The notes under the pieces were generated by a model. That model was given only the letters and a program-made list of their open reading frames with translations. It made no database searches and had not been told where the DNA came from. A program made the position numbers and the translations under genes. A stretch of 64,000 bases of DNA, from the NCBI RefSeq assembly GCF_014202275.1, contig NZ_JACHGF010000003.1, positions 62,001 to 126,000 of the forward strand, written 5' to 3'. Below are positions 1 through 64,000 of the stretch, piece by piece. Origin of the DNA: Rhabdobacter roseus (lineage in GTDB: Bacteria > Bacteroidota > Bacteroidia > Cytophagales > Spirosomataceae). Position 1 is the stretch's first letter, and each line of letters begins with the position of its first letter.

Positions 1-581
1 TGGTATAGAAAGTTATTGTAGTCAAATTCCTTCCGCATACGGTCGGCCTGGGCCTTCAGCTGGTCGTAGGCCTCGCGGGCCTGCCGGTGGGCGCGGTAGT
101 CGGTACGGTACTTTTTTAGCAAAGCGTCGTTGGTGGCGTAGGTATCCACTACCTGCAGTTGAAATTCGTTGTTGCCCAGCAAAATGGAGTCGTGCTGGGA
201 GTGGATGTCCATGAGCTGGTTGGTGACGCGCCGCAACGTTTCCAGGTTTACGGGGGTATCGTTCACGAAAGCCCGGGATTTGCCGGCGGGACTGATTTCG
301 CGCCGAATGATGCAGTGCTGGGAAAAATCCAATTCTTCTTCCTCAAAGAGGTGCTCTACGGCGTAGCCTGAGACGTCGTAGGTACCTTCAATGATGCATT
401 TTTGGCTGGGGTCATACAGCGATTTGGTGTCGGCGCGGTTTCCGAGCAACAAACCAATCGCACCCAGCATGATGGACTTGCCCGCGCCCGTTTCACCCGT
501 AATGATGTTCAGGTGCGGGTCGGGTGACAATTCCAGGTGCTCAATCAGAGCGTAATTCTTAATCAATAGATTTGCAAGCAT
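1..581 (-). CDS. recN: DNA repair protein RecN, 5' part (cut by window edge)
   Basis: RecN is an SMC-like ATPase that acts in recombinational repair of double-strand breaks. Only the first 193 residues are inside the window; the gene runs off the left edge. The start ATG is at 581 and the protein opens MLANLLIKNYALIEHLEL. A Walker A motif GETGAGKS lies at residues 29-36, preceded by the typical RecN segment LNIIT, and the SMC-type head continues with an IRREISPAGKSRAFVN stretch. It is the last visible gene of the conserved bamD-rpoZ-coaBC-DUF4835-recN row on the minus strand. A gap of about 195 bases separates it from the small gene upstream, so it may have its own promoter. Confidence 0.95.
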   Translation of the reverse strand, partial: MLANLLIKNYALIEHLELSPDPHLNIITGETGAGKSIMLGAIGLLLGNRADTKSLYDPSQKCIIEGTYDVSGYAVEHLFEEEELDFSQHCIIRREISPAGKSRAFVNDTPVNLETLRRVTNQLMDIHSQHDSILLGNNEFQLQVVDTYATNDALLKKYRTDYRAHRQAREAYDQLKAQADRMRKEFDYNNFLY

Positions 582-775
582 GAAAGAAGTGTCATTGAGT
601 ACAGGACAGAGGGACTAAAAACAATCTTTCCCCTCCGAAAAAACCACTCCATTTAGAAAATAAAAAACTCGCTCGGGGCCCGGCAGGACGAACGCTTTTC
701 CCTTGCGAAGTTAGCTAACAATTCTAACATTTTGGGCCAGGCGGGCCTTCAGAAAACAGGAAAGAATTAGTAAGC

Positions 776-1003
776 CTAAAAGGTACTTCTTTGGTCGTAG
801 ATAATGGTGTCGATGTCGGCCAGAGGAATGGTATGCCGGTGGTCGCGGGCATCGCGGAGGCTAAGGCTGCCCTCGGCGCAGGAAACGAGCTCTCCCAGGT
901 GCGTATGACCGCTGTAAAGTACCACGTGGAGTACGTACCCGTTGAGTTTAGGTAGCCGCAGGGCCAGGTCAGGAGCAAAGAGTCGGGTTAAGCGTTTTCC
1001 CAT
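776..1003 (-). CDS. small conserved protein, possible Sm-like barrel
   Basis: A 75-residue protein of unknown function between the DUF4835 gene and recN. I chose the ATG at 1003; an upstream TTG at 1042 would add 13 residues, but these lie in a GTAC-word hairpin and look non-coding. The sequence has the pattern of a small beta barrel: VLHVVLYSGHTHLGEL, then LSLRDARDHRHTIPLADIDTI, with alternating hydrophobic strands and a short basic linker. That is reminiscent of Sm/Hfq-type folds, but this is inference only. No signal peptide or membrane segment is visible. Its place in a core repair/envelope gene row suggests a real, vertically inherited gene. Confidence 0.65.
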   Translation of the reverse strand: MGKRLTRLFAPDLALRLPKLNGYVLHVVLYSGHTHLGELVSCAEGSLSLRDARDHRHTIPLADIDTIIYDQRSTF

Positions 1004-1029
1004 AGAAGCAGGCGCCAAGGTACTTTCAG

Positions 1030-1048
1030 GGTACTTGCGCAAAGTACC
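1030..1048. other. hairpin of two inverted GGTACTT words
   Basis: GGTACTT at 1030-1036 and AAGTACC at 1042-1048 form a 7-bp stem with a 5-base loop. It lies immediately past the stop codon (1050) of the DUF4835 gene on the minus strand. No strong T tract follows, so it is not a classical terminator. It resembles the motif-pair hairpins at 37170, 41900 and 48524. Confidence 0.6.
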
Positions 1049-1049
1049 T

Positions 1050-1967
1050 TTACTGAATCAGTTTTTGGTAAAGTTGGGTTTTGGCCGGGTCCAGCGCCGA
1101 GAGCAGCGTGTAGGCCTGCTGCCGTTCTTCCGGGCTGGCTTCGCGCAGAACGCTATACAACTCCTCCGACTTGGCATCAAAGAACGAGTTGATCATGATA
1201 GAGCCCGGCCGAAGCTGGGCTACCTGCCGGAGCGTCAAGAGCATCTCCAGCGCGTGCTGGCGGGCCTGTCCGGGGGTTTCGGTGGCGGTGTCCAGCCCCA
1301 GGCGGTGGTAGTTATACAGGCCTTCGCGGAAGGGAATAAATTGCTGGCTCATGAGGTTTTCGATCAGCCAGTACCGGTTGCGGTTGTCGCCTTTCGAGTC
1401 CCAGGCCTTCACATTCGGAGAGGCATTCCGAGCCAGCGTTGCGAGGTTAAAGGCGCGCTGCATGTAGTTACTTCCGCCCTGTTTGCTAAACGAATCGTAG
1501 TCGAGCGCCAGGGCAACGTAGGCGTAAAAAGCCAGCGTAAAGGGTAGTTCGTCTGTGTAGTTGTTCTCGTTAAAGAACATGGGGTTGTTGGGAAGGTACG
1601 TAAAAGCAAAGTTGCGGTCTACGTAGGTAAACAATATAGACTCATAGGTGGAGTTAAAAACGGGCCGCGTCACGATCAGCTGGGCATTGGCCTGGAAACT
1701 ACCCTGAGTACCTGAGCTCACCAGGTTGATGTTGAGCTTCACCTTCACCCGCTCTTCGTTGGCAAACTGGTCGTTGGTAAAACGGGTCGTGTTCATGAAT
1801 TCCTGAATGTAGGTATTCAGCTGGCTCATGGACTGAGCGTCGGTTTTCTGCTGGGCTACCAGCTGGTCGTAGTTAAGACTTACCGTACAGTTCAGTTCCT
1901 GGGCCCGCAGTACCGGCCCAAAAAGGCTGAGCCCCAGAAGTACCCACCACGTAGCTTGTTTTTTCAT
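1050..1967 (-). CDS. DUF4835 family protein (PorD-like), secreted
   Basis: A 305-residue exported protein of the DUF4835 family, found almost only in Bacteroidota next to coaBC and recN. Some annotations link the family to type IX secretion as PorD; I treat that as a family label, not something shown here. The signal peptide is residues 1-22 (MKKQATWWVLLGLSLFGPVLRAQ). The mature part starts ELNCTVSLNYDQL, typical of the family, with a conserved TRFTNDQF segment and an aromatic-rich middle (FFNENNYTDELPFTLAFYAY). Its start overlaps the coaBC stop by four bases (ATGA), so the two are translationally coupled. Confidence 0.88.
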   Translation of the reverse strand: MKKQATWWVLLGLSLFGPVLRAQELNCTVSLNYDQLVAQQKTDAQSMSQLNTYIQEFMNTTRFTNDQFANEERVKVKLNINLVSSGTQGSFQANAQLIVTRPVFNSTYESILFTYVDRNFAFTYLPNNPMFFNENNYTDELPFTLAFYAYVALALDYDSFSKQGGSNYMQRAFNLATLARNASPNVKAWDSKGDNRNRYWLIENLMSQQFIPFREGLYNYHRLGLDTATETPGQARQHALEMLLTLRQVAQLRPGSIMINSFFDAKSEELYSVLREASPEERQQAYTLLSALDPAKTQLYQKLIQ

Positions 1968-3172
1968 ACTTCACTCCACCTTTGTACTATGATTTCCAGA
2001 ATATCCTGGGCGGCTTCCTGCTTTGATTTAAGCTCAAAATGCCGAATTCGCTCGTCTTTCTCAATAACGGTAATTTTGTTGGTATCGTGCGCAAAGCCCG
2101 CGCCAATATCATTCAGTGAATTCAAGACGATGTAGTCCAGGTTTTTTTCCTGCAACTTCCTCATGGCGTTGGGGAGCTCATGGTCGGTTTCCAGGGCAAA
2201 GCCCAGCAGGAGCTGATGCGCTCGCTTGCGGGCTCCCAGGGTAGCCGCAATATCCACCGTTTTCAGCAGCGGCAGGCTCAGGGTATCTTCTTTTTTCTTG
2301 ATTTTTTTGTCGGCCACCTGCGCCGGGCTATAGTCAGCAACGGCGGCGGATAGCAGAGCCAGGTCCGTTTCAGGAAAGTACCCTTCCACCGCCTCAAACA
2401 TCTCCCGGGCCGACTTCACCTTGACGAGCCGAATCGCGGGATCGGGTACGGCCAGGGCGGTAGGACCGCTGACGAGCGTAACCTGCGCACCGGCGTAGGC
2501 AAAGGCCTGCGCCAGGGCGTAGCCCATTTTTCCCGTCGAGTGGTTACTCAGGTACCTTACCGGGTCAATGGCTTCCTGGGTAGGCCCGGCCGTAATGAGC
2601 ACGCGCTTACCCACCGCTACCGGACGCCGCGCAAAATGCTGGTGAAGTACCCCCACGATCGCCTCCGGCTCGGCCATGCGGCCGTCACCCACCAGGCCGC
2701 TGGCTAGCTCGCCGTGGCCAGCGGGCAGCACCGTATGGCCGTCAGAAGCCAGGCTCGCCAGATTTCGGCGCACTGCCGGATGCTGGTACATATCCAGGTC
2801 CATGGCGGGAGCCAAAAAAACGGGACAGCGGGCCGAAAGGTACACCGCCGAAAGCAGGTCGTCACTCAGGCCCTGCGCGCATTTGGCCAGCGTATGGGCC
2901 GTAGCTGGCGCTATGACCAGCGCGTCTGCCCAGAGCCCCAGCTCCACGTGGTTGTTCCAGGTACCGGTTTCAGGATTGGCGTAGTGGTACAGCACCGGGC
3001 GTTTGGACAAAGTACCCAGCGTCAGCGGTGTAATAAAGGTACGGGCAGCTTCGGTCATCAACACCTGTACGTCAGCGCCTTCTTTGATCAGAAGCCGCAC
3101 CAGAAACGCCGATTTATAGGCAGCAATGCTGCCCGTTACGCCCACTATTATTTTTTTTCCTCGTAGGTACAA
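1964..3172 (-). CDS. coaBC: bifunctional phosphopantothenoylcysteine decarboxylase / PPC synthetase
   Basis: Catalyses two steps of coenzyme A synthesis: joining 4'-phosphopantothenate to cysteine with CTP (CoaB), then flavin-dependent decarboxylation (CoaC). The N-terminal flavoprotein half shows VGVTGSIAAYK near residue 10, the NNHVELG motif with the catalytic His, and the APAMDLDMY substrate clamp. The C-terminal CoaB half opens ITAGPTQEAIDPVRYLSNHSTGKMG and ends with DYIVLNSLNDIGAGFAHDTNKI. Length (402 residues) is normal. The start is a TTG at 3172, giving MYLRGKKIIVGV, which matches the usual family start. It overlaps the DUF4835 gene by four bases. Confidence 0.95.
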   Translation of the reverse strand: MYLRGKKIIVGVTGSIAAYKSAFLVRLLIKEGADVQVLMTEAARTFITPLTLGTLSKRPVLYHYANPETGTWNNHVELGLWADALVIAPATAHTLAKCAQGLSDDLLSAVYLSARCPVFLAPAMDLDMYQHPAVRRNLASLASDGHTVLPAGHGELASGLVGDGRMAEPEAIVGVLHQHFARRPVAVGKRVLITAGPTQEAIDPVRYLSNHSTGKMGYALAQAFAYAGAQVTLVSGPTALAVPDPAIRLVKVKSAREMFEAVEGYFPETDLALLSAAVADYSPAQVADKKIKKKEDTLSLPLLKTVDIAATLGARKRAHQLLLGFALETDHELPNAMRKLQEKNLDYIVLNSLNDIGAGFAHDTNKITVIEKDERIRHFELKSKQEAAQDILEIIVQRWSEV

Positions 3173-3268
3173 TGGACTAGCTGGTTTAGAGTACGCTCAA
3201 AATTGGCAGTAAGCTATCCGGCCCAACCCAGTCTGTACGCTGCCTAGCTCCCCCCTTACTATAAAAGT

Positions 3269-3301
3269 AGCCGTACAAACGCTGACTGGGTTCGTACGGC
3301 T
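3269..3301 (-). promoter_or_regulatory. hairpin between rpoZ and coaBC
   Basis: AGCCGTAC (3269-3276) and GTACGGCT (3294-3301) form an 8-bp stem with a 17-base loop in the 155-base gap between rpoZ and coaBC. Read on the minus strand it is followed by ACTTTTATAG, a weak T-rich run. It could be a weak terminator or attenuator; the evidence is the base pairing only. Confidence 0.3.
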
Positions 3302-3327
3302 AGAATTGGTTGGTTGACGCAAAGCGC

Positions 3328-3642
3328 TTAAATATCCTCTTCCGTCTCGCGGTAGCTGAAGTACGTTTTGCCCTCCATAAACTCGTCGATGGCGGTACTT
3401 CCGGCTTTGGGCATGCGCTCGTAAAATTTGGAAATCTCGATTTGCTCGCGGTTTTCAAAGACCTCTTCCAGGTTGTCTACCCCCGACGCAAACTCCGCCA
3501 GCTTGTTGTTGAGTTCTTCCTTCATCTTGCTCGAAATCTGCCGGGCTCTTTTGGATATTACCGCTACTGATTCGTAGAGATTGCCCGTTACGGCCGCTAT
3601 TTTATCCGTGTCACGGGTTACAATTGATGGATTCGTTGCCAT
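3328..3642 (-). CDS. rpoZ: RNA polymerase omega subunit (RpoZ, Bacteroidota type)
   Basis: The omega subunit assists assembly and stability of core RNA polymerase and takes part in stringent control in many bacteria. The 104-residue protein has the Bacteroidota form: MATNPSIVTRDTDKIAAVTGNLYESVAVISKRARQIS, with the conserved NLYESVAVISKRARQ helix corresponding to the Rpb6/omega core, then ELNNKLAEFASGVDNLEEVFENREQIEISKFYER. It lies 55 bases downstream of bamD and upstream of coaBC, the usual Bacteroidota order. Confidence 0.92.
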   Translation of the reverse strand: MATNPSIVTRDTDKIAAVTGNLYESVAVISKRARQISSKMKEELNNKLAEFASGVDNLEEVFENREQIEISKFYERMPKAGSTAIDEFMEGKTYFSYRETEEDI

Positions 3643-3697
3643 AGTTTATTTAGTGGTTACTACTATCTATATCGTATATTTCAAAAGGAGGCACTGC

Positions 3698-4618
3698 TTA
3701 CTTCAACGACGACGAGGCCGCAGAGGTAGTTATTTTGGTAGGCTTCGTAGCCGGATCGCCCTGCTTTTCTCTCAGCTCCTGACGGGTCTTTTCCAGCTCC
3801 GCAATGCGCGTCAATTCTTTCTGGCTGTCGTCGTAGAGCCTTTCGGCATCACGCCCAAATTTGCTCTCGGGGTACTTATCGACAAAGGCCTGGTAGTACT
3901 TAAGTACATCCTGGTACCTTTCTTTTTGTTTCTGTGGCAGGCTACTTTTGGATAAATTGTACTGGGCGTCTACCCTTAGGTAAGCCAACTCTTCGTTGTA
4001 CTTCGAATCAGGGAAATCCGTCTGGAAGTTCCCAATGGATATGACGGCCGATTTGAGTGAGCCCAGGTTAAAGTCACTGATCTTGTAGTACAGCTTGGTT
4101 TTTTCGTAGGCTTTCAGCTCCAGCTTGTTGCGCAGCTCCATGATGTAGCGCGTACACTCTTCCCGAAAGGGACTCTCCGGGTAGGTATTGATAAAATCCT
4201 GCATGGCCGAAATGGCCGTCATGGTGCTGGCCTGGTCCAGGCTATGCGGGGCAGAGTCCTTGTAGAGCGAATAGGCCTGCATGTACAGGGCCTCGTGGGC
4301 GTAGTCGCTACGAGCGTAGGTATCGTAGAACTTCTTGAACAGATACTGGCTCATGTTGTACTGCCCCTGTTGGTACTGGGTGTAAGCGTAGTAAAACTGC
4401 GCCATCTCCGACTCGGTTCCTCCTTTCAGCAGGGGAATTAACTCTTCGAAAAGTATCCCGGCCCGGTAAAAATCGCCCTTTTTGTAATAGTTAAGGGCCG
4501 CCTCGTACTTTTGCTCGTCGGTGCCGGTTTTCTGCAACTTGGCAAACTTACCGCACGAAGAAAGGAGCAGTACCGCCACCAGCATGGGGAGATAGCGAAA
4601 AAGAATGTTTTTATGCAT
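3698..4618 (-). CDS. bamD: outer membrane assembly lipoprotein BamD
   Basis: BamD is an outer-membrane lipoprotein of the BAM complex, which inserts beta-barrel proteins. The 306-residue product has a lipoprotein signal with lipidated Cys22 (LLLSSCGK). It is followed by TPR-like repeats: YEAALNYYKKGDFYRAGILFEELI (residues 38-61), then AQFYYAYTQYQQGQYNMSQYLFKKF and ISAMQDFINTYPESPFREEC. The C-terminal helix EKTRQELREKQG and a low-complexity tail are common in Bacteroidota homologues. It probably heads the transcript leading into rpoZ. Confidence 0.93.
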   Translation of the reverse strand: MHKNILFRYLPMLVAVLLLSSCGKFAKLQKTGTDEQKYEAALNYYKKGDFYRAGILFEELIPLLKGGTESEMAQFYYAYTQYQQGQYNMSQYLFKKFYDTYARSDYAHEALYMQAYSLYKDSAPHSLDQASTMTAISAMQDFINTYPESPFREECTRYIMELRNKLELKAYEKTKLYYKISDFNLGSLKSAVISIGNFQTDFPDSKYNEELAYLRVDAQYNLSKSSLPQKQKERYQDVLKYYQAFVDKYPESKFGRDAERLYDDSQKELTRIAELEKTRQELREKQGDPATKPTKITTSAASSSLK

Positions 4619-4691
4619 AGGGCTGCAAAGATAATAAAAAAGCTACTCCATCCATAACGAATGCGTAGCTTGTAAAGTATGAAGTAGGAAT

Positions 4692-5324
4692 CTATTGCTG
4701 ATGGCGAACAAGCATCTTTTTGGTAGCTACTTTTTTGCCTTCTACGGCGAGTTGGTAAAAATAAATTCCGGAAGGCATTTCGCGGGTATTGACCCGTAAT
4801 TTACGGTCCGTCCGATCCAAAGCATACTCGGCAACCGAAGAACCCAGCACATTATAAAATATAATCTTGGCATCCCGCACCGACGCATTAAGGGTATAAT
4901 CTACCTCGGCATACTCACTGGCCGGGTTGGGGTAAATGTTGGATACTGTGATACGCTCGCTGGAATAAAGGTGCTCTTCGATGTGCCCCTGCGCTTTTTC
5001 TTCAAACCCCGGACTGCGACGCTCACGGGCATCTACCGTGGCTAACGCCGACGACACTTCACGTACCGTTGGCTGGGGTGCCGTTGACGCGCTGGCAAAC
5101 AGCAACGAGCGGTAGTAGCTGGTAAGTGCCTGGGGCTTTTGTAGCGAAAGTGGCTTGTACTCAAGTACCGAAGGTTGGCGCACCAGCGACGGGCGATCAA
5201 AGCCCACGGGCTGTTTTTGGTAAGCAATGTTCAAACGACTGCGACTGGTGGCCGTCGTTTGTGCCTGAGCTACTGCTAAGCAGGCGGTTAAAAGAATATA
5301 TGTACAAAGTATAATTCTCTTCAT
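4692..5324 (-). CDS. secreted protein with type IX secretion C-terminal sorting domain
   Basis: A 210-residue exported protein. I place the start at the ATG at 5324, which begins a clean signal peptide (MKRIILCTYILLTACLAVAQAQ); an ORF extension to 5417 adds an AT-rich, unlikely leader. The middle region is basic and low in recognisable structure. The last 80 or so residues are a type A sorting domain: SNIYPNPASEYAEVDYTL, then IIFYNVLGSSV, then REMPSGIYFYQLAVEGKKVATKKMLV. In this phylum that domain directs passage through the type IX system and anchoring or release at the surface. The cargo function is unknown. Confidence 0.85.
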   Translation of the reverse strand: MKRIILCTYILLTACLAVAQAQTTATSRSRLNIAYQKQPVGFDRPSLVRQPSVLEYKPLSLQKPQALTSYYRSLLFASASTAPQPTVREVSSALATVDARERRSPGFEEKAQGHIEEHLYSSERITVSNIYPNPASEYAEVDYTLNASVRDAKIIFYNVLGSSVAEYALDRTDRKLRVNTREMPSGIYFYQLAVEGKKVATKKMLVRHQQ

Positions 5325-5544
5325 GGCATTGGTTAGTAGAAATTGGTCTTTTTTCCCGGCAGGAAATCCCCAACTATTAAGATTCACAAAAATATACAGA
5401 AAAAATTGGACTATCAAAATTTATTGTATAAACGGCAATAAATTTTTATTACTGGTAATATATACTATAAATTTTATGCCAGGTACTACTGAAATGTAAA
5501 GTACTTACAAAAATAAACTCCTGAGACAGAAGAAGGTTTTGCAA

Positions 5545-7146
5545 TTACCTAATGATTTGACTCGGCGCAAGTCGGGCTTTGGCCGTTTCTTTGCTTGCTT
5601 CCTTCTTCTCTTTGGGCTCCGGCGGAGGTACTTCCTCCTGCCAGGTGACCTGGGCGCGGGTCGGCTTTTCAGTCACCCGCCAGTTAAACCCTTCCAGCTG
5701 TCGCTGGGCGGAGGTAATGAACTGGGGCGGAATTAGTTTCCCCTCGGGCCGTCCAATGAACGCAATGCGCTTGACGCGGTTCTGCAAAAACTGCAGGTTC
5801 ATTTTGGCGCATTCCACCCGGTTGAGCCCGATCAGATTCAGGTCGTCGCCGATGGCGTAATACGCACTTTGCCCGTTTCCGTCCACCAGTACCTGCCGCA
5901 AACTACTCGTGGTATCAAACAACGCGTTGATGGTACGGCCCTTTACCTGGTTGTGCTGCCTCACCAGCGTGTCTTCGGAGATCACGAACGAATTGCTCCT
6001 CAACAGCATCCGATTCAGCTTATTATTCACCAGAAAAGCGCTGATCGTATCGGCCTGCATCTGGTTGTTATCACTCCATAAAATAGGATTCCGAAAAAAC
6101 AGCACCGTGGAGTCCTGCGTATTGTACACAATGGAGTCACACTTACCCTGAAAATCGGATTTAAAAATATAAACATTCTTATTTCCGATCAGGCGCTGGG
6201 TACTGTCCAGCTGGTTCTCAAAGCGGTACAAGGTATCCGCCCGAATAAACAGCGTATCTTCGGTTACGATGCTGCGCACCACGGCGTGGCCGTATACCTT
6301 GGAAAACCCCTCCTCTTTTCGGTACAAGCCCACGTCACCCGTCAGGAGCGTGTTGTCTTTTTTATCAAGAATCTCCACGTCGCCCCTCGCAAATCCCCGC
6401 TGACCATCGTAGGAGAGCGAGTCGCCCGTAAGGGTATAGGATTCATTCTCGACGCTGGTACGGTTATCAAAAATCGACTCACTCGTCTCGGTATTATACC
6501 GGCCTCGCTTGGCTACGATGGTACCATCCTTATTCACAATTTTAGTGGCTCCGTTGAAGTATGACCACTTCGTTAAGGAGTTGTACACCAGCGTGTCGGT
6601 GGTCAGTGTGTACTTTTGGTTGACCAGCTTTACGTCCCGGTAGTAGGTAAAGATCTTCGTGCGCGTGTCGTAAATTCCTTCTTTACTGGTCAGGACATTT
6701 TCCTTATCTACCGTGCGGCCGGGAAAGGGGTACCTGGCTATCCCACCGGCCATGTCGTATTCGAGGCGGCGGGACGTAAGGGTACTTTTGCTGTCTTTGA
6801 GGACGGCCCTCCGGCCCGACATAATGGCCAGGCGCGTATTGCCGTAGTAAAACAGCGTGTCGCCCGTCACGGTGATGGTATCGCCCTGCACGATTTTCAC
6901 GTTGCCGTAGGCCTCGATGAGGTTGGTACTTACGTTATGGATGGCCAGGTCACAGTACAGGATCGAGCCCTGATGCCGAAACCGGACGTTGTTCACCACG
7001 CGCCGAATTTCCAGGCCGTTTTCGTTAAAAATCACCAGGCTGTCAGAGCCGGGTAGTAGCTCCACTTTTTCGGTCGGGGCCGCGGGGCGCTGGGCCCAGG
7101 CGATGGACGAAGCAAACAAGAAAACAAAGAACGTCAGAACCTTCAT
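5545..7146 (-). CDS. OstA/LptA-like organic solvent tolerance protein
   Basis: Members of the OstA family carry lipopolysaccharide across the periplasm (LptA) or form the periplasmic front of LptD. The protein is 533 residues from the ATG at 7146, which gives the signal peptide MKVLTFFVFLFASSIAWAQ; longer ORF starts at 7221 and 7239 add a non-hydrophobic leader. Repeating beta-jellyroll segments are visible: VRFRHQGSILYCDLAIHNV, LIEAYGNVKIVQGDTITVTGDTLFY, SILY/GDSLSYDGQRGFARGDVEI. It is far longer than proteobacterial LptA and lacks a recognisable LptD barrel, the usual Bacteroidota form. The C-terminal tail is Glu/Lys-rich. Confidence 0.85.
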   Translation of the reverse strand: MKVLTFFVFLFASSIAWAQRPAAPTEKVELLPGSDSLVIFNENGLEIRRVVNNVRFRHQGSILYCDLAIHNVSTNLIEAYGNVKIVQGDTITVTGDTLFYYGNTRLAIMSGRRAVLKDSKSTLTSRRLEYDMAGGIARYPFPGRTVDKENVLTSKEGIYDTRTKIFTYYRDVKLVNQKYTLTTDTLVYNSLTKWSYFNGATKIVNKDGTIVAKRGRYNTETSESIFDNRTSVENESYTLTGDSLSYDGQRGFARGDVEILDKKDNTLLTGDVGLYRKEEGFSKVYGHAVVRSIVTEDTLFIRADTLYRFENQLDSTQRLIGNKNVYIFKSDFQGKCDSIVYNTQDSTVLFFRNPILWSDNNQMQADTISAFLVNNKLNRMLLRSNSFVISEDTLVRQHNQVKGRTINALFDTTSSLRQVLVDGNGQSAYYAIGDDLNLIGLNRVECAKMNLQFLQNRVKRIAFIGRPEGKLIPPQFITSAQRQLEGFNWRVTEKPTRAQVTWQEEVPPPEPKEKKEASKETAKARLAPSQIIR

Positions 7147-7239
7147 GGCCTCTTTGACCTTAATGATTCCCCATCGTTTAAAAAGGTTGCCTGCCAGGGC
7201 GAATATTTTTTCGTGCTTCATGCAACGGCGGTTTCTCAC

Positions 7240-7247
7240 TACCTTTG
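7240..7247 (+). promoter_or_regulatory. candidate -7 element upstream of tilS
   Basis: TACCTTTG matches the Bacteroidota -7 consensus TAnnTTTG, 38 bases before the tilS start, in the gap between divergent genes. I see no clear -33 TTTG at the right distance, so support is partial. Confidence 0.4.
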
Positions 7248-7285
7248 ATCTACGTTAATGACTCTTACGCAAAAATACAGCAATA

Positions 7286-8638
7286 ATGTTGCAGCCGGGT
7301 ATGCTGGATGCTTTTTTAACCTTTATTAACGAAAACCAACTGCCGCTGTCGGGGACCAAAACCCTCCTGGCGGTGAGTGGCGGGGTGGATTCGGTGGTAC
7401 TGGTGGACCTGTTTCAGCAAGCGGGCTTTCGTTTCGGGATTGCCCACGGCAACTTCGGGTTGCGCGGAGCCGAGTCGGACGGCGATGAGCAGTTGGTACG
7501 GCAGCTGGCCGAACGGCTCAAGGTACCTTTCCACGGCACGCAGTTTGCTACCCAGCAGAAGGCCGACGCCGAGCGTATATCCATCCAGATGGCCGCCCGC
7601 GAGCTGCGTTACGCCTGGTTTGAGGAGGTACGGCAGCAGCACGCCTACGACTACCTGGCCACCGCCCACCACGCCAACGACAACCTGGAAACGGCCCTGC
7701 TCAACCTCTCGCGGGGCACCGGCCTGGCGGGATTTCGGGGCATCGCCGTGCAGAAAGGTCCGCTGATTCGTCCGCTGCTTTTTGCCTCCAAAGAGCAGAT
7801 TCTGGACTACGCCAGGGCGCGTCAATTACCCTGGCGCGAAGACAGCTCCAACGCCTCGACCTACTACCGACGGAACCTCATCCGGCAGGAAGTAATTCCC
7901 ATTTTAAAGCAAATCAACCCGTCGCTGGAAAGTACCCACCGGCTCACTACCTCCCGCCTGGCGGCCGCAGACGCCCTGCTGGCCGAGTACCTGCGCCCGT
8001 GGCAAGCGCAAGCCCTGCGACACCAGCAAAGTACCACGTACATTTCGATCGCCATGCTGGAAAGTAACTCTGAGCCCGCCTACCGCCTGGCCTGGCTCCT
8101 TGAGCCCTACGGATTTACGTACCAGCAGGCGCTATGGATCGCGGCGGCGCTGAGCGGCCAGTCGGGCAAGCGGTTTGTGTCTCCGACGCACGTTTTGACC
8201 AAAGACCGCACTGAGCTCATCGTAGTACCTCGCACCGAGCCGCCACCGGCCACCGAAGTGGTTCTGGAGCAACCTGAAGGTACCTTAAGTACTCCTTGGG
8301 GGCGCGTTCAGCTCCGCACTTTGCCAGCCACGGCTTTTTTTCATTCCGGTGCTGCCCCCACCACGGCTTTCTTCGACGCCGACGCGCTCGTGTTTCCTCT
8401 AAAAATAAGACCTTGGCAAACGGGTGATTCCTTCGAGCCTTTCGGGATGGCCGGGAAGCGAAAAAAAGTCAGTGATCTACTCATCAATGCCAAAGTACCC
8501 CTGCCCGAAAAAGAAAAGATAAAGGTACTGCTGGACGCTACCGGCCGTATTGCCTGGGTACTTGGCCTCCGCACCGACCACCGCTTCCGGGTCACGCCCC
8601 ACAGCCGGGCCATCCTTTCCATTTCCGTTCATGCCTAG
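7286..8638 (+). CDS. tilS: tRNA(Ile)-lysidine synthetase TilS
   Basis: TilS converts the wobble C34 of the AUA-reading tRNA-Ile to lysidine, using ATP and lysine. The 450-residue protein has the PP-loop SGGVDS at residues 31-36, then the family motifs AHGNFGLRG, ARELRYAWF, ATAHHANDNLETALLNLSRGTGLAGFRGI and PWREDSSNASTYYRRNLIR. The C-terminal tRNA-binding domain is recognisable in RPWQTGDSFEPFGMAGKRKKVSDLLIN. It is transcribed divergently from the OstA-like gene. Its 1.35 kb hold 13 GGTAC/GTACC words, a good example of the motif enrichment across the window. Confidence 0.96.
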   Translation: MLQPGMLDAFLTFINENQLPLSGTKTLLAVSGGVDSVVLVDLFQQAGFRFGIAHGNFGLRGAESDGDEQLVRQLAERLKVPFHGTQFATQQKADAERISIQMAARELRYAWFEEVRQQHAYDYLATAHHANDNLETALLNLSRGTGLAGFRGIAVQKGPLIRPLLFASKEQILDYARARQLPWREDSSNASTYYRRNLIRQEVIPILKQINPSLESTHRLTTSRLAAADALLAEYLRPWQAQALRHQQSTTYISIAMLESNSEPAYRLAWLLEPYGFTYQQALWIAAALSGQSGKRFVSPTHVLTKDRTELIVVPRTEPPPATEVVLEQPEGTLSTPWGRVQLRTLPATAFFHSGAAPTTAFFDADALVFPLKIRPWQTGDSFEPFGMAGKRKKVSDLLINAKVPLPEKEKIKVLLDATGRIAWVLGLRTDHRFRVTPHSRAILSISVHA

Positions 8639-8659
8639 GTACTTTGCCCTTCGTGGCGG

Positions 8660-8690
8660 TTGCACGGCAGCGCTTTCTGTCCTATTTTTG
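8660..8690 (+). promoter_or_regulatory. promoter of the OmpA-family gene
   Basis: TTG at 8660-8662, 20 bases, then TATTTTTG at 8683-8690. This fits the Bacteroidota housekeeping pattern (-33 TTG, -7 TAnnTTTG). The gene start is at 8773, leaving a leader of roughly 75 bases. Confidence 0.6.
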
Positions 8691-8772
8691 AGGAAAATTT
8701 AAAATTGGCATTTTATTTGCTTCGCTGCTACTTGTAATCGACAACACTATCCTATTGAAACGACCTTTATCT

Positions 8773-11037
8773 ATGAAAATCTGCCGACATACCCTGCTGC
8801 TGGCGGTGTCCATGCTACTATTTTCGCTAGGAACCATGGCCCAAAGCGCGCGTCTCCGGGCTGCCAACAAACAGTTTGATGACATGAGCTACACCAGTGC
8901 GGTGAGGTTGTACGAAGAATTTCTGCGTATTGAAAAGCGCAAAGATCCTCTCGAAACCCGCGACGCCCTCACCAAGCTAGGTTACAGCTACCGGCGGCTA
9001 CAGGATTCCCGCAACGCCGAGCGGGTTTACGAGGAATTGGTAAAGACTTTTACGGACGCCCCCAGCGAAGCCTACCTCTTCTACGCGCAGGCGCTGGCCT
9101 CCAACCGCAAGTACCGCGAGTCGCAGAAAATGTACGCCAAGTACGGCGAAATGCAGGCCGAAGACCTGCGCGGGCGCCGCTTCACGGTATCCTACATGGA
9201 CCTCAACCGCTTCTACCGCGACTCCTCCTCCTACCGGCTCGACTACCTGCCGATCAACTCCCGACAGGCCGATTTCAGCCCTATGTACTACCAGAAAGGA
9301 TTGGTGTTTGTGTCGGCCCGCGACGAAAAGGGGCCCGTGAAGCGGGTATTCAACTGGAACCAGACCCCCTTCCTGGACCTGTACTTTCACCCCGACACCA
9401 CCGAGCTGCGTAGCCCGCTTGGGGCGGAGGCTGCGCTGGGCGGCGGCGAAAGTACCCTAAAACCCGAAGACCTTCCCAGCGACAGACCCCTGAGCAAAAC
9501 CGAGCAGTTTAGCCGTACCCTCAACACCAAGTACCACGAGGGACCCATGACGTTTTTCAAAGACCAAAAGCGAATTATTTTTACCCGAAATAACGACGAC
9601 AAGGGAAAGTCAGGAAAAAGTGATCAGGGAATACGAAAATTGAAATTATACTACGCCGACCAGAAGCCCGACGGCAAGTGGGGCAACGTACAGGAGCTGC
9701 CGTTCAATAACAAAGACTACTCTTGCGGCCACCCGGCGCTCGCTCCCGACGACACCAAGCTGTACTTTGTGTCGGACATGCCCGGCGGCTACGGCGGCAC
9801 CGACCTCTACGTGGTAGAGTACCGCAACGGCAAGTGGGGTACCCCCGTGAACATGGGCCGCGAGATCAACACCGAAGGCAACGAGATGTTCCCCTACGTG
9901 GACGCCAGCGGTACCTTGTACTTTTCGTCCGACGGGCACGAAGGACTGGGCGGCCTGGACGTATTTATGGCCGAGCTCAAAGACGACATTCCCGTCCGGG
10001 GTGTACAAAACCTGGGCGCACCCATCAACTCCGAGCGCGACGACTTCGGCTTCATTACCGACGCCAACCGTACCTCCGGGTACCTGAGCTCCAACCGCAA
10101 GCGGGGCTCGTACGACGATAATATCTACAGCTTCCGGCGGCTCTGCAAGCAGCTCAATATTTACGTCTACGACGCCAAAACCAAGGAACCCATCGAAGCC
10201 GCCGACGTGCGTATTGTAAAGAGCGGGGTTAACCAAGCGCTGCAACAAACCGGGCTGGACGGTAGCATCCGTACCTGTCTGGACGTGGTTTCGGAGTATG
10301 AGTTCCGGGCCATCAAGGAAGGCTACGCCGCCAACAGCCTGCGCTTTTCGACGCTCTCGCAATCATCCAATCCGGAAGTGGGGCTGTCTATCTACCTGGA
10401 ACGTAGCGAGAATACCACCATTGTGAAAGGGACCATCCGCCGCGAAGTGGATCAGAAACCCGCCGACGGCGTGAAAGTAACCCTGCGCGACGAGAAAACG
10501 AACGCGCAGAAAACCGCCACCACGGGCCCCGACGGCAGCTACGAGTTTGACGTAGCCCCCAACGCCAACTACACCATCACGGCCGAGAAAGACCGCTACG
10601 CCAAGGACCAGAACCAGCTAAAAACCAAGAAGAAACCGGGGGTAGTAGAAAACAACATCGGGATTTACGGCGAAGGGGACGTGTACCAGCTCAATAACAT
10701 TTACTACGACCTGGATAAGTTCTCGATCCGGTCGGATGCGGCCAAGGAACTCAACCGCGTGGTAGCCCTCCTGAACAAGTACCCTGAGCTCACCGTCGAG
10801 CTGCGTTCTCATACCGACAGCCGCGCCAGCGACGACTACAACGCCAAACTCTCCGAGCGCCGCGCCCGCGCCGCCTACGACTACATCGTACGGCGGGGTA
10901 TCAGCCCCATGCGGCTGGTGGCCAAGGGCTACGGCGAGAGCGAGCTACTCAACAAATGCGCCAACGGGGTACCTTGCTCCGAAGCCGAGCACCAGCTCAA
11001 CCGCCGGACAGAGTTTAAGATTTTGTCGGTGCAGTAA
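8773..11037 (+). CDS. OmpA-family protein with TPR, beta-propeller and regulatory domains (PorE-like)
   Basis: A 754-residue periplasmic or outer-membrane protein. Start ATG 8773 gives the signal peptide MKICRHTLLLAVSMLLFSLGTMAQ; a TTG at 8755 is less likely. Domain order: TPR-like helices (about 25-130), a WD40/PD40 beta-propeller (about 150-460, with repeats such as GHPALAPDDTKLYFVSDMPGGYGGTDLYV and NEMFPYVDASGTLYFSSDGHEGLGGLDVF), two carboxypeptidase-regulatory-like folds (about 470-640), and an OmpA peptidoglycan-binding domain (about 645-754, VELRSHTDSRASDDYNAKLSERRARAA). This matches the architecture known for PorE of the type IX secretion system, which anchors the complex to peptidoglycan. 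Similar OmpA proteins without a T9SS role also exist, so the link is inference. Confidence 0.85.
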   Translation: MKICRHTLLLAVSMLLFSLGTMAQSARLRAANKQFDDMSYTSAVRLYEEFLRIEKRKDPLETRDALTKLGYSYRRLQDSRNAERVYEELVKTFTDAPSEAYLFYAQALASNRKYRESQKMYAKYGEMQAEDLRGRRFTVSYMDLNRFYRDSSSYRLDYLPINSRQADFSPMYYQKGLVFVSARDEKGPVKRVFNWNQTPFLDLYFHPDTTELRSPLGAEAALGGGESTLKPEDLPSDRPLSKTEQFSRTLNTKYHEGPMTFFKDQKRIIFTRNNDDKGKSGKSDQGIRKLKLYYADQKPDGKWGNVQELPFNNKDYSCGHPALAPDDTKLYFVSDMPGGYGGTDLYVVEYRNGKWGTPVNMGREINTEGNEMFPYVDASGTLYFSSDGHEGLGGLDVFMAELKDDIPVRGVQNLGAPINSERDDFGFITDANRTSGYLSSNRKRGSYDDNIYSFRRLCKQLNIYVYDAKTKEPIEAADVRIVKSGVNQALQQTGLDGSIRTCLDVVSEYEFRAIKEGYAANSLRFSTLSQSSNPEVGLSIYLERSENTTIVKGTIRREVDQKPADGVKVTLRDEKTNAQKTATTGPDGSYEFDVAPNANYTITAEKDRYAKDQNQLKTKKKPGVVENNIGIYGEGDVYQLNNIYYDLDKFSIRSDAAKELNRVVALLNKYPELTVELRSHTDSRASDDYNAKLSERRARAAYDYIVRRGISPMRLVAKGYGESELLNKCANGVPCSEAEHQLNRRTEFKILSVQ

Positions 11038-11066
11038 AGTACCTTCTTGCTTCACCCAGAGCTCAC

Positions 11067-11097
11067 AGACCCGCCCCAACCGGCGGGTCTTTTTTTC
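11067..11097 (+). terminator. rho-independent terminator of the OmpA-family gene
   Basis: AGACCCGCC (11067-11075) pairs perfectly with GGCGGGTCT (11082-11090), with a 6-base loop, followed by a run of eight T residues. It lies 30 bases past the stop codon. The next 300 bases (to 11395) hold no supportable gene. Confidence 0.9.
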
Positions 11098-11395
11098 TAG
11101 TTGGGAATAAGGCTTTTCTTTTGCGGTATCCCCTTTCCCGGGTTTTAGAACATTTAATTTCTTCGTTGGCTATCATCCTGCCACTACTTCGTGGCGAAAA
11201 GAAATTCGAAGGACGAGTAGTAAGATAGAGAATCAGCTAGTCGAATGGTAGGAAAACCGCGAAGGGGCGACATGGGCTTTTGTCCCTAATTCACGTCGTA
11301 GTAGGTACTTTAACTGGGAGCCGTGAAGGCTTCGGAGAGGTCCTTGGATGGGGTACTTTTAGTAAAAGTCTTAGAATCAGAATAATTCTGACACA

Positions 11396-11617
11396 TCAAA
11401 AAAACGTCCCTTCGAAGCGCTCCTTATTTCGCTCCCACCAGTCTGACTTTATTTCTTCACTAATGTCAAGGATGCTTTCGTTGGTATTCATTTTCATCGC
11501 CAGCTCTTCCAGCCTCAGCCATTCCATCATTTTTAGTAGCGTGTCCTGGTCGAACCGTTTTTTGTCAATATTAATGATATACTGATCTTTATCAGAATGA
11601 ATGGTTATCGCTTGCAT
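11396..11617 (-). CDS. small hypothetical protein, antitoxin-like
   Basis: A 73-residue soluble, acidic protein. I chose ATG 11617 (MQAITIHSDKDQYIINIDKKRFDQ); an ORF extension to 11698 gives an implausible leader. The layout is two or three short beta strands, then a long helix (LLKMMEWLRLEELAMKMN), then DISEEIKSDWWERNKERF. This resembles small antitoxin-type or orphan proteins common in Bacteroidota and cyanobacteria; I do not recognise a named family. No toxin gene lies beside it. It is isolated, convergent with nothing, and AT-rich compared with its neighbours. Confidence 0.6.
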   Translation of the reverse strand: MQAITIHSDKDQYIINIDKKRFDQDTLLKMMEWLRLEELAMKMNTNESILDISEEIKSDWWERNKERFEGTFF

Positions 11618-11797
11618 GATCCAGAGTTGTTTTTTCAAAGATACCATTTTCAAAAATGACGTCCAAAGCAGATCCTTAGGCAGATAAGGTACTTTCACCG
11701 ATCAGCCCTTTTAGTAAATGGCCAATTAGTTCTAACAAATTCCCTCTACTTTGCATTGTTAGCCACAAATAGGTAGTTCTCAACCTCCTGATATACT

Positions 11798-12889
11798 ATG
11801 AAACGGTCACTACTTGTATGGATTGCTACGCTGGCTTTGGCGGTAGAAGGTACCTTGGCTCAGACGCACGTGCTGAAGCCCGGCTTTGACAGGCAAGAGT
11901 ACACCGAGCTGATGCGGATGTACGTCAAACACTACGAAGGCGTAACGACCCAAATCCCCGACCCCACTTCGTTTCAGACGGTTTACCGCTCGCCCGTCGT
12001 GGGGCTCGACAACCGCTGGGACCTCTGGAAAAGTACCAAGGTACCTTTGGCCGTCGTCAACGTGCGTGGTACGACCATTAACTCCGTGAGCTGGCTCGAA
12101 AATTTCTACGCGGCCATGATTCCCGCCCAGGGTGAGCTCAAACTCACCAACCGCTATACCTTCAAGTACCAGCTAGCCAAAAACCCCAAGGCCGCCGTAC
12201 ACATAGGCTGGACCGTCGGCATGGCCTTTCTGGCGCAGGATATTCTGCCCAAGATCGACTCCTGCTACCGCGCGGGCATTAAGGATTTTCTGCTGATGGG
12301 CCACAGCCAGGGCGGCGCGCTGACGTTCCTGCTCACTTCTCACCTCTACTCCCTACAGGAGCAGGGTACTTTGCCCCAGGACATCCGCTTCAAAACCTAC
12401 TGCAGCGCGGGCCCCAAGCCCGGCAACCTCTACTACGCCCACGAGTTTGAGTACACTACCCGCGGCGACTGGGCCTTCAACGTGGTCAACTCCGCCGATT
12501 GGGTACCCGAAACGCCGTTCTCGGTCCAGACGATTAGCGATTTTAATAAAACCAATCCCTTCACCAACGCCGACCAGATCATCCGGAAGCAAAAATTTCC
12601 GGCGCGACTGGTCATGAAGCGGGCGTACAAACAGCTTCGCAAACCCAGCGAGCGCGCCCAGCGCAACTACGAGAAGTACCTCGGCCGCATGGCGTCGCAG
12701 TTTATTAAGAAAAGCCTGCCCGAATTTGAAGTACCGGCCTACGCCAAAACCAGCGACTACGTCCGGACGGGTACTTCCATCACGCTCCTGGCCGACGACG
12801 CCTACTACCAGCTTTTCCCCGACTCCGAAGAAAACGTATTCGTACACCACCTCATCGAGCCGTACCTGTATCTGTTGGAAAAATGGTAG
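11798..12889 (+). CDS. secreted class 3 lipase family protein
   Basis: An alpha/beta hydrolase of the lipase class 3 type, predicted to hydrolyse acylglycerols or other esters outside the cytoplasm. The 363-residue protein has a signal peptide (residues 1-21, ending EGTLAQ). The nucleophile elbow GHSQGG puts the catalytic Ser at 170. The oxyanion-side segment AVVNVRGTTINSVSWLENFYAA (about 85-106) is typical of the family. NSADWVPETPF may supply the Asp. The end is basic, with aromatic residues. It is monocistronic; the stop TAG is followed at once by GGTACTTTGG. Confidence 0.85.
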   Translation: MKRSLLVWIATLALAVEGTLAQTHVLKPGFDRQEYTELMRMYVKHYEGVTTQIPDPTSFQTVYRSPVVGLDNRWDLWKSTKVPLAVVNVRGTTINSVSWLENFYAAMIPAQGELKLTNRYTFKYQLAKNPKAAVHIGWTVGMAFLAQDILPKIDSCYRAGIKDFLLMGHSQGGALTFLLTSHLYSLQEQGTLPQDIRFKTYCSAGPKPGNLYYAHEFEYTTRGDWAFNVVNSADWVPETPFSVQTISDFNKTNPFTNADQIIRKQKFPARLVMKRAYKQLRKPSERAQRNYEKYLGRMASQFIKKSLPEFEVPAYAKTSDYVRTGTSITLLADDAYYQLFPDSEENVFVHHLIEPYLYLLEKW

Positions 12890-13003
12890 GGTACTTTGGC
12901 TTGGCCAATGCTACTATCGAAAGTACCTAACATGGAGTAGTAAACGCTTAATTAGGACGACGATAATCTGGTTGGCATACTGGATAAAGCTCCTTTTATT
13001 TAC

Positions 13004-13011
13004 TATTTTTG
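13004..13011 (+). promoter_or_regulatory. candidate -7 element
   Basis: TATTTTTG fits TAnnTTTG, 26 bases before the start of the 71-residue gene. A TTGG at 12972 is too far away to be a normal -33 box, so this is tentative. Confidence 0.3.
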
Positions 13012-13036
13012 TTGATGAAGAAATAGATAATAGATT

Positions 13037-13252
13037 ATGCCGTCGATCCTTAAAACACCTTTCACCAACCTTCAGCAAGAACTGCTACAACTCTACGCGC
13101 GTGACGTCAGTGAGGAAGATTTGGTAAATATTAAAGAGCTGATAGGCCAATACTTTGCGGAACGTCTTTCCGGCTTGGCCGATGCCGCCTGGGATCGTAA
13201 CCACTGGACGCAACAGGATATGGAAGACATCCTGATTTCAAGCCACAAATAA
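13037..13252 (+). CDS. small hypothetical protein, antitoxin-like
   Basis: A 71-residue soluble protein. The opening LQQELLQLYARDVSEEDLVNIKELIGQYFAERLSGLADAAWD, followed by an acidic end MEDILISSHK, is a pattern I associate with orphan antitoxin-type proteins often found beside PIN-domain toxins. The family assignment is inference. No toxin follows; the next gene is a lipoprotein. The ATG at 13037 is the only reasonable start. The gene is richer in A and T than its neighbours and holds no GGTACC word, which hints at acquisition. Confidence 0.6.
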   Translation: MPSILKTPFTNLQQELLQLYARDVSEEDLVNIKELIGQYFAERLSGLADAAWDRNHWTQQDMEDILISSHK

Positions 13253-13329
13253 TTTCTTATTTTTCTCCTCCGTTCCAACCTTTTAGCAAGTACCCAGGTC
13301 TGTTTGATGATGAATCAAAAATCAATATC

Positions 13330-13806
13330 ATGGCACACCTCACCAACCTTAAACGCCCAGGTACCTTCGTACTCGGTTTTTTATTCATGCCCCTGCTCCT
13401 TTTCTCCTGCCGAAAAGCACCCGATATAGACCCCTCTGTGATTACGCTACGGTACGGGCAGGAAATCTCTATCACGCTCCATGATACACTTTATACCATC
13501 AAGTTCGAGGATGTTCATGTAAAGTTCTCGGAAGGTGTTTTTGCACAAGACAACACAGGTAGAATGTACCAATCAATCGATGTATCTTTAGTTGTAAATT
13601 CAGACGTTATAATACTTCCGGCTTCCATTGAGTCGGGTCAAGATGGGCAGCGTTTACCCTGGAGTTGGGAGGGTAAAAAGAAAGCACAGGATCGGTACAT
13701 TCGGCAGGTCGGCCCGATCGAGCTAGCCGTGTCTGATTTTTACTCCGATCCCAAAACGACCCACACTCAAAAAGAAAACTACGTGGTGAAGCTCTTGGTA
13801 CGGTAG
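13330..13806 (+). CDS. hypothetical lipoprotein
   Basis: A 158-residue lipoprotein of unknown function. The signal ends in LLLFSC, placing the lipidated Cys at residue 27. The mature part is beta-rich (SVITLRYGQEISITLHDTLYTIKFEDVHVKFSEG; VSLVVNSDVIILPASIESG), suggesting a small beta-sandwich domain facing the periplasm or surface. No motif of a named family is visible. It lies alone between the small orphan gene and the M14 peptidase gene; the stop TAG is fused to a GGTACTT word. Confidence 0.7.
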   Translation: MAHLTNLKRPGTFVLGFLFMPLLLFSCRKAPDIDPSVITLRYGQEISITLHDTLYTIKFEDVHVKFSEGVFAQDNTGRMYQSIDVSLVVNSDVIILPASIESGQDGQRLPWSWEGKKKAQDRYIRQVGPIELAVSDFYSDPKTTHTQKENYVVKLLVR

Positions 13807-13904
13807 GTACTTGGGCTGAATTTCCACCGCCTTCCCCACCCTATTTTTTTGGCCAACAAGACGAATCGACGTACCTTGAGCCTACATTCGTTTTATCTGG
13901 CGCT

Positions 13905-15641
13905 ATGCATCGGTCTTTCCTCCTCTTTTTATTGCTCGGCATAGGTACTTTGGCTTTCGGCCAGTACGAAACCCGTTTTGAAAAAAGCCAGGGTACCCAA
14001 ACCCCCACTTACGCGGAGGCGATGGCGTTCTACGCCCGGCTGGCCCAGGATTTCCCGCAGATCCAGCTCACGGCCAAAGGCCCCACTGACAGCGGGTACC
14101 CGCTCCACCTGGTACTTTATTCCAAAAACCGGACGTTTGACATAGGTACTTTGAAAAGTCAGGGCAAGGCCATCTACCTCATCAACAACGCTATCCATCC
14201 CGGCGAGCCCGACGGCGTGGACGCGTCGCAGCTTCTGCTGCGCGACATGGCCCTGCACCCGGAGCGCTTCCCGGAGTTGGATAGCGTGGTGGTGGCTATC
14301 ATTCCTTTTTACAACATCGGTGGGGCTCTCAACCGCAACGCCACCACCCGTACCAACCAAAACGGTCCCGAAGAGTACGGCTTTCGGGGCAACGCCCGCC
14401 ACTACGACCTCAACCGCGACTTCATCAAGGCCGATACCCGCAACGCCCGTAGCTTCGCCGCGCTCTTTCACGAGCTCGATCCGGATCTTTTTGTGGATAC
14501 CCACGTGAGCAACGGCGCCGACTACCAGTACGTCATGACGCTCGACTACGCCCAGCAAGACAAGCTCGGCGGGCCGCTCGGGGCTTTTCACCAGGGTACC
14601 TTGCTGCCGTTTTTGTACCAGCATATGAAGGAGGCCGGCTACGAAGCCACGCCCTACGTAAATGCCTGGGGCGACACGCCCGACAAGGGTTTTGTGCAGT
14701 TTCCGGACTGGCCGCGCTACTCTACGGGCTACGCGGCGCTGTTTCACACCATCGGCGTCATGACCGAAACTCACATGCTGAAGCCCTACCCGCAACGGGT
14801 GCAGGCTACCTACGCCTACCTACAGGGTACTTTGAAAGCCCTGGCGTTGCACCGCAAGTACCTGTTGAAGATCCGGCAGGAAACCAAAGAAGCCGTAAAG
14901 TCCCAAGGTACCTTTGCCGTCAGCTGGCAGGTGGATAAAAGCAAACACAGCGAGCTTGAATTCAAGGGCTACGAAGCGGAGTACTTGCCCAGTCAGGTAA
15001 GCGGCCTCCCGCGCCTGCACTATAACCGCGCGAAACCCTTCACCAAAATGATCCCTTTTTACGACAAGTACCTACCCCTGGAGGTGGTAGAAAGGCCCGA
15101 GGCCTACGTCATTCCGCAGGGCTGGCACCACGTCATTGAGCTGTTGCAACTGAATCAGGTCCAGATGACGCCCCTGCCCCAGGATACCCTGCTCGACGTG
15201 GAGACCTACTACATCGCCGATTACAAAACCGCCGCCCGGCCCTACGAAGGCCACTACTGGCACACCAGCGTGACGCTCCGCACCGAGCGCCAAAAAGTAC
15301 CCTTCCGGCGGGGCGACTGGTACATTCCGGCCAACCAGTGGACCAATAGGTACCTCATCGAGACGCTGGAGCCGCAGGGTGTTGATTCGTTTTTTAAGTG
15401 GAATTTCTTTGATTCCATCTTACAGGCCAAGGAAGGTTTTTCGGCCTACGTTTTTGAAGACCTGGCCGCGGAGCTGCTCAGCAAGTCGCCCGAGCTACGG
15501 CAGGCCCTGGCCGAGAAGAAAAAAACCGACGCCGCTTTTGCCAAGAGTGCCGAGGCGCAGTTACAGTATATTTACGAGCATTCCCCCCATGCCGAGAAGG
15601 AGTACTTGAGGTACCCGGTGTTCCGTTTACGAAGAAAGTAA
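13905..15641 (+). CDS. secreted M14-family zinc carboxypeptidase
   Basis: A zinc metallopeptidase that trims C-terminal residues or peptidoglycan peptides. The 578-residue protein has a signal peptide (1-19). Zinc ligands are visible: His98 and Glu101 in HPGEPDG, and His200 in FVDTHVSNGADYQY. The substrate-binding segment ALNRNATTRTNQNGPEEYGFRGNARHYDLNRDF (141-173) is characteristic of the M14 family and its Asn-Arg pair. A catalytic Glu probably lies in GVMTETHML. The C-terminal 280 residues form an additional domain of unknown role. A hairpin terminator follows at 15721. Confidence 0.88.
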   Translation: MHRSFLLFLLLGIGTLAFGQYETRFEKSQGTQTPTYAEAMAFYARLAQDFPQIQLTAKGPTDSGYPLHLVLYSKNRTFDIGTLKSQGKAIYLINNAIHPGEPDGVDASQLLLRDMALHPERFPELDSVVVAIIPFYNIGGALNRNATTRTNQNGPEEYGFRGNARHYDLNRDFIKADTRNARSFAALFHELDPDLFVDTHVSNGADYQYVMTLDYAQQDKLGGPLGAFHQGTLLPFLYQHMKEAGYEATPYVNAWGDTPDKGFVQFPDWPRYSTGYAALFHTIGVMTETHMLKPYPQRVQATYAYLQGTLKALALHRKYLLKIRQETKEAVKSQGTFAVSWQVDKSKHSELEFKGYEAEYLPSQVSGLPRLHYNRAKPFTKMIPFYDKYLPLEVVERPEAYVIPQGWHHVIELLQLNQVQMTPLPQDTLLDVETYYIADYKTAARPYEGHYWHTSVTLRTERQKVPFRRGDWYIPANQWTNRYLIETLEPQGVDSFFKWNFFDSILQAKEGFSAYVFEDLAAELLSKSPELRQALAEKKKTDAAFAKSAEAQLQYIYEHSPHAEKEYLRYPVFRLRRK

Positions 15642-15720
15642 GGCTTAAATCCGGCCCGACGAACGTTTGGCGGCAATTACGCGTTATTACCACGGCCTGC
15701 ATTGGGCCCCTCGATTTTGT

Positions 15721-15759
15721 AAGGCTTTCTGCTCACTAACTACTACGGAAAGCCTTTTT
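15721..15759 (+). terminator. probable terminator after the M14 gene
   Basis: AAGGCTTTC (15721-15729) pairs with GAAAGCCTT (15748-15756), with an 18-base loop and a short T run. It stands 80 bases after the M14 stop and just before the helicase gene. Confidence 0.5.
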
Positions 15760-15770
15760 ATAAGTTACTC

Positions 15771-17000
15771 ATGACATTCCAAGAATTAAACCTCATTGAG
15801 CCGATTCAGAAAGCACTGAAAACCGAAGGCTACACTACTCCTACTCCCATTCAGGCCCAAGCTATCCCGATCGTTCTTACCGGGCGCGATTTGTTAGGTT
15901 GCGCCCAAACGGGTACCGGCAAAACCGCCGCTTTCGCCATCCCGATCCTGCAATTGCTGTACAACCGGCCCCAGGCCGAGCGCGGCCGTAAGGCGATCAA
16001 ATCCTTGATCCTGACGCCCACCCGCGAGCTCGCGATCCAGATTGGCGAGAGCTTTGCCGCGTACGGGCGGCATACCCACCTGACCCACACTGTGGTTTTT
16101 GGCGGCGTGGGCCAGAAGCCCCAAACCGACGCCCTGGCGCGCGGCGTGGATATCCTGATTGCCACGCCCGGCCGGCTCCTCGACCTCATGGGGCAAGGTT
16201 TCATCAACCTGAAACAACTCGAAATTTTTGTACTGGACGAAGCCGACCGCATGTTAGATATGGGCTTTGTACACGACGTAAAGCGGGTACTTAAGGAGAT
16301 CCCCAGCCGTCGGCAGTCGTTGTTCTTTTCGGCCACCATGCCGGACGTGATCGTGAAGCTGGCCGATACCATCCTGACCAACCCTTCCAAAGTAGAAGTA
16401 ACGCCCGTATCCTCCACCGCCGATACCATTCAGCAGTCGGTGTATTTTGTGGATAAATCGGATAAAAACGCGCTGTTGATTCACATCCTCGAAGACCACT
16501 CCATCGAAACGGCGCTGGTTTTTACCCGCACCAAGCACGGAGCCGACAAGGTAGTGAAGGTACTTCAAAAGGCCGATATCCGGGCGGAAGCTATCCACGG
16601 AAACAAATCCCAGAACGCCCGTCAGAACGCGCTCAACAATTTTAAAAACCGCAAAACCCGCATCCTGGTTGCCACCGACATTGCCGCCCGCGGCATCGAC
16701 GTGGACGACCTCACGCACGTGATCAACTTCGAGATCCCGAACATCCCCGAAACCTACGTGCACCGCATTGGCCGCACTGGCCGGGCCGGTGCCAACGGCA
16801 CCGCGTTTTCGTTCTGTGACGCCGAAGAGCGCGCCTACCTCAAGGACATCCACAAGCTGATTGCCCGGCAGATACCCGTGGTGCACGACCACCCTTATCC
16901 GGACAAGTCGGCCGCGCCCGTGGGCGGAGCCCCGGAGGCCAAGGCGGCGCCCAGAAAGCAAAACAATTTCCGTCGTCGTGGCCCGCAGAGAGTACGTTGA
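15771..17000 (+). CDS. DEAD-box ATP-dependent RNA helicase (RhlE-like)
   Basis: Unwinds RNA duplexes in ribosome assembly or RNA decay. The 409-residue protein has all core motifs in order: Q motif ([11 protein letters not shown], about 24-34), Walker A AQTGTGKT (45-52), [20 protein letters not shown], then [35 protein letters not shown] and HRIGRTGR. The tail is short and basic ([12 protein letters not shown]), as in RhlE-type helicases used at low temperature. The last 23 bases overlap the start of the rhodanese gene. Confidence 0.93.
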
Positions 17001-17283
17001 TATTTCGCTTCCGGCGTTTAAGGCGCTGCGCGAGCAACCAGGTACCTTGGTGGTGGACGTACGCGAACCCTGGGAGTTTGAGGAATTTAACCTGGGGGGA
17101 ATTAACGTTCCCCTCGCCCATATCCGGGAACAGCGGCCCCTGCTGGAGCCTTATGACGCCGTTCTGGTGATCTGTACCAACGGCACGCGCAGCAAAGTAG
17201 CCGCCATGGACTACTGCCGCGTACCCGAGTGGTCCGAAAAAACGATTTATCACCTCAAAGGGGGAATTCTGGAAGCCGAGTAA
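16978..17283 (+). CDS. rhodanese-like domain protein
   Basis: A single rhodanese domain of 101 residues, which typically carries sulfur as a persulfide on an active-site Cys. The best start is GTG at 16978 ([17 protein letters not shown]), inside the 3' end of the helicase gene; starts further upstream in the frame give a nonsense leader translated from helicase codons. Diagnostic parts are [22 protein letters not shown] and the active loop VICTNGTRS with Cys66. The 23-base overlap suggests coupling to helicase translation. A perfect 14-bp terminator follows. Confidence 0.85.
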
Positions 17284-17312
17284 CCCCGCCGAGGTACTTC
17301 TTTTACCAATAG

Positions 17313-17350
17313 CAAAGCCGCCGTATTCATAACCTGATACGGCGGCTTTG
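17313..17350. terminator. bidirectional terminator between rhodanese and dapF
   Basis: CAAAGCCGCCGTAT (17313-17326) pairs perfectly with ATACGGCGGCTTTG (17337-17350), with a 10-base loop. It lies between two convergent genes and can serve both. Confidence 0.85.
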
Positions 17351-17381
17351 TTGTATGGACAGGCACCTTGTTCAGAAGACG

Positions 17382-18161
17382 TTACAGTTCCACCGTCCCC
17401 TCAAAAACCCGCAGGGCGGGGCCAATGAGGTAAATATCCTCAAACTGCCGCGGCGCGGTTTCCCGGAAAGTAACCTGCAAAGTACCCCCCACGGTCTCGA
17501 TCAGCACCGGGCCTTCCCAGCCAAAATGCGCCCGGGCCGACAGCGCGCAGGCCGTCACGCCCGTGCCGCAGGAGTAGGTTTCGTCTTCAACGCCGCGCTC
17601 GTAGGTACGTACCTTCAGGTGGTTTTCGTTAAGTACCTGCACAAAGTTGACGTTGGTGCCACCCAGCGGGCCGTACACGTCGCCGTAGCGTACCGCCCGG
17701 CCAATGGCCACCACTTCCGTCTGCGCCACGTCGTCCACGTAGGCTACGTAGTGCGGCGAGCCGGTGTTCAGGAAGTCGTAGGTATCGTGCTGCTCGAGGC
17801 CATGTACGGGGCCCATCTGCAGGCTGATGAGGTCGTAGCTGGCCGTGGCTTCGTGCGGACCGTCTACGGCCAGAAACGACGTACGGCTGGTGAAAAGCCC
17901 CAGGTCGTGGGCAAACTGCACCGTACAGCGGCCTCCGTTGCCACACATGCTGCCTTCGCGGCCGTCGGCGTTGAAGTACACCATCCGAAAATCGTAGCCC
18001 GGCTCGTTCCGGAGCAGGATGAGGCCGTCGGCCCCGATGCCGAAGCGGCGGTGGCAGAGCCGGGCTATTTGCTCGGTCGTAGCCGCAAAGGTAGCGGCCC
18101 GGTCGTCGATCAGGATAAAGTCGTTGCCGGTGCCCTGGTACTTATAAAAGGGGATCGTCAT
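17382..18161 (-). CDS. dapF: diaminopimelate epimerase
   Basis: Converts LL- to meso-diaminopimelate for lysine and peptidoglycan synthesis, using two cysteines as acid and base and no cofactor. The 259-residue protein opens with FYKYQGTGNDFILIDDR, has the first catalytic Cys73 in MCGNGGRC and the second Cys198 in SCGTGVTAC. GSPHYVAYVDD and GTNVNFVQV are further family segments. Length is near the usual 260-275. It lies downstream of rplS but behind a terminator and 165 bases, so it is probably transcribed on its own. Confidence 0.96.
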   Translation of the reverse strand: MTIPFYKYQGTGNDFILIDDRAATFAATTEQIARLCHRRFGIGADGLILLRNEPGYDFRMVYFNADGREGSMCGNGGRCTVQFAHDLGLFTSRTSFLAVDGPHEATASYDLISLQMGPVHGLEQHDTYDFLNTGSPHYVAYVDDVAQTEVVAIGRAVRYGDVYGPLGGTNVNFVQVLNENHLKVRTYERGVEDETYSCGTGVTACALSARAHFGWEGPVLIETVGGTLQVTFRETAPRQFEDIYLIGPALRVFEGTVEL

Positions 18162-18268
18162 GGTTAGGCAGGGAAATCAAGGTACTTTAAAATTGCAATT
18201 CCAAATTGAGCGGCCGGGTACCTTCAATATAAGGTACTTTGAAAAGCCCCGCTTTTTTCCAAACAAAA

Positions 18269-18296
18269 CCCCGCAAGGAAAGAATCGCTTGCGGGG
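18269..18296 (-). terminator. terminator after rplS
   Basis: CCCCGCAAG (18269-18277) pairs with CTTGCGGGG (18288-18296). T runs occur on both strands (GGTTTTG on the minus strand side), 30 bases past the rplS stop. A motif-pair hairpin (GTACCTT with AAGGTAC, about 18222-18237) follows it. Confidence 0.8.
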
Positions 18297-18326
18297 CTTT
18301 TTTATGAGGAGATCGAAAACGATTCG

Positions 18327-18689
18327 TTATTTCGCCGTTTTCAGTTCCTTGATACGAGCCGCTTTGCCCTGGCGTCCGCGTAGGAAGAACAGGCGCGCGC
18401 GGCGTACTTTACCGCGACGTAGTAGCTCAATCTTGGCCAGGCTGGGGGAAAGAATCGGGAAGATCCGCTCTACACCAATGCCGTTGGAGATTTTACGTAC
18501 CGTGAAGGTTTCGCCCACGCTACCGGCGTTGCGGCGCTGGATCACCGTTCCCTGGAACTGCTGAATACGCTCTTTGTTTCCTTCTCTGATTTTAACGTGC
18601 ACATTGATCGTGTCGCCCGCCTTGAAATTAGGGTACTCGGCCCTACGGTTTTCTACCGTAGCCTCAACGAGTTTAATTAATTCGCTCAT
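18327..18689 (-). CDS. rplS: 50S ribosomal protein L19
   Basis: L19 sits at the interface of the large and small ribosomal subunits. The 120-residue protein matches the family along its length: [92 protein letters not shown]. It is monocistronic here, without the usual trmD-rimM neighbours. The 290 bases upstream are unusually dense in GTAC words (18870-18945). Confidence 0.97.
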
Positions 18690-18980
18690 GGGTATTTGTA
18701 AATAAAAAAGATGTTAGTAGGTACGTCGGTCTGCCTCCAGCGGACGGGGTGGCGCCCCTTCATTCAAAACAGCCTTCGCGAAAAATGAGTGCAAAGGTAA
18801 GGTTTTCCTTTTTTACCTAAAAGAATTCCCGGCATTTTTATCAGATAAAGAAAAGAAAAACGAGCCTTTGAGGGTACCTTAAGTACTTCTTTCAAGTACC
18901 TAGTAGGTACCTCCGTGGGTTTGGCAGCATTTTTTAGGTACCTTCGCTTACCTTCTACTTTATGGCGCATAGGCTCTTTT

Positions 18981-20462
18981 ATGAAGATTTTCAACGTTTC
19001 CCAAATACGCGCGCTGGACGCCCACACCATAGCCCACGAACCCATTACTTCCCTAGACCTGATGGAACGCGCGGCCAAGGCGTTTGTGTGCTGGTACTGC
19101 GCCCGCTTCGACCATCAACAAACCGTACGGATCTTCTGCGGAAAAGGCAACAACGGCGGCGACGGCCTGGCCATTGCCCGGCTACTTCACCACAAAGAGT
19201 ACCTGGTGCAGGTGTACGTAGTGGACTACACCGAGCAGGCCTCGGACGATTTTCGCGCCAACCTGGAACGAATGCCGCAAGGAGCGCCACTCCATTTCAT
19301 CAAAAAACAAGACGAGCTCCCGGCCCCCGCACCCGGTACCATCCTGATTGACGCCCTGCTGGGTTCCGGCTTGTCGCGACCCGTGGAGGGCTTGCTGGCG
19401 GCCGTAATCCGGGCCATCAACCAAAGCGAAGCTACGGTACTTTCGGTGGACATCGCCAGCGGCCTGTACGCCGACCAGCCCAACGGCCCCGAAGACGTGA
19501 TTGTGCAGCCCGACTATACCGTCACCTTTCAGCTGCCGAAGCTGGCCTTCATGCTGCCGCAGAACAACCGGTTCATTGGCGACTGGCAGGTCGTGGACAT
19601 CGGGCTATCCGCCGATTTTATCGAGCAGGAAAGTACCCCTTACTACTTCACCGACGCGGCGGTGGCACGGGCGCTCATTCGTCCGCGGCTCAAGTTCTCG
19701 CACAAGGGTACTTTTGGGCACGCGCTGCTGATTGCGGGCAGCTACGGCAAAATGGGCGCGGCGCTGCTGGCGGGTAGCGCTTGCCTGCGCAGCGGCGTGG
19801 GACTGCTCACGGCCCATGTACCTCGCTGCGGCTACAGTATTGTGCAAACCTATATGCCCGAAGCCATGACGCAGGTAGATCCCCACGAAGAAATTATTAC
19901 TGCCCTACCCGCGCTGGAGCCGTATTCGGTGGTGGGCATGGGGCCCGGCCTGGGCAAAGATCCGCAAACGCTCCGGGTACTTGAGGCGCTCATCGCCCAG
20001 GCCCAAGTACCCCTGGTGCTGGACGCCGACGCGCTGAATTTACTGGCCGAGAATCCGGCTTTGCTCCAAAAACTACCCCAAGGTACCATCCTGACGCCCC
20101 ATCCCAAGGAGTTTCAGCGGCTGGCTGGTGATGCGGCCCATGACTACGAGCGGCTGGCGCTGGCGCGCCGCTTCGCGCGCAAGTACCAGGTGGTACTTTG
20201 CCTGAAAGGCGGGCATACGGCGGTGGTATTTCCGGACGGAACGGTGCACTTCAACGCGACGGGCAACGCCGGCATGGCCACGGGAGGTACCGGCGACGTA
20301 CTCACGGGCGTTCTTACGGCTCTGCTGGCGCAGAAGTACCCCGCCGAGCAAGCCGCCCAACTCGGTGTGTACCAACACGGTGCAGCGGGTGACCGCGCCG
20401 CTGAACAACGTACCCAAACGGCCCTCATCGCTTCGGATGTTGTGGAAAATCTGGGATGGTGA
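18981..20462 (+). CDS. nnr: bifunctional NAD(P)HX epimerase / ADP-dependent dehydratase
   Basis: Repairs hydrated NADH and NADPH: the N-terminal YjeF_N domain epimerises and the C-terminal domain dehydrates with ADP. The start ATG 18981 gives MKIFNVSQIRALDAHTI, the family start; an ORF extension to 18915 is not supported. The protein is 493 residues. The N-domain shows FCGKGNNGGDGLAIAR and LIDALLGSGLSRPV; the C-domain shows GSYGKMGAALLAGSACLRSGVGL, VLDADALNLLAENP, LTPHPKEFQRL and NAGMATGGTGDVLTGVLTALLAQ (the ADP-binding loop). It is probably monocistronic. Confidence 0.95.
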   Translation: MKIFNVSQIRALDAHTIAHEPITSLDLMERAAKAFVCWYCARFDHQQTVRIFCGKGNNGGDGLAIARLLHHKEYLVQVYVVDYTEQASDDFRANLERMPQGAPLHFIKKQDELPAPAPGTILIDALLGSGLSRPVEGLLAAVIRAINQSEATVLSVDIASGLYADQPNGPEDVIVQPDYTVTFQLPKLAFMLPQNNRFIGDWQVVDIGLSADFIEQESTPYYFTDAAVARALIRPRLKFSHKGTFGHALLIAGSYGKMGAALLAGSACLRSGVGLLTAHVPRCGYSIVQTYMPEAMTQVDPHEEIITALPALEPYSVVGMGPGLGKDPQTLRVLEALIAQAQVPLVLDADALNLLAENPALLQKLPQGTILTPHPKEFQRLAGDAAHDYERLALARRFARKYQVVLCLKGGHTAVVFPDGTVHFNATGNAGMATGGTGDVLTGVLTALLAQKYPAEQAAQLGVYQHGAAGDRAAEQRTQTALIASDVVENLGW

Positions 20463-20721
20463 AAAGGTAGTTCCGTTAATGTTGTTGAAAAACCTACCCA
20501 ACCCGAGCCAGGGGTACCTTTTTAAGAAAATTTATTTTGCTCCCTTTCCAACCCTCCTGCATCCTTTCTACTCCTTTTATCGTAGCTGATTTGTATACGT
20601 AGTACTACTTGTTTTTTGAAAACGGGGGATATTACGCAGCAATGCTACGACTTAAGGAACGAGATTTGTAGTATCCTTATTCACGCCTTACACATCTATA
20701 TAAGCCTATTTACATAAGACC

Positions 20722-20886
20722 ATGAAAGTAGTTCAACGCAATTGGGAAGGGTTGACTCCCTCCAAAAAAAGTGGCCGTTTTGCATTGGATCAATCTACCC
20801 TGCTGGGCGGACTCTCTCTGCTGATTTTTGCCTACATCATTTTTCGTTTTATTTATCCCATGATTTCCAAAGGGGTACTTTGGTAG
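20722..20886 (+). CDS. 54-residue single-span membrane peptide
   Basis: A short gene: ATG 20722, stop TAG 20886. The protein starts MKVVQRNWEGLTPSKKSG, a basic cytoplasmic leader, and has one hydrophobic span LLGGLSLLIFAYIIFRFIYPMI, ending SKGVLW. Codon positions look protein-like, and the gene lies 10 bases from the feoB stop on the opposite strand. I do not recognise a family. A role near FeoB is possible only from position. The upstream 260 bases hold no gene. Confidence 0.5.
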   Translation: MKVVQRNWEGLTPSKKSGRFALDQSTLLGGLSLLIFAYIIFRFIYPMISKGVLW

Positions 20887-20895
20887 CTCCGCGTA

Positions 20896-23031
20896 CTAGC
20901 TCATGAGCTGGTACACGGCGAAGGCCGCTCCGTAGGCCAGGGCCATCATGTATACCAGCTGAATGAGCGGCCATTTCCAGCCCCGCGTTTCGCGGTATAC
21001 TATGGCCAAAGTACTCATGCACATCATGGCAAATACATAAAACACCAACAACGAGTACGAAACGGCCGGGGTATACATGGGTCCGCCCGTCCGCGGATTT
21101 CGTTCGGCTCGTAGCCTTTCTTTTACCGTCATGGCGTCCTCGCTGGCATCCCCACCGATGCTGTAAATCGTCGCCATGGTACCCACAAACACTTCCCGCG
21201 CCGCAAACGAACTGATGAGCGCAATTCCGATTTTCCAGTCGTAGCCCAGCGGCCTGATGGCGGGCTCAATAAAACGCCCAAAATGCCCGGCGTAGGAGTA
21301 TTCCAACCGCACCGACGACACGGCCGCTTCCTGTACATCGGGAGCTTCCTGCGCCATGCGGGCTCGCACGCTTTCCTCGGCGGCTTCCATGCGGTCGCCG
21401 GGCCCATAAGAGGCCAGTACCCACAACACAATGGAAATAGCCACGATGATGCGCCCGGCTTCTACCACAAACGAACGAACACTGTCGTAGACGGTAATGC
21501 CCACGTGGCTCCAGCGGGGTAGTTTGTAGGTCGGCATTTCGAGCATGAAGTAGCTGGTTTCTTTTCGCTTAATAAAAAAAGAAAGCAACCAGGCCGAGCC
21601 CAGCGCCGCCGCGAGCCCCAGAAAGTACAGCGCAAAAAGTACCAGTCCCTGCAAGTTAAGTACCCCCAGCACCGTTTGCTCCGGCACCACCAGGGCGATC
21701 AGGATGGTATAAATGGGTAGCCGCGCCGAGCAGCTCATGAGGGGCGTTACCAAAATGGTGAGCAGGCGCTCGTAGGAGTTGGTAATGCTACGGGTAGTCA
21801 TGATGGCCGGCACGGCGCAGGCTACGCCCGAAATAAGCGGTACCACGCTGCGGCCGTTCAGGCCCAGCCGACGCATCATACGGTCCATGATCACCATCAC
21901 CCGGGCCATGTAGCCCGACTCTTCCAGCAAAGCCACCAGCGCAAACAGGAAGGCGATCTGGGGGATAAAAATAATGACGCCGCCAATGCCGGCCATGAGG
22001 CCATCGGTGAGGAGTTCGTTAAGTACCCCGGCGGGCAGGGCTTCCTTGGTCCAGCCAATGAGGCTGGCCGTGCCCGCGTCGATCCAGTCCATGGGGTACT
22101 GCGCCCAGGCAAATACCGCCTGAAAAATCACGAGCAGGATCAGCATAAAGCTCAGGTACCCCCAAACCGGGTGCAGCAGGACGCGGTCGAGCCGCTGGGT
22201 CCAGCGGGGCTGCGCGCCGAAACCATCTACCTTCACGGCCTTCTCGACGATGGGCTTCAGCCGCTCGTAGCGCGTGATGGTTTCGCGGGCCAGGAAGTCC
22301 GTTTGGTCAAAGCCGTGCTTATCAATGAAGGCATCCAGCCGAGCGCGGCGCGGCTGGTCCAGGAAGGCGAAGCTGTCGTGCTGGCAGACGTACTGCAGCG
22401 CCAGGTAGTTGTTCGTGAGTTGGTAAGATTCCTTCACCTCCTCAATGAGCGCCGCCTGGGTTTCGCTGGGGTCGAAGAAATACGGCAGGGCCGCTTTTTC
22501 GTGATCGAGGAGCTGCTGCACCGCCTGGCGGAGATGGGCCAGCCCCTCTCCCGTGCGCGCGTTGATTTTCACCACAGGTACCCCCAGCTGCATCGCCAGC
22601 GGCACCGCGTTCACCTCCTGGTTCATGCTCCTGGCGATGTCCAGCATGTTCAGCGCCAGTACGGTGGGTAGGCCCAGATCCGCGATCTCGGTAAAGAGCA
22701 GCAAGTTTCGTTGCAAATTGGAAGCATCCGCCACCACAATGACGGCGTCGGGGTAGTCGGGATGGCTGGGATTGGCCAGTACGTTCATGACCACCTGCTC
22801 GTCGGCCGACTTGGGGTAGATGCTGTAAATACCCGGAAAGTCGATGAGCAGCACTTCCTGCACCGCTCCTTGGTCGGGGGTAGTTAGCCGAAAGGTACCC
22901 GATTTTTTCTCCACCGTCACCCCCGGAAAATTCCCGGTTTTCTGGCGCAGGCCCGTGAGCTGGTTAAAAAGGGACGATTTCCCGGCGTTGGGGTTTCCCA
23001 CCAGCGCAATTCTATTTTTTTTTTGTTTCAA
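20896..23031 (-). CDS. feoB: ferrous iron transport protein FeoB
   Basis: An inner-membrane Fe(II) transporter driven or gated by a G-protein domain. The 711-residue protein has G1 GNPNAGKSS (12-20), switch GNFPGVTVEKKSG, G3 DFPG, and G4 NMLD. A guanine-dissociation-inhibitor-like helical region follows. The membrane part starts around residue 285, with paired gate regions such as PQIAFLFALVALLEESGYMARV and MSCSARLPIYTILIAL and the closing GLVLF and AAREVFVGTMATIYSIGG. It lies 39 bases downstream of feoA in one operon. I see no FeoC. Confidence 0.96.
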   Translation of the reverse strand: MKQKKNRIALVGNPNAGKSSLFNQLTGLRQKTGNFPGVTVEKKSGTFRLTTPDQGAVQEVLLIDFPGIYSIYPKSADEQVVMNVLANPSHPDYPDAVIVVADASNLQRNLLLFTEIADLGLPTVLALNMLDIARSMNQEVNAVPLAMQLGVPVVKINARTGEGLAHLRQAVQQLLDHEKAALPYFFDPSETQAALIEEVKESYQLTNNYLALQYVCQHDSFAFLDQPRRARLDAFIDKHGFDQTDFLARETITRYERLKPIVEKAVKVDGFGAQPRWTQRLDRVLLHPVWGYLSFMLILLVIFQAVFAWAQYPMDWIDAGTASLIGWTKEALPAGVLNELLTDGLMAGIGGVIIFIPQIAFLFALVALLEESGYMARVMVIMDRMMRRLGLNGRSVVPLISGVACAVPAIMTTRSITNSYERLLTILVTPLMSCSARLPIYTILIALVVPEQTVLGVLNLQGLVLFALYFLGLAAALGSAWLLSFFIKRKETSYFMLEMPTYKLPRWSHVGITVYDSVRSFVVEAGRIIVAISIVLWVLASYGPGDRMEAAEESVRARMAQEAPDVQEAAVSSVRLEYSYAGHFGRFIEPAIRPLGYDWKIGIALISSFAAREVFVGTMATIYSIGGDASEDAMTVKERLRAERNPRTGGPMYTPAVSYSLLVFYVFAMMCMSTLAIVYRETRGWKWPLIQLVYMMALAYGAAFAVYQLMS

Positions 23032-23070
23032 TGGTTTCTCAAAAGAGGGTTCACTTCCTAAACGTCGGCC

Positions 23071-23298
23071 CTACTCTACCTCAATACTAGCCGCTTCGTC
23101 GCGGCGAAGCGCCAGGCAGTACCAGCCACCGATGTTGATACAAATAGGGTCCCCGAACGGAGCCACCGCATCCAGCCGTACTTCGGTGCCGGGCACACAG
23201 CCCATCTCCAGGAGCTTGAGCGACATAGCCCGGTCCCGAAAAGCCTTGATCACGGCCCGTTCGCCTTTTTCCAAATTTGCTACGCTGCGGCTCGCCAT
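23071..23298 (-). CDS. feoA: ferrous iron transport accessory protein FeoA
   Basis: A 75-residue SH3-like cytoplasmic protein that supports FeoB. I chose ATG 23298 (MASRSVANLEKGERAVIKAF); an ORF extension to 23334 adds an AT-rich leader. Family signs: LKLLEMGCVPGTEVRLDAVAPFGDPICINIGGWYCLALRRDEA. It heads the feoAB pair. Confidence 0.92.
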   Translation of the reverse strand: MASRSVANLEKGERAVIKAFRDRAMSLKLLEMGCVPGTEVRLDAVAPFGDPICINIGGWYCLALRRDEAASIEVE

Positions 23299-23661
23299 CG
23301 GAAGTTTATTTAGATTCAATATAAAGAAGTACAAAGTAAGCCCAAGAAGCCGACATAATCAAATGACCCCCAAAGGGAATTTGGACCCGGATGATGAAAG
23401 TCGTAGAAAAACCTGACCGCCATGCCACTACCCTATTGCTTTATGCCGTACTTTTGTGGCACCAATAAGTACGGGCGTAGTACTTGGCTAAGAAGGGCTT
23501 GGTGTAAGGTCCCTTCCGGGCTCCGGCCGGGCTTCCGTATCGCGTTGCATTTCGCTGGCCGCGCGGTTGGGTTTGCCGGGCTACGGACCCCACGCGGGGT
23601 ACTTTAGTCAGGTAGCTTTGTCGGCAACGCAGCGTACTTTTCCACTTTCAGCAGTAAACTC
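23299..23661. promoter_or_regulatory. 363-base divergent gap feoA/ccmB with candidate ccmB promoter
   Basis: No gene is supportable here. TAGCTTTG at 23613-23620 fits the Bacteroidota -7 element, 41 bases before the ccmB start; no convincing -33 box is seen. The stretch 23505-23595 is GC-rich with short self-complementary runs (CCGGGCTCCGGCCGGGC) of unknown meaning. I do not see an iron-box type operator that I could defend. Confidence 0.45.
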
Positions 23662-24324
23662 TTGGGCGAACTAAAAGCACTCCTCTGGAAAGAAATAACC
23701 CTGGAATGGCGGCAACGATACGCCCTCAGCGGGATGCTGCTGTACATGGTCAGCACGGTGTTCGTGTGTTATCTGAGTTTTGCCCTGAAAAATAACCAGC
23801 TGACGCCCATCGTCTGGAATACGCTGTTTTGGATCATCCTGCTGTTTACGGCGGTCAATGCCATCGCCAAGAGTTTCTCGCAGGAGCGCTACGGCCGCCT
23901 GATCTACTACTACAGCCTGTGCAGCCCGCAGTCGATCATTCTTTCCAAGATCATTTACAACGGCCTGCTCATGGTGGTCCTGTCGCTGACGGGCTTTGGT
24001 TTTTATGCGCTCGTGATGGGCAATCCGGTGGGTGATCTTGGCCTGTACCTGATCAGCATTTTGCTGGCTGCGGTGGGTTTTGCGTCGGTCCTGACGCTGG
24101 TGGCGGGTATCGCCTCCAAGGCCGAAAACAACGCCACGCTGATGGCCGTCCTGAGCTTCCCAATCCTGCTGCCGATGCTCCTGATGACCATCAATCTGTC
24201 CAAAAATGCCCTCGACGGCCTCGATTGGGACGTGAGCATGGATGAGATCCGCACCCTACTGGCCCTGGACGCCATTGTCATAACCCTCAGCTATTTACTG
24301 TTTCCGTACCTGTGGCGAAGCTAG
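23662..24324 (+). CDS. ccmB: heme exporter membrane protein CcmB
   Basis: Membrane subunit of the CcmAB ABC transporter, which drives release of holo-CcmE in cytochrome c maturation system I. The 220-residue protein starts at TTG 23662 with GELKALLWKEITLEWRQRYALSGMLLYMVSTVFVCYLSF, the family's usual opening. Six hydrophobic spans follow, with FSQERYGRLIYYYSLCSPQSIILSKIIYN between spans 2 and 3. ccmA, the ATPase gene, is not adjacent or anywhere in the window, so it must lie elsewhere. First gene of the ccmBCDEF row. Confidence 0.9.
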   Translation: MGELKALLWKEITLEWRQRYALSGMLLYMVSTVFVCYLSFALKNNQLTPIVWNTLFWIILLFTAVNAIAKSFSQERYGRLIYYYSLCSPQSIILSKIIYNGLLMVVLSLTGFGFYALVMGNPVGDLGLYLISILLAAVGFASVLTLVAGIASKAENNATLMAVLSFPILLPMLLMTINLSKNALDGLDWDVSMDEIRTLLALDAIVITLSYLLFPYLWRS

Positions 24325-24371
24325 TCAGGGCTTTCTAAAAGAGAAAAAAGATACGCTTTAAACCGAATGCA

Positions 24372-25052
24372 ATGAGAAAAAAATGGTGGAAAATCCTGTG
24401 CATCCTACTCCTGCTGTACGTGGTGATCATGGGTTTTGTGGGGCCAGTACCCCGCCTGGCCATTGTCAACGAAACCGTCCGGAACACCTACTTTCACGTG
24501 GCGTTGTGGCTGGCGATGACTACCCTTTTGCTGGCTTCCATGCTTTTTTCCCTCAAGTACCTGCGCGACGGCAAGCCCCAAAGCGACGACATTGCCAGTG
24601 AGCTCGCGCGGTCGGGCCTGTTTTACGGCATTTTGGGCTGCCTCACGGGCTCGGTTTGGGCCAACTTTACCTGGGGCGACCCGTGGCCCAACGACCCGAA
24701 GCTGAACGGAGCCGCCGTGGGGATTCTGATGTACCTGGCCTACTTCCTGCTGCGGGGCTCTTTTGACGACGAGCAACGCCGGGCCCGCATCGCGTCGGTA
24801 TACAATATTTTTGCCTTTGCGGTGTTTGTACCTTTGATTTACATACTACCCCGCCTCACCGACTCGCTACACCCCGGCAGTGGCGGCAACAGTACTTTTG
24901 CCTCCTTTGACCTGGATAGCCAGTTGAGGATGGTTTTTTACCCGGCCGTCATCGGCTGGATACTCCTGGGACTTTGGCTGGCCGAGCTCCGGGTACGGCT
25001 GAAGATTATTCAGCGCGCGCAGCAGGACCGCCTTCTGAATGCGCCCCGCTGA
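24372..25052 (+). CDS. ccmC: heme handling protein CcmC (CcsA family)
   Basis: Loads heme onto CcmE at the periplasmic side of the membrane. The 226-residue protein has six spans; conserved His residues lie in NTYFHVALW (about residue 42) and in the loop after LPRLTDSLHPG (about 166). The heme-binding tryptophan-rich loop reads GSVWANFTWGDPWPNDPKLNGA, a variant of the WWD motif in which the second Trp cluster is WGDPWPNDPK. It starts 47 bases after ccmB. Confidence 0.88.
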   Translation: MRKKWWKILCILLLLYVVIMGFVGPVPRLAIVNETVRNTYFHVALWLAMTTLLLASMLFSLKYLRDGKPQSDDIASELARSGLFYGILGCLTGSVWANFTWGDPWPNDPKLNGAAVGILMYLAYFLLRGSFDDEQRRARIASVYNIFAFAVFVPLIYILPRLTDSLHPGSGGNSTFASFDLDSQLRMVFYPAVIGWILLGLWLAELRVRLKIIQRAQQDRLLNAPR

Positions 25053-25109
25053 TTTTTTTGCTGTGAATTAACGTTTTAATACCAATTATTGTTAGGAAGT
25101 AAAATCGAC

Positions 25110-25343
25110 ATGAATACCCTCAAAAAATGCTCTTTGTTAGTACTTATGCTGCTGGCCACCGGCGCTAAGCTAATGGCCCAAGCCCCGGGTGAGTCCGTAG
25201 AAATGGCGGATCGCCTGCGCGCCGACGGGAAAATATGGGTAGTAGTGGCCGTGGTGGCCGTGGTTTTTCTGGGCATCGTGGCCAACATGCTGCGGCTGGA
25301 ATCGCGGATTGGTAAAATGGAAAAGGAATTAAATATCAAATAA
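25110..25343 (+). CDS. ccmD: CcmD-like small membrane protein
   Basis: A 77-residue protein between ccmC and ccmE, where CcmD belongs. It begins with a hydrophobic signal or span (MNTLKKCSLLVLMLLATGAKLMAQ), then MADRLRADGKIWVVVAVVAVVFLGIVANMLRLESRIGKMEKELNI: one transmembrane helix followed by a charged cytoplasmic helix, the CcmD layout. ATG 25110 is preferred over 25089. Six bases separate it from ccmE. The call rests on layout and position, since CcmD sequences are poorly conserved. Confidence 0.7.
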   Translation: MNTLKKCSLLVLMLLATGAKLMAQAPGESVEMADRLRADGKIWVVVAVVAVVFLGIVANMLRLESRIGKMEKELNIK

Positions 25344-25349
25344 GCTGAC

Positions 25350-25784
25350 ATGAAAAAAATTCAAATATTCGGACTCCTCATCATAGCCGTAGCGATTGGC
25401 ATCATCGTGTCTACCGCCGGTGATGCCAGTACCTACGTGGACTTCGGGAAGGCTCAGGCCATGGCCGCTGACGGCGACACCAAAAGTATTCACGTAGTAG
25501 GTACCCTGCGGAAAGACGCCCAGGGTCAGATCCTGGAAATGGAATACCGCCCCGAAGTAGATCCCAACTACTTTGCGTTTACGCTGGTAGACAATAATAA
25601 CAAAGCCCAACGGGTAGTTTATAAAAGTGCCAAACCGCAGGACTTTGACAAGTCAGAACAGGTGGTGGTGATCGGGCGCATGGAAAACGACCACTTTGCG
25701 GCCGAGAAAATCCTCATGAAATGTCCCTCCAAGTACGAAAATGATAAGCTCGAAGTCATCGAGTCCAAAACTGCTGCATTATGA
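25350..25784 (+). CDS. ccmE: heme chaperone CcmE, Cys-type (CxxxY)
   Basis: Membrane-anchored OB-fold chaperone that carries heme to the CcmF ligase. The 144-residue protein has an N-terminal span (residues 5-22), the family segments VVGTLRKDAQGQILEMEY and FAFTLVDNNNKAQRVVYK, and VVVIGRMENDHFAAEKILMKCPSKYEND. The heme-binding His of the classic HxxxY motif is replaced by Cys125, with Tyr129 retained: CPSKY. This CxxxY form is known from archaea and Desulfovibrio, where the system lacks CcmH. ccmE and ccmF overlap by four bases. Confidence 0.9.
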   Translation: MKKIQIFGLLIIAVAIGIIVSTAGDASTYVDFGKAQAMAADGDTKSIHVVGTLRKDAQGQILEMEYRPEVDPNYFAFTLVDNNNKAQRVVYKSAKPQDFDKSEQVVVIGRMENDHFAAEKILMKCPSKYENDKLEVIESKTAAL

Positions 25785-28387
25785 TCCATACGGCTATTGG
25801 TAACATAGGTCATTTATTTGTCATCCTAGCCTTCGTAACGGCGCTCGTGGCCACGTTTGGGTACTTCAAAGCGGTTATTCCGTCTACGTCCCCCAGCGAC
25901 CAAGTGGCCTGGCGGCGCTTTGCGCGGGGTACTTTCTTTGTGCACGCGGGCGCGGTCCTGGCCGTGGTATTTTGCCTGTACTGGATCATTGGCAACCACT
26001 ACTTTGAGTACCACTACGCCTGGGCCAATACTTCCCTGGCGCTTTCTACGGAGTACCTGATTTCCAGCTTCTGGCAAAATCAGGAGGGTAGTTTTCTGCT
26101 CTGGATTTTCTGGAATGTCATCCTGGGCCTCATTCTGATCAAAACCAATCGCTTTTGGGAAGCTCCGGTGATGGCGATTTTTGCGTTGGTACAAGCCTTC
26201 CTGATGTCGATGGTACTGGGGGTCGTTATTCCCGGTATTGACCTCAAGATTGGTTCGACGCCCTTCCTGCTGCTGCGCGAATCCATGCCCAACCTGCCCG
26301 TCTGGAAAAGCAATCCTGACTTTATCCCCAAAGACGGACAAGGCTTAAATGCCCTTTTGCAGAATTACTGGATGGTGATTCACCCGCCGACGCTGTTCCT
26401 GGGTTTTGCCTCCACGCTCATTCCTTTCTCGTTTGCGATGGCGGGGCTGTGGCTCAAAAAATCGCAGGAATGGATTCGTCCGGCCCTGCCCTGGTCGCTG
26501 GTGTCGGCCCTGATCCTGGGCGTTGGGATTTTGATGGGCGGTTACTGGGCCTACGAAACCCTGAACTTCGGCGGCTACTGGAACTGGGACCCCGTCGAGA
26601 ACACCTCTTTTGTACCCTGGCTCATTCTGGTGGCGGCCATCCATACCATGATCATTGGCCGTAAAAACGCCACGGCGCTCAAAACGTCGTTCATCCTGGC
26701 CATTGCTACTTTCGTCTTGATCCTGTACTCCACCTTCATGACCCGCAGCGGGATTTTGGGAACGGCTTCCGTCCACTCCTTCACGGATCTGGGGCTCTCG
26801 GGACAACTCCTCATTTACCTGCTCACGTTCCTGGTACTTTCGGTAGGGCTGCTGATCTACCGCTGGAAAACCCTTCCTTCCGATGAGGAAGAGGTCTCGA
26901 GCTACTCGCGCGAGTTCTGGATTTTTATCGGCGCCACGGTACTTTGCCTTTCCGGCTTTCAGATCCTGGCCACGACCTCCATCCCGGTCTACAACAGCAT
27001 CGCCGAAGCCTTTGGGGTAGTGCTAAATCTGGCCCTGCCCGTGGATCAGATCGCCCACTTCAACAAGTTTCAGCTGTGGTTCTTCCTGATCATCACCATC
27101 CTGACGGGCGTGGGGCAGTACTTCTGGTGGAAACGCACCGGCAAGGACAAGCTCCACACGCTCTACACGCCTTTGATGATTACCCTCATTATCAGTGCGG
27201 TCATTATCACGGTGAGCCAAATCAAAACCCTCTCGTACATTCTCCTGCTCACGGCGGCCATTTTTGCCGTGGTGGCCAACGGCACCATTCTGTTCGGAAT
27301 CATCCGGGGCAACTACCGCGTGTCGGGCGGGGCCGTAACGCACATCGGCGTGGCGCTTATGCTCATCGGTATTCTGTTTTCGTCGGGCTACACGCGGGTG
27401 GTTTCGCTCAACAACTCGGGGCTGATGATCTCCCGCGCGGAGGAATTTACGGCCAATGACAACAAGGAAAACAAGGAAAACCTGACGCTCTGGCTCAACA
27501 GACCCGAGCGCATGGGCAACTACATGCTCACATGGCGCGATGTCCGCATCGAGCCCCTGAAGGTACCCGAGTACATTCCTAAAAGCTGGGTCGACATCAT
27601 CGAGGGCGACTACCGGGCCGTAGCCCAGCGCGACATCACGGTGCAGGATAAAACGTACTACCAAAAAGGGGATACCCTGGAGATTCGCCCCGAAAATTTC
27701 TACTACCAGATCGAGTACCGCGAGCCTTCGGGTAAAGTATTCACGCTTTATCCCCGCGTACAGATCAACCCCAGCATGGGCGGTATCGTCTCCTCGCCGG
27801 ATATTCAGCGCAAGGTAGACCGGGATTTGTACACCTACGTGTCGATGGTGACCAACCCCACCGCCGAAACCCAGTGGAGCGCTACCGAAGAGTTCACGGT
27901 AGCCATGCAGGATACCTTTTTTATCAACGATTACGTAGCCATTCTGGACAACGTAGTACGCACCGAGCAGGTCGATGGCGTTACGCTGGGTGCCAACGAC
28001 GCCGCCGTGAAGGCCGTGATTCGGATACTGGATAAGGAGCAGGAGTTTGTGGTGACGCCCTCGTTCATTATCCGCGACCGCGCCATTGGCCGCAAGGCGG
28101 AGGTCAACGATGCCCTGGGGCTGCGTATTCAGTTTAGAGAAATTGATCCTAAAACGGGGCAGTTTACCTTTGCGGTCAATACTACCCAGCGCGACTTCAT
28201 CGTGATGAAGGCCATCGAGAAGCCCTTCATTAACGTACTTTGGCTAGGTACTTTCGTACTGGTGATTGGTTTTGCCCTGGCCGCCTTCCGCCGCTTCCGC
28301 GACTTCCTCAAAATGCGCGATAAGGAAGACAGAGAGGGCCAAGTACCTACCCGGAAAGCCCCAAAACTAAAACCACAGCAGGTATAA
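25781..28387 (+). CDS. ccmF: cytochrome c heme lyase CcmF
   Basis: Attaches heme to the CxxCH motif of apocytochrome c. The 868-residue membrane protein has the WWD-type heme loop GGYWAYETLNFGGYWNWDPVENTSFVPW (about 245-273), conserved His in VIHPPTLFLGF and in SVHSFTDLG, and some 15 spans. A large periplasmic domain follows residue 560 (AEEFTANDNKENKENL onward), larger than in E. coli (about 650 residues total). A last span (VLWLGTFVLVIGFALAAF) closes the protein. No ccmG or ccmH follows. Confidence 0.93.
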   Translation: MIHTAIGNIGHLFVILAFVTALVATFGYFKAVIPSTSPSDQVAWRRFARGTFFVHAGAVLAVVFCLYWIIGNHYFEYHYAWANTSLALSTEYLISSFWQNQEGSFLLWIFWNVILGLILIKTNRFWEAPVMAIFALVQAFLMSMVLGVVIPGIDLKIGSTPFLLLRESMPNLPVWKSNPDFIPKDGQGLNALLQNYWMVIHPPTLFLGFASTLIPFSFAMAGLWLKKSQEWIRPALPWSLVSALILGVGILMGGYWAYETLNFGGYWNWDPVENTSFVPWLILVAAIHTMIIGRKNATALKTSFILAIATFVLILYSTFMTRSGILGTASVHSFTDLGLSGQLLIYLLTFLVLSVGLLIYRWKTLPSDEEEVSSYSREFWIFIGATVLCLSGFQILATTSIPVYNSIAEAFGVVLNLALPVDQIAHFNKFQLWFFLIITILTGVGQYFWWKRTGKDKLHTLYTPLMITLIISAVIITVSQIKTLSYILLLTAAIFAVVANGTILFGIIRGNYRVSGGAVTHIGVALMLIGILFSSGYTRVVSLNNSGLMISRAEEFTANDNKENKENLTLWLNRPERMGNYMLTWRDVRIEPLKVPEYIPKSWVDIIEGDYRAVAQRDITVQDKTYYQKGDTLEIRPENFYYQIEYREPSGKVFTLYPRVQINPSMGGIVSSPDIQRKVDRDLYTYVSMVTNPTAETQWSATEEFTVAMQDTFFINDYVAILDNVVRTEQVDGVTLGANDAAVKAVIRILDKEQEFVVTPSFIIRDRAIGRKAEVNDALGLRIQFREIDPKTGQFTFAVNTTQRDFIVMKAIEKPFINVLWLGTFVLVIGFALAAFRRFRDFLKMRDKEDREGQVPTRKAPKLKPQQV

Positions 28388-28472
28388 AAGTGCTTAAAAA
28401 AATGGTTATGGGTGTGTATTAGAATCATTTTGTTGCTCATTTACATCTTAATAAAAACGACCTGCTTCAGCA

Positions 28473-29678
28473 ATGAATGCAAACTTAGCAACATCAACTG
28501 CAGAAGTGCTAAGGGCTCGTTTAGCTACTCAGTTGATATTCTTTGTTTGCGGTCTTGGCATGGCTAGCTGGGCACCAATGGTTCCTCTTGCGAAGGATCG
28601 ATTAGCCTTGAATGATGCCAGCTTGGGGATGTTATTGCTGCTACTGGGAGCTGGGGCCATGCTCATGATGCCAACCTCTGGTTGGCTGGTGAGCCGTTTC
28701 GGGAGCCGTGTTGTAATGGCTTGGGCTGCGCTGGTGATGGCCCTTACCCTACCGCTGCTGTTGCTCCTTTCTTCGACAACGGCTATGGCCATAACCCTTT
28801 TTGTATTCGGCTCAGCCATCGGAGCAATTGACGTAGCCATGAATGCCCACGGCCTACAAGTACAAAATCTGTCTGGGAAACCAATCATGTCATCCTTACA
28901 TGGGCTTTTTAGCGTAGGAGGCTTGTTCGGTTCATTGGGATTAGGCTTTCTGATTAAGCTTGGGCTCAATCCTGTCTATGCTATTGGTAGTATTGCTTTG
29001 CTGATGGTCATCATTACCATAACGCAATTCAGGCAATTATTTCCCGTTGATGTTGAGCAACGGGTTATGGCTCAATTCGCTACTGTTGAAAAGAAGCTAA
29101 CGGAAGGCAAGCAGCCTTTCACTTGGTGGAACAGTAGTGTACTATTCTTAGGGTTGATGTGCTTCGCTGTTTTTTTAGCTGAAGGGGCCATTCTTGACTG
29201 GAGTGCTATCTTTTTACGGGACGGCAAAGGGATAGACGCTGAGCTTGCAGGATCGGGCTATGCGGCCTTTTCGGTTGCTATGGCAACCATGCGGCTGGTC
29301 GGGGACAAACTAGTGGTACGATTGAACGGCAGAACGGTTGTAGTGGGTGGTAGTTTGTTGGGTGCGGTTGGTTTGGTCGCCGCGGTTTTGAGTCCTTGGG
29401 TATTCGGAACTTTACTGGGTTTTTTACTTCTGGGCCTGGGAGCCGCCAGCATTGTGCCCGTATTTTTCAGCGCAGCTGGCCGATTGCCTGGTATTGCCCC
29501 CACCGTGAGTATACCGGCCATTACAACCATGGGCTATACGGGTTTACTAGCGGGCCCGGCTTTACTAGGTTTTATTGCCCACCATTTTTCTCTGGCGGTG
29601 GCTTTGGGCTTCGTCGCTTTGCTACTGGTAGTAGTGGCGCTAGGTTATCAAGTAAAAGGAAAAACTTACCCTTATTAA
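28473..29678 (+). CDS. MFS transporter (YbjJ-like), atypical composition
   Basis: A 401-residue major facilitator with 12 hydrophobic spans. GWLVSRFGSRVVMAW is the loop 2-3 motif; AIGAIDVAMNAHGLQVQNLSGKPIMSSLHGLFSVGGLFGSLGLGF is typical of the YbjJ/fucose-permease-like branch, and LAEGAILDWSAIFLRDG starts the second half. The substrate is unknown. The DNA is less GC-rich than the neighbours, codon choice differs, and only one GGTAC/GTACC word occurs in 1.2 kb against 13 in the similar-sized tilS. I read this as recent acquisition. A distant paralogue lies at 54539. Confidence 0.85.
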   Translation: MNANLATSTAEVLRARLATQLIFFVCGLGMASWAPMVPLAKDRLALNDASLGMLLLLLGAGAMLMMPTSGWLVSRFGSRVVMAWAALVMALTLPLLLLLSSTTAMAITLFVFGSAIGAIDVAMNAHGLQVQNLSGKPIMSSLHGLFSVGGLFGSLGLGFLIKLGLNPVYAIGSIALLMVIITITQFRQLFPVDVEQRVMAQFATVEKKLTEGKQPFTWWNSSVLFLGLMCFAVFLAEGAILDWSAIFLRDGKGIDAELAGSGYAAFSVAMATMRLVGDKLVVRLNGRTVVVGGSLLGAVGLVAAVLSPWVFGTLLGFLLLGLGAASIVPVFFSAAGRLPGIAPTVSIPAITTMGYTGLLAGPALLGFIAHHFSLAVALGFVALLLVVVALGYQVKGKTYPY

Positions 29679-29803
29679 ATCAGGTTGTTTTTATTAGTGC
29701 CTTCCTTACTCCGCTAAAAAGGAGCGGTGTGTTTGACCCGTCACATTATTCACTGCCGTTTCCTGCAAGTACCTTTGGCAGGTTTTTTCAGGGCAAAGTA
29801 CTC

Positions 29804-30214
29804 TTATTCCGCCACCAGCTCCAGGCGATTGCCGTCCGGGTCCAGCACTACGCTTTCGTAGTAGCCGTCGCCCGTGGTGCGGGGCTCCCCTACCACCGGA
29901 TAGCCATCCGCCCGCAGCCGCTCGGTCAGCGCGTCTACCTCCGGCCGGGTACCTACCGCCAGCGCCAGGTGCGTCAGGCCGATGTATTCGGCCCCGGCCC
30001 CCAAACCGTGAGCAGGTACTTGCTCCTTTTGCATGATTTCGAGACGAGCCCCGCCGCCGGGGGTACCTTCTTGGCCAAAACTCAGAAAATAGGAGGCAAA
30101 ACCTTTGCGGGGATTGAGGTACTTCTCGTTGGAGGTGGCCCCAAAGTACTTTATGTAAAACGCCCGCATTGCTTCTAACTGAAACGTATACAAGGCCATA
30201 TGATCAATGCGCAT
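29804..30214 (-). CDS. VOC-superfamily (glyoxalase-like) protein
   Basis: A 136-residue protein with the paired beta-alpha-beta-beta-beta modules of the vicinal-oxygen-chelate fold, often metal-dependent lyases or dioxygenases. Visible: IDHMALYTFQLEAMRAFYIKYFGA (residues 3-26, metal His5), FGQEGTPGGGARLEIMQ (Glu about 59), THLALAVGTRPEVDALTERLRADGYPVVGEP (His about 81) and SVVLDPDGNRLELVA (Glu about 133), which gives a complete His/Glu/His/Glu set. It is divergent from the M20 peptidase gene. Confidence 0.85.
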   Translation of the reverse strand: MRIDHMALYTFQLEAMRAFYIKYFGATSNEKYLNPRKGFASYFLSFGQEGTPGGGARLEIMQKEQVPAHGLGAGAEYIGLTHLALAVGTRPEVDALTERLRADGYPVVGEPRTTGDGYYESVVLDPDGNRLELVAE

Positions 30215-30333
30215 GGGTAGTTTTAGGCTATTTTTTTAGGATAAAAGAAGGCACAAAGGTACTTCTACCAGCGTGCTTTCGCAGAAATAAAAAATGTCTC
30301 GTATCTTGCTTTGGTCTAACCCCGCTCCGCCGT

Positions 30334-31797
30334 ATGCGTCTATTTCTCCGAATCCTCCTGGTCGCTTTTCTAGCCCTGGTAGTGGTACTTCTTTGGAATA
30401 CCTACCGCTTCCCCTCACGCCAGCTCACCGATATACCGCCGGCCGCACCCGTGCCCGTGGGCGACTCGGCCATTCAGCACCTGAGCCGGTCCATCCAGTT
30501 CCGGACGGTATCGTACCAGGACGCCGCCCTGACCGACACCACGCAGTTTGAAGCCTTCATCGCCTTCCTGGAAAGTACCTACCCGCGCCTGCACGCGCAG
30601 CTGAAGCGCGAGCGCATCAACGACCTGGCGCTGCTGTATCAATGGCCAGGGACCAATCCGGCCCTGCCGCCCATGCTCCTGATGGGCCATTACGATGTGG
30701 TGCCCGTGATCCAAGGGACCGAGCGCATGTGGAAGAAGCCTCCCTTCGCCGGACTGGTGGAAGACGGCTTCGTGTACGGCAGGGGTACTTTGGATGACAA
30801 AAGTACCGTCATTGGCCTGCTGGAAGCCGTAGAGTACCTGCTGCAGCGGGGTTACCAGCCCGCACGTACCGTGTACCTGGCCTTCGGGCACGACGAGGAG
30901 ATCGGCGGAAAGCTGGGCGCGCAGACCATCGCCAGTACCTTGCAGCAGCGGGGTATTAAACTGGATATGGTCATGGACGAAGGCGGTACCATCAAGACCG
31001 ACGGCGTGGCGGGCCTCAAAGCCCCCGTGGCGCTCATTGGCGTGGCCGAGAAAGGCTACACCAGCCTGGAGCTACGCGCCCAGGGCGAAGGCGGACACTC
31101 ATCCATGCCGCCGCGCAAGACGAGCATCGGAATGCTGGCTACGGCGCTGGACAACCTCCAGCGCTCACCCTTTAAATCGTCGCTGGGAGGTACCGTCGGC
31201 GAAATGCTCAACTACCTCGGCCCTGAGATGTCGTTCGGTCAGAAGCTGGCCATTGCCAACCGCTGGCTACTCGCGCCGGTGCTGGTCCGGGCGCTCAGCG
31301 GTACCAACTCCGGCGCCGCCAGTACGCACACCACCATTGCCCCTACCATGCTGAATGCCGGCATCAAGGACAACGTGCTGCCCATCGACGCCACGGCCAT
31401 CGTGAATTTCCGGATTTTGCCCGGTGATTCGGTGCAGGGCGTGATCGAGCACGTGAAGCGCGTCATCGACAACCCCGACATCAGCGTACGGTCGCTGGCT
31501 GAGTTTGACGCGGAGCCCTCGCCGGTATCACCGCCCGAGGCGGAGCCGTTTCGGGTACTTCAGCGCAGCATCCAGAGCTGCTATCCTGGCGTGGTCGTGA
31601 CGCCCTACCTGGTGCTGGGTGCCACCGACGCCCGCTACTACCGCCACCTCAGCGAAAACGTGTACCGCTTTACGCCTTACCAGCTCGACGAAGAAGACCT
31701 AAAGCGCCCGCACGGTACCAACGAGCGGATTAGTGTAGGTACTTTCAAAGAAATGATTCGCTTTTACGCTACCTTCATTCAGGATCGGACTAAGTAG
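30334..31797 (+). CDS. M20-family zinc peptidase, membrane-anchored
   Basis: A dizinc peptidase (carboxypeptidase S-like) of 487 residues. ATG 30334 gives an N-terminal membrane anchor (MRLFLRILLVAFLALVVVLLWN); the ORF extension to 30169 overlaps the VOC gene and is not coding. Metal motifs: LLMGHYDVVPV with metal His, YGRGTLDDKSTV with bridging Asp, FGHDEEIGGKLGA with catalytic Glu pair, MDEGGT, and a late His in EDLKRPHGTNERI. The dimerisation insert contains GEGGHSSMPPRKTSIG. It probably acts on peptides in the periplasm. Confidence 0.9.
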   Translation: MRLFLRILLVAFLALVVVLLWNTYRFPSRQLTDIPPAAPVPVGDSAIQHLSRSIQFRTVSYQDAALTDTTQFEAFIAFLESTYPRLHAQLKRERINDLALLYQWPGTNPALPPMLLMGHYDVVPVIQGTERMWKKPPFAGLVEDGFVYGRGTLDDKSTVIGLLEAVEYLLQRGYQPARTVYLAFGHDEEIGGKLGAQTIASTLQQRGIKLDMVMDEGGTIKTDGVAGLKAPVALIGVAEKGYTSLELRAQGEGGHSSMPPRKTSIGMLATALDNLQRSPFKSSLGGTVGEMLNYLGPEMSFGQKLAIANRWLLAPVLVRALSGTNSGAASTHTTIAPTMLNAGIKDNVLPIDATAIVNFRILPGDSVQGVIEHVKRVIDNPDISVRSLAEFDAEPSPVSPPEAEPFRVLQRSIQSCYPGVVVTPYLVLGATDARYYRHLSENVYRFTPYQLDEEDLKRPHGTNERISVGTFKEMIRFYATFIQDRTK

Positions 31798-31834
31798 GTA
31801 CTTGGATAAAGAGCATTACTGGGGCAAAAGTACC

Positions 31835-33955
31835 CTAAAGCAGCTTGTCGGGCGTGATAGGTAGCTCCCGCACGCGCTTGCCCGTGGCGTTGAAAACGGC
31901 GTTGGCCACGGCTCCCGCCACGCCTACAATGCCCACTTCACCGATTCCTTTTACGCCCAACTTATTGGAAATGGTATCTTCTTCGCGAATAAAAAGTACC
32001 TCCAGCTGCCCAATGTCCAGGTTGACGGGCACGTGGTACTCGGCCAATGAACGGGTCACGAAGTTGCCCCAGCGGGGATCAACGATCGACTCCTCGGTGA
32101 GGGCCATGCCGATGCCCCAGGTCACGCCGCCCAAAATCTGCGAACGGGCCGTTTTGGGATTGAGGATTTTGCCCGCTCCGGTGGCCGCCAGAAAACGCGC
32201 CACGCGCACGGTGCCGGTGGAGGTATCTACCCAGACTTCGGCGAAGTTGGCATTGAAGCTATGCGAAGAGTATTCCTCCGCCTTTTCGGACGCTTTGGAA
32301 TCTACCCGGGTTTGGTGATCGTTGATTTTCTCAGAAACCATAAGCTGCGCGGCTGTGGGGCGAACAAAAAACTGCTTCCCCGACTTTGCCATGAGTTCAT
32401 CGGTCAGCTTCACGCAGGCATCTTGCACGGAATTGGCGTAGCTGGTCGCCCCCACGGAGCCCACCGAACCGGCGGCGGAAGGAAAGTCCGAATCGCCAAT
32501 CCGGACGGTTATTTTGTTCAAAGGTACCCCCAGCGCATCCGCCGCCGTTTGGGCCAGGATGGTGTAGGTACCTGTACCGAGGTCGGCCGCAGCCAGCTCC
32601 ACGGTGGCCGTCACGTCGTTGCCTGCCCGGTGGAGCTTCACCAGCGCCGAGCTGGGTCGTTGGTTGGCCGGGTAAGTACCGCAGGCCACGCCGTAGCCCA
32701 CCAGGTAGTTTCCCTGCCGGTTTTCCCCGGGCTTGGCCTGGCGCTTTTCCCAGCCAAAGGCTTTGGCTCCCTCCCGCAGGCATTGTACGGTAGTGCGGGA
32801 AGACCACGGTTTGCCGTTGGAAGGGTCCCGCTCCGGCTCATTTTTGATCCGAAGCTCAATGGGGTCCATGTTGAGTTTGTAGGCCAGCTCGTCCACGGCC
32901 GATTCCAGCGCAAAGCTTCCGGTTGATTTGCCCGGTCCTCGGGTGTAGGTAGGCAGAATGAGGTGCATGGGTACTACCCGGTAGCTGATGAGCGAGTTAG
33001 GTACTTCGTACATGAGCTTCGAGCAATCGCCGCAGGGCTCCACAAACTCGTCCTGCATGGCGGCGTGGGTGGTCGTTTCGTGGGCCAGGGCGGTTAGTTG
33101 GCCGTCGGGCGTGGCAGCCAGGCTTAGTTTCTGAAAATTCCGCTGCCGCAACCCCACCGAATTGAACATCTGCTGGCGGGTCAGGGCCAGCTTCACGGGC
33201 CGTTTTACCATTTTCGCGGCCACCGCCGTCAGTACCAGATTGGCCCACTGCCCGCCCTTGGAGCCAAAGCCCCCGCCCAGGTAGGGCGAAACGATCCGTA
33301 CCTGCTCGGGCTTGAGGCCGAGCGTCGAGGCGGCGGCGTTCTGGGCACCGTTAACGATCTGGGCGCTGTTGTACAGAATGACGTTTTCTCCCTGCCATTC
33401 GGCAATGGTGGCGTGGGGCTCCAGGGCGTGGTGGTGCTCGATGGGCGTAGCGTACACCTCTTCCACTTTGTGGGTAGCGTCGGCCAGCGCCGCTTTCACA
33501 TCGCCGCGCTTCTCGTCCTTTTTGTCTTTAGGTACCTTGGCTTCGCTAGCCAGTTTCTCAAAATCTACGCGGGCGTTTTTTGGGTCATATTCTACCTTCA
33601 CCAGGTGCGCGGCGTGGCGCGCCTGTTCAAAGGTCTCGGCCACGACGAGCCCGATGTGTTGTCCGTAGAAGGTCACCTCCGGCCCTTGCAACATGGCTCC
33701 CCCCCGGATCCCGCCCCTGGTGTTGAGCTTGGGCATATTTTCGTGCGTAATCACCGCCAGTACTCCGGGTGCTTTTTCCGCCGCCGCCGTGTCGATCCGT
33801 TTGATGCTTCCCGCAGCAATGGTACTTTTAAAAATAACCGCGTGCGCGGCATCCTTCACGGGGTGGTCCGTCGAATAATCGGCTTTGCCGGTCACTTTCA
33901 GGATGCCGTCTACCCGGCTGACGGGCGTCCCGACGAGTTGTTTTTTATCTTCCAT
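31835..33955 (-). CDS. molybdenum cofactor subunit of a PaoABC-like aldehyde oxidoreductase
   Basis: Catalytic subunit of a xanthine-oxidase-family enzyme (706 residues). It binds molybdopterin cytosine dinucleotide. Seen: SRVDGILKVTGKADYSTD at the start, PYLGGGFGSKGGQW (cofactor loop), RGPGKSTGSFALESAVDELAYKLNMDPIELR, and the base-catalyst segment KGIGEVGIVG with Glu673. The closest known arrangement is E. coli PaoC, which oxidises aromatic aldehydes in the periplasm. It is the last gene of a three-gene row with gaps of only about 20 bases. No maturation chaperone (PaoD/XdhC) follows. Confidence 0.9.
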   Translation of the reverse strand: MEDKKQLVGTPVSRVDGILKVTGKADYSTDHPVKDAAHAVIFKSTIAAGSIKRIDTAAAEKAPGVLAVITHENMPKLNTRGGIRGGAMLQGPEVTFYGQHIGLVVAETFEQARHAAHLVKVEYDPKNARVDFEKLASEAKVPKDKKDEKRGDVKAALADATHKVEEVYATPIEHHHALEPHATIAEWQGENVILYNSAQIVNGAQNAAASTLGLKPEQVRIVSPYLGGGFGSKGGQWANLVLTAVAAKMVKRPVKLALTRQQMFNSVGLRQRNFQKLSLAATPDGQLTALAHETTTHAAMQDEFVEPCGDCSKLMYEVPNSLISYRVVPMHLILPTYTRGPGKSTGSFALESAVDELAYKLNMDPIELRIKNEPERDPSNGKPWSSRTTVQCLREGAKAFGWEKRQAKPGENRQGNYLVGYGVACGTYPANQRPSSALVKLHRAGNDVTATVELAAADLGTGTYTILAQTAADALGVPLNKITVRIGDSDFPSAAGSVGSVGATSYANSVQDACVKLTDELMAKSGKQFFVRPTAAQLMVSEKINDHQTRVDSKASEKAEEYSSHSFNANFAEVWVDTSTGTVRVARFLAATGAGKILNPKTARSQILGGVTWGIGMALTEESIVDPRWGNFVTRSLAEYHVPVNLDIGQLEVLFIREEDTISNKLGVKGIGEVGIVGVAGAVANAVFNATGKRVRELPITPDKLL

Positions 33956-33976
33956 AAAAAGGTACTTTGCTAAAAA

Positions 33977-34984
33977 TCAGGACTTCCCTTCGTTCAGAGC
34001 CATGTGCAGCGCCCGGACGATGCTCCGCCGCCCCAGTTCCACCTTGAACCCGTTGTGAGCCAACGGTTTGGCCTCGGCCATTTCGGCGGCGGCGGCCGCC
34101 ACAAAATGTACCTCGGTAGCCTCCTTCCCTACGAGCAGCTCCTCGGCGCGGTACGCCCGCCAGGGCTTGTGCGCTACTCCGCCCAGCGCGATCCGGGCGC
34201 GGGTGATGCGGTTTTTGTTCAATTCCAACCCAACCGCCACCGACACCAGCGCAAAGGCATACGAGGCGCGGTCGCGTACTTTGAGGTAGTATGAGTGCGC
34301 CGCGAATTGGTTTTTGGGTAGTTCCAGGGCCGTGATGAGTTCGCCCGCGTTCAGATTGGTGTCTTTTTCGGGGGTACTTTCGGGCAAGCGGTGAAAATCC
34401 GCGAACGGAATGGCGCGTTCCGGCCCTTCGGCGCCCTGCACCTTCACCACCGCATCGAGCGCCGCCAGGGCCACGGCCATGTCGGACGGGTACACCGCCA
34501 CGCACTGCTCCGACCACCCAAAGATGGCGTGCATCCGGTTGATGCCCTCCAGCGCGCCGCAGCCCGTGCCGGGCGCGCGCTTGTTGCAGGGCATGGATAC
34601 GTCGTAGAAGTACGGGCAACGGGTACGTTGCAGCAGGTTGCCGCCGTTGGTAGCCATGTTTCGGAGTTGCCCCGACGCCCCGGCCAGAATGGCCTGGCTG
34701 AGCAGCGGGTAGTTTTGCCGCACCAACGGGTGGTTGGCCGCATCGGTGTTTTTGCCCAGCCCGCCGATGGAAACACCACCGGCATTGGGTCCGCTCGCGA
34801 TGGTTTTGATCTGGCTGAGGCTCAGTCGGGAAATGTCGATCAGTTCATCCGGTCGCTCCACGTCTTCCTTCATCAAGTCCAGGAGGTTGGTACCTCCCGC
34901 CAGAAACTGTGCGTTGGGGTTGGCCTCCCGGCGTTTCAGGGCCGTGGGTACGTCTTGGGCGCGGGTATATTGAAAGGGTCTCAT
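33977..34984 (-). CDS. FAD/[4Fe-4S] subunit of a PaoABC-like aldehyde oxidoreductase
   Basis: The 335-residue flavin subunit transfers electrons from the iron-sulfur subunit. FAD-binding segments are LAGGTNLLDLMKEDVERPDELIDISRL (28-54) and the ATNGGNLLQRTRCPYF loop. An insertion with Cys123, Cys133, Cys142 and Cys161 (RCPYFYDVSMPCNKRAPGTGCGALEG and SEQC) matches the extra [4Fe-4S] cluster found in E. coli PaoB and 4-hydroxybenzoyl-CoA reductase. This supports the Pao-type assignment over ordinary xanthine dehydrogenase. Confidence 0.88.
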   Translation of the reverse strand: MRPFQYTRAQDVPTALKRREANPNAQFLAGGTNLLDLMKEDVERPDELIDISRLSLSQIKTIASGPNAGGVSIGGLGKNTDAANHPLVRQNYPLLSQAILAGASGQLRNMATNGGNLLQRTRCPYFYDVSMPCNKRAPGTGCGALEGINRMHAIFGWSEQCVAVYPSDMAVALAALDAVVKVQGAEGPERAIPFADFHRLPESTPEKDTNLNAGELITALELPKNQFAAHSYYLKVRDRASYAFALVSVAVGLELNKNRITRARIALGGVAHKPWRAYRAEELLVGKEATEVHFVAAAAAEMAEAKPLAHNGFKVELGRRSIVRALHMALNEGKS

Positions 34985-35004
34985 AGGGTACTTTTAGGAA
35001 ACTA

Positions 35005-35802
35005 TTATCCGACGAAATTCCACGTTTGCTCCACGGGCTTGCCGCTCTGTACCTCCCGGATGGCTGCCACGATGTTGGGGTACGCCCCGCAGCGGCACAA
35101 ATTGCCCGACATCCGCTCCCGGATCTCTTCCTCCGAGAGCCGGACCGGGCTAGGCTTCGCGCCCGCTTTCAGACGTACCGGCCCGGTCACGTAGCTCGCT
35201 TCGCCCTTTTGGGCTTCGTCCAGCACGGCCACCGCCGAGCAGATTTGCCCCGGCGTGCAGAACCCACACTGGAAACCGTCGTGTTTGAGAAAAGCCTGCT
35301 GCATGGGGTGCAGCGTATTTCCCTGCGCTATGCCTTCGATCGTTTTTACCGACTGGCCTTCGCAGCTGGCGGCCAGCGTGAGGCATGACAACACCCGGCG
35401 GCCATCTACCAGCACCGTGCAAGCGCCGCACTGGCCGTGGTCGCAGCCTTTTTTGGAGCCGGTCAGGCCCAGGCGCTCGCGCAGGGTATCCAGGAGTGTC
35501 ATGCGGGAATCGACCGTGAGTTTCTGGCTGGTACCGTTGATCCGGAGTGACAGATCTACGGCGTTTTCCAGGGTACTTGGGGGCAGCGCTTCCGGCGGTA
35601 GGCTGAGCGGACGCGTCAGTACCTGCTCCGCCGCAGCGGCCTGGTAGGCTAGCAGCCCGCCGCCCGTCAGGGTAAGGAGTTTCAAAAAATGCCGACGGTT
35701 CACGCCCGTATCCAGGATTTCGTCCAGGTCTTCCGGCATAAGGTCTTCAAAGAGTTTCTTTTCGTCCTCCGTCAGTTGCGGGGCTTCGTTTTCTTCCATC
35801 AT
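35005..35802 (-). CDS. [2Fe-2S] subunit of a PaoABC-like aldehyde oxidoreductase, Tat signal
   Basis: The 265-residue electron-transfer subunit has two [2Fe-2S] clusters: KKGCDHGQCGACTVLVDGRRVLSC and CGFCTPGQ with CRCGAYPNI. A twin-arginine signal VNRRHFLKLLTLTGGGLLAYQAA is present, but the Arg pair is at residues 36-37, behind an acidic leader (EDEKKLFEDLMPEDLDEILD). ATG 35802 is my start; an extension to 35880 is unlikely. As in PaoABC, one Tat signal may carry the folded complex to the periplasm. First gene of the operon. Confidence 0.9.
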   Translation of the reverse strand: MMEENEAPQLTEDEKKLFEDLMPEDLDEILDTGVNRRHFLKLLTLTGGGLLAYQAAAAEQVLTRPLSLPPEALPPSTLENAVDLSLRINGTSQKLTVDSRMTLLDTLRERLGLTGSKKGCDHGQCGACTVLVDGRRVLSCLTLAASCEGQSVKTIEGIAQGNTLHPMQQAFLKHDGFQCGFCTPGQICSAVAVLDEAQKGEASYVTGPVRLKAGAKPSPVRLSEEEIRERMSGNLCRCGAYPNIVAAIREVQSGKPVEQTWNFVG

Positions 35803-36232
35803 AAAATCAGGCAGGAAAAGGGAATATAAATAGCGAGCGAAGGAAGGTAGACAGGGTACCTGGCAAGTACCCTTGTACATTAACGCGCGGAGGTCGCTAT
35901 TGTTTGTTCATTTTGAAAGAGCAAAACGAAAGGAAGCCGGAACGGTGCGACCCCGCTGGGGTCGAGGGGATGATTGGCGTGCGTCGGTTTCTATAAACGT
36001 GCAATTCCGCGGGAATCGGCCTCTGATTGGCAAGTACCTCGGTCTTTCCATACTCTGCCAAGTACCTTTCTGCCATAGGGCCTCCCCTATGTCATTTCTG
36101 CTAAGTACAAATAACAAGGCTAGCGCGGCCGCCGCACGAACGCACTTCTTTTTGACCTACGAAAAAGCGGCATCCCAGCGGTGATTTTTGAATATCTACC
36201 GACCGAATGACGCCTGCTTTCTTCGTTGGGCT
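35803..36232. other. 430-base gap without a supported gene
   Basis: No credible coding region. It holds a GC-rich hairpin CGACCCC-GCT-GGGGTCG (35948-35964) without a T tract, and several AAGTACC words. The paoA-like promoter should lie at its left end, but I cannot point to clear boxes. Confidence 0.5.
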
Positions 36233-36577
36233 CTAGTTTTCCTTGTGAAGGTACCTTATATTCTCCTTTTGAATCGGTACTTCCTGAATCGTCACGGGTA
36301 TTTCCGAGGCGTCCAGGTAGTATACTTTATACCCTTCGGAAGTAATTCTGGCCGGTTTTTCGGGGCGTTTCGCCACCAGCTGTTTGAGGTTGAGCATGGA
36401 TACTTTCAAAACCGGCTCTTTTTGCGGAACTTTTAATTCGGCATTTTCTTGCTCCGTACGTTGGTTGGGGGTAGCGGTCGGCGTCTGTTGGGCAAAGACA
36501 CGCGTACTCAAAAGCAACGCTAAGGCCAGCAATAACGGTAGCCGGACCCGGAGAAAGGTGGTGGATTGGATCGTCAT
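36233..36577 (-). CDS. small secreted hypothetical protein
   Basis: A 114-residue protein with a clear signal peptide (LPLLLALALLLSTRVFAQQ, cleavage near residue 30). The mature part of about 85 residues is Lys/Glu-rich (ENAELKVPQKEPVLKVSMLNLKQLVAKRPEKPARI) and then beta-like (YKVYYLDASEIPVTIQEVPI). I recognise no family. It stands alone. The 630-base region upstream contains the 185-bp repeat. Confidence 0.6.
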   Translation of the reverse strand: MTIQSTTFLRVRLPLLLALALLLSTRVFAQQTPTATPNQRTEQENAELKVPQKEPVLKVSMLNLKQLVAKRPEKPARITSEGYKVYYLDASEIPVTIQEVPIQKENIRYLHKEN

Positions 36578-36793
36578 AGCAAGTAGTTGGTTAGGGGTTG
36601 AAAGAACAGACTTGGGAAGTACTTTAAAAGTACCACTTCACTTGCTGAGAAGCAGGTACTTTCACAACTGAATTTCAACTAAAAAATTGTTTTATTGATA
36701 AGTGAATAGGTTTATAAAGTGCCTGGTAGTATTGCCCTGCGTTACGAATCAAAAGTACATACAAACTAACTTACGGAACAATAACGCGCCTTC

Positions 36794-36980
36794 GTGGCCG
36801 CGTAGCGGTTGAATGTATGTAGAAGAGAACTATAGGAAGGGAATTCGCGTGCCGCTAGGTACGCAACCAGTGGTGGGGTTGCGTACCTAGCGGCACGCGG
36901 GCGGACATGGGGGGTACTTTTAGCTATAAACATCGCGTGCCTACGGCACTGAGTCGGCTCATGATGATGGATGGGTGAAT
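36794..36980 (+). repeat. ~185-bp structured repeat, copy A
   Basis: A dispersed element with a second, inverted copy at 45338-45518. Its core is a 21-bp inverted repeat (36848-36868 with 36877-36897; arms read GTGCCGCTAGGTACGCAACC and complement). Shared blocks in order are GTGGCCGCGTAGCGGT, the palindrome with GTGGGGTTGCGTACCTA, then TAGCTATAAACATCGCG, CCTACGGC and GATGGGTGAAT. No ORF is present, so it may be a non-autonomous mobile or REP-like element. The remaining parts of the 36578-37209 gap hold only motif hairpins. Confidence 0.75.
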
Positions 36981-37169
36981 TCGTTCATAAAGCTTTCCCG
37001 CCGGGCGTGAGTATACAGGCACAAATGTCACGTCTTTAAGAAAAATAGTTGCAGAATTACTCACCAATCAATAAAGTACCTAACCCACGTACTGATAGAT
37101 CGTTTTTTAAAAAATTAAATTTCCGATACATTTTCACCAAAGCGAGCCCAAGTACCTCTTCCAACTACT

Positions 37170-37207
37170 AGGTACTTTGAAAGTACCTTTTACTTTTCAA
37201 AGTACCT
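37170..37207 (-). other. motif-pair hairpin after the DUF6807 gene
   Basis: The bases at 37170-37184 pair with 37192-37207 (15 bp with one bulge), built from AGGTACTTTG and CAAAGTACCT. It starts 3 bases past the stop of the DUF6807 gene on the minus strand. It may act as a terminator or processing site even without a long T tract. Confidence 0.6.
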
Positions 37208-37209
37208 AC

Positions 37210-38412
37210 CTATTCAAGTACCCGCACCGTCACGGGTTCTACCACATCTTGCGCTATCCGGCGGATCTGGTCCAAGTTAGGCGCGCCGTTGTGGACGTAG
37301 TAGCGGTAGCGGGCCTGGTAGGTACCTCCGGGCGGGATGTAAAAAGCGCCGTCGACGATGGGCGCGTAGCACCAGTAGGGCATGTCGGGGTGGACGCGGA
37401 TGGCCTGCGGATAGCGGTAGTTGTCGGGGAAGCCAAAGACCGTGAGTCCCGCCAGGCTCCCCGCCACCGTACCCGTGGCATCCACCCAGCGGGCGTGGGT
37501 GTGGTTGGCCGTTTGGTTATCGTGGCCGAGGTCGGTGAGGATCTGCCAGCGGTTGGTGAAGTGGGCGCTGTCGGTGCGGTTCCACTCGCGGCTACCCCGA
37601 AACGCCATGCCGCCGTAGGTGTATTTGTTCAAAAACAGCGTATCGCGGCTGGTGTTGGTTTGTTCGGTGGCAATGTCGAAGAGGAAGTAGTCGCTGAAGG
37701 GATAGACCGTCACCGTCCAGTTTTCGCGAAGTACCTCCCCGAAGGCCGTACTGACCGACCGCAACTGCGTCTTGAACCGCGACACCAATGTACCGTGGAA
37801 GAAATCCAGTACCTGTACGTGCTCCACGGTACCTTTGCGCAGGTGCTGGTTCCAGAAGTCCACCAGGCTGTCTTTGTAGGTCGTATTGACCCAGGCCGAA
37901 AAAAGCGCGTGGTGGTGCGTATGTCCCACGGGGAAATCGTCGGTAAGTACCTGCTGAGCGGGGCTATAGAGCGGATGAATAAAGCCGCTGCGCTTGTAGT
38001 AGTCGGGCTTGCCAGCGGGGGGAAGGGCTTCTTTCGTTTGGTAAAAAAAGACCGGCTTGGTACCTACGCTCACCCGGATACCCTCCGCCTGCTCATCCAA
38101 AAGTACCTTGGATTTAGGATTCTTTTTTAACCGTTCCGATTTGAGCGTAAAGGTAGCCCGGCTTTGGGCGGGAAGGGAGTCCAGCACAAAAAAGAGGGTA
38201 GCGGGATCCAGAAGCTGGGCCTCTACCCTCTTTTTGGTTTGGCTGGATTGCAGGTAATAATCGTAATCCGTAGACTGCCCCTCGGGCAACGTTACGTACA
38301 CGGGCGTTTGCCGCCGGGCGTGCGGCCCCGCTTCTACTTCGATGCGAAGTGACTGGGCCTGAACCGGTAGCGACAGCCACCCGATCAAGGCCGCAAAAAG
38401 TACTTTTTTCAT
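37210..38412 (-). CDS. DUF6807 (PmoA-like) family secreted protein
   Basis: A 400-residue exported protein of the family labelled DUF6807 or PmoA-like, common in Bacteroidota and Planctomycetes carbohydrate loci; its reaction is not established. The start ATG 38412 gives the signal peptide MKKVLFAALIGWLSLPVQAQ. Conserved parts: KRSGFIHPLYSPAQQVLTDDFPVGHTHHHALFSAWVN (family hallmark with HTHHH), TYGGMAFRGSREW, ARWVDATGTVAGSLAGLTVFGFPDNYRYPQAIRVHPDMPYWCYAP, and YRYYVHNG near the end. It precedes no sugar-utilisation genes here. Confidence 0.85.
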   Translation of the reverse strand: MKKVLFAALIGWLSLPVQAQSLRIEVEAGPHARRQTPVYVTLPEGQSTDYDYYLQSSQTKKRVEAQLLDPATLFFVLDSLPAQSRATFTLKSERLKKNPKSKVLLDEQAEGIRVSVGTKPVFFYQTKEALPPAGKPDYYKRSGFIHPLYSPAQQVLTDDFPVGHTHHHALFSAWVNTTYKDSLVDFWNQHLRKGTVEHVQVLDFFHGTLVSRFKTQLRSVSTAFGEVLRENWTVTVYPFSDYFLFDIATEQTNTSRDTLFLNKYTYGGMAFRGSREWNRTDSAHFTNRWQILTDLGHDNQTANHTHARWVDATGTVAGSLAGLTVFGFPDNYRYPQAIRVHPDMPYWCYAPIVDGAFYIPPGGTYQARYRYYVHNGAPNLDQIRRIAQDVVEPVTVRVLE

Positions 38413-38457
38413 GCTTTTCTTTAAGGGATAAGGAATTCCCAAAGATAAGCATCTTAT

Positions 38458-39237
38458 TTATCCGCCAAAATCGCTGCGGGCCAGCCGTACCTGAAGGCGT
38501 ATGTCCACGGCCCGGTCGTTGGGATTGTTGCGACCGCCGCCCCCCACGCCTACTCCGACACCGCCGCCGCCCATGCCCATGCCCCCCATACCCATGCCAC
38601 CCATGCCAATGCTCACGCGGGGCGAAATACCGCCCCCCTGCGACGAAGTACCTTCTACCTTAATGCCCATATCCAGGCTAGCTACCTGCTGCGGGTTGAA
38701 GCCCAGCATGGCGAAAGGAATGGAGATTTGTTCGGTAAGCTCGCCGTCGGCCAGGGCAATGTGCGAGCGGATGCCCGTGCTGCCGTTGACGAGGTTGATG
38801 AAGCGCTCGCCGCGCTGATCTTTCCAGATTGCCTCCTTGTTGAAGGCTTCCAGCATTCGGGCCATACCCAGGCTATTGGGCAGGTCTACGTCCATGCGGC
38901 GCAGGGCTTTTTTGTCGTCCCGGGTTACCACCGGAAACAGCAGCGAGGTAGCGCCGCCGCGCTTGCCCGCCGGGCTGAACGATAACCGCAGGCCGTTGGT
39001 GATGATCTGCTGGACCGTTTGCGGGTCGCGGGCTTTGAGGGTGATATACAGGTACTGATCGTCGTTGATGATGCCGTATTGCAGCCGCGAGCGCTGGTCC
39101 TGGCGGTCGGGCTTGACCTCGTCTACGTAGGAAAAAGGCGCATTCCACTTCGACTCATACGGTACTACTTTAGAGGAGCTGCAACCGGCCAGCCCAAGCA
39201 ACAGCAAGAGCAGCCAGCTATTCCGATTATTTTTCAT
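38458..39237 (-). CDS. lipoprotein with CBM9-like domain and Gly/Met-rich tract
   Basis: A 259-residue lipoprotein (Cys19 in GLAGCSSS). The N-terminal 170 residues look like the DOMON/CBM9-type beta sandwich seen in many Bacteroidota proteins (LQYGIINDDQYLYITLKARDPQTVQQIITNGLRLSFSPAG). A low-complexity stretch follows at about 205-235: repeats of GMGGMGMGG, then VGVGVGGGG. The end DRAVDIRLQVRLARSD returns to ordinary sequence. It may be co-transcribed with the DUF6807 gene 45 bases downstream. Domain call is by pattern only. Confidence 0.65.
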   Translation of the reverse strand: MKNNRNSWLLLLLLGLAGCSSSKVVPYESKWNAPFSYVDEVKPDRQDQRSRLQYGIINDDQYLYITLKARDPQTVQQIITNGLRLSFSPAGKRGGATSLLFPVVTRDDKKALRRMDVDLPNSLGMARMLEAFNKEAIWKDQRGERFINLVNGSTGIRSHIALADGELTEQISIPFAMLGFNPQQVASLDMGIKVEGTSSQGGGISPRVSIGMGGMGMGGMGMGGGGVGVGVGGGGRNNPNDRAVDIRLQVRLARSDFGG

Positions 39238-39494
39238 GTGGGTTCTTTATGGTATTGTTCATCTTCAATTAATAGAAACGAAACGAGCGCCTAATCATTA
39301 CTTTCGGGCGGCGGAATTCGTGGCAAGGTACCCAAAGAAATTTCTCCCAAGTACCCCCAAAAAGCCCTTCCCAACGTTATCCTGACCGGCCCCCTACCAT
39401 TCTCAAGTACGCATCGACCGTTCATCACTATTGCCAGGTACTTCAGGCTTGCGTGTAGGTACTTTGTGTAGTTGTTTTTAGGTTTTCCGTTTTC

Positions 39495-41897
39495 ATGCAA
39501 AAAATCACCCTCTTCGCTCTTTTTTTCTTAGGTACTTTTCGCCTGCTGGCGCAGCAGGTACCCGTCCACCTCAAACTCACCGAGCCTTCCAAGTTACCCG
39601 TCATTGCCGCTACCGTTCAGGTGATGCAGGTACCCGACACCACCGTGGTGCAGTACGGCCTCACCGACACCCTGGGTACCCTCACGCTTTCGCTGACGGC
39701 GGGCAAGCCGTACCGGCTGGTGGCGAGCTCCGTAGGGTACCGCACGCTCCGGCAAACCTTCACCGTCACGACCGCCAAAAGTACCTTTACCTTTATCCTA
39801 AACGAAGAAAACCAGCAGCTACAGGAAGTGCGGGTCACGGCGGCGCGGCCCCTGCTGCGGCAGGAAGACGACAAGATGATCCTGGACCCGGAGCCACTCG
39901 TGAGTACCAGTACCAGCACGCTGGAGCTCCTGGAAAAAACGCCGGGCCTCTTCGTGGACCCCGACGGCAACGTGTACCTGAGCAGCACCACCCCGGCCAC
40001 CATTTACATCAACGGCCGCGAGCAGCGCATGAGTACCGCCGACATTGCCTCCATGCTGAAAAGCCTGCCGCCCAACAGCATCTCACACATAGAAATTCTG
40101 CGGACGCCCTCGGCCAAGTACGACGCCAGTGGCAGCGGCGGCGTGGTGAACGTAGTCCTTAAGAAGGGCGTAAAAATAGGCCTGACGGGCTCGGTCAACG
40201 CCGCCCTGCACCAGGGCCGCTACGGCAACCAGATGCTGGGCGTCAACCTCACCAACCACGAGGGCCGCCGCCACTCCTACCTCAACCTCAACTACACCCA
40301 CCGCAACAGCTACGAAAAAGTAGAAACCCAGCGCCTGCTGCCCAACGGCAACCGCATTGCGCAGCAAGCCTTTACCACTTTCCCGTCCGACGTCGCCTAC
40401 GCGGGTTTTGGGTTTGGGTACGAATTTTCGCCCAAGTGGGAGGTCAACTACGACAGCCGGATCAACTACAACCTCAACAACTCGGCCTCGGTGAACGAGA
40501 GTGTCATCCGCGCGGCCAGCGGAGGTACCTTGCTGAGCGACAACACCAACTACCTCCAGAACCGCTCCAACGTGTTTTCGATGAGCCAGGGCGTAACCAC
40601 CAAGTACAAGATCAACGAAGCGGGCTCGGAGCTCACCACCGATTTTTCGTACGGGTACTTTGAAAACAAAGGTACCCAGGCTTACCAGACGCTTTTTGAA
40701 CTCCCCCAGGTTTCGGAGCTGGCGGGCAACGGGCACTGGACCAACCGCCGCCACGTCTGGGCCGGACAGGTAGATCTGCGCTACAAACTACCGAAGCAAA
40801 TTACGCTCGAAACGGGGCTCAAAAGTACCTTTCAGGGTTTTCAGAGCGGCACTAACTACTTCGTGCAGCAGGGCGACCAGCTGGAAGTGGACGATTTCCG
40901 CACCAACACCTTTACCTACCGCGACAACATCAACGCGGCCTACGTGCAGGGCTCCAAAACCTTCGGGGCCTTCATCCTGAAAGTAGGTACCCGGCTCGAA
41001 AACACCATCATGCACGGGCGGCAGCGCATTCCGGCGGATACCTCCTTCCGCATCAACCGCACCGACCTCTTCCCCTACCTCTTCCTGAGCCGGAGCATTG
41101 GCAAAATAGCGGGTTGGGAGATGCGTAGCTACCTCGTGGCGCGGCGCTCCATCACGCGCCCGGCCTACGAGTACCTCAATCCGTTCGCGCGCTTCGTGGA
41201 TCAGTACCTCTACGAAACGGGCAACCCGGCACTGCGGCCCCAGTTCACGCAAAATTTCGAAGTAAACATCAGCGTGGAAGAACGGCCCATTTTTGCCGTC
41301 GGTCGTAACTATACGCAGGATATTTTCACCAACGTACTCTACCAGGACCCGCAAAATCCCGCCCTAGCCTACCGCTCCTACGACAACCTGGGGCGGAACT
41401 CGGAGACCTACTTCCGGCTGCTGGGGGCCATTCCGCCCGGCCGAAAGTACTTCTTTGTGGTGGGCATGCAGTACAACTACAACGACTACCGGGGCGTCTA
41501 CGAAGAGCGGCCGCTGGAGTTTCAGCGGGGTAGTATGTCGTTCTTCACCTTTCACCAGCTCAAAATCGACCCGCTCACCACGCTCAGCCTCAACGGGTTT
41601 TACCGCATGAAGGGGCAGCTGCAATTCTACGAGCTCAGCAATTTTGGCAACCTCAACCTGAACCTCAACCGCCAGCTCCTGAATAAAAAACTCCTGGCGA
41701 GCCTAAGCGTCACCGATTTGTTTTTTACCAATAAGTATGAGTTCACGCTCAACCAGGGGTCGGTTTCGGCCAGCGGGGCGCGCATCAACGACACCCGCCG
41801 GGTGGGGCTCAGCCTGCGGTACAATTTCGGCATTCGTAAAAAAGAAGAACGCTCGGGCATGCCCGACTTCGACTCGCTGGAACGCAACAGCCGGTAG
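39495..41897 (+). CDS. outer membrane beta-barrel protein, TonB-receptor-like (OMP_b-brl_3)
   Basis: An 800-residue outer-membrane protein. Signal peptide 1-19; a carboxypeptidase-regulatory-like domain about 22-105 (LKLTEPSKLPVIAATVQVMQVPDTTVVQYGLTDTLGTLTLSLTAGKPYRLVAS); a plug domain about 115-225 (PLVSTSTSTLELLEKTPGLFVDPDGNVYL, then RTPSAKYDASGSGGVVNVVLKKG); and a barrel to the end (FGIRKKEER near the terminus). No SusD partner follows, so it is the SusD-independent type, and its ligand is unknown. A motif-pair hairpin follows directly. Confidence 0.88.
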   Translation: MQKITLFALFFLGTFRLLAQQVPVHLKLTEPSKLPVIAATVQVMQVPDTTVVQYGLTDTLGTLTLSLTAGKPYRLVASSVGYRTLRQTFTVTTAKSTFTFILNEENQQLQEVRVTAARPLLRQEDDKMILDPEPLVSTSTSTLELLEKTPGLFVDPDGNVYLSSTTPATIYINGREQRMSTADIASMLKSLPPNSISHIEILRTPSAKYDASGSGGVVNVVLKKGVKIGLTGSVNAALHQGRYGNQMLGVNLTNHEGRRHSYLNLNYTHRNSYEKVETQRLLPNGNRIAQQAFTTFPSDVAYAGFGFGYEFSPKWEVNYDSRINYNLNNSASVNESVIRAASGGTLLSDNTNYLQNRSNVFSMSQGVTTKYKINEAGSELTTDFSYGYFENKGTQAYQTLFELPQVSELAGNGHWTNRRHVWAGQVDLRYKLPKQITLETGLKSTFQGFQSGTNYFVQQGDQLEVDDFRTNTFTYRDNINAAYVQGSKTFGAFILKVGTRLENTIMHGRQRIPADTSFRINRTDLFPYLFLSRSIGKIAGWEMRSYLVARRSITRPAYEYLNPFARFVDQYLYETGNPALRPQFTQNFEVNISVEERPIFAVGRNYTQDIFTNVLYQDPQNPALAYRSYDNLGRNSETYFRLLGAIPPGRKYFFVVGMQYNYNDYRGVYEERPLEFQRGSMSFFTFHQLKIDPLTTLSLNGFYRMKGQLQFYELSNFGNLNLNLNRQLLNKKLLASLSVTDLFFTNKYEFTLNQGSVSASGARINDTRRVGLSLRYNFGIRKKEERSGMPDFDSLERNSR

Positions 41898-41899
41898 GG

Positions 41900-41918
41900 G
41901 TACTTTATGTGAAAGTAC
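41900..41918 (+). other. motif-pair hairpin after the TonB-receptor-like gene
   Basis: GTACTTT (41900-41906), a 5-base loop ATGTG, and AAAGTAC (41912-41918) lie directly after the stop codon at 41897. Same build as those at 1030, 37170 and 48524. Confidence 0.6.
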
Positions 41919-41955
41919 GATCTAATTACCAAACCCCGTTCGTGGCTGGCTATTC

Positions 41956-42282
41956 TCATTTCTTGTTATTTGTCCGCAGCGCATCCCGTATTTTTATTTC
42001 TTTGTATTTTCGAACTATTTCCTTTGCTTCTTTAAAGGTTTCGTCGTAACTAATAGAGACGTCTCCTCCTATTTTTGTGGAATAGTCAAATCCATTTTCA
42101 ACAAAAAATTTTACTACTTCCCATTTTTTGTCATCCGATTTTTGAGGTGGTTTAAATTTCTCGGACAAAAATGCCATAGCTTTTCCGCAATGAGGACAAA
42201 CTTTATCGTACTTGAATTTCGTAAAATCTGTTCCTTGGCTAAATGCTATTTTACAATCTAGGCAAACTGATTTATATCCCAT
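41956..42282 (-). CDS. cassette gene: small zinc-ribbon protein
   Basis: A 108-residue protein. A zinc ribbon is visible near the N-terminus: Cys8 and Cys11 in SVCLDC and a CPHCGK knuckle about 18 residues later. Then comes SEKFKPPQKSDDKKWEVVKFFVENGFDYS, a helical segment and a basic tail. Function is unknown; the form recurs in Bacteroidota small accessory proteins. It starts 60 bases after the R' box GTTAGCGG of the attC at 42343. No attC can be seen between its stop and the TonB-receptor-like gene, so this cassette is the broken distal end of the array. Confidence 0.75.
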   Translation of the reverse strand: MGYKSVCLDCKIAFSQGTDFTKFKYDKVCPHCGKAMAFLSEKFKPPQKSDDKKWEVVKFFVENGFDYSTKIGGDVSISYDETFKEAKEIVRKYKEIKIRDALRTNNKK

Positions 42283-42342
42283 TTTATCAATTATTCAAAA
42301 TTAAATCATTACTATGCTCGTTTTTAGCTCTCGCTCGCTTGC

Positions 42343-42473
42343 CGCTAACGATTGAGTTATCACCTATGGCCTGTTTAAAGCTAGTTCGCTATTCGCCCGA
42401 GATAAAGGTAGTGAAAAGCAGAAAAGTATTCGTCGCCTAGACAACGGCCTTAGATTATAGCATAGTGTTGTAG
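42343..42473 (-). other. attC-like site a
   Basis: On the minus strand: R'' CTACAAC (42467-42473), L'' ACTATGCTATAATCTAAGGCC, a loop of about 70 bases, L' GGCCATAGGTGATAACTCAAT, R' GTTAGCG (42343-42349). About 12 of 17 outer stem positions pair. R'' CTACAAC complements GTTGTAG, the first bases of the cassette that carries it. Confidence 0.65.
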
Positions 42474-42487
42474 GTAGTTGTTTTTAT

Positions 42488-42988
42488 TTAATCAATGAAT
42501 TCAATTCTTCCATTTATCAATGTCATTGTTAGGCCATGTTCATTTTCCCAAGGCACTTTAAATATAAGCTGGAATATAATATCCTCTTTGTTTGAAACGT
42601 CAGAAAAGAAAACATAATCCAATTCTGCTTTTTTAAATGAATCATTTGAGTCTAAACATTGAAAGTATTCCCTATTTGCCAATTCAGTATTGCCGCCATA
42701 ATTATCAACTAAAACTTGAGGAACAAAACCATAATCAATATTAGAAACGCATACATTGAAGTGGTCCCAAATTTCAGTTTTTATTTTTTCTTCTATTGAA
42801 ATATCTAGCTTTAAGAATCCATTTAATCGTTTAACTTCTAATTCTGTAATATCATTTTCTTTATCATCCTTTTCAGAATAAATCCAAATTTTAACAATTC
42901 GGCTAAAGAGTTTAGAATATAGGCTAGTTTGATACACTCCAAATTCTTCCACATGCTCTAAATTTTCTAAGAATTCATCTCGTGTCAT
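42488..42988 (-). CDS. cassette gene: hypothetical acidic protein
   Basis: A 166-residue soluble acidic protein (MTRDEFLENLEHVEEFGVYQ). It has an alternating beta section VKIWIYSEKDDKENDITELEVKRLNGFLKLD and a late conserved-looking turn FKVPWENEHGLTMTLINGRIEF. Similar layouts (a W-x-x-EHG turn before a final strand) occur in small Bacteroidota and Firmicutes proteins related to immunity-type families; I cannot name one with confidence. It is very AT-rich. Its stop lies 15 bases before attC site a, and its start is 38 bases after R' GTTGTAG of site b. Confidence 0.7.
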   Translation of the reverse strand: MTRDEFLENLEHVEEFGVYQTSLYSKLFSRIVKIWIYSEKDDKENDITELEVKRLNGFLKLDISIEEKIKTEIWDHFNVCVSNIDYGFVPQVLVDNYGGNTELANREYFQCLDSNDSFKKAELDYVFFSDVSNKEDIIFQLIFKVPWENEHGLTMTLINGRIEFID

Positions 42989-43025
42989 ATTTTAAATATT
43001 GATTTATACCTTCTTATCTAATTAT

Positions 43026-43157
43026 CTACAACGGCCGCGTATAAAAGCAGTGGCTGGGTTAACAGCGCTGCTGCTTCGGCCAAAACTTAAGATAATAAAA
43101 GGCGGTAAACTTTGCTACTCCAGAATACCAGCCATTGATTTTATATTGTGTTGGCAG
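43026..43157 (-). other. attC-like site b
   Basis: On the minus strand: R'' CTGCCAAC (43150-43157), L'' ACAATATAAAATCAATGGCTGG, a loop of about 70 bases, L' CCAGCCACTGCTTTTATA, R' GTTGTAG (43026-43032). CCAGCCA and TTTTATA blocks pair in register. R'' plus its flank, ACTGCCAAC, is the exact complement of GTTGGCAGT, the first bases of this cassette at 43504. Confidence 0.8.
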
Positions 43158-43245
43158 TAGTTAACCTTCAACCATTGTCTGTCGTGAGCTCGATTTATCC
43201 AGTTATTTTTTAGGTTGAATTAACCATTATCTAAATAAAAGCCCT

Positions 43246-43443
43246 TCATCTCATGTATTTGTAGGCAAGAAATGTCAGTATTGATATAATCAAAGCCGCT
43301 GCCAAAAAGTTTGTGTGTGTCCCTTGAGGAAGATTATGTCCTGAAGCAATTGCCATCATCCATATGAATAGGTCCGCCAGTATTAATAATGTAAAAATTA
43401 CCATTAGAATTCGCCTTACTAGGTTCATTTTACTGCCTGTCAT
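43246..43443 (-). CDS. cassette gene: two-span small membrane protein
   Basis: A 65-residue protein, MTGSKMNLVRRILMVIFTLLILADLFIW, with two hydrophobic helices (about 10-32 and 44-62) joined by ASGHNLPQGTHTN, and a short basic end YKYMR. An inner ATG at residue 6 is also possible. Small double-span proteins are common cassette cargo and often act as immunity or membrane-stress proteins, but nothing here shows which. It lies first after head site 1. Confidence 0.65.
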   Translation of the reverse strand: MTGSKMNLVRRILMVIFTLLILADLFIWMMAIASGHNLPQGTHTNFLAAALIISILTFLAYKYMR

Positions 43444-43496
43444 TGTCGACTATGTGTGTCATTATATAAATTTCTGTCCACCAGTCTGCCTAATTA

Positions 43497-43550
43497 CTGC
43501 CAACATTTGTATACACGAAACTAGTTTCGTGTATATCCGCTATAACCATA
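43497..43550 (-). other. palindromic head site 1 (attI-like candidate)
   Basis: Contains a perfect 26-bp palindrome at 43510-43535, each half reading TATACACGAAACT outward to a CTAG centre. On the minus strand it is preceded by ATAGCGGA and followed by ATGTTGGCAG, where GTTGGCAG is the first cassette's R' box. It lacks the R'' AAC box of an attC. A copy with the same order of elements is at 45058-45110. Confidence 0.65.
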
Positions 43551-43637
43551 GCCATTTAGAATCGTTTGGAACTACTACAACTACCTAAGGAATGGTTTTT
43601 TAGCGGCTATCGAGCAAAGAGGAGTCTCACTCGTTGG

Positions 43638-43750
43638 GCGTAGTCTCCGACTACGTCCTGGTGTCACGCGGTCTCCGACTGAAGGACGGGATGGCGTAGA
43701 CTGCCCTCGGTCTGAGACCGACGACGCACAAACGTAGTCGGAGACTACGC
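43638..43750. repeat. 113-bp element with 18-bp terminal inverted repeats
   Basis: GCGTAGTCTCCGACTACG (43638-43655) and its exact complement (43733-43750) bound a 113-bp segment. Each end is itself a small hairpin (CGTAGTC/GACTACG). Internal partial copies (GCGGTCTCCGACT, CGGTCTGAGACCG) suggest a REP or MITE-like element. It fills the gene-less cassette 3. No target duplication is evident. Confidence 0.7.
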
Positions 43751-43822
43751 TTAGCAGTGAGTTTTAAATTGATTTTTGTCTCCAGTTATTCTCCATGCAC
43801 TAAACTATTCTGAGTGAATTGC

Positions 43823-43915
43823 GACTAACGTTTTAGGCTTGGCAAAGGGCGGGATTTTAGCACAAATTTTCTACGAAGCATGTCTGCCCGCCTTTTGCCA
43901 AGCTGCTGTTAGCGG
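43823..43915 (-). other. attC-like site c
   Basis: On the minus strand: R'' CCGCTAAC (43908-43915), L'' with CTTGGCAAAAGGCGGG (43887-43902), a 33-base loop, L' with CCCGCCCTTTGCCAAG (43838-43853; 15 of 16 pairs), R' GTTAGTC (43823-43829). R'' complements GTTAGCGG, the first bases of its cassette at 44485. The strongest hairpin of the four. Confidence 0.85.
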
Positions 43916-43924
43916 TTCGTACCT

Positions 43925-44455
43925 TTAAACTAAAATTTCTGTTTCAAAAAAATCCATTTCAGTTATTTTATATTTTGTTTTAGCATATTCAATAATTTCT
44001 TCCTTTATTTTCTGATAGTCTTGAACCCGCTTTTTGATAATATCCGTTCGGTCATATATTTTACTATGTTTCTTTTTCGCTAGCTCTGATAATTCAGTCA
44101 AGTCATTTACTTTAAGGTAAATAACTTCAGACAAGTTATATTTTTTTATTTCAATACATTTTTCAAATTCTATAAATTGATCTAATTCACCAAAAAAAGC
44201 TGTAAAAATATTGATTCTTTGCTCTTTAATTAATGCAGTCCAAAACGGGCACCAATATTCTTTTGGGATTATTTTGCCATCATTAATAAAGCTATTTATC
44301 TTCAAAGCAATTTCACTTTCACTCTTCAAAAAATCATTTCTTATTTTATTTCCCGAAACAATATTTATTTCCTTATCTGACACAAGCAATTGTTCAATTG
44401 GCGGAAACACAATTTCGGAAATGTTAAAACGGAAAATTATTTTGATTTCTGTCAT
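43925..44455 (-). CDS. cassette gene: adenylate-kinase-like protein without P-loop
   Basis: A 176-residue protein. From residue 28 the order of segments follows nucleoside monophosphate kinases: KEINIVSGNKIRNDF aligns with the STGDxLR segment, ALKINSFINDGKIIPKEYW with the GxxxxxYxxxGxLVPDE helix, INIFTAFFGELDQFIEFEKCI with the GFPRTxxQA region, VIYLKV with the following strand, and RTDIIKKRVQDYQKIKEEIIEYAK with the last helix (RxDD-KRLxxY). The P-loop GxPGxGKGT is absent and the FPR motif is replaced by FFG, so catalysis is unlikely. The comparison is by eye. It is AT-rich, and attC site c follows its stop by 10 bases. Confidence 0.6.
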   Translation of the reverse strand: MTEIKIIFRFNISEIVFPPIEQLLVSDKEINIVSGNKIRNDFLKSESEIALKINSFINDGKIIPKEYWCPFWTALIKEQRINIFTAFFGELDQFIEFEKCIEIKKYNLSEVIYLKVNDLTELSELAKKKHSKIYDRTDIIKKRVQDYQKIKEEIIEYAKTKYKITEMDFFETEILV

Positions 44456-44477
44456 TTATATTATCGATTTTGTATGA

Positions 44478-44548
44478 CCGCTAACGGTTAGTATAAGCGG
44501 CGACGAAGGCCGTCGGCCGAGATGCCGCTTATACAGTGTTGTATGGCG
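44478..44548 (-). other. attC-like site d
   Basis: On the minus strand: R'' GCCATACAAC (44538-44547), stem GTATAAGCGGC (perfect 11 bp, 44491-44501 with 44524-44534), a 22-base loop that is itself GC-rich, and R' GTTAGCGG (44478-44485). R'' is the exact complement of GTTGTATGGC, the first ten bases of its cassette at 45058-45067. Confidence 0.85.
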
Positions 44549-44682
44549 TTGTTCTTTACAGGTTGCCACGCGCATTTCTTTTTCTGTTTTTAGCCTGATT
44601 TCAGAAAAGTAGCCCGAAAATGCAATCAAGTCCGTCCGACGCTTTGAATGCATTTTGCGCCAATTCCTGCTCAAACGCAACG

Positions 44683-45036
44683 TCAATTCTTCTTCATCAA
44701 CTTCTGCTCCGACTTCTGGTCGAGGTCTGGTAACTTTGTTTTTAGCGTATAACTTTTAACTATTGCAAATATTAGAAGTACTACGAAGTGAAAAAGGACA
44801 ATAAAATAAAAATACAATTCCCAAACTAAAGCGCCTCCATATTCGGAATGATAAATTCTGCCGTTGATGAAATAGATGGAATAAAGTAAAAGTATTATAG
44901 CATTAATAATATAAAACACTTTCTTTTTTTTCCATTCCACCAGAAAGTGATTTAAGAAAAACCCGCTAATCAAAGTAAAAAAAGCTATAAAGAGAGTGTT
45001 GCTAAATATTAATTCTATTATTTCTTTAGCTGTCAT
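44683..45036 (-). CDS. cassette gene: three-span membrane protein
   Basis: A 117-residue membrane protein with hydrophobic helices at about 10-32 (IFSNTLFIAFFTLISGFFLNHFL), 40-58 (VFYIINAIILLLYSIYFI) and 72-96 (ELYFYFIVLFHFVVLLIFAIV), then a charged tail LPDLDQKSEQKLMKKN. The VEWKKKK loop between spans 1 and 2 is basic and probably cytoplasmic. No family is recognised. It is the first cassette after head site 2, starting 22 bases past R' GTTGTATGG. About 130 bases of non-coding sequence precede attC site d. Confidence 0.7.
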   Translation of the reverse strand: MTAKEIIELIFSNTLFIAFFTLISGFFLNHFLVEWKKKKVFYIINAIILLLYSIYFINGRIYHSEYGGALVWELYFYFIVLFHFVVLLIFAIVKSYTLKTKLPDLDQKSEQKLMKKN

Positions 45037-45057
45037 TTATTTATTTTTTCTATCAAT

Positions 45058-45110
45058 GCCATACAACATCTGTATATACGAACCTAGGATCGTGTATATC
45101 CGCTACAATC
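45058..45110 (-). other. palindromic head site 2 (attI-like candidate)
   Basis: Near-palindrome at 45073-45098 (11 of 13 pairs, centre CCTAGG), preceded on the minus strand by TGTAGCGGA and followed by CAGATGTTGTATGGC. Shared with head site 1: TAGCGGATATACACGA, the CTAG centre, TATACA and ATGTTG in the same spacing. It marks the upstream end of the whole cassette array. Confidence 0.65.
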
Positions 45111-45337
45111 ATTTACAAACGATCACAACCACCCTTAACCCCTTTGTAACTAGTAGCCGACAACTAAAAGTACCTACGGCTGCGTATCAAATATATCCTT
45201 TGTCCTAGTAAAAGCGTAAATCCCTGGCATTTTCCTTTTCATTTCTAAAAGAAAATTTTATCCTGCGGCTCCTGTGCGCGTGGTCGTGTTGAATAGGGTA
45301 CCCTGATGGATCGTTGAATACACGGCCGCGTTTCTTA

Positions 45338-45518
45338 TTTACCCATCAAAAAGCCTGCCGAATCAGGGCCGTAGGCCCGCGATGTTTATAGCTAAGAGCC
45401 CACCCAAATCCGCCCACGTGCCGTTAGGTACGTAACGAGCGGTGGGGTTGCGTACCTACGGCACACCGACTCCCTCCCTAAGATCTTTTCTATACACCTT
45501 AGACCGCTACGCGGCCAC
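45338..45518 (-). repeat. ~185-bp structured repeat, copy B
   Basis: Inverted copy of the element at 36794-36980. In the minus direction: GTGGCCGCGTAGCGGT, the imperfect inverted repeat (45418-45436 with 45447-45464), TAGCTATAAACATCGCG, CCTACGGC and GATGGGTAAAT, in the same order and spacing. The two copies differ by many substitutions, so they are old or belong to different subfamilies. No gene lies between head site 2 and 45606. Confidence 0.75.
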
Positions 45519-45605
45519 TTATAGGTAGGGATCCGTAAATTAATTGCAAACGCTTCTGAATCGTAAAGCAAACCCTACAAGGTACTTTATAAACCTACAA
45601 ATTCA

Positions 45606-46880
45606 TCACCCTTTCCCGAAGCGCTCCCAGGCGGCGCGCTCCAGCTCTTCGCGGTGGTCGGGGTGCGCGATGTCGATCAGGGCGCGGGCACGCTGGGTGA
45701 GGTTGCGGCCGTACAGGCTGGCGGCCCCGTACTCCGTCACCACGTAGTTAACGTGCGCGCGGGTAGTCACCACCCCAGCGCCGGGTTTCATCATGGACAC
45801 GATCTTGGATTCGCCCCGGGTAGTCACGGACGGCAACGCAATGATGGCCTTGCCTCCTTCCGAAAGCGAAGCGCCCCGGATAAAATCCATCTGCCCGCCC
45901 ACGCCCGAATACAACCGCGAGCCAATGGAGTCGGCCCCGACCTGGCCGGTCAGGTCAATCTCGATGGCGCTGTTGATGGCCGTCACCTTGGGGTTTTTCC
46001 GGATCACGGCGGTGTCGTTGGTGTAGCAGGCCTCCAGCATGGATACCATCGGGTTGTCATCGACGAAGTCGTAGAGCGCCTGGCTGCCCATCAGGAAGCT
46101 GGATACCAGCTTGCCCGCGTGTTTTTTCTTGCGGGCGCCGTTAATTACCCCCGACTTTACGAGTTCGATCACGCCATCGGAAAACATCTCCGTGTGAAGG
46201 CCCAGGTCTTTGTGCTGGGTGAGGCAGCGCAGCGTGGCGTTGGGAATCCCCCCGATGCCTACCTGGAGCGTAGCGCCGTCTTCCACGAGGTCGGCTACGT
46301 GCCGCCCAATGGCCATCTCGATCGCGCTGGGTTCCTTGGGCGCGTGGCCGTGCAGGGGGCGTTCTTCGTAGTACATGGCACTAAACCGGCTCACGTGTAC
46401 CTGCCCGTCGCCGTGGGTGCGGGGCATCATGGGGTTCACCAGCGCCACAACCGTTTTGGCGGTTTCGACGGCGGCCTTGGCCACATCCACCGACACGCCC
46501 AGGGAGCAGTACCCGTGGCGGTCGGGCGGCGATACCTGCACCAGGGCCACGTTGAGCGGCCAGATTCCCCGCCGAAACAGGTTTGGGGCTTCGCTCAGAA
46601 AAATAGGAATGTAGCTGGCGCGGCCTTCCGCCACGGCTTGGCGCAGATTGGCTCCGATAAATAGCGCGTTGGGATGAAAGGCGTCCTGGCAATCCGGCTC
46701 CGCGATGGGCATGGGGCCCTCCATGTGCAGGTGGATGGTCTGGACGTTACGCAGCTCGTCCTTACGAGCGGCCAGCGCTTCAATGAGGGGCGTGGGTGTA
46801 GCGGCGGCAGCGTGGATGAAGACATTGTCGTTGCTTTTGATCTGGCTTACGGCTTCTTCGGCACTAACGAAATTTTGCAT
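45606..46880 (-). CDS. acetyl-CoA hydrolase/transferase (4-hydroxybutyrate CoA-transferase type)
   Basis: A family I CoA-transferase of 424 residues that moves CoA between acetate and another acid (for example butyrate, succinate or 4-hydroxybutyrate) or hydrolyses acetyl-CoA. Opening: SAEEAVSQIKSNDNVFIHAAAATPTPLIEAL. The substrate and CoA loops are VSPPDRHGYCSLGVSVD, LQVGIGGIPNATL and GGQMDFIRGASLSEGGKAIIAL. The catalytic Glu is in LHTEMFSDGVIEL (about residue 235). C-terminal VVTEYGAASLYGRNLTQRARALIDIAHPDHR is a family hallmark. It is monocistronic; which acid is used cannot be told. Confidence 0.92.
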   Translation of the reverse strand: MQNFVSAEEAVSQIKSNDNVFIHAAAATPTPLIEALAARKDELRNVQTIHLHMEGPMPIAEPDCQDAFHPNALFIGANLRQAVAEGRASYIPIFLSEAPNLFRRGIWPLNVALVQVSPPDRHGYCSLGVSVDVAKAAVETAKTVVALVNPMMPRTHGDGQVHVSRFSAMYYEERPLHGHAPKEPSAIEMAIGRHVADLVEDGATLQVGIGGIPNATLRCLTQHKDLGLHTEMFSDGVIELVKSGVINGARKKKHAGKLVSSFLMGSQALYDFVDDNPMVSMLEACYTNDTAVIRKNPKVTAINSAIEIDLTGQVGADSIGSRLYSGVGGQMDFIRGASLSEGGKAIIALPSVTTRGESKIVSMMKPGAGVVTTRAHVNYVVTEYGAASLYGRNLTQRARALIDIAHPDHREELERAAWERFGKG

Positions 46881-47448
46881 GGGTAGTTACAAATGGTCTA
46901 AACGAATGGGCTGGATCGAAGGCCGACCCGTTGCCCGGCCAGGGATTGATCAGTTCTTGATACAGTAAGTTAACAATTCATCCTGCAAAGGTGTTGGCTC
47001 CTGCCCGGAGCCTTTATGAGCATTATCAGTAAGAAATAGCGGGGATGTCATTGTGCAGCCTGTCCGGCCTTGTCCTATCTACATAAACTGATTCAAAACA
47101 GCCTCCCCAGCCTCAACCTACTGACTATCTTACAGATACAACTTTCCATTACTATTAGAAAACCGGTAATGGCACACCAGATAAGGATTTTTTATAAGAA
47201 TATTTGTTAAAATAGTCGAAATTATCTTTTCAGATAAAAAAAAGTATCTTACATTTGTTTACCATTTGAAAGAATGGCCTACCACTCGACGTTATAAACA
47301 CATTGTTTTCTCCTTAGAGAAAGCAGTTTTGCCAAAATCTCACGTCCGCCAAACATTCTGCTAGTATTCCTAGCGCAATTACTATACTAACTACTGCTAT
47401 TCATTGGTGCATCGGGTAACTGAGATCACTAGTTAGTTTCCTTACTAT
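46881..47448. other. 568-base gap, no supported gene
   Basis: AT-rich from 47130 on. TACATTTG at 47250-47257 fits a -7 box but lacks a clear -33 partner. I see no stable hairpin, RNA gene or coding region. Confidence 0.45.
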
Positions 47449-48129
47449 TTGGTGAAGATATTGGATCGAATGCTACTTAGATTTGTAGCTCGATTGTTTT
47501 TAACACTATACACACACATTCTAGTGAAGCCAGGTTCTTTTGGAAAAGTTCTGCTGTTGGCAGTACTTAACCTCGTAGGAGTAGTTGCGTACTCCGAAAC
47601 ACCTACTATCATCATCTCCCGCGTTTACCTTAGCTGCGTAGACGGTAATCTTGGTATTGACGTAGAATTTCAAAGCGCGGGGCAGGTTACGGCCAGCGCC
47701 GGAACGCTCGTGTCCAACGGAAGTCGTAACTACACGCTAAAAGGCCTCGCCGCCGGTGAGCTGGTGCTTATCGAGGCTGTCTCGGCTCAGGATACGGCTC
47801 GTCTTGAGTACCTGGTGCCGGTTGTGGAGCCTGCCCCTCTTCTTCCACCCCTGGTAGCCAGCCAGGTACTTTGCTCCGAAGACCCCACGCCGCCCCTGAG
47901 TGCATTCGTAGGTGAAAATCAAACGGTTGATTGGTACGATGCCCCTACGGACGGAAATCTTTTGGGTACTGGCTTAACATTCACCCCCGCTGCACCGGGG
48001 CGCTACTACGCCGAAACCCGCGATACAACCCGTAGCTGCTTCAACCGCAGCACCGAGCGGAGTGCGGTTCAGGTAGAGGTACTTCCCAAAACTTTATGCA
48101 TTATCACGTCCGGAGAACGCCTCCGTTAG
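47449..48129 (+). CDS. hypothetical protein with one Ig-like domain
   Basis: Up to 226 residues; the start is uncertain between TTG 47449 and ATG 47470. A hydrophobic segment at about residues 31-49 (GKVLLLAVLNLVGVVAYSE) could be a late signal peptide or anchor. The part 120-210 has the pattern of the Ig-like repeat common in long Bacteroidota surface proteins: ASQVLCSEDPTPPLSAFVGENQTVDWYDAPTDGNLLGTGLTFTPAAPGRYYAETRDTTRSC. Such repeats normally occur many times before a sorting domain. Here there is one and no sorting domain, so the gene may be a remnant or a minimal form. Confidence 0.6.
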   Translation: MVKILDRMLLRFVARLFLTLYTHILVKPGSFGKVLLLAVLNLVGVVAYSETPTIIISRVYLSCVDGNLGIDVEFQSAGQVTASAGTLVSNGSRNYTLKGLAAGELVLIEAVSAQDTARLEYLVPVVEPAPLLPPLVASQVLCSEDPTPPLSAFVGENQTVDWYDAPTDGNLLGTGLTFTPAAPGRYYAETRDTTRSCFNRSTERSAVQVEVLPKTLCIITSGERLR

Positions 48130-48198
48130 GTACCTTTGTGTTTTAGAAGCGGTTCAATATCCTTCTTATCTTAGGTACTTTTAAAACAACTTTTTCAA

Positions 48199-48495
48199 AT
48201 GATTGCTTTACTAAAATCCTCCCTGGGGCGTTTGCGCATTGTGGGTTTTCTGGAGGGTATATCCTACCTGGTTTTGCTGGGTATTGCCATGCCGCTCAAG
48301 TACCTGGCCGGACAACCCGAGGCCGTGCGGGTGGTGGGTATGGCCCACGGGCTGCTGTTTGTCGCCTACGTGCTGCTGGTCATCCAGGTAACGATTGAGC
48401 TGGGCTGGTCGTGGCGGAAGGCTTTTCTGGCGTTTGTGGCTTCGCTGATTCCTTTTGGCACCTTCTACGCCGATGTGAAGTGGTTTCGGGAATAA
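48199..48495 (+). CDS. DUF3817 family membrane protein
   Basis: A 98-residue protein with three hydrophobic helices, of the DUF3817 family, whose function is unknown. Typical parts are LRIVGFLEGISYLVLLGIAMPLKYL at the start, VRVVGMAHGLLFVAYVLLVIQ with the conserved GxxHGLLF, and ASLIPFGTFYADVKWF at the end. TACCTTTG at 48131-48138 could be its -7 box. Confidence 0.88.
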   Translation: MIALLKSSLGRLRIVGFLEGISYLVLLGIAMPLKYLAGQPEAVRVVGMAHGLLFVAYVLLVIQVTIELGWSWRKAFLAFVASLIPFGTFYADVKWFRE

Positions 48496-48523
48496 AGGCA
48501 ATGGGTGTAGGGCCGTGGGCGTA

Positions 48524-48544
48524 GGGTACTTTTGGAAAGTACCC
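48524..48544 (+). other. motif-pair hairpin after the DUF3817 gene
   Basis: GGGTACTTT (48524-48532), loop TGG, AAAGTACCC (48536-48544): a perfect 9-bp stem 29 bases past the stop codon. Only CGTCC follows, with no T tract. Confidence 0.65.
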
Positions 48545-48663
48545 GTCCAAGCTCTCTTTCTCTCGCGGAGAAAGGGCCGGGGATAGAGGCTTTATAATGG
48601 CCTCCATCCCATTGCGGCCTAAGCAAGCTGAGGGTACTTTGAACTCTAAACTACCCTCAGCGC

Positions 48664-48694
48664 TTGCAGTAGAATGTATCCCCAGCTAGCTTTG
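48664..48694 (+). promoter_or_regulatory. promoter of the DUF5916 gene
   Basis: TTG at 48664-48666, 20 bases, TAGCTTTG at 48687-48694, and the gene start 27 bases further on. This matches the Bacteroidota -33/-7 pattern with ideal spacing. Confidence 0.65.
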
Positions 48695-48720
48695 CCTTTC
48701 GATCCTTACTCTACCAACCT

Positions 48721-50904
48721 GTGTTGAAACCTTACTTTGTTGCACTTTTGCTGGCTACCTGGCTGGCCACGCCTGGCTGGAGCCAAAAACCCAACGAAAA
48801 TTACCAATACCACATCCGTCCGGCTACGGCGGCCCTAAAAATTGACGGCATCGGCAACGACGACGCCTGGCTCACCACGGAGGTAGCTTCGGATTTCTTC
48901 ATGATCCAGCCCATGGATACCAGCTACGCCCGCGCCCGCACCGACGTGCGCATGACGTACGACAAGCAAAATCTTTACATTCTGGTAGTCAACTACAAGC
49001 CCATACCAGGTACCCTCATCGTGGAGTCGCTACGGCGGGATTTCAATTTTGGTAAGAATGACAATTTTCTGCTGTTCATGGATACCTTCGACGACCGCAC
49101 CAACGGCTTCTCGTTTGGGTCCAACGCCGTGGGTGCGCCCTGGGACGGGCAACAGGTAGACGGAGGTACCGTGGACCTCAGCTGGGACAACCGCTGGCGT
49201 ACGGCTACGAAGAACGACGACGAGAAGTGGGTGTGGGAAGCAGCGATTCCTTTTAAAAGCATTCGGTACAAGCCGGGAATCACCCGCTGGGGCATCAACT
49301 TCAGTCGGCTCGACCTGGCCATTTCCGAGAAGTCCGCCTGGGCACCGGTACCCCGGCAGTTTCCGAGCGCGTCGCTGGCTTACACGGGCGTGCTGGTGTG
49401 GGATCAGCCGCCGCCCAATCCGGGCCCTAACATTTCGGTGATTCCCTACGTAGCCACCCGCCTCACCCGCGACTTCCGCCAGGAGATTTCTTCCCGGCGC
49501 GCCGTGGACGTAGGTGGTGACGTCAAGATTGGGATCACGCCTTCCCTTAACCTGGATCTTACGGTCAATCCGGATTTCTCACAGGTAGACGTGGACGTAC
49601 AGCAAACCAACCTGGATCGCTTCGAGCTTTTTTTCCCCGAGCGACGGCAGTTCTTTCTCGAAAATGCCGACCTCTTTGCCAACTTCGGCTACAGTACCCT
49701 CCGTCCGTTCTTTTCGCGCCGGATCGGGCTGGGGGTACCTATTCAGTTTGGTACCCGACTGAGCGGCAAGCTGGATAAAAACTGGCGGATCGGGCTGCTG
49801 GACGTGCAAACCGCCGCCCAGGATAGCCTGCCCAGCCATAACTTTGCGGTAGTGGCGCTGCAACGAAAGGTATTTGCCCGCTCCAACCTGCGCTTCATGA
49901 TGGTGAACAAGGAGGCGCTAAGGTACTCCCCGGAGACCAATGCCGCCTTCAACCGCTTCAACCGCAACCTGGCGGGAGAATTTAACCTGGCCTCGGCCAA
50001 TAACCTCTGGACGGGCAAAGTACTCCTGCTCAAATCATTTAGTCCGAACGAAAGTAATCGTTCGGGCGACGACTTCGCCCAGGCCGCTGACCTCACCTTT
50101 ACCAAAGCCAACCTGTCGTGGCGGTGGCAGCACGAGTACGTCGGGGCCAACTACAACGCCGAGGTGGGCTACGTTCCCAATGCCGTCCGGAACGGCTACT
50201 ACAAGATAAACCCCAGTGTAGGGTACCTATTCTTTGTCAAATCGCCCACTTTCATCAGCCACGGTCCGCGCCTGGTAGCTACCACCTACTGGGACAAGCA
50301 GCGCCGCCTGAGCGACAACGAGCTTTACCTGAGTTACACCCTTAATTTTATCAGCCGGGCTTCGGCGGCCGTGTGGGTAGCCAGCGACTACGTGCGGCTG
50401 CTATTGCCCTTCGACCCCACCAATTTTGGCGGCCAAAGGCTGGCCGCCGGTACCGAGCACCGCTGGAAATCCACGGGCTTCGAATTTATTTCGGGGCCGC
50501 AGCGGAGCTTTACCTACGCCCTGGCGGGCCGGTTTGGCGGTTACTACGAAAACGGCAACCGTACCAACCTACGTACCGAGCTGGGCTACCGCTTCCAGCC
50601 CTACGTAGCCGTCACGCTCAGTAGCAACTACAACAACATCAGCCTGCCTGCCCCCTGGCACCGCACGGAGTTTTGGCTGGTGGGCCCTAGGGTAGACGTC
50701 ACCTTCCGCAACAACCTGTTTTTGACGACCTTCTTGCAGTACAACAACCAGGCCGAGAACGTCAACCTGAATACCCGCCTACAGTGGCGCTACAAGCCCG
50801 CGTCGGATCTTTTTATTGTGTATACCGACAACTACCTACCCGAAAATTTCCGGGTCAAGAACCGCGCCATCGTGCTTAAGTTCACCTATTGGTGGAATGT
50901 ATGA
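48721..50904 (+). CDS. DUF5916 outer-membrane protein with CBM9-like domain
   Basis: A 727-residue secreted protein; start GTG 48721 with signal peptide LKPYFVALLLATWLATPGWSQ. Residues 30-220 form a carbohydrate-binding family 9-like sandwich: KIDGIGNDDAWLTTEVASDFFMIQPMD, VRMTYDKQNLYILVVNYK, WVWEAAIPFKSIRYKPG. The DUF5916 part follows (DLTVNPDFSQVDVDVQQTNLDRFELFFPERRQFFLENADLF is the hallmark) and is predicted to form a large barrel ending VLKFTYWWNV, with the aromatic C-terminus expected of an outer-membrane barrel. Its substrate is unknown. Confidence 0.9.
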   Translation: MLKPYFVALLLATWLATPGWSQKPNENYQYHIRPATAALKIDGIGNDDAWLTTEVASDFFMIQPMDTSYARARTDVRMTYDKQNLYILVVNYKPIPGTLIVESLRRDFNFGKNDNFLLFMDTFDDRTNGFSFGSNAVGAPWDGQQVDGGTVDLSWDNRWRTATKNDDEKWVWEAAIPFKSIRYKPGITRWGINFSRLDLAISEKSAWAPVPRQFPSASLAYTGVLVWDQPPPNPGPNISVIPYVATRLTRDFRQEISSRRAVDVGGDVKIGITPSLNLDLTVNPDFSQVDVDVQQTNLDRFELFFPERRQFFLENADLFANFGYSTLRPFFSRRIGLGVPIQFGTRLSGKLDKNWRIGLLDVQTAAQDSLPSHNFAVVALQRKVFARSNLRFMMVNKEALRYSPETNAAFNRFNRNLAGEFNLASANNLWTGKVLLLKSFSPNESNRSGDDFAQAADLTFTKANLSWRWQHEYVGANYNAEVGYVPNAVRNGYYKINPSVGYLFFVKSPTFISHGPRLVATTYWDKQRRLSDNELYLSYTLNFISRASAAVWVASDYVRLLLPFDPTNFGGQRLAAGTEHRWKSTGFEFISGPQRSFTYALAGRFGGYYENGNRTNLRTELGYRFQPYVAVTLSSNYNNISLPAPWHRTEFWLVGPRVDVTFRNNLFLTTFLQYNNQAENVNLNTRLQWRYKPASDLFIVYTDNYLPENFRVKNRAIVLKFTYWWNV

Positions 50905-50951
50905 TGATGGTCATAACCTGAAAGTACCTTTTGAAGTACCTTGCCGACGCT

Positions 50952-52121
50952 ATGTTCAACGTTGGTTTTTTAGTGAGTCTACTAGTCTTGGTCGCGCCCT
51001 GGGTTTCCTGCCGCCAAGCCGAACGAGCCGACCTTGGCGGGTCTGTCGAGGACGCGCCAAGTACCCCTGCTAACGGTCCGACTCTCCGGACCCGACTCCT
51101 GGCCTTCGCCGATTCGGTGGGCGTGGATACGAGTACCTTTCAGGTACCTGCCGGAGCCGATTCGATCCGCGCGCTGCTGCGTGAGATCCGGTACGGCCAC
51201 CCACCGAAGTACCTTAGGTACCTGGGCCTGGAGGAACATCTTGATACGCTAACCCTACGGACGGCGCACCAGCAACTACTTACCTTTGCGCCTCCCCTGG
51301 CGGAAGCAGTACCTCAGCCCCCATCGGCCCATTACCGCCAGCTGCTGCGCCACTACCAGCGCCTACGCCAGACGGGCCAGCCCGATAGCCTTGCCGCCTT
51401 GCGCGAAACCTTGAATGCCTACCGCTGGATGAGCCGCTTCACCGATGGCCAGCCCTACGCGGTTGTTTCGATTCCGGCGACGGAGCTGGTGGTGCTGCAC
51501 GATACGGGCGAAGTACTCCGGATGCGGGTCATTGTAGGCACTAAAACCCATCAGACTCCTTCTTTTGCTACGTATTGCTCACAGATCATCACCTACCCCT
51601 ACTGGCACGTGCCCCAAAGCATCGCTGTGCGCGAAATGCTACCCAAGATCAAGAGAAGTACCCACTACCTGGAAAGCCAGAACCTCCAGGTACTGGGAGC
51701 CGACGGCCAGCCGGTGGACCCCGCTACTGTAGCCTGGGCGGAACTCAACGCCCAGCATTTCCCCTACCGCCTCCGCCAGTCTACGGGCTGTGATAATGCG
51801 CTGGGCCTGATCAAATTTGATTTGCAAAGTCCTTACGCCATCTACCTCCACGACACCAATGCCCGGAGCCTTTTTGGCCGCGAAGCGCGCTGGCTCAGCC
51901 ACGGCTGCATTCGCCTCCAAAAACCCATTGAACTGGCCAACCTAATGCTCGGAGAAAACCGGATGAATGATGATTTTTTGACGAAATGCCAGCTTGATGC
52001 TAAACCCACTTCGCTAGCGCTAAACCGCCCTTTTCCCGTCTTTATGATGTACCTGCTGGTAGACCTGGACCGTCAGGGAAATCTTCGATGGTCACCTAAT
52101 ATTTATAATTGGAAGCTTTGA
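50952..52121 (+). CDS. L,D-transpeptidase (YkuD), lipoprotein 1
   Basis: Predicted to form 3-3 cross-links in peptidoglycan or to attach proteins to it. ATG 50952 gives a lipoprotein signal MFNVGFLVSLLVLVAPWVSC; a TTG at 50931 is less likely. It is 389 residues long. A helical N-terminal half is followed by a YkuD core: VVSIPATELVVLHDTGEVLRMRVIVGTKTHQTPSF, ITYPYWHVPQSIAVREMLPKIK, IYLHDTNARSLFGREARWLSHGCIRLQKPIELA, with the catalytic Cys in SHGCIR. No peptidoglycan-binding-1 domain is visible. It has a tandem paralogue at 52304. Confidence 0.88.
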   Translation: MFNVGFLVSLLVLVAPWVSCRQAERADLGGSVEDAPSTPANGPTLRTRLLAFADSVGVDTSTFQVPAGADSIRALLREIRYGHPPKYLRYLGLEEHLDTLTLRTAHQQLLTFAPPLAEAVPQPPSAHYRQLLRHYQRLRQTGQPDSLAALRETLNAYRWMSRFTDGQPYAVVSIPATELVVLHDTGEVLRMRVIVGTKTHQTPSFATYCSQIITYPYWHVPQSIAVREMLPKIKRSTHYLESQNLQVLGADGQPVDPATVAWAELNAQHFPYRLRQSTGCDNALGLIKFDLQSPYAIYLHDTNARSLFGREARWLSHGCIRLQKPIELANLMLGENRMNDDFLTKCQLDAKPTSLALNRPFPVFMMYLLVDLDRQGNLRWSPNIYNWKL

Positions 52122-52303
52122 TGCGTTAATTTTGTGTATATTGTTCCCCAGAAAAGCCACTATTGCTTTTTGCCTGCACACTAAAATAGGCCTTTAGGCC
52201 TTAGCCGTAAGTGAATCAACCCCTTATTCGGCAAAAATTCTTCTGGCTAGTACCTAGCATAATAATTTAATACATAACATCTCAGAAACAACCTATTTCA
52301 TAG

Positions 52304-53470
52304 ATGACCTTGATTTCAAGATACGCTTTCCTGGTAGTATTGATACTGCTGTTGGGAACACAGGCCTGTAGACAGAAAGAAGTTGAAAAGACAGACGCAG
52401 AATTAGTAAAACAGCTCCAGGAGAAACCCTACTACGAGCAGCTTCTGGAGTATAGTCGGAAAATTGGGGTAGGCAAGGTTGACGTTAAAGAAGGAGAAGC
52501 CCCCGTACTTAAGCTGCTGGAAGAGATTGGCTTTGGCCACCAGCCCAGCAACCTGAAACATTTAGAAAAAGTAAAGCCGGCGGATTCGGTCCGGTTGCGG
52601 CAGGCGGGCTGGGCGCTCATTGAAGGCGAAGCCATAGAAAAAGTAGTGGCGCTGGTAGAGCCTCCTTTCCCTACTTATCAGACCATCAAAAACCTACATA
52701 TTGGTTTCGTGGCCCGCAATCAAATGGATAGTCTGCTGCATTTAGGAGAAACACTGAATGCCTACCGCTGGATCCACCGCCAGGCCCAGGGAGCCGAGCG
52801 CATGATCCTGGTAAACACCCAGGGCGCGTACCTGATAGGGATGGACTCCACGGGTCGGGAAGAAATACGGATGCGTACGATTGTCGGTAAAAACACCACT
52901 CCTACGCCCCAAATAGACACCTACGCGACCCAGATCATTACCTACCCTTACTGGAATGTACCAAAAAGTATTGCGACTAAGGAAATGCTGCCCCGCGTGA
53001 AGCAAAACATGGCTTACCTGGGAAGTAATAACATAGAAGTGATCGATGCCAAAGGCGAACGCATAGATCCTTATAGCGTCAATTGGGAGGAGCTGTCGGA
53101 AGAGAATTTCCCCTACCGGTTTCGGCAAGATACGGGCGAAGACAACTCGCTGGGCTTATTAAAAATAGATATAAAGAACCCGCTGGCCATCTACCTGCAC
53201 GACACCAACGCGCGCTACCTGTTTAATAGCGGCAAGCGCTGGCGTAGCCACGGCTGCGTACGCGTTCAGAAGCCCGTAGAGCTGGCTAACTACCTGGCTG
53301 GTAAAAAGATCTTGGAAAATGATTTCTTGCAAGATCCCGACGAAGATCATCCGCCAAAAACGTATAAACTCGAGAAAAACATCCCGGTCTTTATCTTTCA
53401 CCTGGCCTCCGACGTCAACGAGTTTGGCCAATTGATGTTATATGGAGATCCTTACAAAGCCGTGTTTTGA
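52304..53470 (+). CDS. L,D-transpeptidase (YkuD), lipoprotein 2
   Basis: Paralogue of the preceding gene (388 residues): same order and many identical segments (RKIGVGKVDVKEGEAP, EIGFGHQPSNLKHLEKV, ETLNAYRWI, IYLHDTNARYLFNSGKRWRSHGCVRVQKPVELANYL). The lipobox ends in LLLGTQAC (Cys22). The catalytic motif is SHGCVR. The duplication is old, since DNA similarity is modest and this copy is less GC-rich with fewer GTAC words. The 3' end overlaps the convergent third transpeptidase gene by 19 bases. Confidence 0.88.
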   Translation: MTLISRYAFLVVLILLLGTQACRQKEVEKTDAELVKQLQEKPYYEQLLEYSRKIGVGKVDVKEGEAPVLKLLEEIGFGHQPSNLKHLEKVKPADSVRLRQAGWALIEGEAIEKVVALVEPPFPTYQTIKNLHIGFVARNQMDSLLHLGETLNAYRWIHRQAQGAERMILVNTQGAYLIGMDSTGREEIRMRTIVGKNTTPTPQIDTYATQIITYPYWNVPKSIATKEMLPRVKQNMAYLGSNNIEVIDAKGERIDPYSVNWEELSEENFPYRFRQDTGEDNSLGLLKIDIKNPLAIYLHDTNARYLFNSGKRWRSHGCVRVQKPVELANYLAGKKILENDFLQDPDEDHPPKTYKLEKNIPVFIFHLASDVNEFGQLMLYGDPYKAVF

Positions 53471-54207
53471 GTATTAACCAGGCCCGCCAATAACTGGGAA
53501 GCCCGCAGGTAGGTGGCATCAGGATAATACAGGAACAGGCCCGCTCCGCCGGTCAGTAGTTTGATCAGACGTTCGTGCTCAGCCATAGATACGGCCGGGC
53601 AGCCCAGGCTTCGGCCGAGGCGGCCCGTGTTTCGGATAAAATTTTCGCTGACGTAGTCGGCCCCGTGCATCACAATAGCCCGCTCCAGCGCGCGGTCGTT
53701 CACACCTTTTTCCTGCCCCTCCAGGCGCAACGACAGGCCGTGCTTGCCTTGGTAGGTACTTAGGGTACGGTAAAAACCCAGGCTGGATTGATAAGAAGAG
53801 TTTTCGTTGGAGAATTTCTGGGCAAACTCCTGACCCGAATTGCGACCGTGGGCCACGTAGGTGTTCAGAATCAGTTTTTTGTTCACGGCGTCGATCACAT
53901 ACAGGCGCTTGTTGCGGGAAGACTGGCTGAAATCGGCAATGGCCATGATGGGTTTTTGCAGCTTCATGTTCTGGAAGCCGTACCAGGCGTACCGAAAGGT
54001 CTCGTCCGAGAGGCCCAGGGTAGCCAGTTGGAGCGAATCGTAAAGTACCTTCCACTCGGGTACTTGTAAAGAAAGCGTATCGTGAATATGAAGCGTATCG
54101 GTTAAGGCTTGATTTTGTACAAAAGGCGATGTGCCTATTTTCCTGAATCCAAAGGAGGCAATTAGTATCACTGTGGCCATTACCACTACCATCAAAGCAT
54201 TTCTCAT
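53452..54207 (-). CDS. murein L,D-transpeptidase catalytic domain family protein (YkuD_2)
   Basis: A 251-residue exported protein with an N-terminal membrane or signal segment (VVVMATVILIASFGF). The core resembles the YkuD_2 family: IMAIADFSQSSRNKRLYVIDAVNKKLILNTYVAHGRNSG, FSNENSSYQSSLGFYRTLSTYQGKHGLSLRLEGQEKGVNDRALERAIVMHGADYVSE, and GRSLGCPAVSMAEHERLI with the catalytic-type His and Cys (MHGA, SLGCPAV). It is convergent with the YkuD lipoprotein gene and shares its last 19 bases. Confidence 0.85.
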   Translation of the reverse strand: MRNALMVVVMATVILIASFGFRKIGTSPFVQNQALTDTLHIHDTLSLQVPEWKVLYDSLQLATLGLSDETFRYAWYGFQNMKLQKPIMAIADFSQSSRNKRLYVIDAVNKKLILNTYVAHGRNSGQEFAQKFSNENSSYQSSLGFYRTLSTYQGKHGLSLRLEGQEKGVNDRALERAIVMHGADYVSENFIRNTGRLGRSLGCPAVSMAEHERLIKLLTGGAGLFLYYPDATYLRASQLLAGLVNTQNTAL

Positions 54208-54494
54208 CAGCGATTCTTTTTGTGGTTCAACTAAAAAAAATTACCCAGATCCGCGGGTACTTGTAGTAAGGAGTTGATATTTGGAAACGAACAGGCTACT
54301 CGGTTCCGTATAGTTAAAAAGGCAAAATGAAATATCCGTGCAGGTAACACCCATTCAAAACCAATAGGTTCCTTTGTCGCGTCGTTCCTTTCTGTATGTC
54401 ACCTTTTGGCCAAACCAAAAGAAAGCGAAAGCCTAGAAAACCGCTTTCTAAGAATATTTATAAAGTACCTTTTCAAAGATTCTCCAAAGTCTAC

Positions 54495-54502
54495 TACCTT
54501 TG
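54495..54502 (+). promoter_or_regulatory. candidate -7 element upstream of the second MFS gene
   Basis: TACCTTTG, 36 bases before the GTG start. No good -33 TTG is visible. The rest of the 331-base gap 54208-54538 holds nothing that I recognise. Confidence 0.4.
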
Positions 54503-54538
54503 TGCCCACAAAAGTAGATTATTAACCGTCGCCGATTC

Positions 54539-55702
54539 GTGAGTACCCTGTCCGTATTTCGATCCATCAACTCATTTTTTTACAATCCGCGGGCTCGGGC
54601 AGTGGGATTAGTCTTTGCGACCGATAGCCTGCTGTTTGGGAGCTGGGTCTCGCGCATTCCCTATATTAAGTACAACCTGGGCCTCAACGACGCTCAGCTG
54701 GGAATGGCCCTGTTCATTATGCCGATTGGTTCCATTTTGGCTAATCCCTTTACGGGCGAAGTGATTCGGCGCTTTGGCTCGGCGCGGGTATGCCTGTGGA
54801 GTGCGATAGGCTTCTTTCTGAGTGTACTCATCCCCATTAACGCGCCCAACGGCTACGTACTAGGCGTCGGCCTGGGCATAATGGGCGCCTGCGCCGCCAT
54901 GCTCAACGTAGCTATGAATACCTGCGCGACCAACGTAGAGCGTCACGAGGGCGTACGGATTATGTCGGCTTGCCACGGCATGTGGAGCCTGGGCGGTATG
55001 CTGGGAAGCGCTCTGGCGGGTCTATTTATCCTGGTAGAGCTGAGCGCGCCCCTACACATGCTTATCATAGCCCTGTTGCTGGTCGTTTTTACGCTATTTC
55101 TACAGCCTATTTTAAGAGACATCCCGGAAGTTAAAGGCGCGCAGGGTACTTCGTTTGTCAAACCTACCAAAGCACTCCTCATCCTGATCTTTATCGGCCT
55201 CACGGTGTCGATGGCCGAAGGGCTTTCCTTCGACTGGAGCGCCATTTACCTGCGCGAGATCGCCCACACCACTGCCTCGGTGTCGGCGTTGGGTTTTGGC
55301 TTCTTCTCTTTTAGCATGACGCTGGGGCGCTTCGTGGGCGACACCATTATTCCGCGCTACGGGGAAAAAAAACTCCTTTTTTTGGGCGGAACCCTAGGCG
55401 CCGTGGGTTTGCTGCTGACCATTTTACTGCCCTACCCTTTTACTGCCCTGCTGGGTTTTCTGGTCCTGGGCCTGGGCTGCTCGCTGGGCGCCCCTATGCT
55501 GTATGCCATCTCCATGCGGCAGCCGGGTATACCACCCGCGGCGGGCCTGGCTACCTTTGCTACCTTTAGTTTTATTGGATTCATGGCGGGCCCCCCGGCC
55601 ATCGGTTTCATTGCCGAAGCCTACGGCCTACCCTACGGCTTTGGGGTAGTGGCGCTGCTGCTGCTGGCCGGAGCCGCCGCAACGCGCTGGGCCCGGGTGT
55701 AG
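54539..55702 (+). CDS. MFS transporter (YbjJ-like)
   Basis: A 387-residue major facilitator with 12 spans; start GTG 54539. It shares the plan of the transporter at 28473: SWVSRIPYIKYNLGLNDAQLGMALFIMPIGSILANPFTGEVIRRFGSARV, AAMLNVAMNTCATNVERHEGVRIMSACHGMWSLGGMLGSALAGL and SMAEGLSFDWSAIYLRE. Its base composition and GTAC words match the local genome, so this copy looks native. The substrate is unknown; relatives have been linked to sugars or multidrug efflux. Confidence 0.88.
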   Translation: MSTLSVFRSINSFFYNPRARAVGLVFATDSLLFGSWVSRIPYIKYNLGLNDAQLGMALFIMPIGSILANPFTGEVIRRFGSARVCLWSAIGFFLSVLIPINAPNGYVLGVGLGIMGACAAMLNVAMNTCATNVERHEGVRIMSACHGMWSLGGMLGSALAGLFILVELSAPLHMLIIALLLVVFTLFLQPILRDIPEVKGAQGTSFVKPTKALLILIFIGLTVSMAEGLSFDWSAIYLREIAHTTASVSALGFGFFSFSMTLGRFVGDTIIPRYGEKKLLFLGGTLGAVGLLLTILLPYPFTALLGFLVLGLGCSLGAPMLYAISMRQPGIPPAAGLATFATFSFIGFMAGPPAIGFIAEAYGLPYGFGVVALLLLAGAAATRWARV

Positions 55703-55710
55703 GTACCTTC

Positions 55711-56040
55711 CTAAGCGGCTGCCCTCATTAGGAAATTTCGGACTAAGCCAAAACGGCGGCGGGCGATCTCAATTTGCATGCCATTGCTCAGCAAGAGGCG
55801 AAGCCCGCCCACGTGCCTGGATAAATCCCTGATGCATAGCGGATTAATCAGGTACGACTTGTGTGCCCGCAAAAAGCCCGCATCCGCGAGGGCCTGCTCG
55901 TATACCTTCAGACTATACGAACTAAGTACCTGCCGTCCCCCCACGAAGTGAATGAGGGTGTAGTTGGAGCGCCCTTCCAGCAGGACAACCTGCGCGGGAT
56001 GTAGGGCGTGGTTTCGATTGATGCGAACGAGCATGTTCAT
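55711..56040 (-). CDS. LytTR DNA-binding domain protein without receiver domain
   Basis: A 109-residue transcription regulator consisting of a LytTR domain only. I place the start at ATG 56040 (MNMLVRINRNHALHPAQVVLLEGRSNYTLIHFVGG); an ATG two codons on is equally possible. The rest reads QVLSSYSLKVYEQALADAGFLRAHKSYLINPLCIRDLSRHVGGLRLLLSNGMQIEIARRRFGLVRNFL, with the FxRxHKSYLIN signature. Lacking a receiver or sensor, it may bind DNA constitutively or respond through partners. It is convergent with the MFS gene, 8 bases away. Confidence 0.85.
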   Translation of the reverse strand: MNMLVRINRNHALHPAQVVLLEGRSNYTLIHFVGGRQVLSSYSLKVYEQALADAGFLRAHKSYLINPLCIRDLSRHVGGLRLLLSNGMQIEIARRRFGLVRNFLMRAAA

Positions 56041-56356
56041 AGAGATAAGGGTAGGATAATGAAGAGGGGGGTGGATATGGGCCGGAAAGACTTTTACAAA
56101 GGTGTCCGCTAGTCTCCTGAAAATCAACGGCCTTTTTCTCGGTTTTAAGTCGTCTTTTTCCCGCTACCGAGCGGGTATTTTTCCCGTATTTTTGCAATCA
56201 AAGCGTACCCTATTTAAGCTATATCCTTACTAATAAACACTTTACCTCCAATTCTCTTTTTAGCACCTCCGTCCGTGGCTCTAACAAGGTGGTACTTTCT
56301 TGATTATCTTTCAGGCTGATTTTTAGCTTTCCTGACACCACCTACCTTCCTCCCCT

Positions 56357-57010
56357 ATGCCTGATCTACTTCTCTCTAACCAAAGCCTTCCTACCTGGGC
56401 TTTTTGCAAATGGTCGCGCTTGTACGACCTTCGAAACCAGCAAAATGCCACCAACTCCAGCGTACCGCTCGATAGCGACCCCAAGGTAGTTTACTTTGAA
56501 ACAACCCTGCTCGCGCAGATCCTGGGTACGCTCGCTCAACACCCCAAGCCCGAGGCGGGTCGGGTGGTGTTTCAGTTTTTGTGTCGATCTGAACAAGAGC
56601 ATTTCGCGGGGCTGAACCTGGTCTTGTGCGGAAAAGATACCGGCGACCAAATCCTGACGCCGCTCTATCTGGGTGCCATTGCGCCGGTGCCCAACGTTCC
56701 CATTCAAGAAGCTGAGCTGTGGGCGGGTCAGGGGTACTTTCAGGCTCGGAATCAGGCGCTGTCCGCCGATCCGCGCTTCCGTAACGAATACCAGGGCTAC
56801 GCGCACCAACCCGCCACCATCGGGGCGCTCCTAAAAGAAAGCCCGGACTACGTGGCGGTGCACCTGGTCTTTGACGGCGAACGCACCAACCTGGTACTTT
56901 CGCCCGGCCTCTTCGAAACTCCGGCCTATTGCCCGGAAGTACCCGGCTACGAAGCCCTGGCCAGCCAGGTCCTCATCGAGTTCGGGACCATGTGCTGCCC
57001 GCCCCAGTAA
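56357..57010 (+). CDS. hypothetical cytoplasmic protein
   Basis: A 217-residue protein without signal or membrane segment. It opens MPDLLLSNQSLPTWAFCKWSRLYDL and contains AQILGTLAQHPKPEAGRVVFQFLCRSEQEHFAGLNLVLCGKDTGDQILTPLYLG, then LWAGQGYFQARNQALSADPRFRN. I recognise no family. It lies 42 bases upstream of a membrane protein gene and may be the first gene of the two-component operon. Confidence 0.65.
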   Translation: MPDLLLSNQSLPTWAFCKWSRLYDLRNQQNATNSSVPLDSDPKVVYFETTLLAQILGTLAQHPKPEAGRVVFQFLCRSEQEHFAGLNLVLCGKDTGDQILTPLYLGAIAPVPNVPIQEAELWAGQGYFQARNQALSADPRFRNEYQGYAHQPATIGALLKESPDYVAVHLVFDGERTNLVLSPGLFETPAYCPEVPGYEALASQVLIEFGTMCCPPQ

Positions 57011-57052
57011 ACCAACGACCCTGCGACGCCTCTCAGAAAAGTACCCCTTACT

Positions 57053-57712
57053 ATGTTTTACTATTTCCTCTACACTTACCTGACAGTACTTACGCTGAGT
57101 ATGGGCGTGGGTTTGTACTACCATAAGTACCTGCGGGGGCCCTTCCGGTTTCTGATCATCGCGCTTTGCCTGGCCTGGGTAGTCGAAATGATCGGGTTGT
57201 ATCACATGCTCTCCCTGAAGCGCAACAACCTGCTGCTCTTTCAGATCTACGCGCCCCTGGAGTATATCTTCATGGGCGCGTACTTCTACCACACGCTACG
57301 AAAAGAACGCCTGAGAAAAGCCGTCTTGGTTTCGGTGGTAGGGTACGTGCTATTCTGTATCGTCAACATCGGGGTCCTGTTGTCGCTGCGCCCCAACAAT
57401 TCGTACAGCTTTATGCTGCTGGCTATTTTGCTGGCTTTTTGGGCTGCCAGCTACTTTTATGAATCGTACCAAAACGAAACCCTGTACGGGGAAATCTGGC
57501 GCGACCCGCACATCTGGATCTGCACGGGGGTACTTTTTTACTACGCAGGCACCTTTTTTCTGATGGCGCTGATTCAACAACTGGCCCAATCCAACCTGGA
57601 GCTGGCCTCGCGCTTGTATGTGATCAACCATATTCTTAATATCGTGCTGTACAGTATGTTCACCGTTGGATTTATATGCAAGGTACGAGCGAAGAAATCG
57701 CCCTTATTGTAG
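57053..57712 (+). CDS. multi-span membrane protein upstream of the histidine kinase
   Basis: A 219-residue integral membrane protein with six or seven hydrophobic helices (from FYYFLYTYLTVLTLSMGVGLYY through LYVINHILNIVLYSMFTVGFIC). No enzymatic motif is visible; charged loops are short. Its 3' end overlaps the histidine kinase gene by 37 bases, so the two are tightly coupled. I infer that it may be the sensing or partner module for the kinase, which itself has only one span. Confidence 0.75.
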   Translation: MFYYFLYTYLTVLTLSMGVGLYYHKYLRGPFRFLIIALCLAWVVEMIGLYHMLSLKRNNLLLFQIYAPLEYIFMGAYFYHTLRKERLRKAVLVSVVGYVLFCIVNIGVLLSLRPNNSYSFMLLAILLAFWAASYFYESYQNETLYGEIWRDPHIWICTGVLFYYAGTFFLMALIQQLAQSNLELASRLYVINHILNIVLYSMFTVGFICKVRAKKSPLL

Positions 57713-58491
57713 CCGCAGGTACCCTGCTCATGCTGCTGATCCTGGCGTTTTTGATGACGTTCTTCTTCCTGCACCAGCGTCGCCACCACCGCCAAAAACG
57801 AGAGCTACTCCGCATGACCGAAGCGTACCAGCGCGAACTCCTGCAAAGCCAGATCGAGATCCAGGAGCAAACCCTCCAGCACATTGCCCAGGAAATCCAC
57901 GACAACGTAGGGCAGGTACTTTCGTTGGCTAAAATGAATCTTAATGCGCTCACGATTGGCCCACCCAACGCCAACACCGAACGCATACTCGTCACCAAAG
58001 GCCTGGTAGGCAAGGCCATCAACGACCTGCGCGATTTGTCCAAAACCCTCAACGCCGACTACATACTGCACACGAGGCTACCGGAAGCGATCCGCTTTGA
58101 GCTGGATATCCTGGAACGCACCGCTGCTGATCTCCGGACGTTTCTGGTGATTCGGGGCAAGGAGTACCGGCTTTCACCGCAGCACCAGGTCATCGTGTTC
58201 CGGATTGTGCAGGAGCTCATCAACAATTGCCTCAAGCACGCCCACGCTACCCAGTTGACGGTAGCACTCAGCTACACGGACGAGCTCTTTACGCTCAGCC
58301 TGGCCGACAACGGCCAGGGTTTCGACCTGGCCCAAGTAGACGCCAACCGCAGCTACGAACGCGGCTCGGGCCTGCACCATATCAAAGCCCGTGCGGCACT
58401 CATCGGGGCTCAGGCGCAGTTTTCTACCCAGCCCGGCGGGGGTACTTCGGTGCTATTGCAAGTACCCATTCCTAACTCTCTCGAAACATGA
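57676..58491 (+). CDS. sensor histidine kinase (NarL-type, HisKA_3)
   Basis: A 271-residue kinase. One transmembrane helix (9-32), a coiled segment, then the dimerisation/phosphoacceptor helix with His75 in HIAQEIHDNVGQVLSLAKMNL. ATPase motifs: N box IVQELINNCLKHAHATQL, G1 SLADNGQGFD, G2 GSGLHHIKARAALIGA, and GGTSVLLQVP at the end. No periplasmic sensor domain exists. The stop overlaps the response regulator start by four bases. Confidence 0.93.
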   Translation: MQGTSEEIALIVAAGTLLMLLILAFLMTFFFLHQRRHHRQKRELLRMTEAYQRELLQSQIEIQEQTLQHIAQEIHDNVGQVLSLAKMNLNALTIGPPNANTERILVTKGLVGKAINDLRDLSKTLNADYILHTRLPEAIRFELDILERTAADLRTFLVIRGKEYRLSPQHQVIVFRIVQELINNCLKHAHATQLTVALSYTDELFTLSLADNGQGFDLAQVDANRSYERGSGLHHIKARAALIGAQAQFSTQPGGGTSVLLQVPIPNSLET

Positions 58492-59135
58492 AGAAAATTT
58501 CTGTGGCCCTCGTAGACGACCACCGCCTGCTCCGGCGCGGGCTGGTGGAGGTGATCAATAGCTTTGCCGAATGCCAGGTGGTGCTGGAAGCCGATCATGG
58601 CGAGGAGCTTACGCAGCTACTCCGGCCGGAGGTACTTCCCGACGTGGTGCTGCTGGACATTAACATGCCCCGCATGAACGGCTACGATACCGCCGCCTGG
58701 CTGCGCCAGCACTACCCCACCGTCCGGATTCTGGCGCTGTCGATGTACAACGACGAAGAGAATATTCTGAAGATGATCCGGAACGGCGCGCGCGGCTACG
58801 TGCTCAAAGACGCCGAGATCAGCGAGTTGCAGGAGGCCCTGCTCAGCATGTATAAAAAAGGATTTTACTACTCCGAAATGGTGGCCGAAGTACTTTCCAA
58901 CTCGCTGTCGCAGCCGGAGGTACCTCAGCCAGCCAGCCCGCGGCTGAGTGAGCGCGAGTCGGAGTTTTTGGTTTGGGCCTGCACCGAGCTTACCTACAAG
59001 GAAATTGCCGACCGCATGTGCCTGAGCAGCCGCACCATCGACGGCTACCGGGAAGCGCTCTTTGAGAAACTGGCCGTAAAAAGCCGCGTCGGGCTGGCCA
59101 TGTACGCCATCCGGCACGGGCTTATTGTTCCGTAA
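58488..59135 (+). CDS. NarL/LuxR-family response regulator
   Basis: A 215-residue regulator paired with the preceding kinase. The receiver has acidic pocket Asp10-Asp11, phosphoacceptor Asp57 in LLDINMPRMNG, and Lys107 in YVLKDAE. The C-terminal LuxR-type helix-turn-helix is RLSERESEFLVWACTELTYKEIADRMCLSSRTIDGYREALFEKLAVKSRVGLAMYAI. Its targets are unknown; the operon upstream is a candidate. Confidence 0.95.
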   Translation: MKKISVALVDDHRLLRRGLVEVINSFAECQVVLEADHGEELTQLLRPEVLPDVVLLDINMPRMNGYDTAAWLRQHYPTVRILALSMYNDEENILKMIRNGARGYVLKDAEISELQEALLSMYKKGFYYSEMVAEVLSNSLSQPEVPQPASPRLSERESEFLVWACTELTYKEIADRMCLSSRTIDGYREALFEKLAVKSRVGLAMYAIRHGLIVP

Positions 59136-59138
59136 TAA

Positions 59139-60053
59139 TCAACGTTTACGCCCCAGGGAGATCAGCACCACGCCCGACAAAATGATAAGCCCCGCCACCA
59201 GCGACTGCCCCGGAAGTACCTCCCCGGCGAAGGCCCAGCCCAACAGCATGGCTACCACGGGGTTGACGTAGGCGTAGGTAGATACCAGCTGCGGGGGCGC
59301 GTTGCGCGCCAGCCAGGCAAACGAAGTAAAACCAATGATGGAACCAAAAATAACCAGGTAGATCAACGACGCGATGGCCTTCGTGGGTGCGTAGCTGATG
59401 CTGGCCAGGTTTACGGGCTCCACCACCAGGCTCACCAGCAGCAGCATTCCGCCGCCCACGAGCATCTGTACCGCGCTCGAAACGAGCTGATTGGGCAGCT
59501 TGAGCCGTCCCGACAGCAAAGTACCCGTAGCCCACGACAAGTTGCACAGCATGATGATGCCAATCCCCAGCCAGCTCTCCGACGAGGTACTTTGAAAGCC
59601 CCCCGGCTTCACCAACAACCCGATGCCTACCAGCCCCACCAGCAGCCCCGACAGGGCGAGCTTGGAGGGCTTCACCTTGCTGAAAGTAAGCCAGTTGAGT
59701 ACCATAATAAACAAAGGGAGCATCCCCGACAGCAGGGCCGCAATGCCCGTCGGCACGTACTGGATGGCCACGGTCATGCCGCCGTTGGCGATGGCCAGCA
59801 AAAGTACCCCCACCAGCCCCGCCGATAGCCACTCCTGCTTGGTAGGGCGTGCGTGGCCGGTGAGCCGGGCGTAGGGATACAGGATGAGCCCCGCCGTGAG
59901 CAGCCGACAACCCGCCATGTAGAGCGGCGGCATGTGCTCGGTCATGAAGTGGATAAAGAGGTAGGTAGACCCCCACAACGTATAGACCGACAGCAGGTTC
60001 AGCACCAGCTTGAGGCGCGGCGGGGTCAGGTTGGGCGTGGTAATAGCGGCCAT
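59139..60053 (-). CDS. EamA/DMT-family transporter
   Basis: A 304-residue inner-membrane protein with ten helices in two EamA repeats: LLSVYTLWGSTYLFIHFMTEHMPPLYMAGCRLLTAGLIL in the first and CNLSWATGTLLSGRL to LIYLVIFGSIIGFTSFAWLARNAPPQLVSTYAYVNPVVAMLLGWAFAGE in the second. These are typical of YedA-like metabolite exporters. The substrate is unknown. It is convergent with the response regulator gene, three bases away. Confidence 0.9.
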   Translation of the reverse strand: MAAITTPNLTPPRLKLVLNLLSVYTLWGSTYLFIHFMTEHMPPLYMAGCRLLTAGLILYPYARLTGHARPTKQEWLSAGLVGVLLLAIANGGMTVAIQYVPTGIAALLSGMLPLFIMVLNWLTFSKVKPSKLALSGLLVGLVGIGLLVKPGGFQSTSSESWLGIGIIMLCNLSWATGTLLSGRLKLPNQLVSSAVQMLVGGGMLLLVSLVVEPVNLASISYAPTKAIASLIYLVIFGSIIGFTSFAWLARNAPPQLVSTYAYVNPVVAMLLGWAFAGEVLPGQSLVAGLIILSGVVLISLGRKR

Positions 60054-60198
60054 GACAACGGGTACTTTACAGGTACGTATATGGCCCTAAACGCCGCTGC
60101 CGCCGGAGCGAGTTCCTAGAAGGGAGAGTTAATTCGTAATTGGTAAATAAATGTAATAATTTTAATTTATTCTATAAAATAAGAAACCCTGCTACTTG

Positions 60199-61635
60199 CT
60201 AATAGTACACCTCCGTAGCCTGGGCCTGCATCTGGCTAATCAGCGGGGCATAAAGGGCAACGGGCTTTTCCCGAATAAACGGATTTCCGCGCAAGTGAAG
60301 TACCTTTAGCGTTTTTAGGCCCGGTAAGGCGGAGGGGATTTCTGAAAAACGGTTGTAGGAAATATCCAGCTCGTGCAGGCTGTGCAGCTGAGCAACAACT
60401 TCGGGAAGTACCTCAAATCGATTATAACCGATGTCCAGCATTTGTATTTTTCCGAGCTTCGTCAGCGCCGTGGGCAGGGTACTTAGGGCGTTGTGGTGGG
60501 CGTAGAGCTTCTCCAATTTCTGCAACTTGCCCAGTGCCTCCGGCAGGGTTTCCAGCCGGTTGTGCGAGATCGCCAACTGCTCCATGTGGCGCAGCCGCGC
60601 CAGCGCCGGGGGTAGTTGCGTCAGCTCGTTGTAGTACAGGTCGAGGGTTTTCAGGCGGCGCAGCTTCCGGATCGAGGTAGGTATCTCCAGCAGGCCGGCG
60701 TTGTAGAGGTTTAGGTCTTCGAGCTTTCGTAAGCCCCGGAAGCTGTTCTTCCCCAACGAATGCGGTACGTTGTGGCCTATCCAGAGGCTCACCAGCCGCC
60801 GCGAATGCTGGGCCGCGACGGGTACATTGGTAAAGGCATTGCGCTGGATATTCAAGATCCGCAGCGACTTGTTGCGCGTCAGCGTCAGTCCTTCTTCCGT
60901 GAGCTGGTTGCCGGTCAGGTCCAGCTTCTGGAGCCGGGGCAGGCGGCGCAGGTCCAGTGCTACTTCGCTCAATTCATTGTACTGCAGGTGCAGCTCTTCC
61001 AGGTTCGGAAAGCGATAAACTACCTCAGGTACCTTTTCCAGTCCCAACCCCGAAAACACAAGTATCTTAACGGCAGCCGAGTCGCGGATGGCCAGGGCTT
61101 TTTCCGGCGTCATGCGGGTAGTGTCGCCGCCGGAGCGGGCGCGGAGGTAGTTGCGGACGTAGTAGGTCATGCTGAGCCGGGCGCGCCCGCCCGGCGGTAC
61201 CCGCAGCGACTCCCGGTCCAGCAGCGCGGGTAGTTTTTCACGAAAAAGGTCGTCGAAGCGTTGTAAGAAAAAAGGCTTGAGGCTGTAAAAGAAATGCGAT
61301 AGCTGCCCCTGTTCGTCAAAAAACAGCTGCGCACTGACCACAAACTCACCCTGCATCTCCGACAGCGCTTCCTTCGACGCCCCAATCAACCGCCGCCGGA
61401 GCGAATCCCGGAGCGCGGTTGGTAAATCAGGTACCCTACTACCCTGCTTTAGGCTATCATACACCGCTACGTGCGCCGCAATGGGCACGTACTGCCTTTC
61501 GTTACCCTCTTTCGATACCGTCAGAGCCAGCGAACGTTCCAGCGGAAGTACCACCGGCTGGGCTTCAACGAGGGTACTTGCCAGTACCATATACGCCGCA
61601 AGGAGCAGCCGGAAAAAGGGGGTAGACGCTGTCAT
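60199..61635 (-). CDS. secreted leucine-rich-repeat protein 1, with TonB-C-like front domain
   Basis: A 478-residue exported protein (signal peptide ending LVEAQ). Residues about 95-165 look like a TonB C-terminal-type fold: FVVSAQLFFDEQGQLSHFFYSLKPFFLQRFDDLFREKLPALL, then ARLSMTYYVRN. From about 200 on come some ten LRRs of 22-23 residues with the pattern LxxLxLxxNxLxxLP (for example LKTLDLYYNELTQLPPALARL). The end IREKPVALYAPLISQMQAQATEVYY is shared with the next gene, its tandem paralogue 18 bases away. Probably a surface or periplasmic binding protein. Confidence 0.8.
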   Translation of the reverse strand: MTASTPFFRLLLAAYMVLASTLVEAQPVVLPLERSLALTVSKEGNERQYVPIAAHVAVYDSLKQGSRVPDLPTALRDSLRRRLIGASKEALSEMQGEFVVSAQLFFDEQGQLSHFFYSLKPFFLQRFDDLFREKLPALLDRESLRVPPGGRARLSMTYYVRNYLRARSGGDTTRMTPEKALAIRDSAAVKILVFSGLGLEKVPEVVYRFPNLEELHLQYNELSEVALDLRRLPRLQKLDLTGNQLTEEGLTLTRNKSLRILNIQRNAFTNVPVAAQHSRRLVSLWIGHNVPHSLGKNSFRGLRKLEDLNLYNAGLLEIPTSIRKLRRLKTLDLYYNELTQLPPALARLRHMEQLAISHNRLETLPEALGKLQKLEKLYAHHNALSTLPTALTKLGKIQMLDIGYNRFEVLPEVVAQLHSLHELDISYNRFSEIPSALPGLKTLKVLHLRGNPFIREKPVALYAPLISQMQAQATEVYY

Positions 61636-61653
61636 ACAAGTAGGTTTACGGGC

Positions 61654-63024
61654 TTAGTAAAATACCTCCGTGGCGTGGGCCTTTATTTGGTTGAAAAGTA
61701 CCCCATACTGCTGCTCGGCGTTCTCCTTTAAAAAAGGATTGCCGCGCAGGTAGAGCTTTTCCAGCTGAGTAATTCGGAGCAAGGGCTGCGGAAATTCCTG
61801 AAAATTATTGCCCGACAAATCCAGTTCCTTCAAACCCCGCAACGCAGTGATTTCGGGCGGAAAATTCGTAAACCAATTGTAGCCAATATCCAGCAGCGTG
61901 AGCTGGTTCAGGCCCGCCAGGCGGCTCGGCAGGGTACTTAGGCGGTTGTGGTGCACGTAGATGGTGTGCAGCCGCTGCAGGCGATCGATCCGGGGCGGTA
62001 GCTCGGTGAGCTGGTTGTTGGCCACGGCCAAATGCGTCAACCGCCGCAGCCGCGTGACCGCCGCGGGTAGCTCCGTGAACTCGTTGTAGTACAGATCAAG
62101 TACCTCCAGGCGGCGCAGCTTCCTGACGCCCGGGGGCAGGGTACTTAGTTTGGTCTGGTACAGGTTGAGGTCTTCTAGCTTTTTTAATTTCCTGAAACTA
62201 CGGCTCGACAACCCGGTGAGCGCATTGCGGCCCAGCCACAGGCTCGTCAGCCCCTTACAGGCCCGGGCCGCTTGGGGCACATCGACCAGGCCGTTGGCCT
62301 GCACGTTCAGGATGCGGAGCGAGCTATTTTTGGTCAATGCTAAAGTACCTTTCCCGAGTTGGTTGCCGCGCAGGTCCAGCTGCCGGAGCCGGGGCAGGCG
62401 CGCCAGGTCCAGCCGGAGGTCGGTGAGCTCGTTGCCGTGCAGGTCCAGCTCTTCGAGGTTGGGGAAACGGTATACGAGCTCGTAAGGTACCTGGCTGAGC
62501 TCCAGCTGATTCAGCAGCAGTCGCTTGACGCGCAGCGTGTCCTGGTACGTACGGGCGTCGTTCAGCGTCACGAGGGTACTATCGCCGGTGCGTAGCTGAC
62601 GGGGCTCGGGTACTTTCCCTATCCCAAAACCCTCCATCGCCTGGAAAGCCTGTTTGGCGGGGTTATTAATCCGCCAGGTGGCCAACCGACCGGGAAGTGA
62701 ATCCAGGATCATCTTCGTGACGGAATCCTTCATCGCGGCGGGAGAATTTACGTTAAAAAAGACGTAGTCGGGCTTGCCCTCCGCACTGATAAGTACCTGT
62801 AGAAAAATGGAAAATCCCGGCTTCGGATTAGTGGGTAAGAAGGCTTTGAGCTTATCCGAAATAAGATTTGGCGTGAGGCCCTCGGGTACCTGCGCGTGGG
62901 GGTACTTTTCTTTTATTTTTTCGAGTAATCCCGTTTTTTGGGCTTCGTCCGTAGTCAAAACCTGAGGCTGGGCCCAGGCCACCCCCACGTATAAGATCAG
63001 CCCCAGGGTCAGTAGCTTTTTCAT
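61654..63024 (-). CDS. secreted leucine-rich-repeat protein 2, with TonB-C-like front domain
   Basis: A 456-residue paralogue of the downstream gene: signal peptide MKKLLTLGLILYVGVAWAQ, front domain FSIFLQVLISAEGKPDYVFFNVNSPAAMKDSVTKMILDSLPGRLATWRINNPAKQ, then about ten LRRs (LEVLDLYYNEFTELPAAVTRLRRLTHLAVANNQLTELP), and the common end LKENAEQQYGVLFNQIKAHATEVFY. The paired genes form one transcript on the minus strand; this one is upstream. The closing block with Ala-Thr-Glu-Val-aromatic-Tyr is identical in plan and may matter for export or anchoring. Confidence 0.8.
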   Translation of the reverse strand: MKKLLTLGLILYVGVAWAQPQVLTTDEAQKTGLLEKIKEKYPHAQVPEGLTPNLISDKLKAFLPTNPKPGFSIFLQVLISAEGKPDYVFFNVNSPAAMKDSVTKMILDSLPGRLATWRINNPAKQAFQAMEGFGIGKVPEPRQLRTGDSTLVTLNDARTYQDTLRVKRLLLNQLELSQVPYELVYRFPNLEELDLHGNELTDLRLDLARLPRLRQLDLRGNQLGKGTLALTKNSSLRILNVQANGLVDVPQAARACKGLTSLWLGRNALTGLSSRSFRKLKKLEDLNLYQTKLSTLPPGVRKLRRLEVLDLYYNEFTELPAAVTRLRRLTHLAVANNQLTELPPRIDRLQRLHTIYVHHNRLSTLPSRLAGLNQLTLLDIGYNWFTNFPPEITALRGLKELDLSGNNFQEFPQPLLRITQLEKLYLRGNPFLKENAEQQYGVLFNQIKAHATEVFY

Positions 63025-63163
63025 TTAGGTTTGCTGCCATTGGTAAGTACCTACGAATATAACTAAATTATTAGTAGATCAATCAAAGTACCCTTTTTAT
63101 TTTTTGTGGCGGAAGGGAAAGAGGGGGGTAGTTTGGCAAGATTTGTTGGTAAAAAACACCAAC

Positions 63164-63196
63164 AAAAAAAGCCGCCACCGAAAATCCGGTGGCGGC
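63164..63196 (-). terminator. terminator after the M16 peptidase gene
   Basis: GCCGCCACCG (63171-63180) pairs with CGGTGGCGGC (63187-63196); on the minus strand seven T residues follow. It lies 50 bases past the M16 stop. Confidence 0.85.
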
Positions 63197-63217
63197 TGAG
63201 TATTTAGGGTTCTCAAT

Positions 63218-63255
63218 AAAAGTACTTCTACTCCTTAAAAGTACTTCTACTCCTT
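63218..63255. repeat. 19-bp tandem duplication over a stop codon
   Basis: AAAAGTACTTCTACTCCTT occurs twice, end to end, at 63218-63236 and 63237-63255. The right-hand copy includes the stop codon (63247-63249) of the M16 gene; the left-hand copy is non-coding. It is probably a replication slip. Confidence 0.85.
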
Positions 63256-64000
63256 CGGGCTACCGCCCATCGAGGCGGGAGCGCCGTCGGCGGGGGCGTT
63301 CTTCTTCGCCTTTTCAAAATCACCCGCTTTGATGATCGTCAGCTTGGAGTAGTCGAGGTGCTTGGCCATGGCGGCTTTAACCTGCGCCGGGGTCAGGCTT
63401 TCAACTTTCTTTTCAAAGTCGGCGTCCCACTGCATGGTGCGGTCCAGGTAAAGGTTGTTGTTGAGCGTGGCCGCCAGCGCGGCATCCTGCGCCCGGCTCA
63501 CCTGCCGCGACTGCAAATAGCCCGACTTGGCCGCTTTGATTTCCTCGGCCGTGAAGCCTTCCTTCACCGCCCGCTCGATCTCTTCCTTATAAGCGGCTTC
63601 CAGCTTCTCGGCGTTTTGCGGGGCGTAGATGGCGTACGAGAAGAAAGTACCGCTCTTGTCCAGCGAGCTGGCGCTCAGTTGCGAGCCTACGCCGTAGCTG
63701 AGGCCGTCTTTTTGCCGGATGCGCGTAGCCAGGCGCGAGTTCAGGAAGCCGCCGCCCAGCATGTAGTTGGCCAGTACCAGCGCCGGGTAGTCGGGGTCGG
63801 TATCTTGCAGCGGCATGTTCATGCCGGCCACAAACATGGCGTTGGCTTTGTCGGGCGTTTCAATGGACTTGTTCTGCGCCTTGACGGCCTGGTAGGGCGA
63901 CGCGATGCGCTTGAAGGGCGTGGGATTTTTCCAGGTACCAAACTCGTCGGTAATGATTTTCTGAATTGGTTCTTTGTCAAAATCACCCACCACGGCGATG
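63247..64000 (-). CDS. M16-family metallopeptidase, C-terminal part (cut by window edge)
   Basis: Only the last 250 residues are inside the window; the frame stays open to 64000, so the GTG at 63993 is internal and not the start. The visible part is the C-terminal M16 lobe: VVGDFDKEPIQKIITDEFGTWK, ANYMLGGGFLNSRLATRIRQKDGLSYGVGSQLSA (the R-x-K-x-GLSYG substrate motif), and AEEIKAAKSGYLQSRQVSRAQDAALAATL. The zinc motif HxxEH would be upstream, outside the window, or may be in a partner lobe. The tail is Ala/Gly-rich. Confidence 0.9.
   Translation of the reverse strand, partial: IAVVGDFDKEPIQKIITDEFGTWKNPTPFKRIASPYQAVKAQNKSIETPDKANAMFVAGMNMPLQDTDPDYPALVLANYMLGGGFLNSRLATRIRQKDGLSYGVGSQLSASSLDKSGTFFSYAIYAPQNAEKLEAAYKEEIERAVKEGFTAEEIKAAKSGYLQSRQVSRAQDAALAATLNNNLYLDRTMQWDADFEKKVESLTPAQVKAAMAKHLDYSKLTIIKAGDFEKAKKNAPADGAPASMGGSPKE

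What the first reader, a model, noticed from the sequence alone, without database searches (positions are those of the whole stretch)
43497..45110. Two copies of an unrecognised palindromic head site (attI-like?)
At 43497-43550 and 45058-45110 the same ordered elements occur on the minus strand: TAGCGGATATACACGA, a CTAG centre, TATACA, then ATGTTG leading directly into the first cassette's R' box. One copy is a perfect 26-bp palindrome. They lack the AAC-type R'' box, so they are not ordinary attC sites, yet their right edge is exactly where a cassette starts. Each stands in front of a run of cassettes. This could be an attI, a core site for another tyrosine recombinase, or a promoter-bearing array head that has been duplicated.
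Basis: partly seen in the sequence, partly recalled or inferred. Interest (0 to 1): 0.85.

Follow-up and report, generated by a model that had tools for sequence, protein, structure and literature searches.

The report
Scattered docking sites for gene cassettes
The two palindromic repeats look like docking sites (attI type) at which a bacterial enzyme slots in new gene cassettes; in this bacterium and its relatives such sites stand alone at many places in the genome, often far from the enzyme's gene, which is not how integrons are usually built.

Summary
Both window copies end at the GTT where cassettes begin. This genome has 14 such heads without an integrase beside them, one lacking its palindrome. 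A further variant (left arm and core, not palindromic) directly follows a truncated integrase gene. In other Bacteroidota the palindrome, or its arms, follows an integrase stop codon by 5 to about 75 nt. In Runella, heads sit at two fixed chromosomal sites: flanking DNA is 86-95% identical up to the head, ten heads have ten different first-cassette starts, and seven other genomes have one of the sites empty. On one Runella contig three heads lie 83 kb or more from the integrase. Simplest reading: a distributed integron, one integrase serving many attI sites in trans. The integrases keep the catalytic residues but lack the IntI-specific insertion, so this is integron-like rather than an IntI integron. 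Recombination was not tested; a promoter in the leader and the seeding of heads remain unshown. Novelty: new variant of a known kind.

The parts
43502..43542 (-). Head 1, attI-like site: palindrome 43510-43535, spacer, then GTT (43502-43504) where the first cassette starts
43543..43584 (-). Remnant of the conserved leader of head 1 (homology reaches about 80 nt upstream of GTT)
45065..45105 (-). Head 2, attI-like site: palindrome 45073-45098 (22 of 26 symmetric), GTT at 45065-45067
45106..45338 (-). Conserved leader of head 2 (homology up to 271 nt upstream of GTT); holds TATATTTG; promoter not shown
44486..45067 (-). Cassette 1 of head 2: GTTGTATGGCATT ... AACGCCATACAAC, 117-aa ORF (44683-45036), no Pfam match at E 0.01
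44473..44550 (-). attC-like site between cassettes 1 and 2 (hairpin, z -3.5 as single-stranded DNA)
43830..44485 (-). Cassette 2 of head 2: 176-aa ORF (43925-44455) with a match to the adenylate kinase family
43817..43920 (-). attC-like site closing cassette 2 (hairpin, z -3.5)
43585..43829 (-). Start of a third cassette (GTTAGTCGCAATT), no closing box found; cut short before head 1; holds the REP-like inverted repeat 43638-43750
43033..43504 (-). Cassette 1 of head 1: GTTGGCAGTAATT ... AACTACTGCCAAC; no ORF of 80 aa or more listed inside it
43020..43162 (-). attC-like site closing that cassette (boxes clear; hairpin not better than chance, z -0.9)
42307..43032 (-). Cassette 2 of head 1: 166-aa ORF with DUF6985 (42488-42988); 3' end uncertain
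41627..42306 (-). Possible further cassette material (110-aa and 108-aa ORFs), closing site not found

Best explanation
The two elements are attI-type insertion sites of an integron-like cassette system of Bacteroidota, detached from their integrase gene. A Xer-like tyrosine recombinase (SAM-like and catalytic domains, about 90-aa N-terminal extension, no IntI insertion) is proposed to bind the inverted arms and the adjacent core and to join an incoming circular cassette, by its folded attC hairpin, at the GTT. New cassettes therefore appear directly at the head. The integrase sits elsewhere in the genome and serves many such heads in trans: a distributed integron. Shown by sequence: head anatomy, its repeat family, its place next to integrase genes, the boundary at GTT, and turnover of first cassettes at fixed heads that have no integrase beside them. 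Inferred: binding, strand choice, cleavage at GTT, action in trans, and expression of cassettes from the leader.
For: (1) Integrase link: in G259 the palindrome starts 5 nt after the integrase stop codon, and a second copy that keeps the last nucleotides of the integrase gene heads another array without integrase. G268 has the same layout behind a shorter (213-aa) integrase frame; G205 and G197 have the arms about 75 nt after the stop, as do G786 and G787. In this genome a truncated integrase runs directly into a variant of the window element, followed by 4 closed cassettes. (2) Turnover: at Runella locus A (4 genomes, 5 heads) and locus B (5 genomes, 5 heads) the upstream flank is 86-95% identical and all ten first-cassette starts differ; 7 genomes have locus B empty. 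Two arrays at locus A rejoin exactly at a cassette start, CGTTAG. (3) Cassettes: a perfect closing box AAC-N7-AAC complementary to the head's GTT-N7 was found for 10 of 21 heads or attI, against 9 of 2100 shuffled controls; the G205 integrase is followed by at least 9 consecutive closed cassettes. (4) In trans: on the 6.81-Mb contig of G205 the integrase is at 1.472 Mb and heads at 1.181, 1.557 and 6.678 Mb. (5) Palindrome arms covary over 23 copies: score 0.198 against 0.106 in shuffles (0 of 500 reach it) and at most 0.058 when slid. (6) Of 15 sites in this genome 14 share upstream DNA with another; 0 of 105 pairs have a collinear match that begins within 60 nt downstream of GTT.
Against: No recombination, binding or transcript data exist. 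In this genome the only full-length integrase of this family (C18) has an attI without BLAST-level homology to the heads; the integrase that matches them is a truncated fragment on a 5.2-kb contig, so the heads may now be silent. Of 9 other palindrome-bearing genomes searched, 5 have the cognate type at E below 1e-100 (G259, G069, G205, G268, G197) and 4 do not (G003, G030, G044, G254). 11 of 21 heads lack a perfect closing box, some because the locus ends, some not. The core [TA]ATA-N5-GTT[AG] is absent from 34 of 60 integrase 3' flanks, among them all 16 whose integrase is 48-100% identical to C18 over its length, although C18, L055 and L056 have a similar TATT-N5-GTT by eye. Only 12 of 60 flanks have an inverted repeat better than all 20 shuffles. 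In the covariation count the number of pairs with double changes is no higher than in shuffles (323 of 500). G791 has the integrase but no head at loci A or B; G030 has heads but only a 41%-identical integrase. Some heads here are plainly copies by duplication of neighbouring DNA (C8, C14/C23).
Confidence: 0.8

Rival explanations
1. Relic heads: the copies are former attI sites spread by ordinary duplication and homologous recombination, with no activity in trans now.
For: Upstream gene ends are copied with the heads at C8 and C14/C23. The cognate integrase of this genome is truncated. Copy 1 is cut off from its leader. Two Runella locus B heads (G786, G197) have degenerate palindromes.
Against: At Runella loci A and B first-cassette starts differ in every head while the flank is conserved, which needs insertion or exchange at the head after its arrival. 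No collinear downstream match in 105 head pairs here.
Confidence: 0.3
2. The palindrome is a regulatory element (operator, 5' RNA hairpin or promoter leader) of cassette transcription, and only the adjacent core is the recombination site.
For: A conserved leader precedes many heads here and holds TATATTTG and TACTTTTG. As single-stranded DNA copy 1 folds stably (z -5.5).
Against: The Runella heads lack this leader: the palindrome follows unrelated gene ends directly. The gap between the two TTTG motifs (15 nt, by eye) is shorter than the Bacteroidota promoter consensus as I recall it. Copy 2 folds poorly (z -1.2).
Confidence: 0.25
3. A core site of another tyrosine recombinase (phage, ICE or dif-like) cut in the centre of the palindrome.
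For: Two inverted arms around a short CTAG centre resemble a simple core site.
Against: At Runella locus A variation between alleles starts at GTT, outside the right arm, not at the centre. The element adjoins integrases followed by cassettes. The pattern (with GTT) matched no viral contig.
Confidence: 0.05

Closest known systems
attI of class 1 and chromosomal integrons (IntI systems; recalled, and PMC9668308 passages)
   Same: Site at the head of a cassette array; cassettes join at G/TT; beside the integrase gene in several genomes here
   Different: Here mostly detached from the integrase, in many copies per genome, with a palindrome; the integrase lacks the IntI insertion
Treponema chromosomal integrons (PMC3607928, passages)
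   Different: IntI proteins, and one attI per integron, are described there
Delta-attI-type gene cassettes of mobile integrons (PMC12901181, abstract and outline)
   Same: Extra attI-derived sites that recombine
   Different: By the abstract they are parts of unusual cassettes inside arrays of mobile integrons; here heads are dispersed over the chromosome and each starts its own array
CALIN (clusters of attC lacking an integrase; PMC9024848, passages)
   Same: Cassette arrays without a nearby integrase
   Different: These arrays keep an attI-type head and, in Runella, differ in the cassette next to it
Riemerella anatipestifer aph(3')-IVb unit (PMC13148043, passages)
   Same: Bacteroidota gene with an attC-like hairpin, inserted without flanking homology by an unidentified mechanism
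   Different: No integrase or attI appears in the passages read; whether it belongs to this system was not tested

Membership tests
Integron (IntI integrase + attI + cassettes) | Array of cassettes separated by attC hairpin sites, start and end boxes complementary | tested here: met
   Perfect closing box in 10 of 21 heads or attI vs 9 of 2100 controls; at least 9 consecutive cassettes behind the G205 integrase; 2 of 3 window attC fold better than all 200 shuffles
Integron (IntI integrase + attI + cassettes) | attI beside the integrase gene at the head of the array | tested here: inconclusive
   Met in G259, G268, G205, G197, G786, G787 and at C18 and C24 here; not met for the window copies, which have no integrase of this family on their part of C3
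Integron (IntI integrase + attI + cassettes) | Integrase with the IntI-specific insertion near patch III | tested here: not met
   From the conserved arginine of the K/R box to HxLRH 59-64 aa in 28 of 31 integrases (motif not found in 3) vs 102 aa in IntI4 (2a3v) counted on the alignment; no insertion in the 20-row alignment; TIGR02249 164.8 bits vs cut-off 265 for C18
Integron (IntI integrase + attI + cassettes) | Catalytic residues of a tyrosine recombinase | tested here: met
   R227, K252, K255, H317, R320, H343, Y352 invariant in 20 of 20 aligned integrases; which residues are catalytic is recalled
Integron (IntI integrase + attI + cassettes) | Classical R box consensus GTTRRRY / RYYYAAC (recalled) | tested here: not met
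   Cassette starts such as GTTATGC and GTTGTAT keep GTT/AAC but not RRRY
Integron (IntI integrase + attI + cassettes) | Site-specific insertion of cassettes at attI | not testable with these tools
   Comparative evidence only: Runella loci A and B
attI site | Homology between copies ends at the cassette junction G/TT | tested here: met
   0 of 105 pairs with a collinear downstream match starting within 60 nt; Runella locus A alleles
attC site | AAC-type R'' box at its left end | tested here: not met
   Neither window head has one; palindrome and leader instead (by eye)

The most novel reading that the evidence does not exclude
Bacteroidota own a widespread integron lineage that detectors built on IntI miss, because its integrase is a Xer-like enzyme without the IntI domain; and it works as a distributed integron: one integrase feeds many dispersed, self-standing attI heads in trans, so that cassettes can be placed at different chromosomal loci. 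The heads themselves can be seeded at new intergenic sites.
Probability: 0.5. Interest if true: 0.9.

Novelty: new variant of a known kind. Interest (0 to 1): 0.8.

Why it matters
Integrons have been reported in Bacteroidota: reviews list the phylum (PMC8618304, PMC9668308; passages) and a 2008 survey found intI in the Bacteroidetes/Chlorobi group (PMC2426708, passages). But the 2022 survey with IntegronFinder 2.0 names a single complete one in Bacteroidetes proper, in Salinibacter ruber (PMC9024848, passages). Here relatives of the C18 integrase occur in 193 of 395 sampled genomes of the class; that counts integrases, not proven integrons, and 26 of 60 examined 3' flanks carry the attI-type core. 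If the reading holds, integron-like gene capture is common in a phylum where complete integrons are scarcely reported, without the insertion held to be essential for integron function (PMC8138268, passages), and with many insertion sites per genome instead of one. It would also offer a candidate enzyme for unexplained homology-independent gene insertion in Bacteroidota (PMC13148043, passages), which is testable.

Tried and rejected
Leader as a relic of integrase coding sequence: three-frame translations of three leaders show no integrase-like frame (by eye); rejected. Promoter in the leader: TAnnTTTG-like motifs by eye, spacing off; left open. Viral origin: the pattern matched 0 viral contigs and the integrase query found no relative there. 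Rfam: one sub-threshold microRNA match over an attC hairpin (22.9 bits, gathering 82), taken as chance. PADLOC: 0 of 5 proteins of the window arrays matched at E 0.01. HARP-like N-terminal domain of the integrases: only below threshold (PF07443 E 0.046 in 1 of 10 proteins, DUF5710 weakly in 5 of 10); not claimed. Plasmids: 387 records hold relatives at E 1e-30 or better, many in Sinorhizobium, Rhizobium and Acinetobacter, so the wider family is not confined to Bacteroidota or shown to be confined to cassette systems. L030 (Blautia) matched the pattern but its context does not look like a head; taken as chance without a test and left out of later counts. Duplicates: L027 and L040 come from G197, L029 from G786 (same contigs); each counted once in the Runella tallies; one search used L027 and L029, not L040. 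In one search one of the 60 flanks (L121) belongs to another, 27%-identical recombinase, and rows whose alignment stopped before residue 340 were dropped except C24. In one search the C8:181 kb head was left out because its palindrome is gone. Literature: nine searches of the held library; I saw no description of such heads or of this lineage in their listings. Preprints and most subscription papers are not held, and the 2016 IntegronFinder paper was not available, so an existing description cannot be excluded.

Full report
What was checked. The window lies in G000:C3 of a 6.9-Mb draft genome. By the tool's kinship labels its family also holds the Runella genomes, which puts it in Spirosomataceae. 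Both copies are as described: TAGCGGA, a palindrome with CTAG centre, TATACARAT and GTTG, minus strand. Copy 1 is a perfect 26-bp palindrome; copy 2 is symmetric at 22 of 26. The two share 86% over 49 nt.

The repeat family in this genome. A palindrome-only pattern with up to 3 mismatches has 8 places in the genome and 0 for the reversed control. A diverged ninth, one at C8:3000 and, through a leader search, heads at C23:4.7 kb, C3:923 kb, C9:65 kb and one at C8:181 kb with the palindrome deleted bring the number to 14 with no integrase of this family beside them. The C23:4.7 kb head is of the non-palindromic C24 type. One leader fragment (C8:118101) showed no head. Two more attI-type sites adjoin integrase sequence: C24 and C18. 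Comparing 15 of these 16 sites (C8:181 kb left out), 14 share 45-376 nt upstream of GTT with another, 8 of them 228 nt or more; C18 shares none; and 0 of 105 pairs have a collinear match that begins within 60 nt downstream of GTT. Three heads on C8 and those on C14/C23 share copied upstream gene ends, so part of the spread is duplication.

Link to integrase genes. In G259: integrase, stop codon, 5 nt, then ATACGCAACTAGTTGCGTAT and GTT with a cassette; elsewhere in that genome a second copy retains the last integrase nucleotides and heads a different cassette. In G268 an 86%-identical but shorter integrase frame has the same layout; in G205 and G197 (here only the C-terminal part aligns, in a 370-aa frame) the arms TATATACGC...GCGTATATACAGATGTT, with one change in G197, lie about 75 nt after the stop, and likewise in G786 and G787. 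In this genome a 5'-truncated integrase, 60-62% identical to the G259 protein over about 60 aa, runs into CGGATATACACGAAAC and ends near TATACAGATGTTA: the left arm and the core of the window element, with a different middle that is not palindromic. Four closed cassettes follow. The full-length integrase of this genome (C18, 377-aa ORF) has its own diverged site, CTTGCGTATATTTAGGA-GTTACAAGC, with the same six bases between CGTATAT and GTT as several heads and a perfectly closed first cassette. Of 9 other palindrome-bearing genomes searched, 5 hold the G259 type at E below 1e-100 and 4 do not.

Wider family. The C18 protein has relatives at E 1e-45 or better in 193 of 395 class genomes. Of the 3' flanks examined (30 loci, 40 fetched, and two earlier ones) 66 were distinct and 60 had at least 110 nt; 26 of 60 carry [TA]ATA-N5-GTT[AG] within 200 nt of the stop, against 88 of 3000 shuffles. 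All 16 flanks whose integrase is 48-100% identical to C18 over its length lack that strict core, C18 included. An inverted repeat better than all 20 shuffles was found in 12 of 60, so the long palindrome is not universal. Exact closing boxes were found for 5 of 180 GTTs (control 43 of 18000), 3 of them at the strict core, and for 15 of 186 GTTs (control 94 of 18600), 12 of them at the strict core; two loci are in both sets.

Cassettes. The start GTT-N7-ATT pairs with AAC-N7-AAC at the end of the same cassette, apart from a recurrent mismatch at position 11. A perfect closing box was found for 10 of 21 heads or attI, against 9 of 2100 shuffled controls. Among the 11 misses are sites with 6 of 7 matches, sites whose fetched locus ends early, and sites with no convincing candidate (C8:3000, C5, C23:1020, C8:115620, G205 locus B). 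A chain parser closed 2 cassettes behind window copy 2, 2 behind copy 1 (the second uncertain), 9 behind the G205 integrase, 4 behind C24, 1 each behind C18, C9, C8:109006, L027, the G205 head at locus A and the G030 head at locus B, and 0 behind C5, C14, L029 and the G205 head at locus B. Two of three window attC fold better than all 200 shuffles as single-stranded DNA (z -3.5, -3.5, -0.9).

The natural experiment in Runella. Locus A: G205, G197 and G786 have 1.2 kb of upstream DNA 93-95% identical, the head included up to GTT, and different first cassettes; G030 has two more heads there on two contigs. L027 (G197) and L029 (G786) rejoin at CGTTAGYGATCAGG, a cassette start, 2101 and 1750 nt after the head. 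Eight further genomes with the upstream gene show no palindrome within 420 nt; in G788 the gene was not found. Locus B: heads in G205, G786, G197, G030 and G787, flank 86-94% identical to that of G205 up to the head, five different first-cassette starts, two of the palindromes degenerate (G786, G197); G205 and G030 differ for 3455 and 2885 nt and then share 5.2 kb at 92.5%. In seven genomes the 3' chromosomal flank follows 41-121 nt after the 5' flank, so the site is empty; G788 is unclear. Ten heads, ten different starts; whole downstream sequences were compared by BLAST only for the pairs. Among 13 Runella genomes, 4 of 5 with heads at A or B have the cognate integrase at E below 1e-100, against 1 of 8 without (Fisher p 0.03; G030 and G791 are the exceptions, and G788 is counted as without). 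On the 6.81-Mb contig of G205 the integrase lies at 1.472 Mb, heads at 1.181, 1.557 and 6.678 Mb: action in trans is the simplest reading.

Palindrome as a unit. In 23 distinct copies from 12 genomes arm positions covary (score 0.198; shuffled mean 0.106, 0 of 500; slid at most 0.058), although the number of pairs with double changes is no higher than in shuffles (323 of 500). Relatedness inflates such a score, and the copies were found with palindromic patterns, so this is supporting evidence only. It fits two inverted protein-binding arms or a folded strand; the data do not separate these.

The enzyme. Seven residues including the R, K, H, R, H and Y expected of a tyrosine recombinase are invariant in 20 of 20 aligned proteins. 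The stretch that in IntI carries the extra domain is 59-64 aa in the 28 of 31 proteins where it could be measured, against 102 aa in IntI4 counted on the alignment. TIGR02249 scores 164.8 bits, under its cut-off of 265. [quoted passage not shown] Integrase and cassettes point the same way, as in Treponema integrons (PMC3607928, passages).

Verdict. attI-type heads of an integron-like system: well supported. Working in trans: likely. Promoter and seeding mechanism: open. How a 34-bp head reaches a new intergenic site in Runella, and how a leader plus head spread here, is unexplained.

Noticed in passing
window 43638-43656 and 43732-43750; L024 (C24) at the integrase truncation point: The same REP-like sequence (GTAGTCGGAGACTACG) lies beside truncated head 1 and at the point where the C24 integrase is cut off; it may be a rearrangement hotspot.
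   Followed up: partly
L041 837-2201 and the N-termini of the aligned integrases (A3): About 90-aa N-terminal extension with an ARWS-type motif, two copies of the motif in G259; HARP and DUF5710 similarity only below threshold. A HARP-like domain on an enzyme that would act on hairpins would be worth a structure.
   Followed up: partly
G000:C8:181134 (L092): A head in which the leader runs straight into a cassette start (ATTACAGGCAATT) with the palindrome deleted: a possible natural attI deletion.
   Followed up: no
Cassette starts and ends, many loci: A recurrent mismatch at position 11 of the paired boxes (ATT in the start box against AAC in the closing box), perhaps a strand-choice feature like the extrahelical bases of attC.
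   Followed up: no
L028 (Zobellia) and L031 (Ulvibacterium): Flavobacteria carry palindromic heads (AATAAACGTACCTAGGTACGTTTATACAATTGTT and a near copy) with partly matching closing boxes; the C18 integrase query found no relative in the fetched 8 kb.
   Followed up: partly
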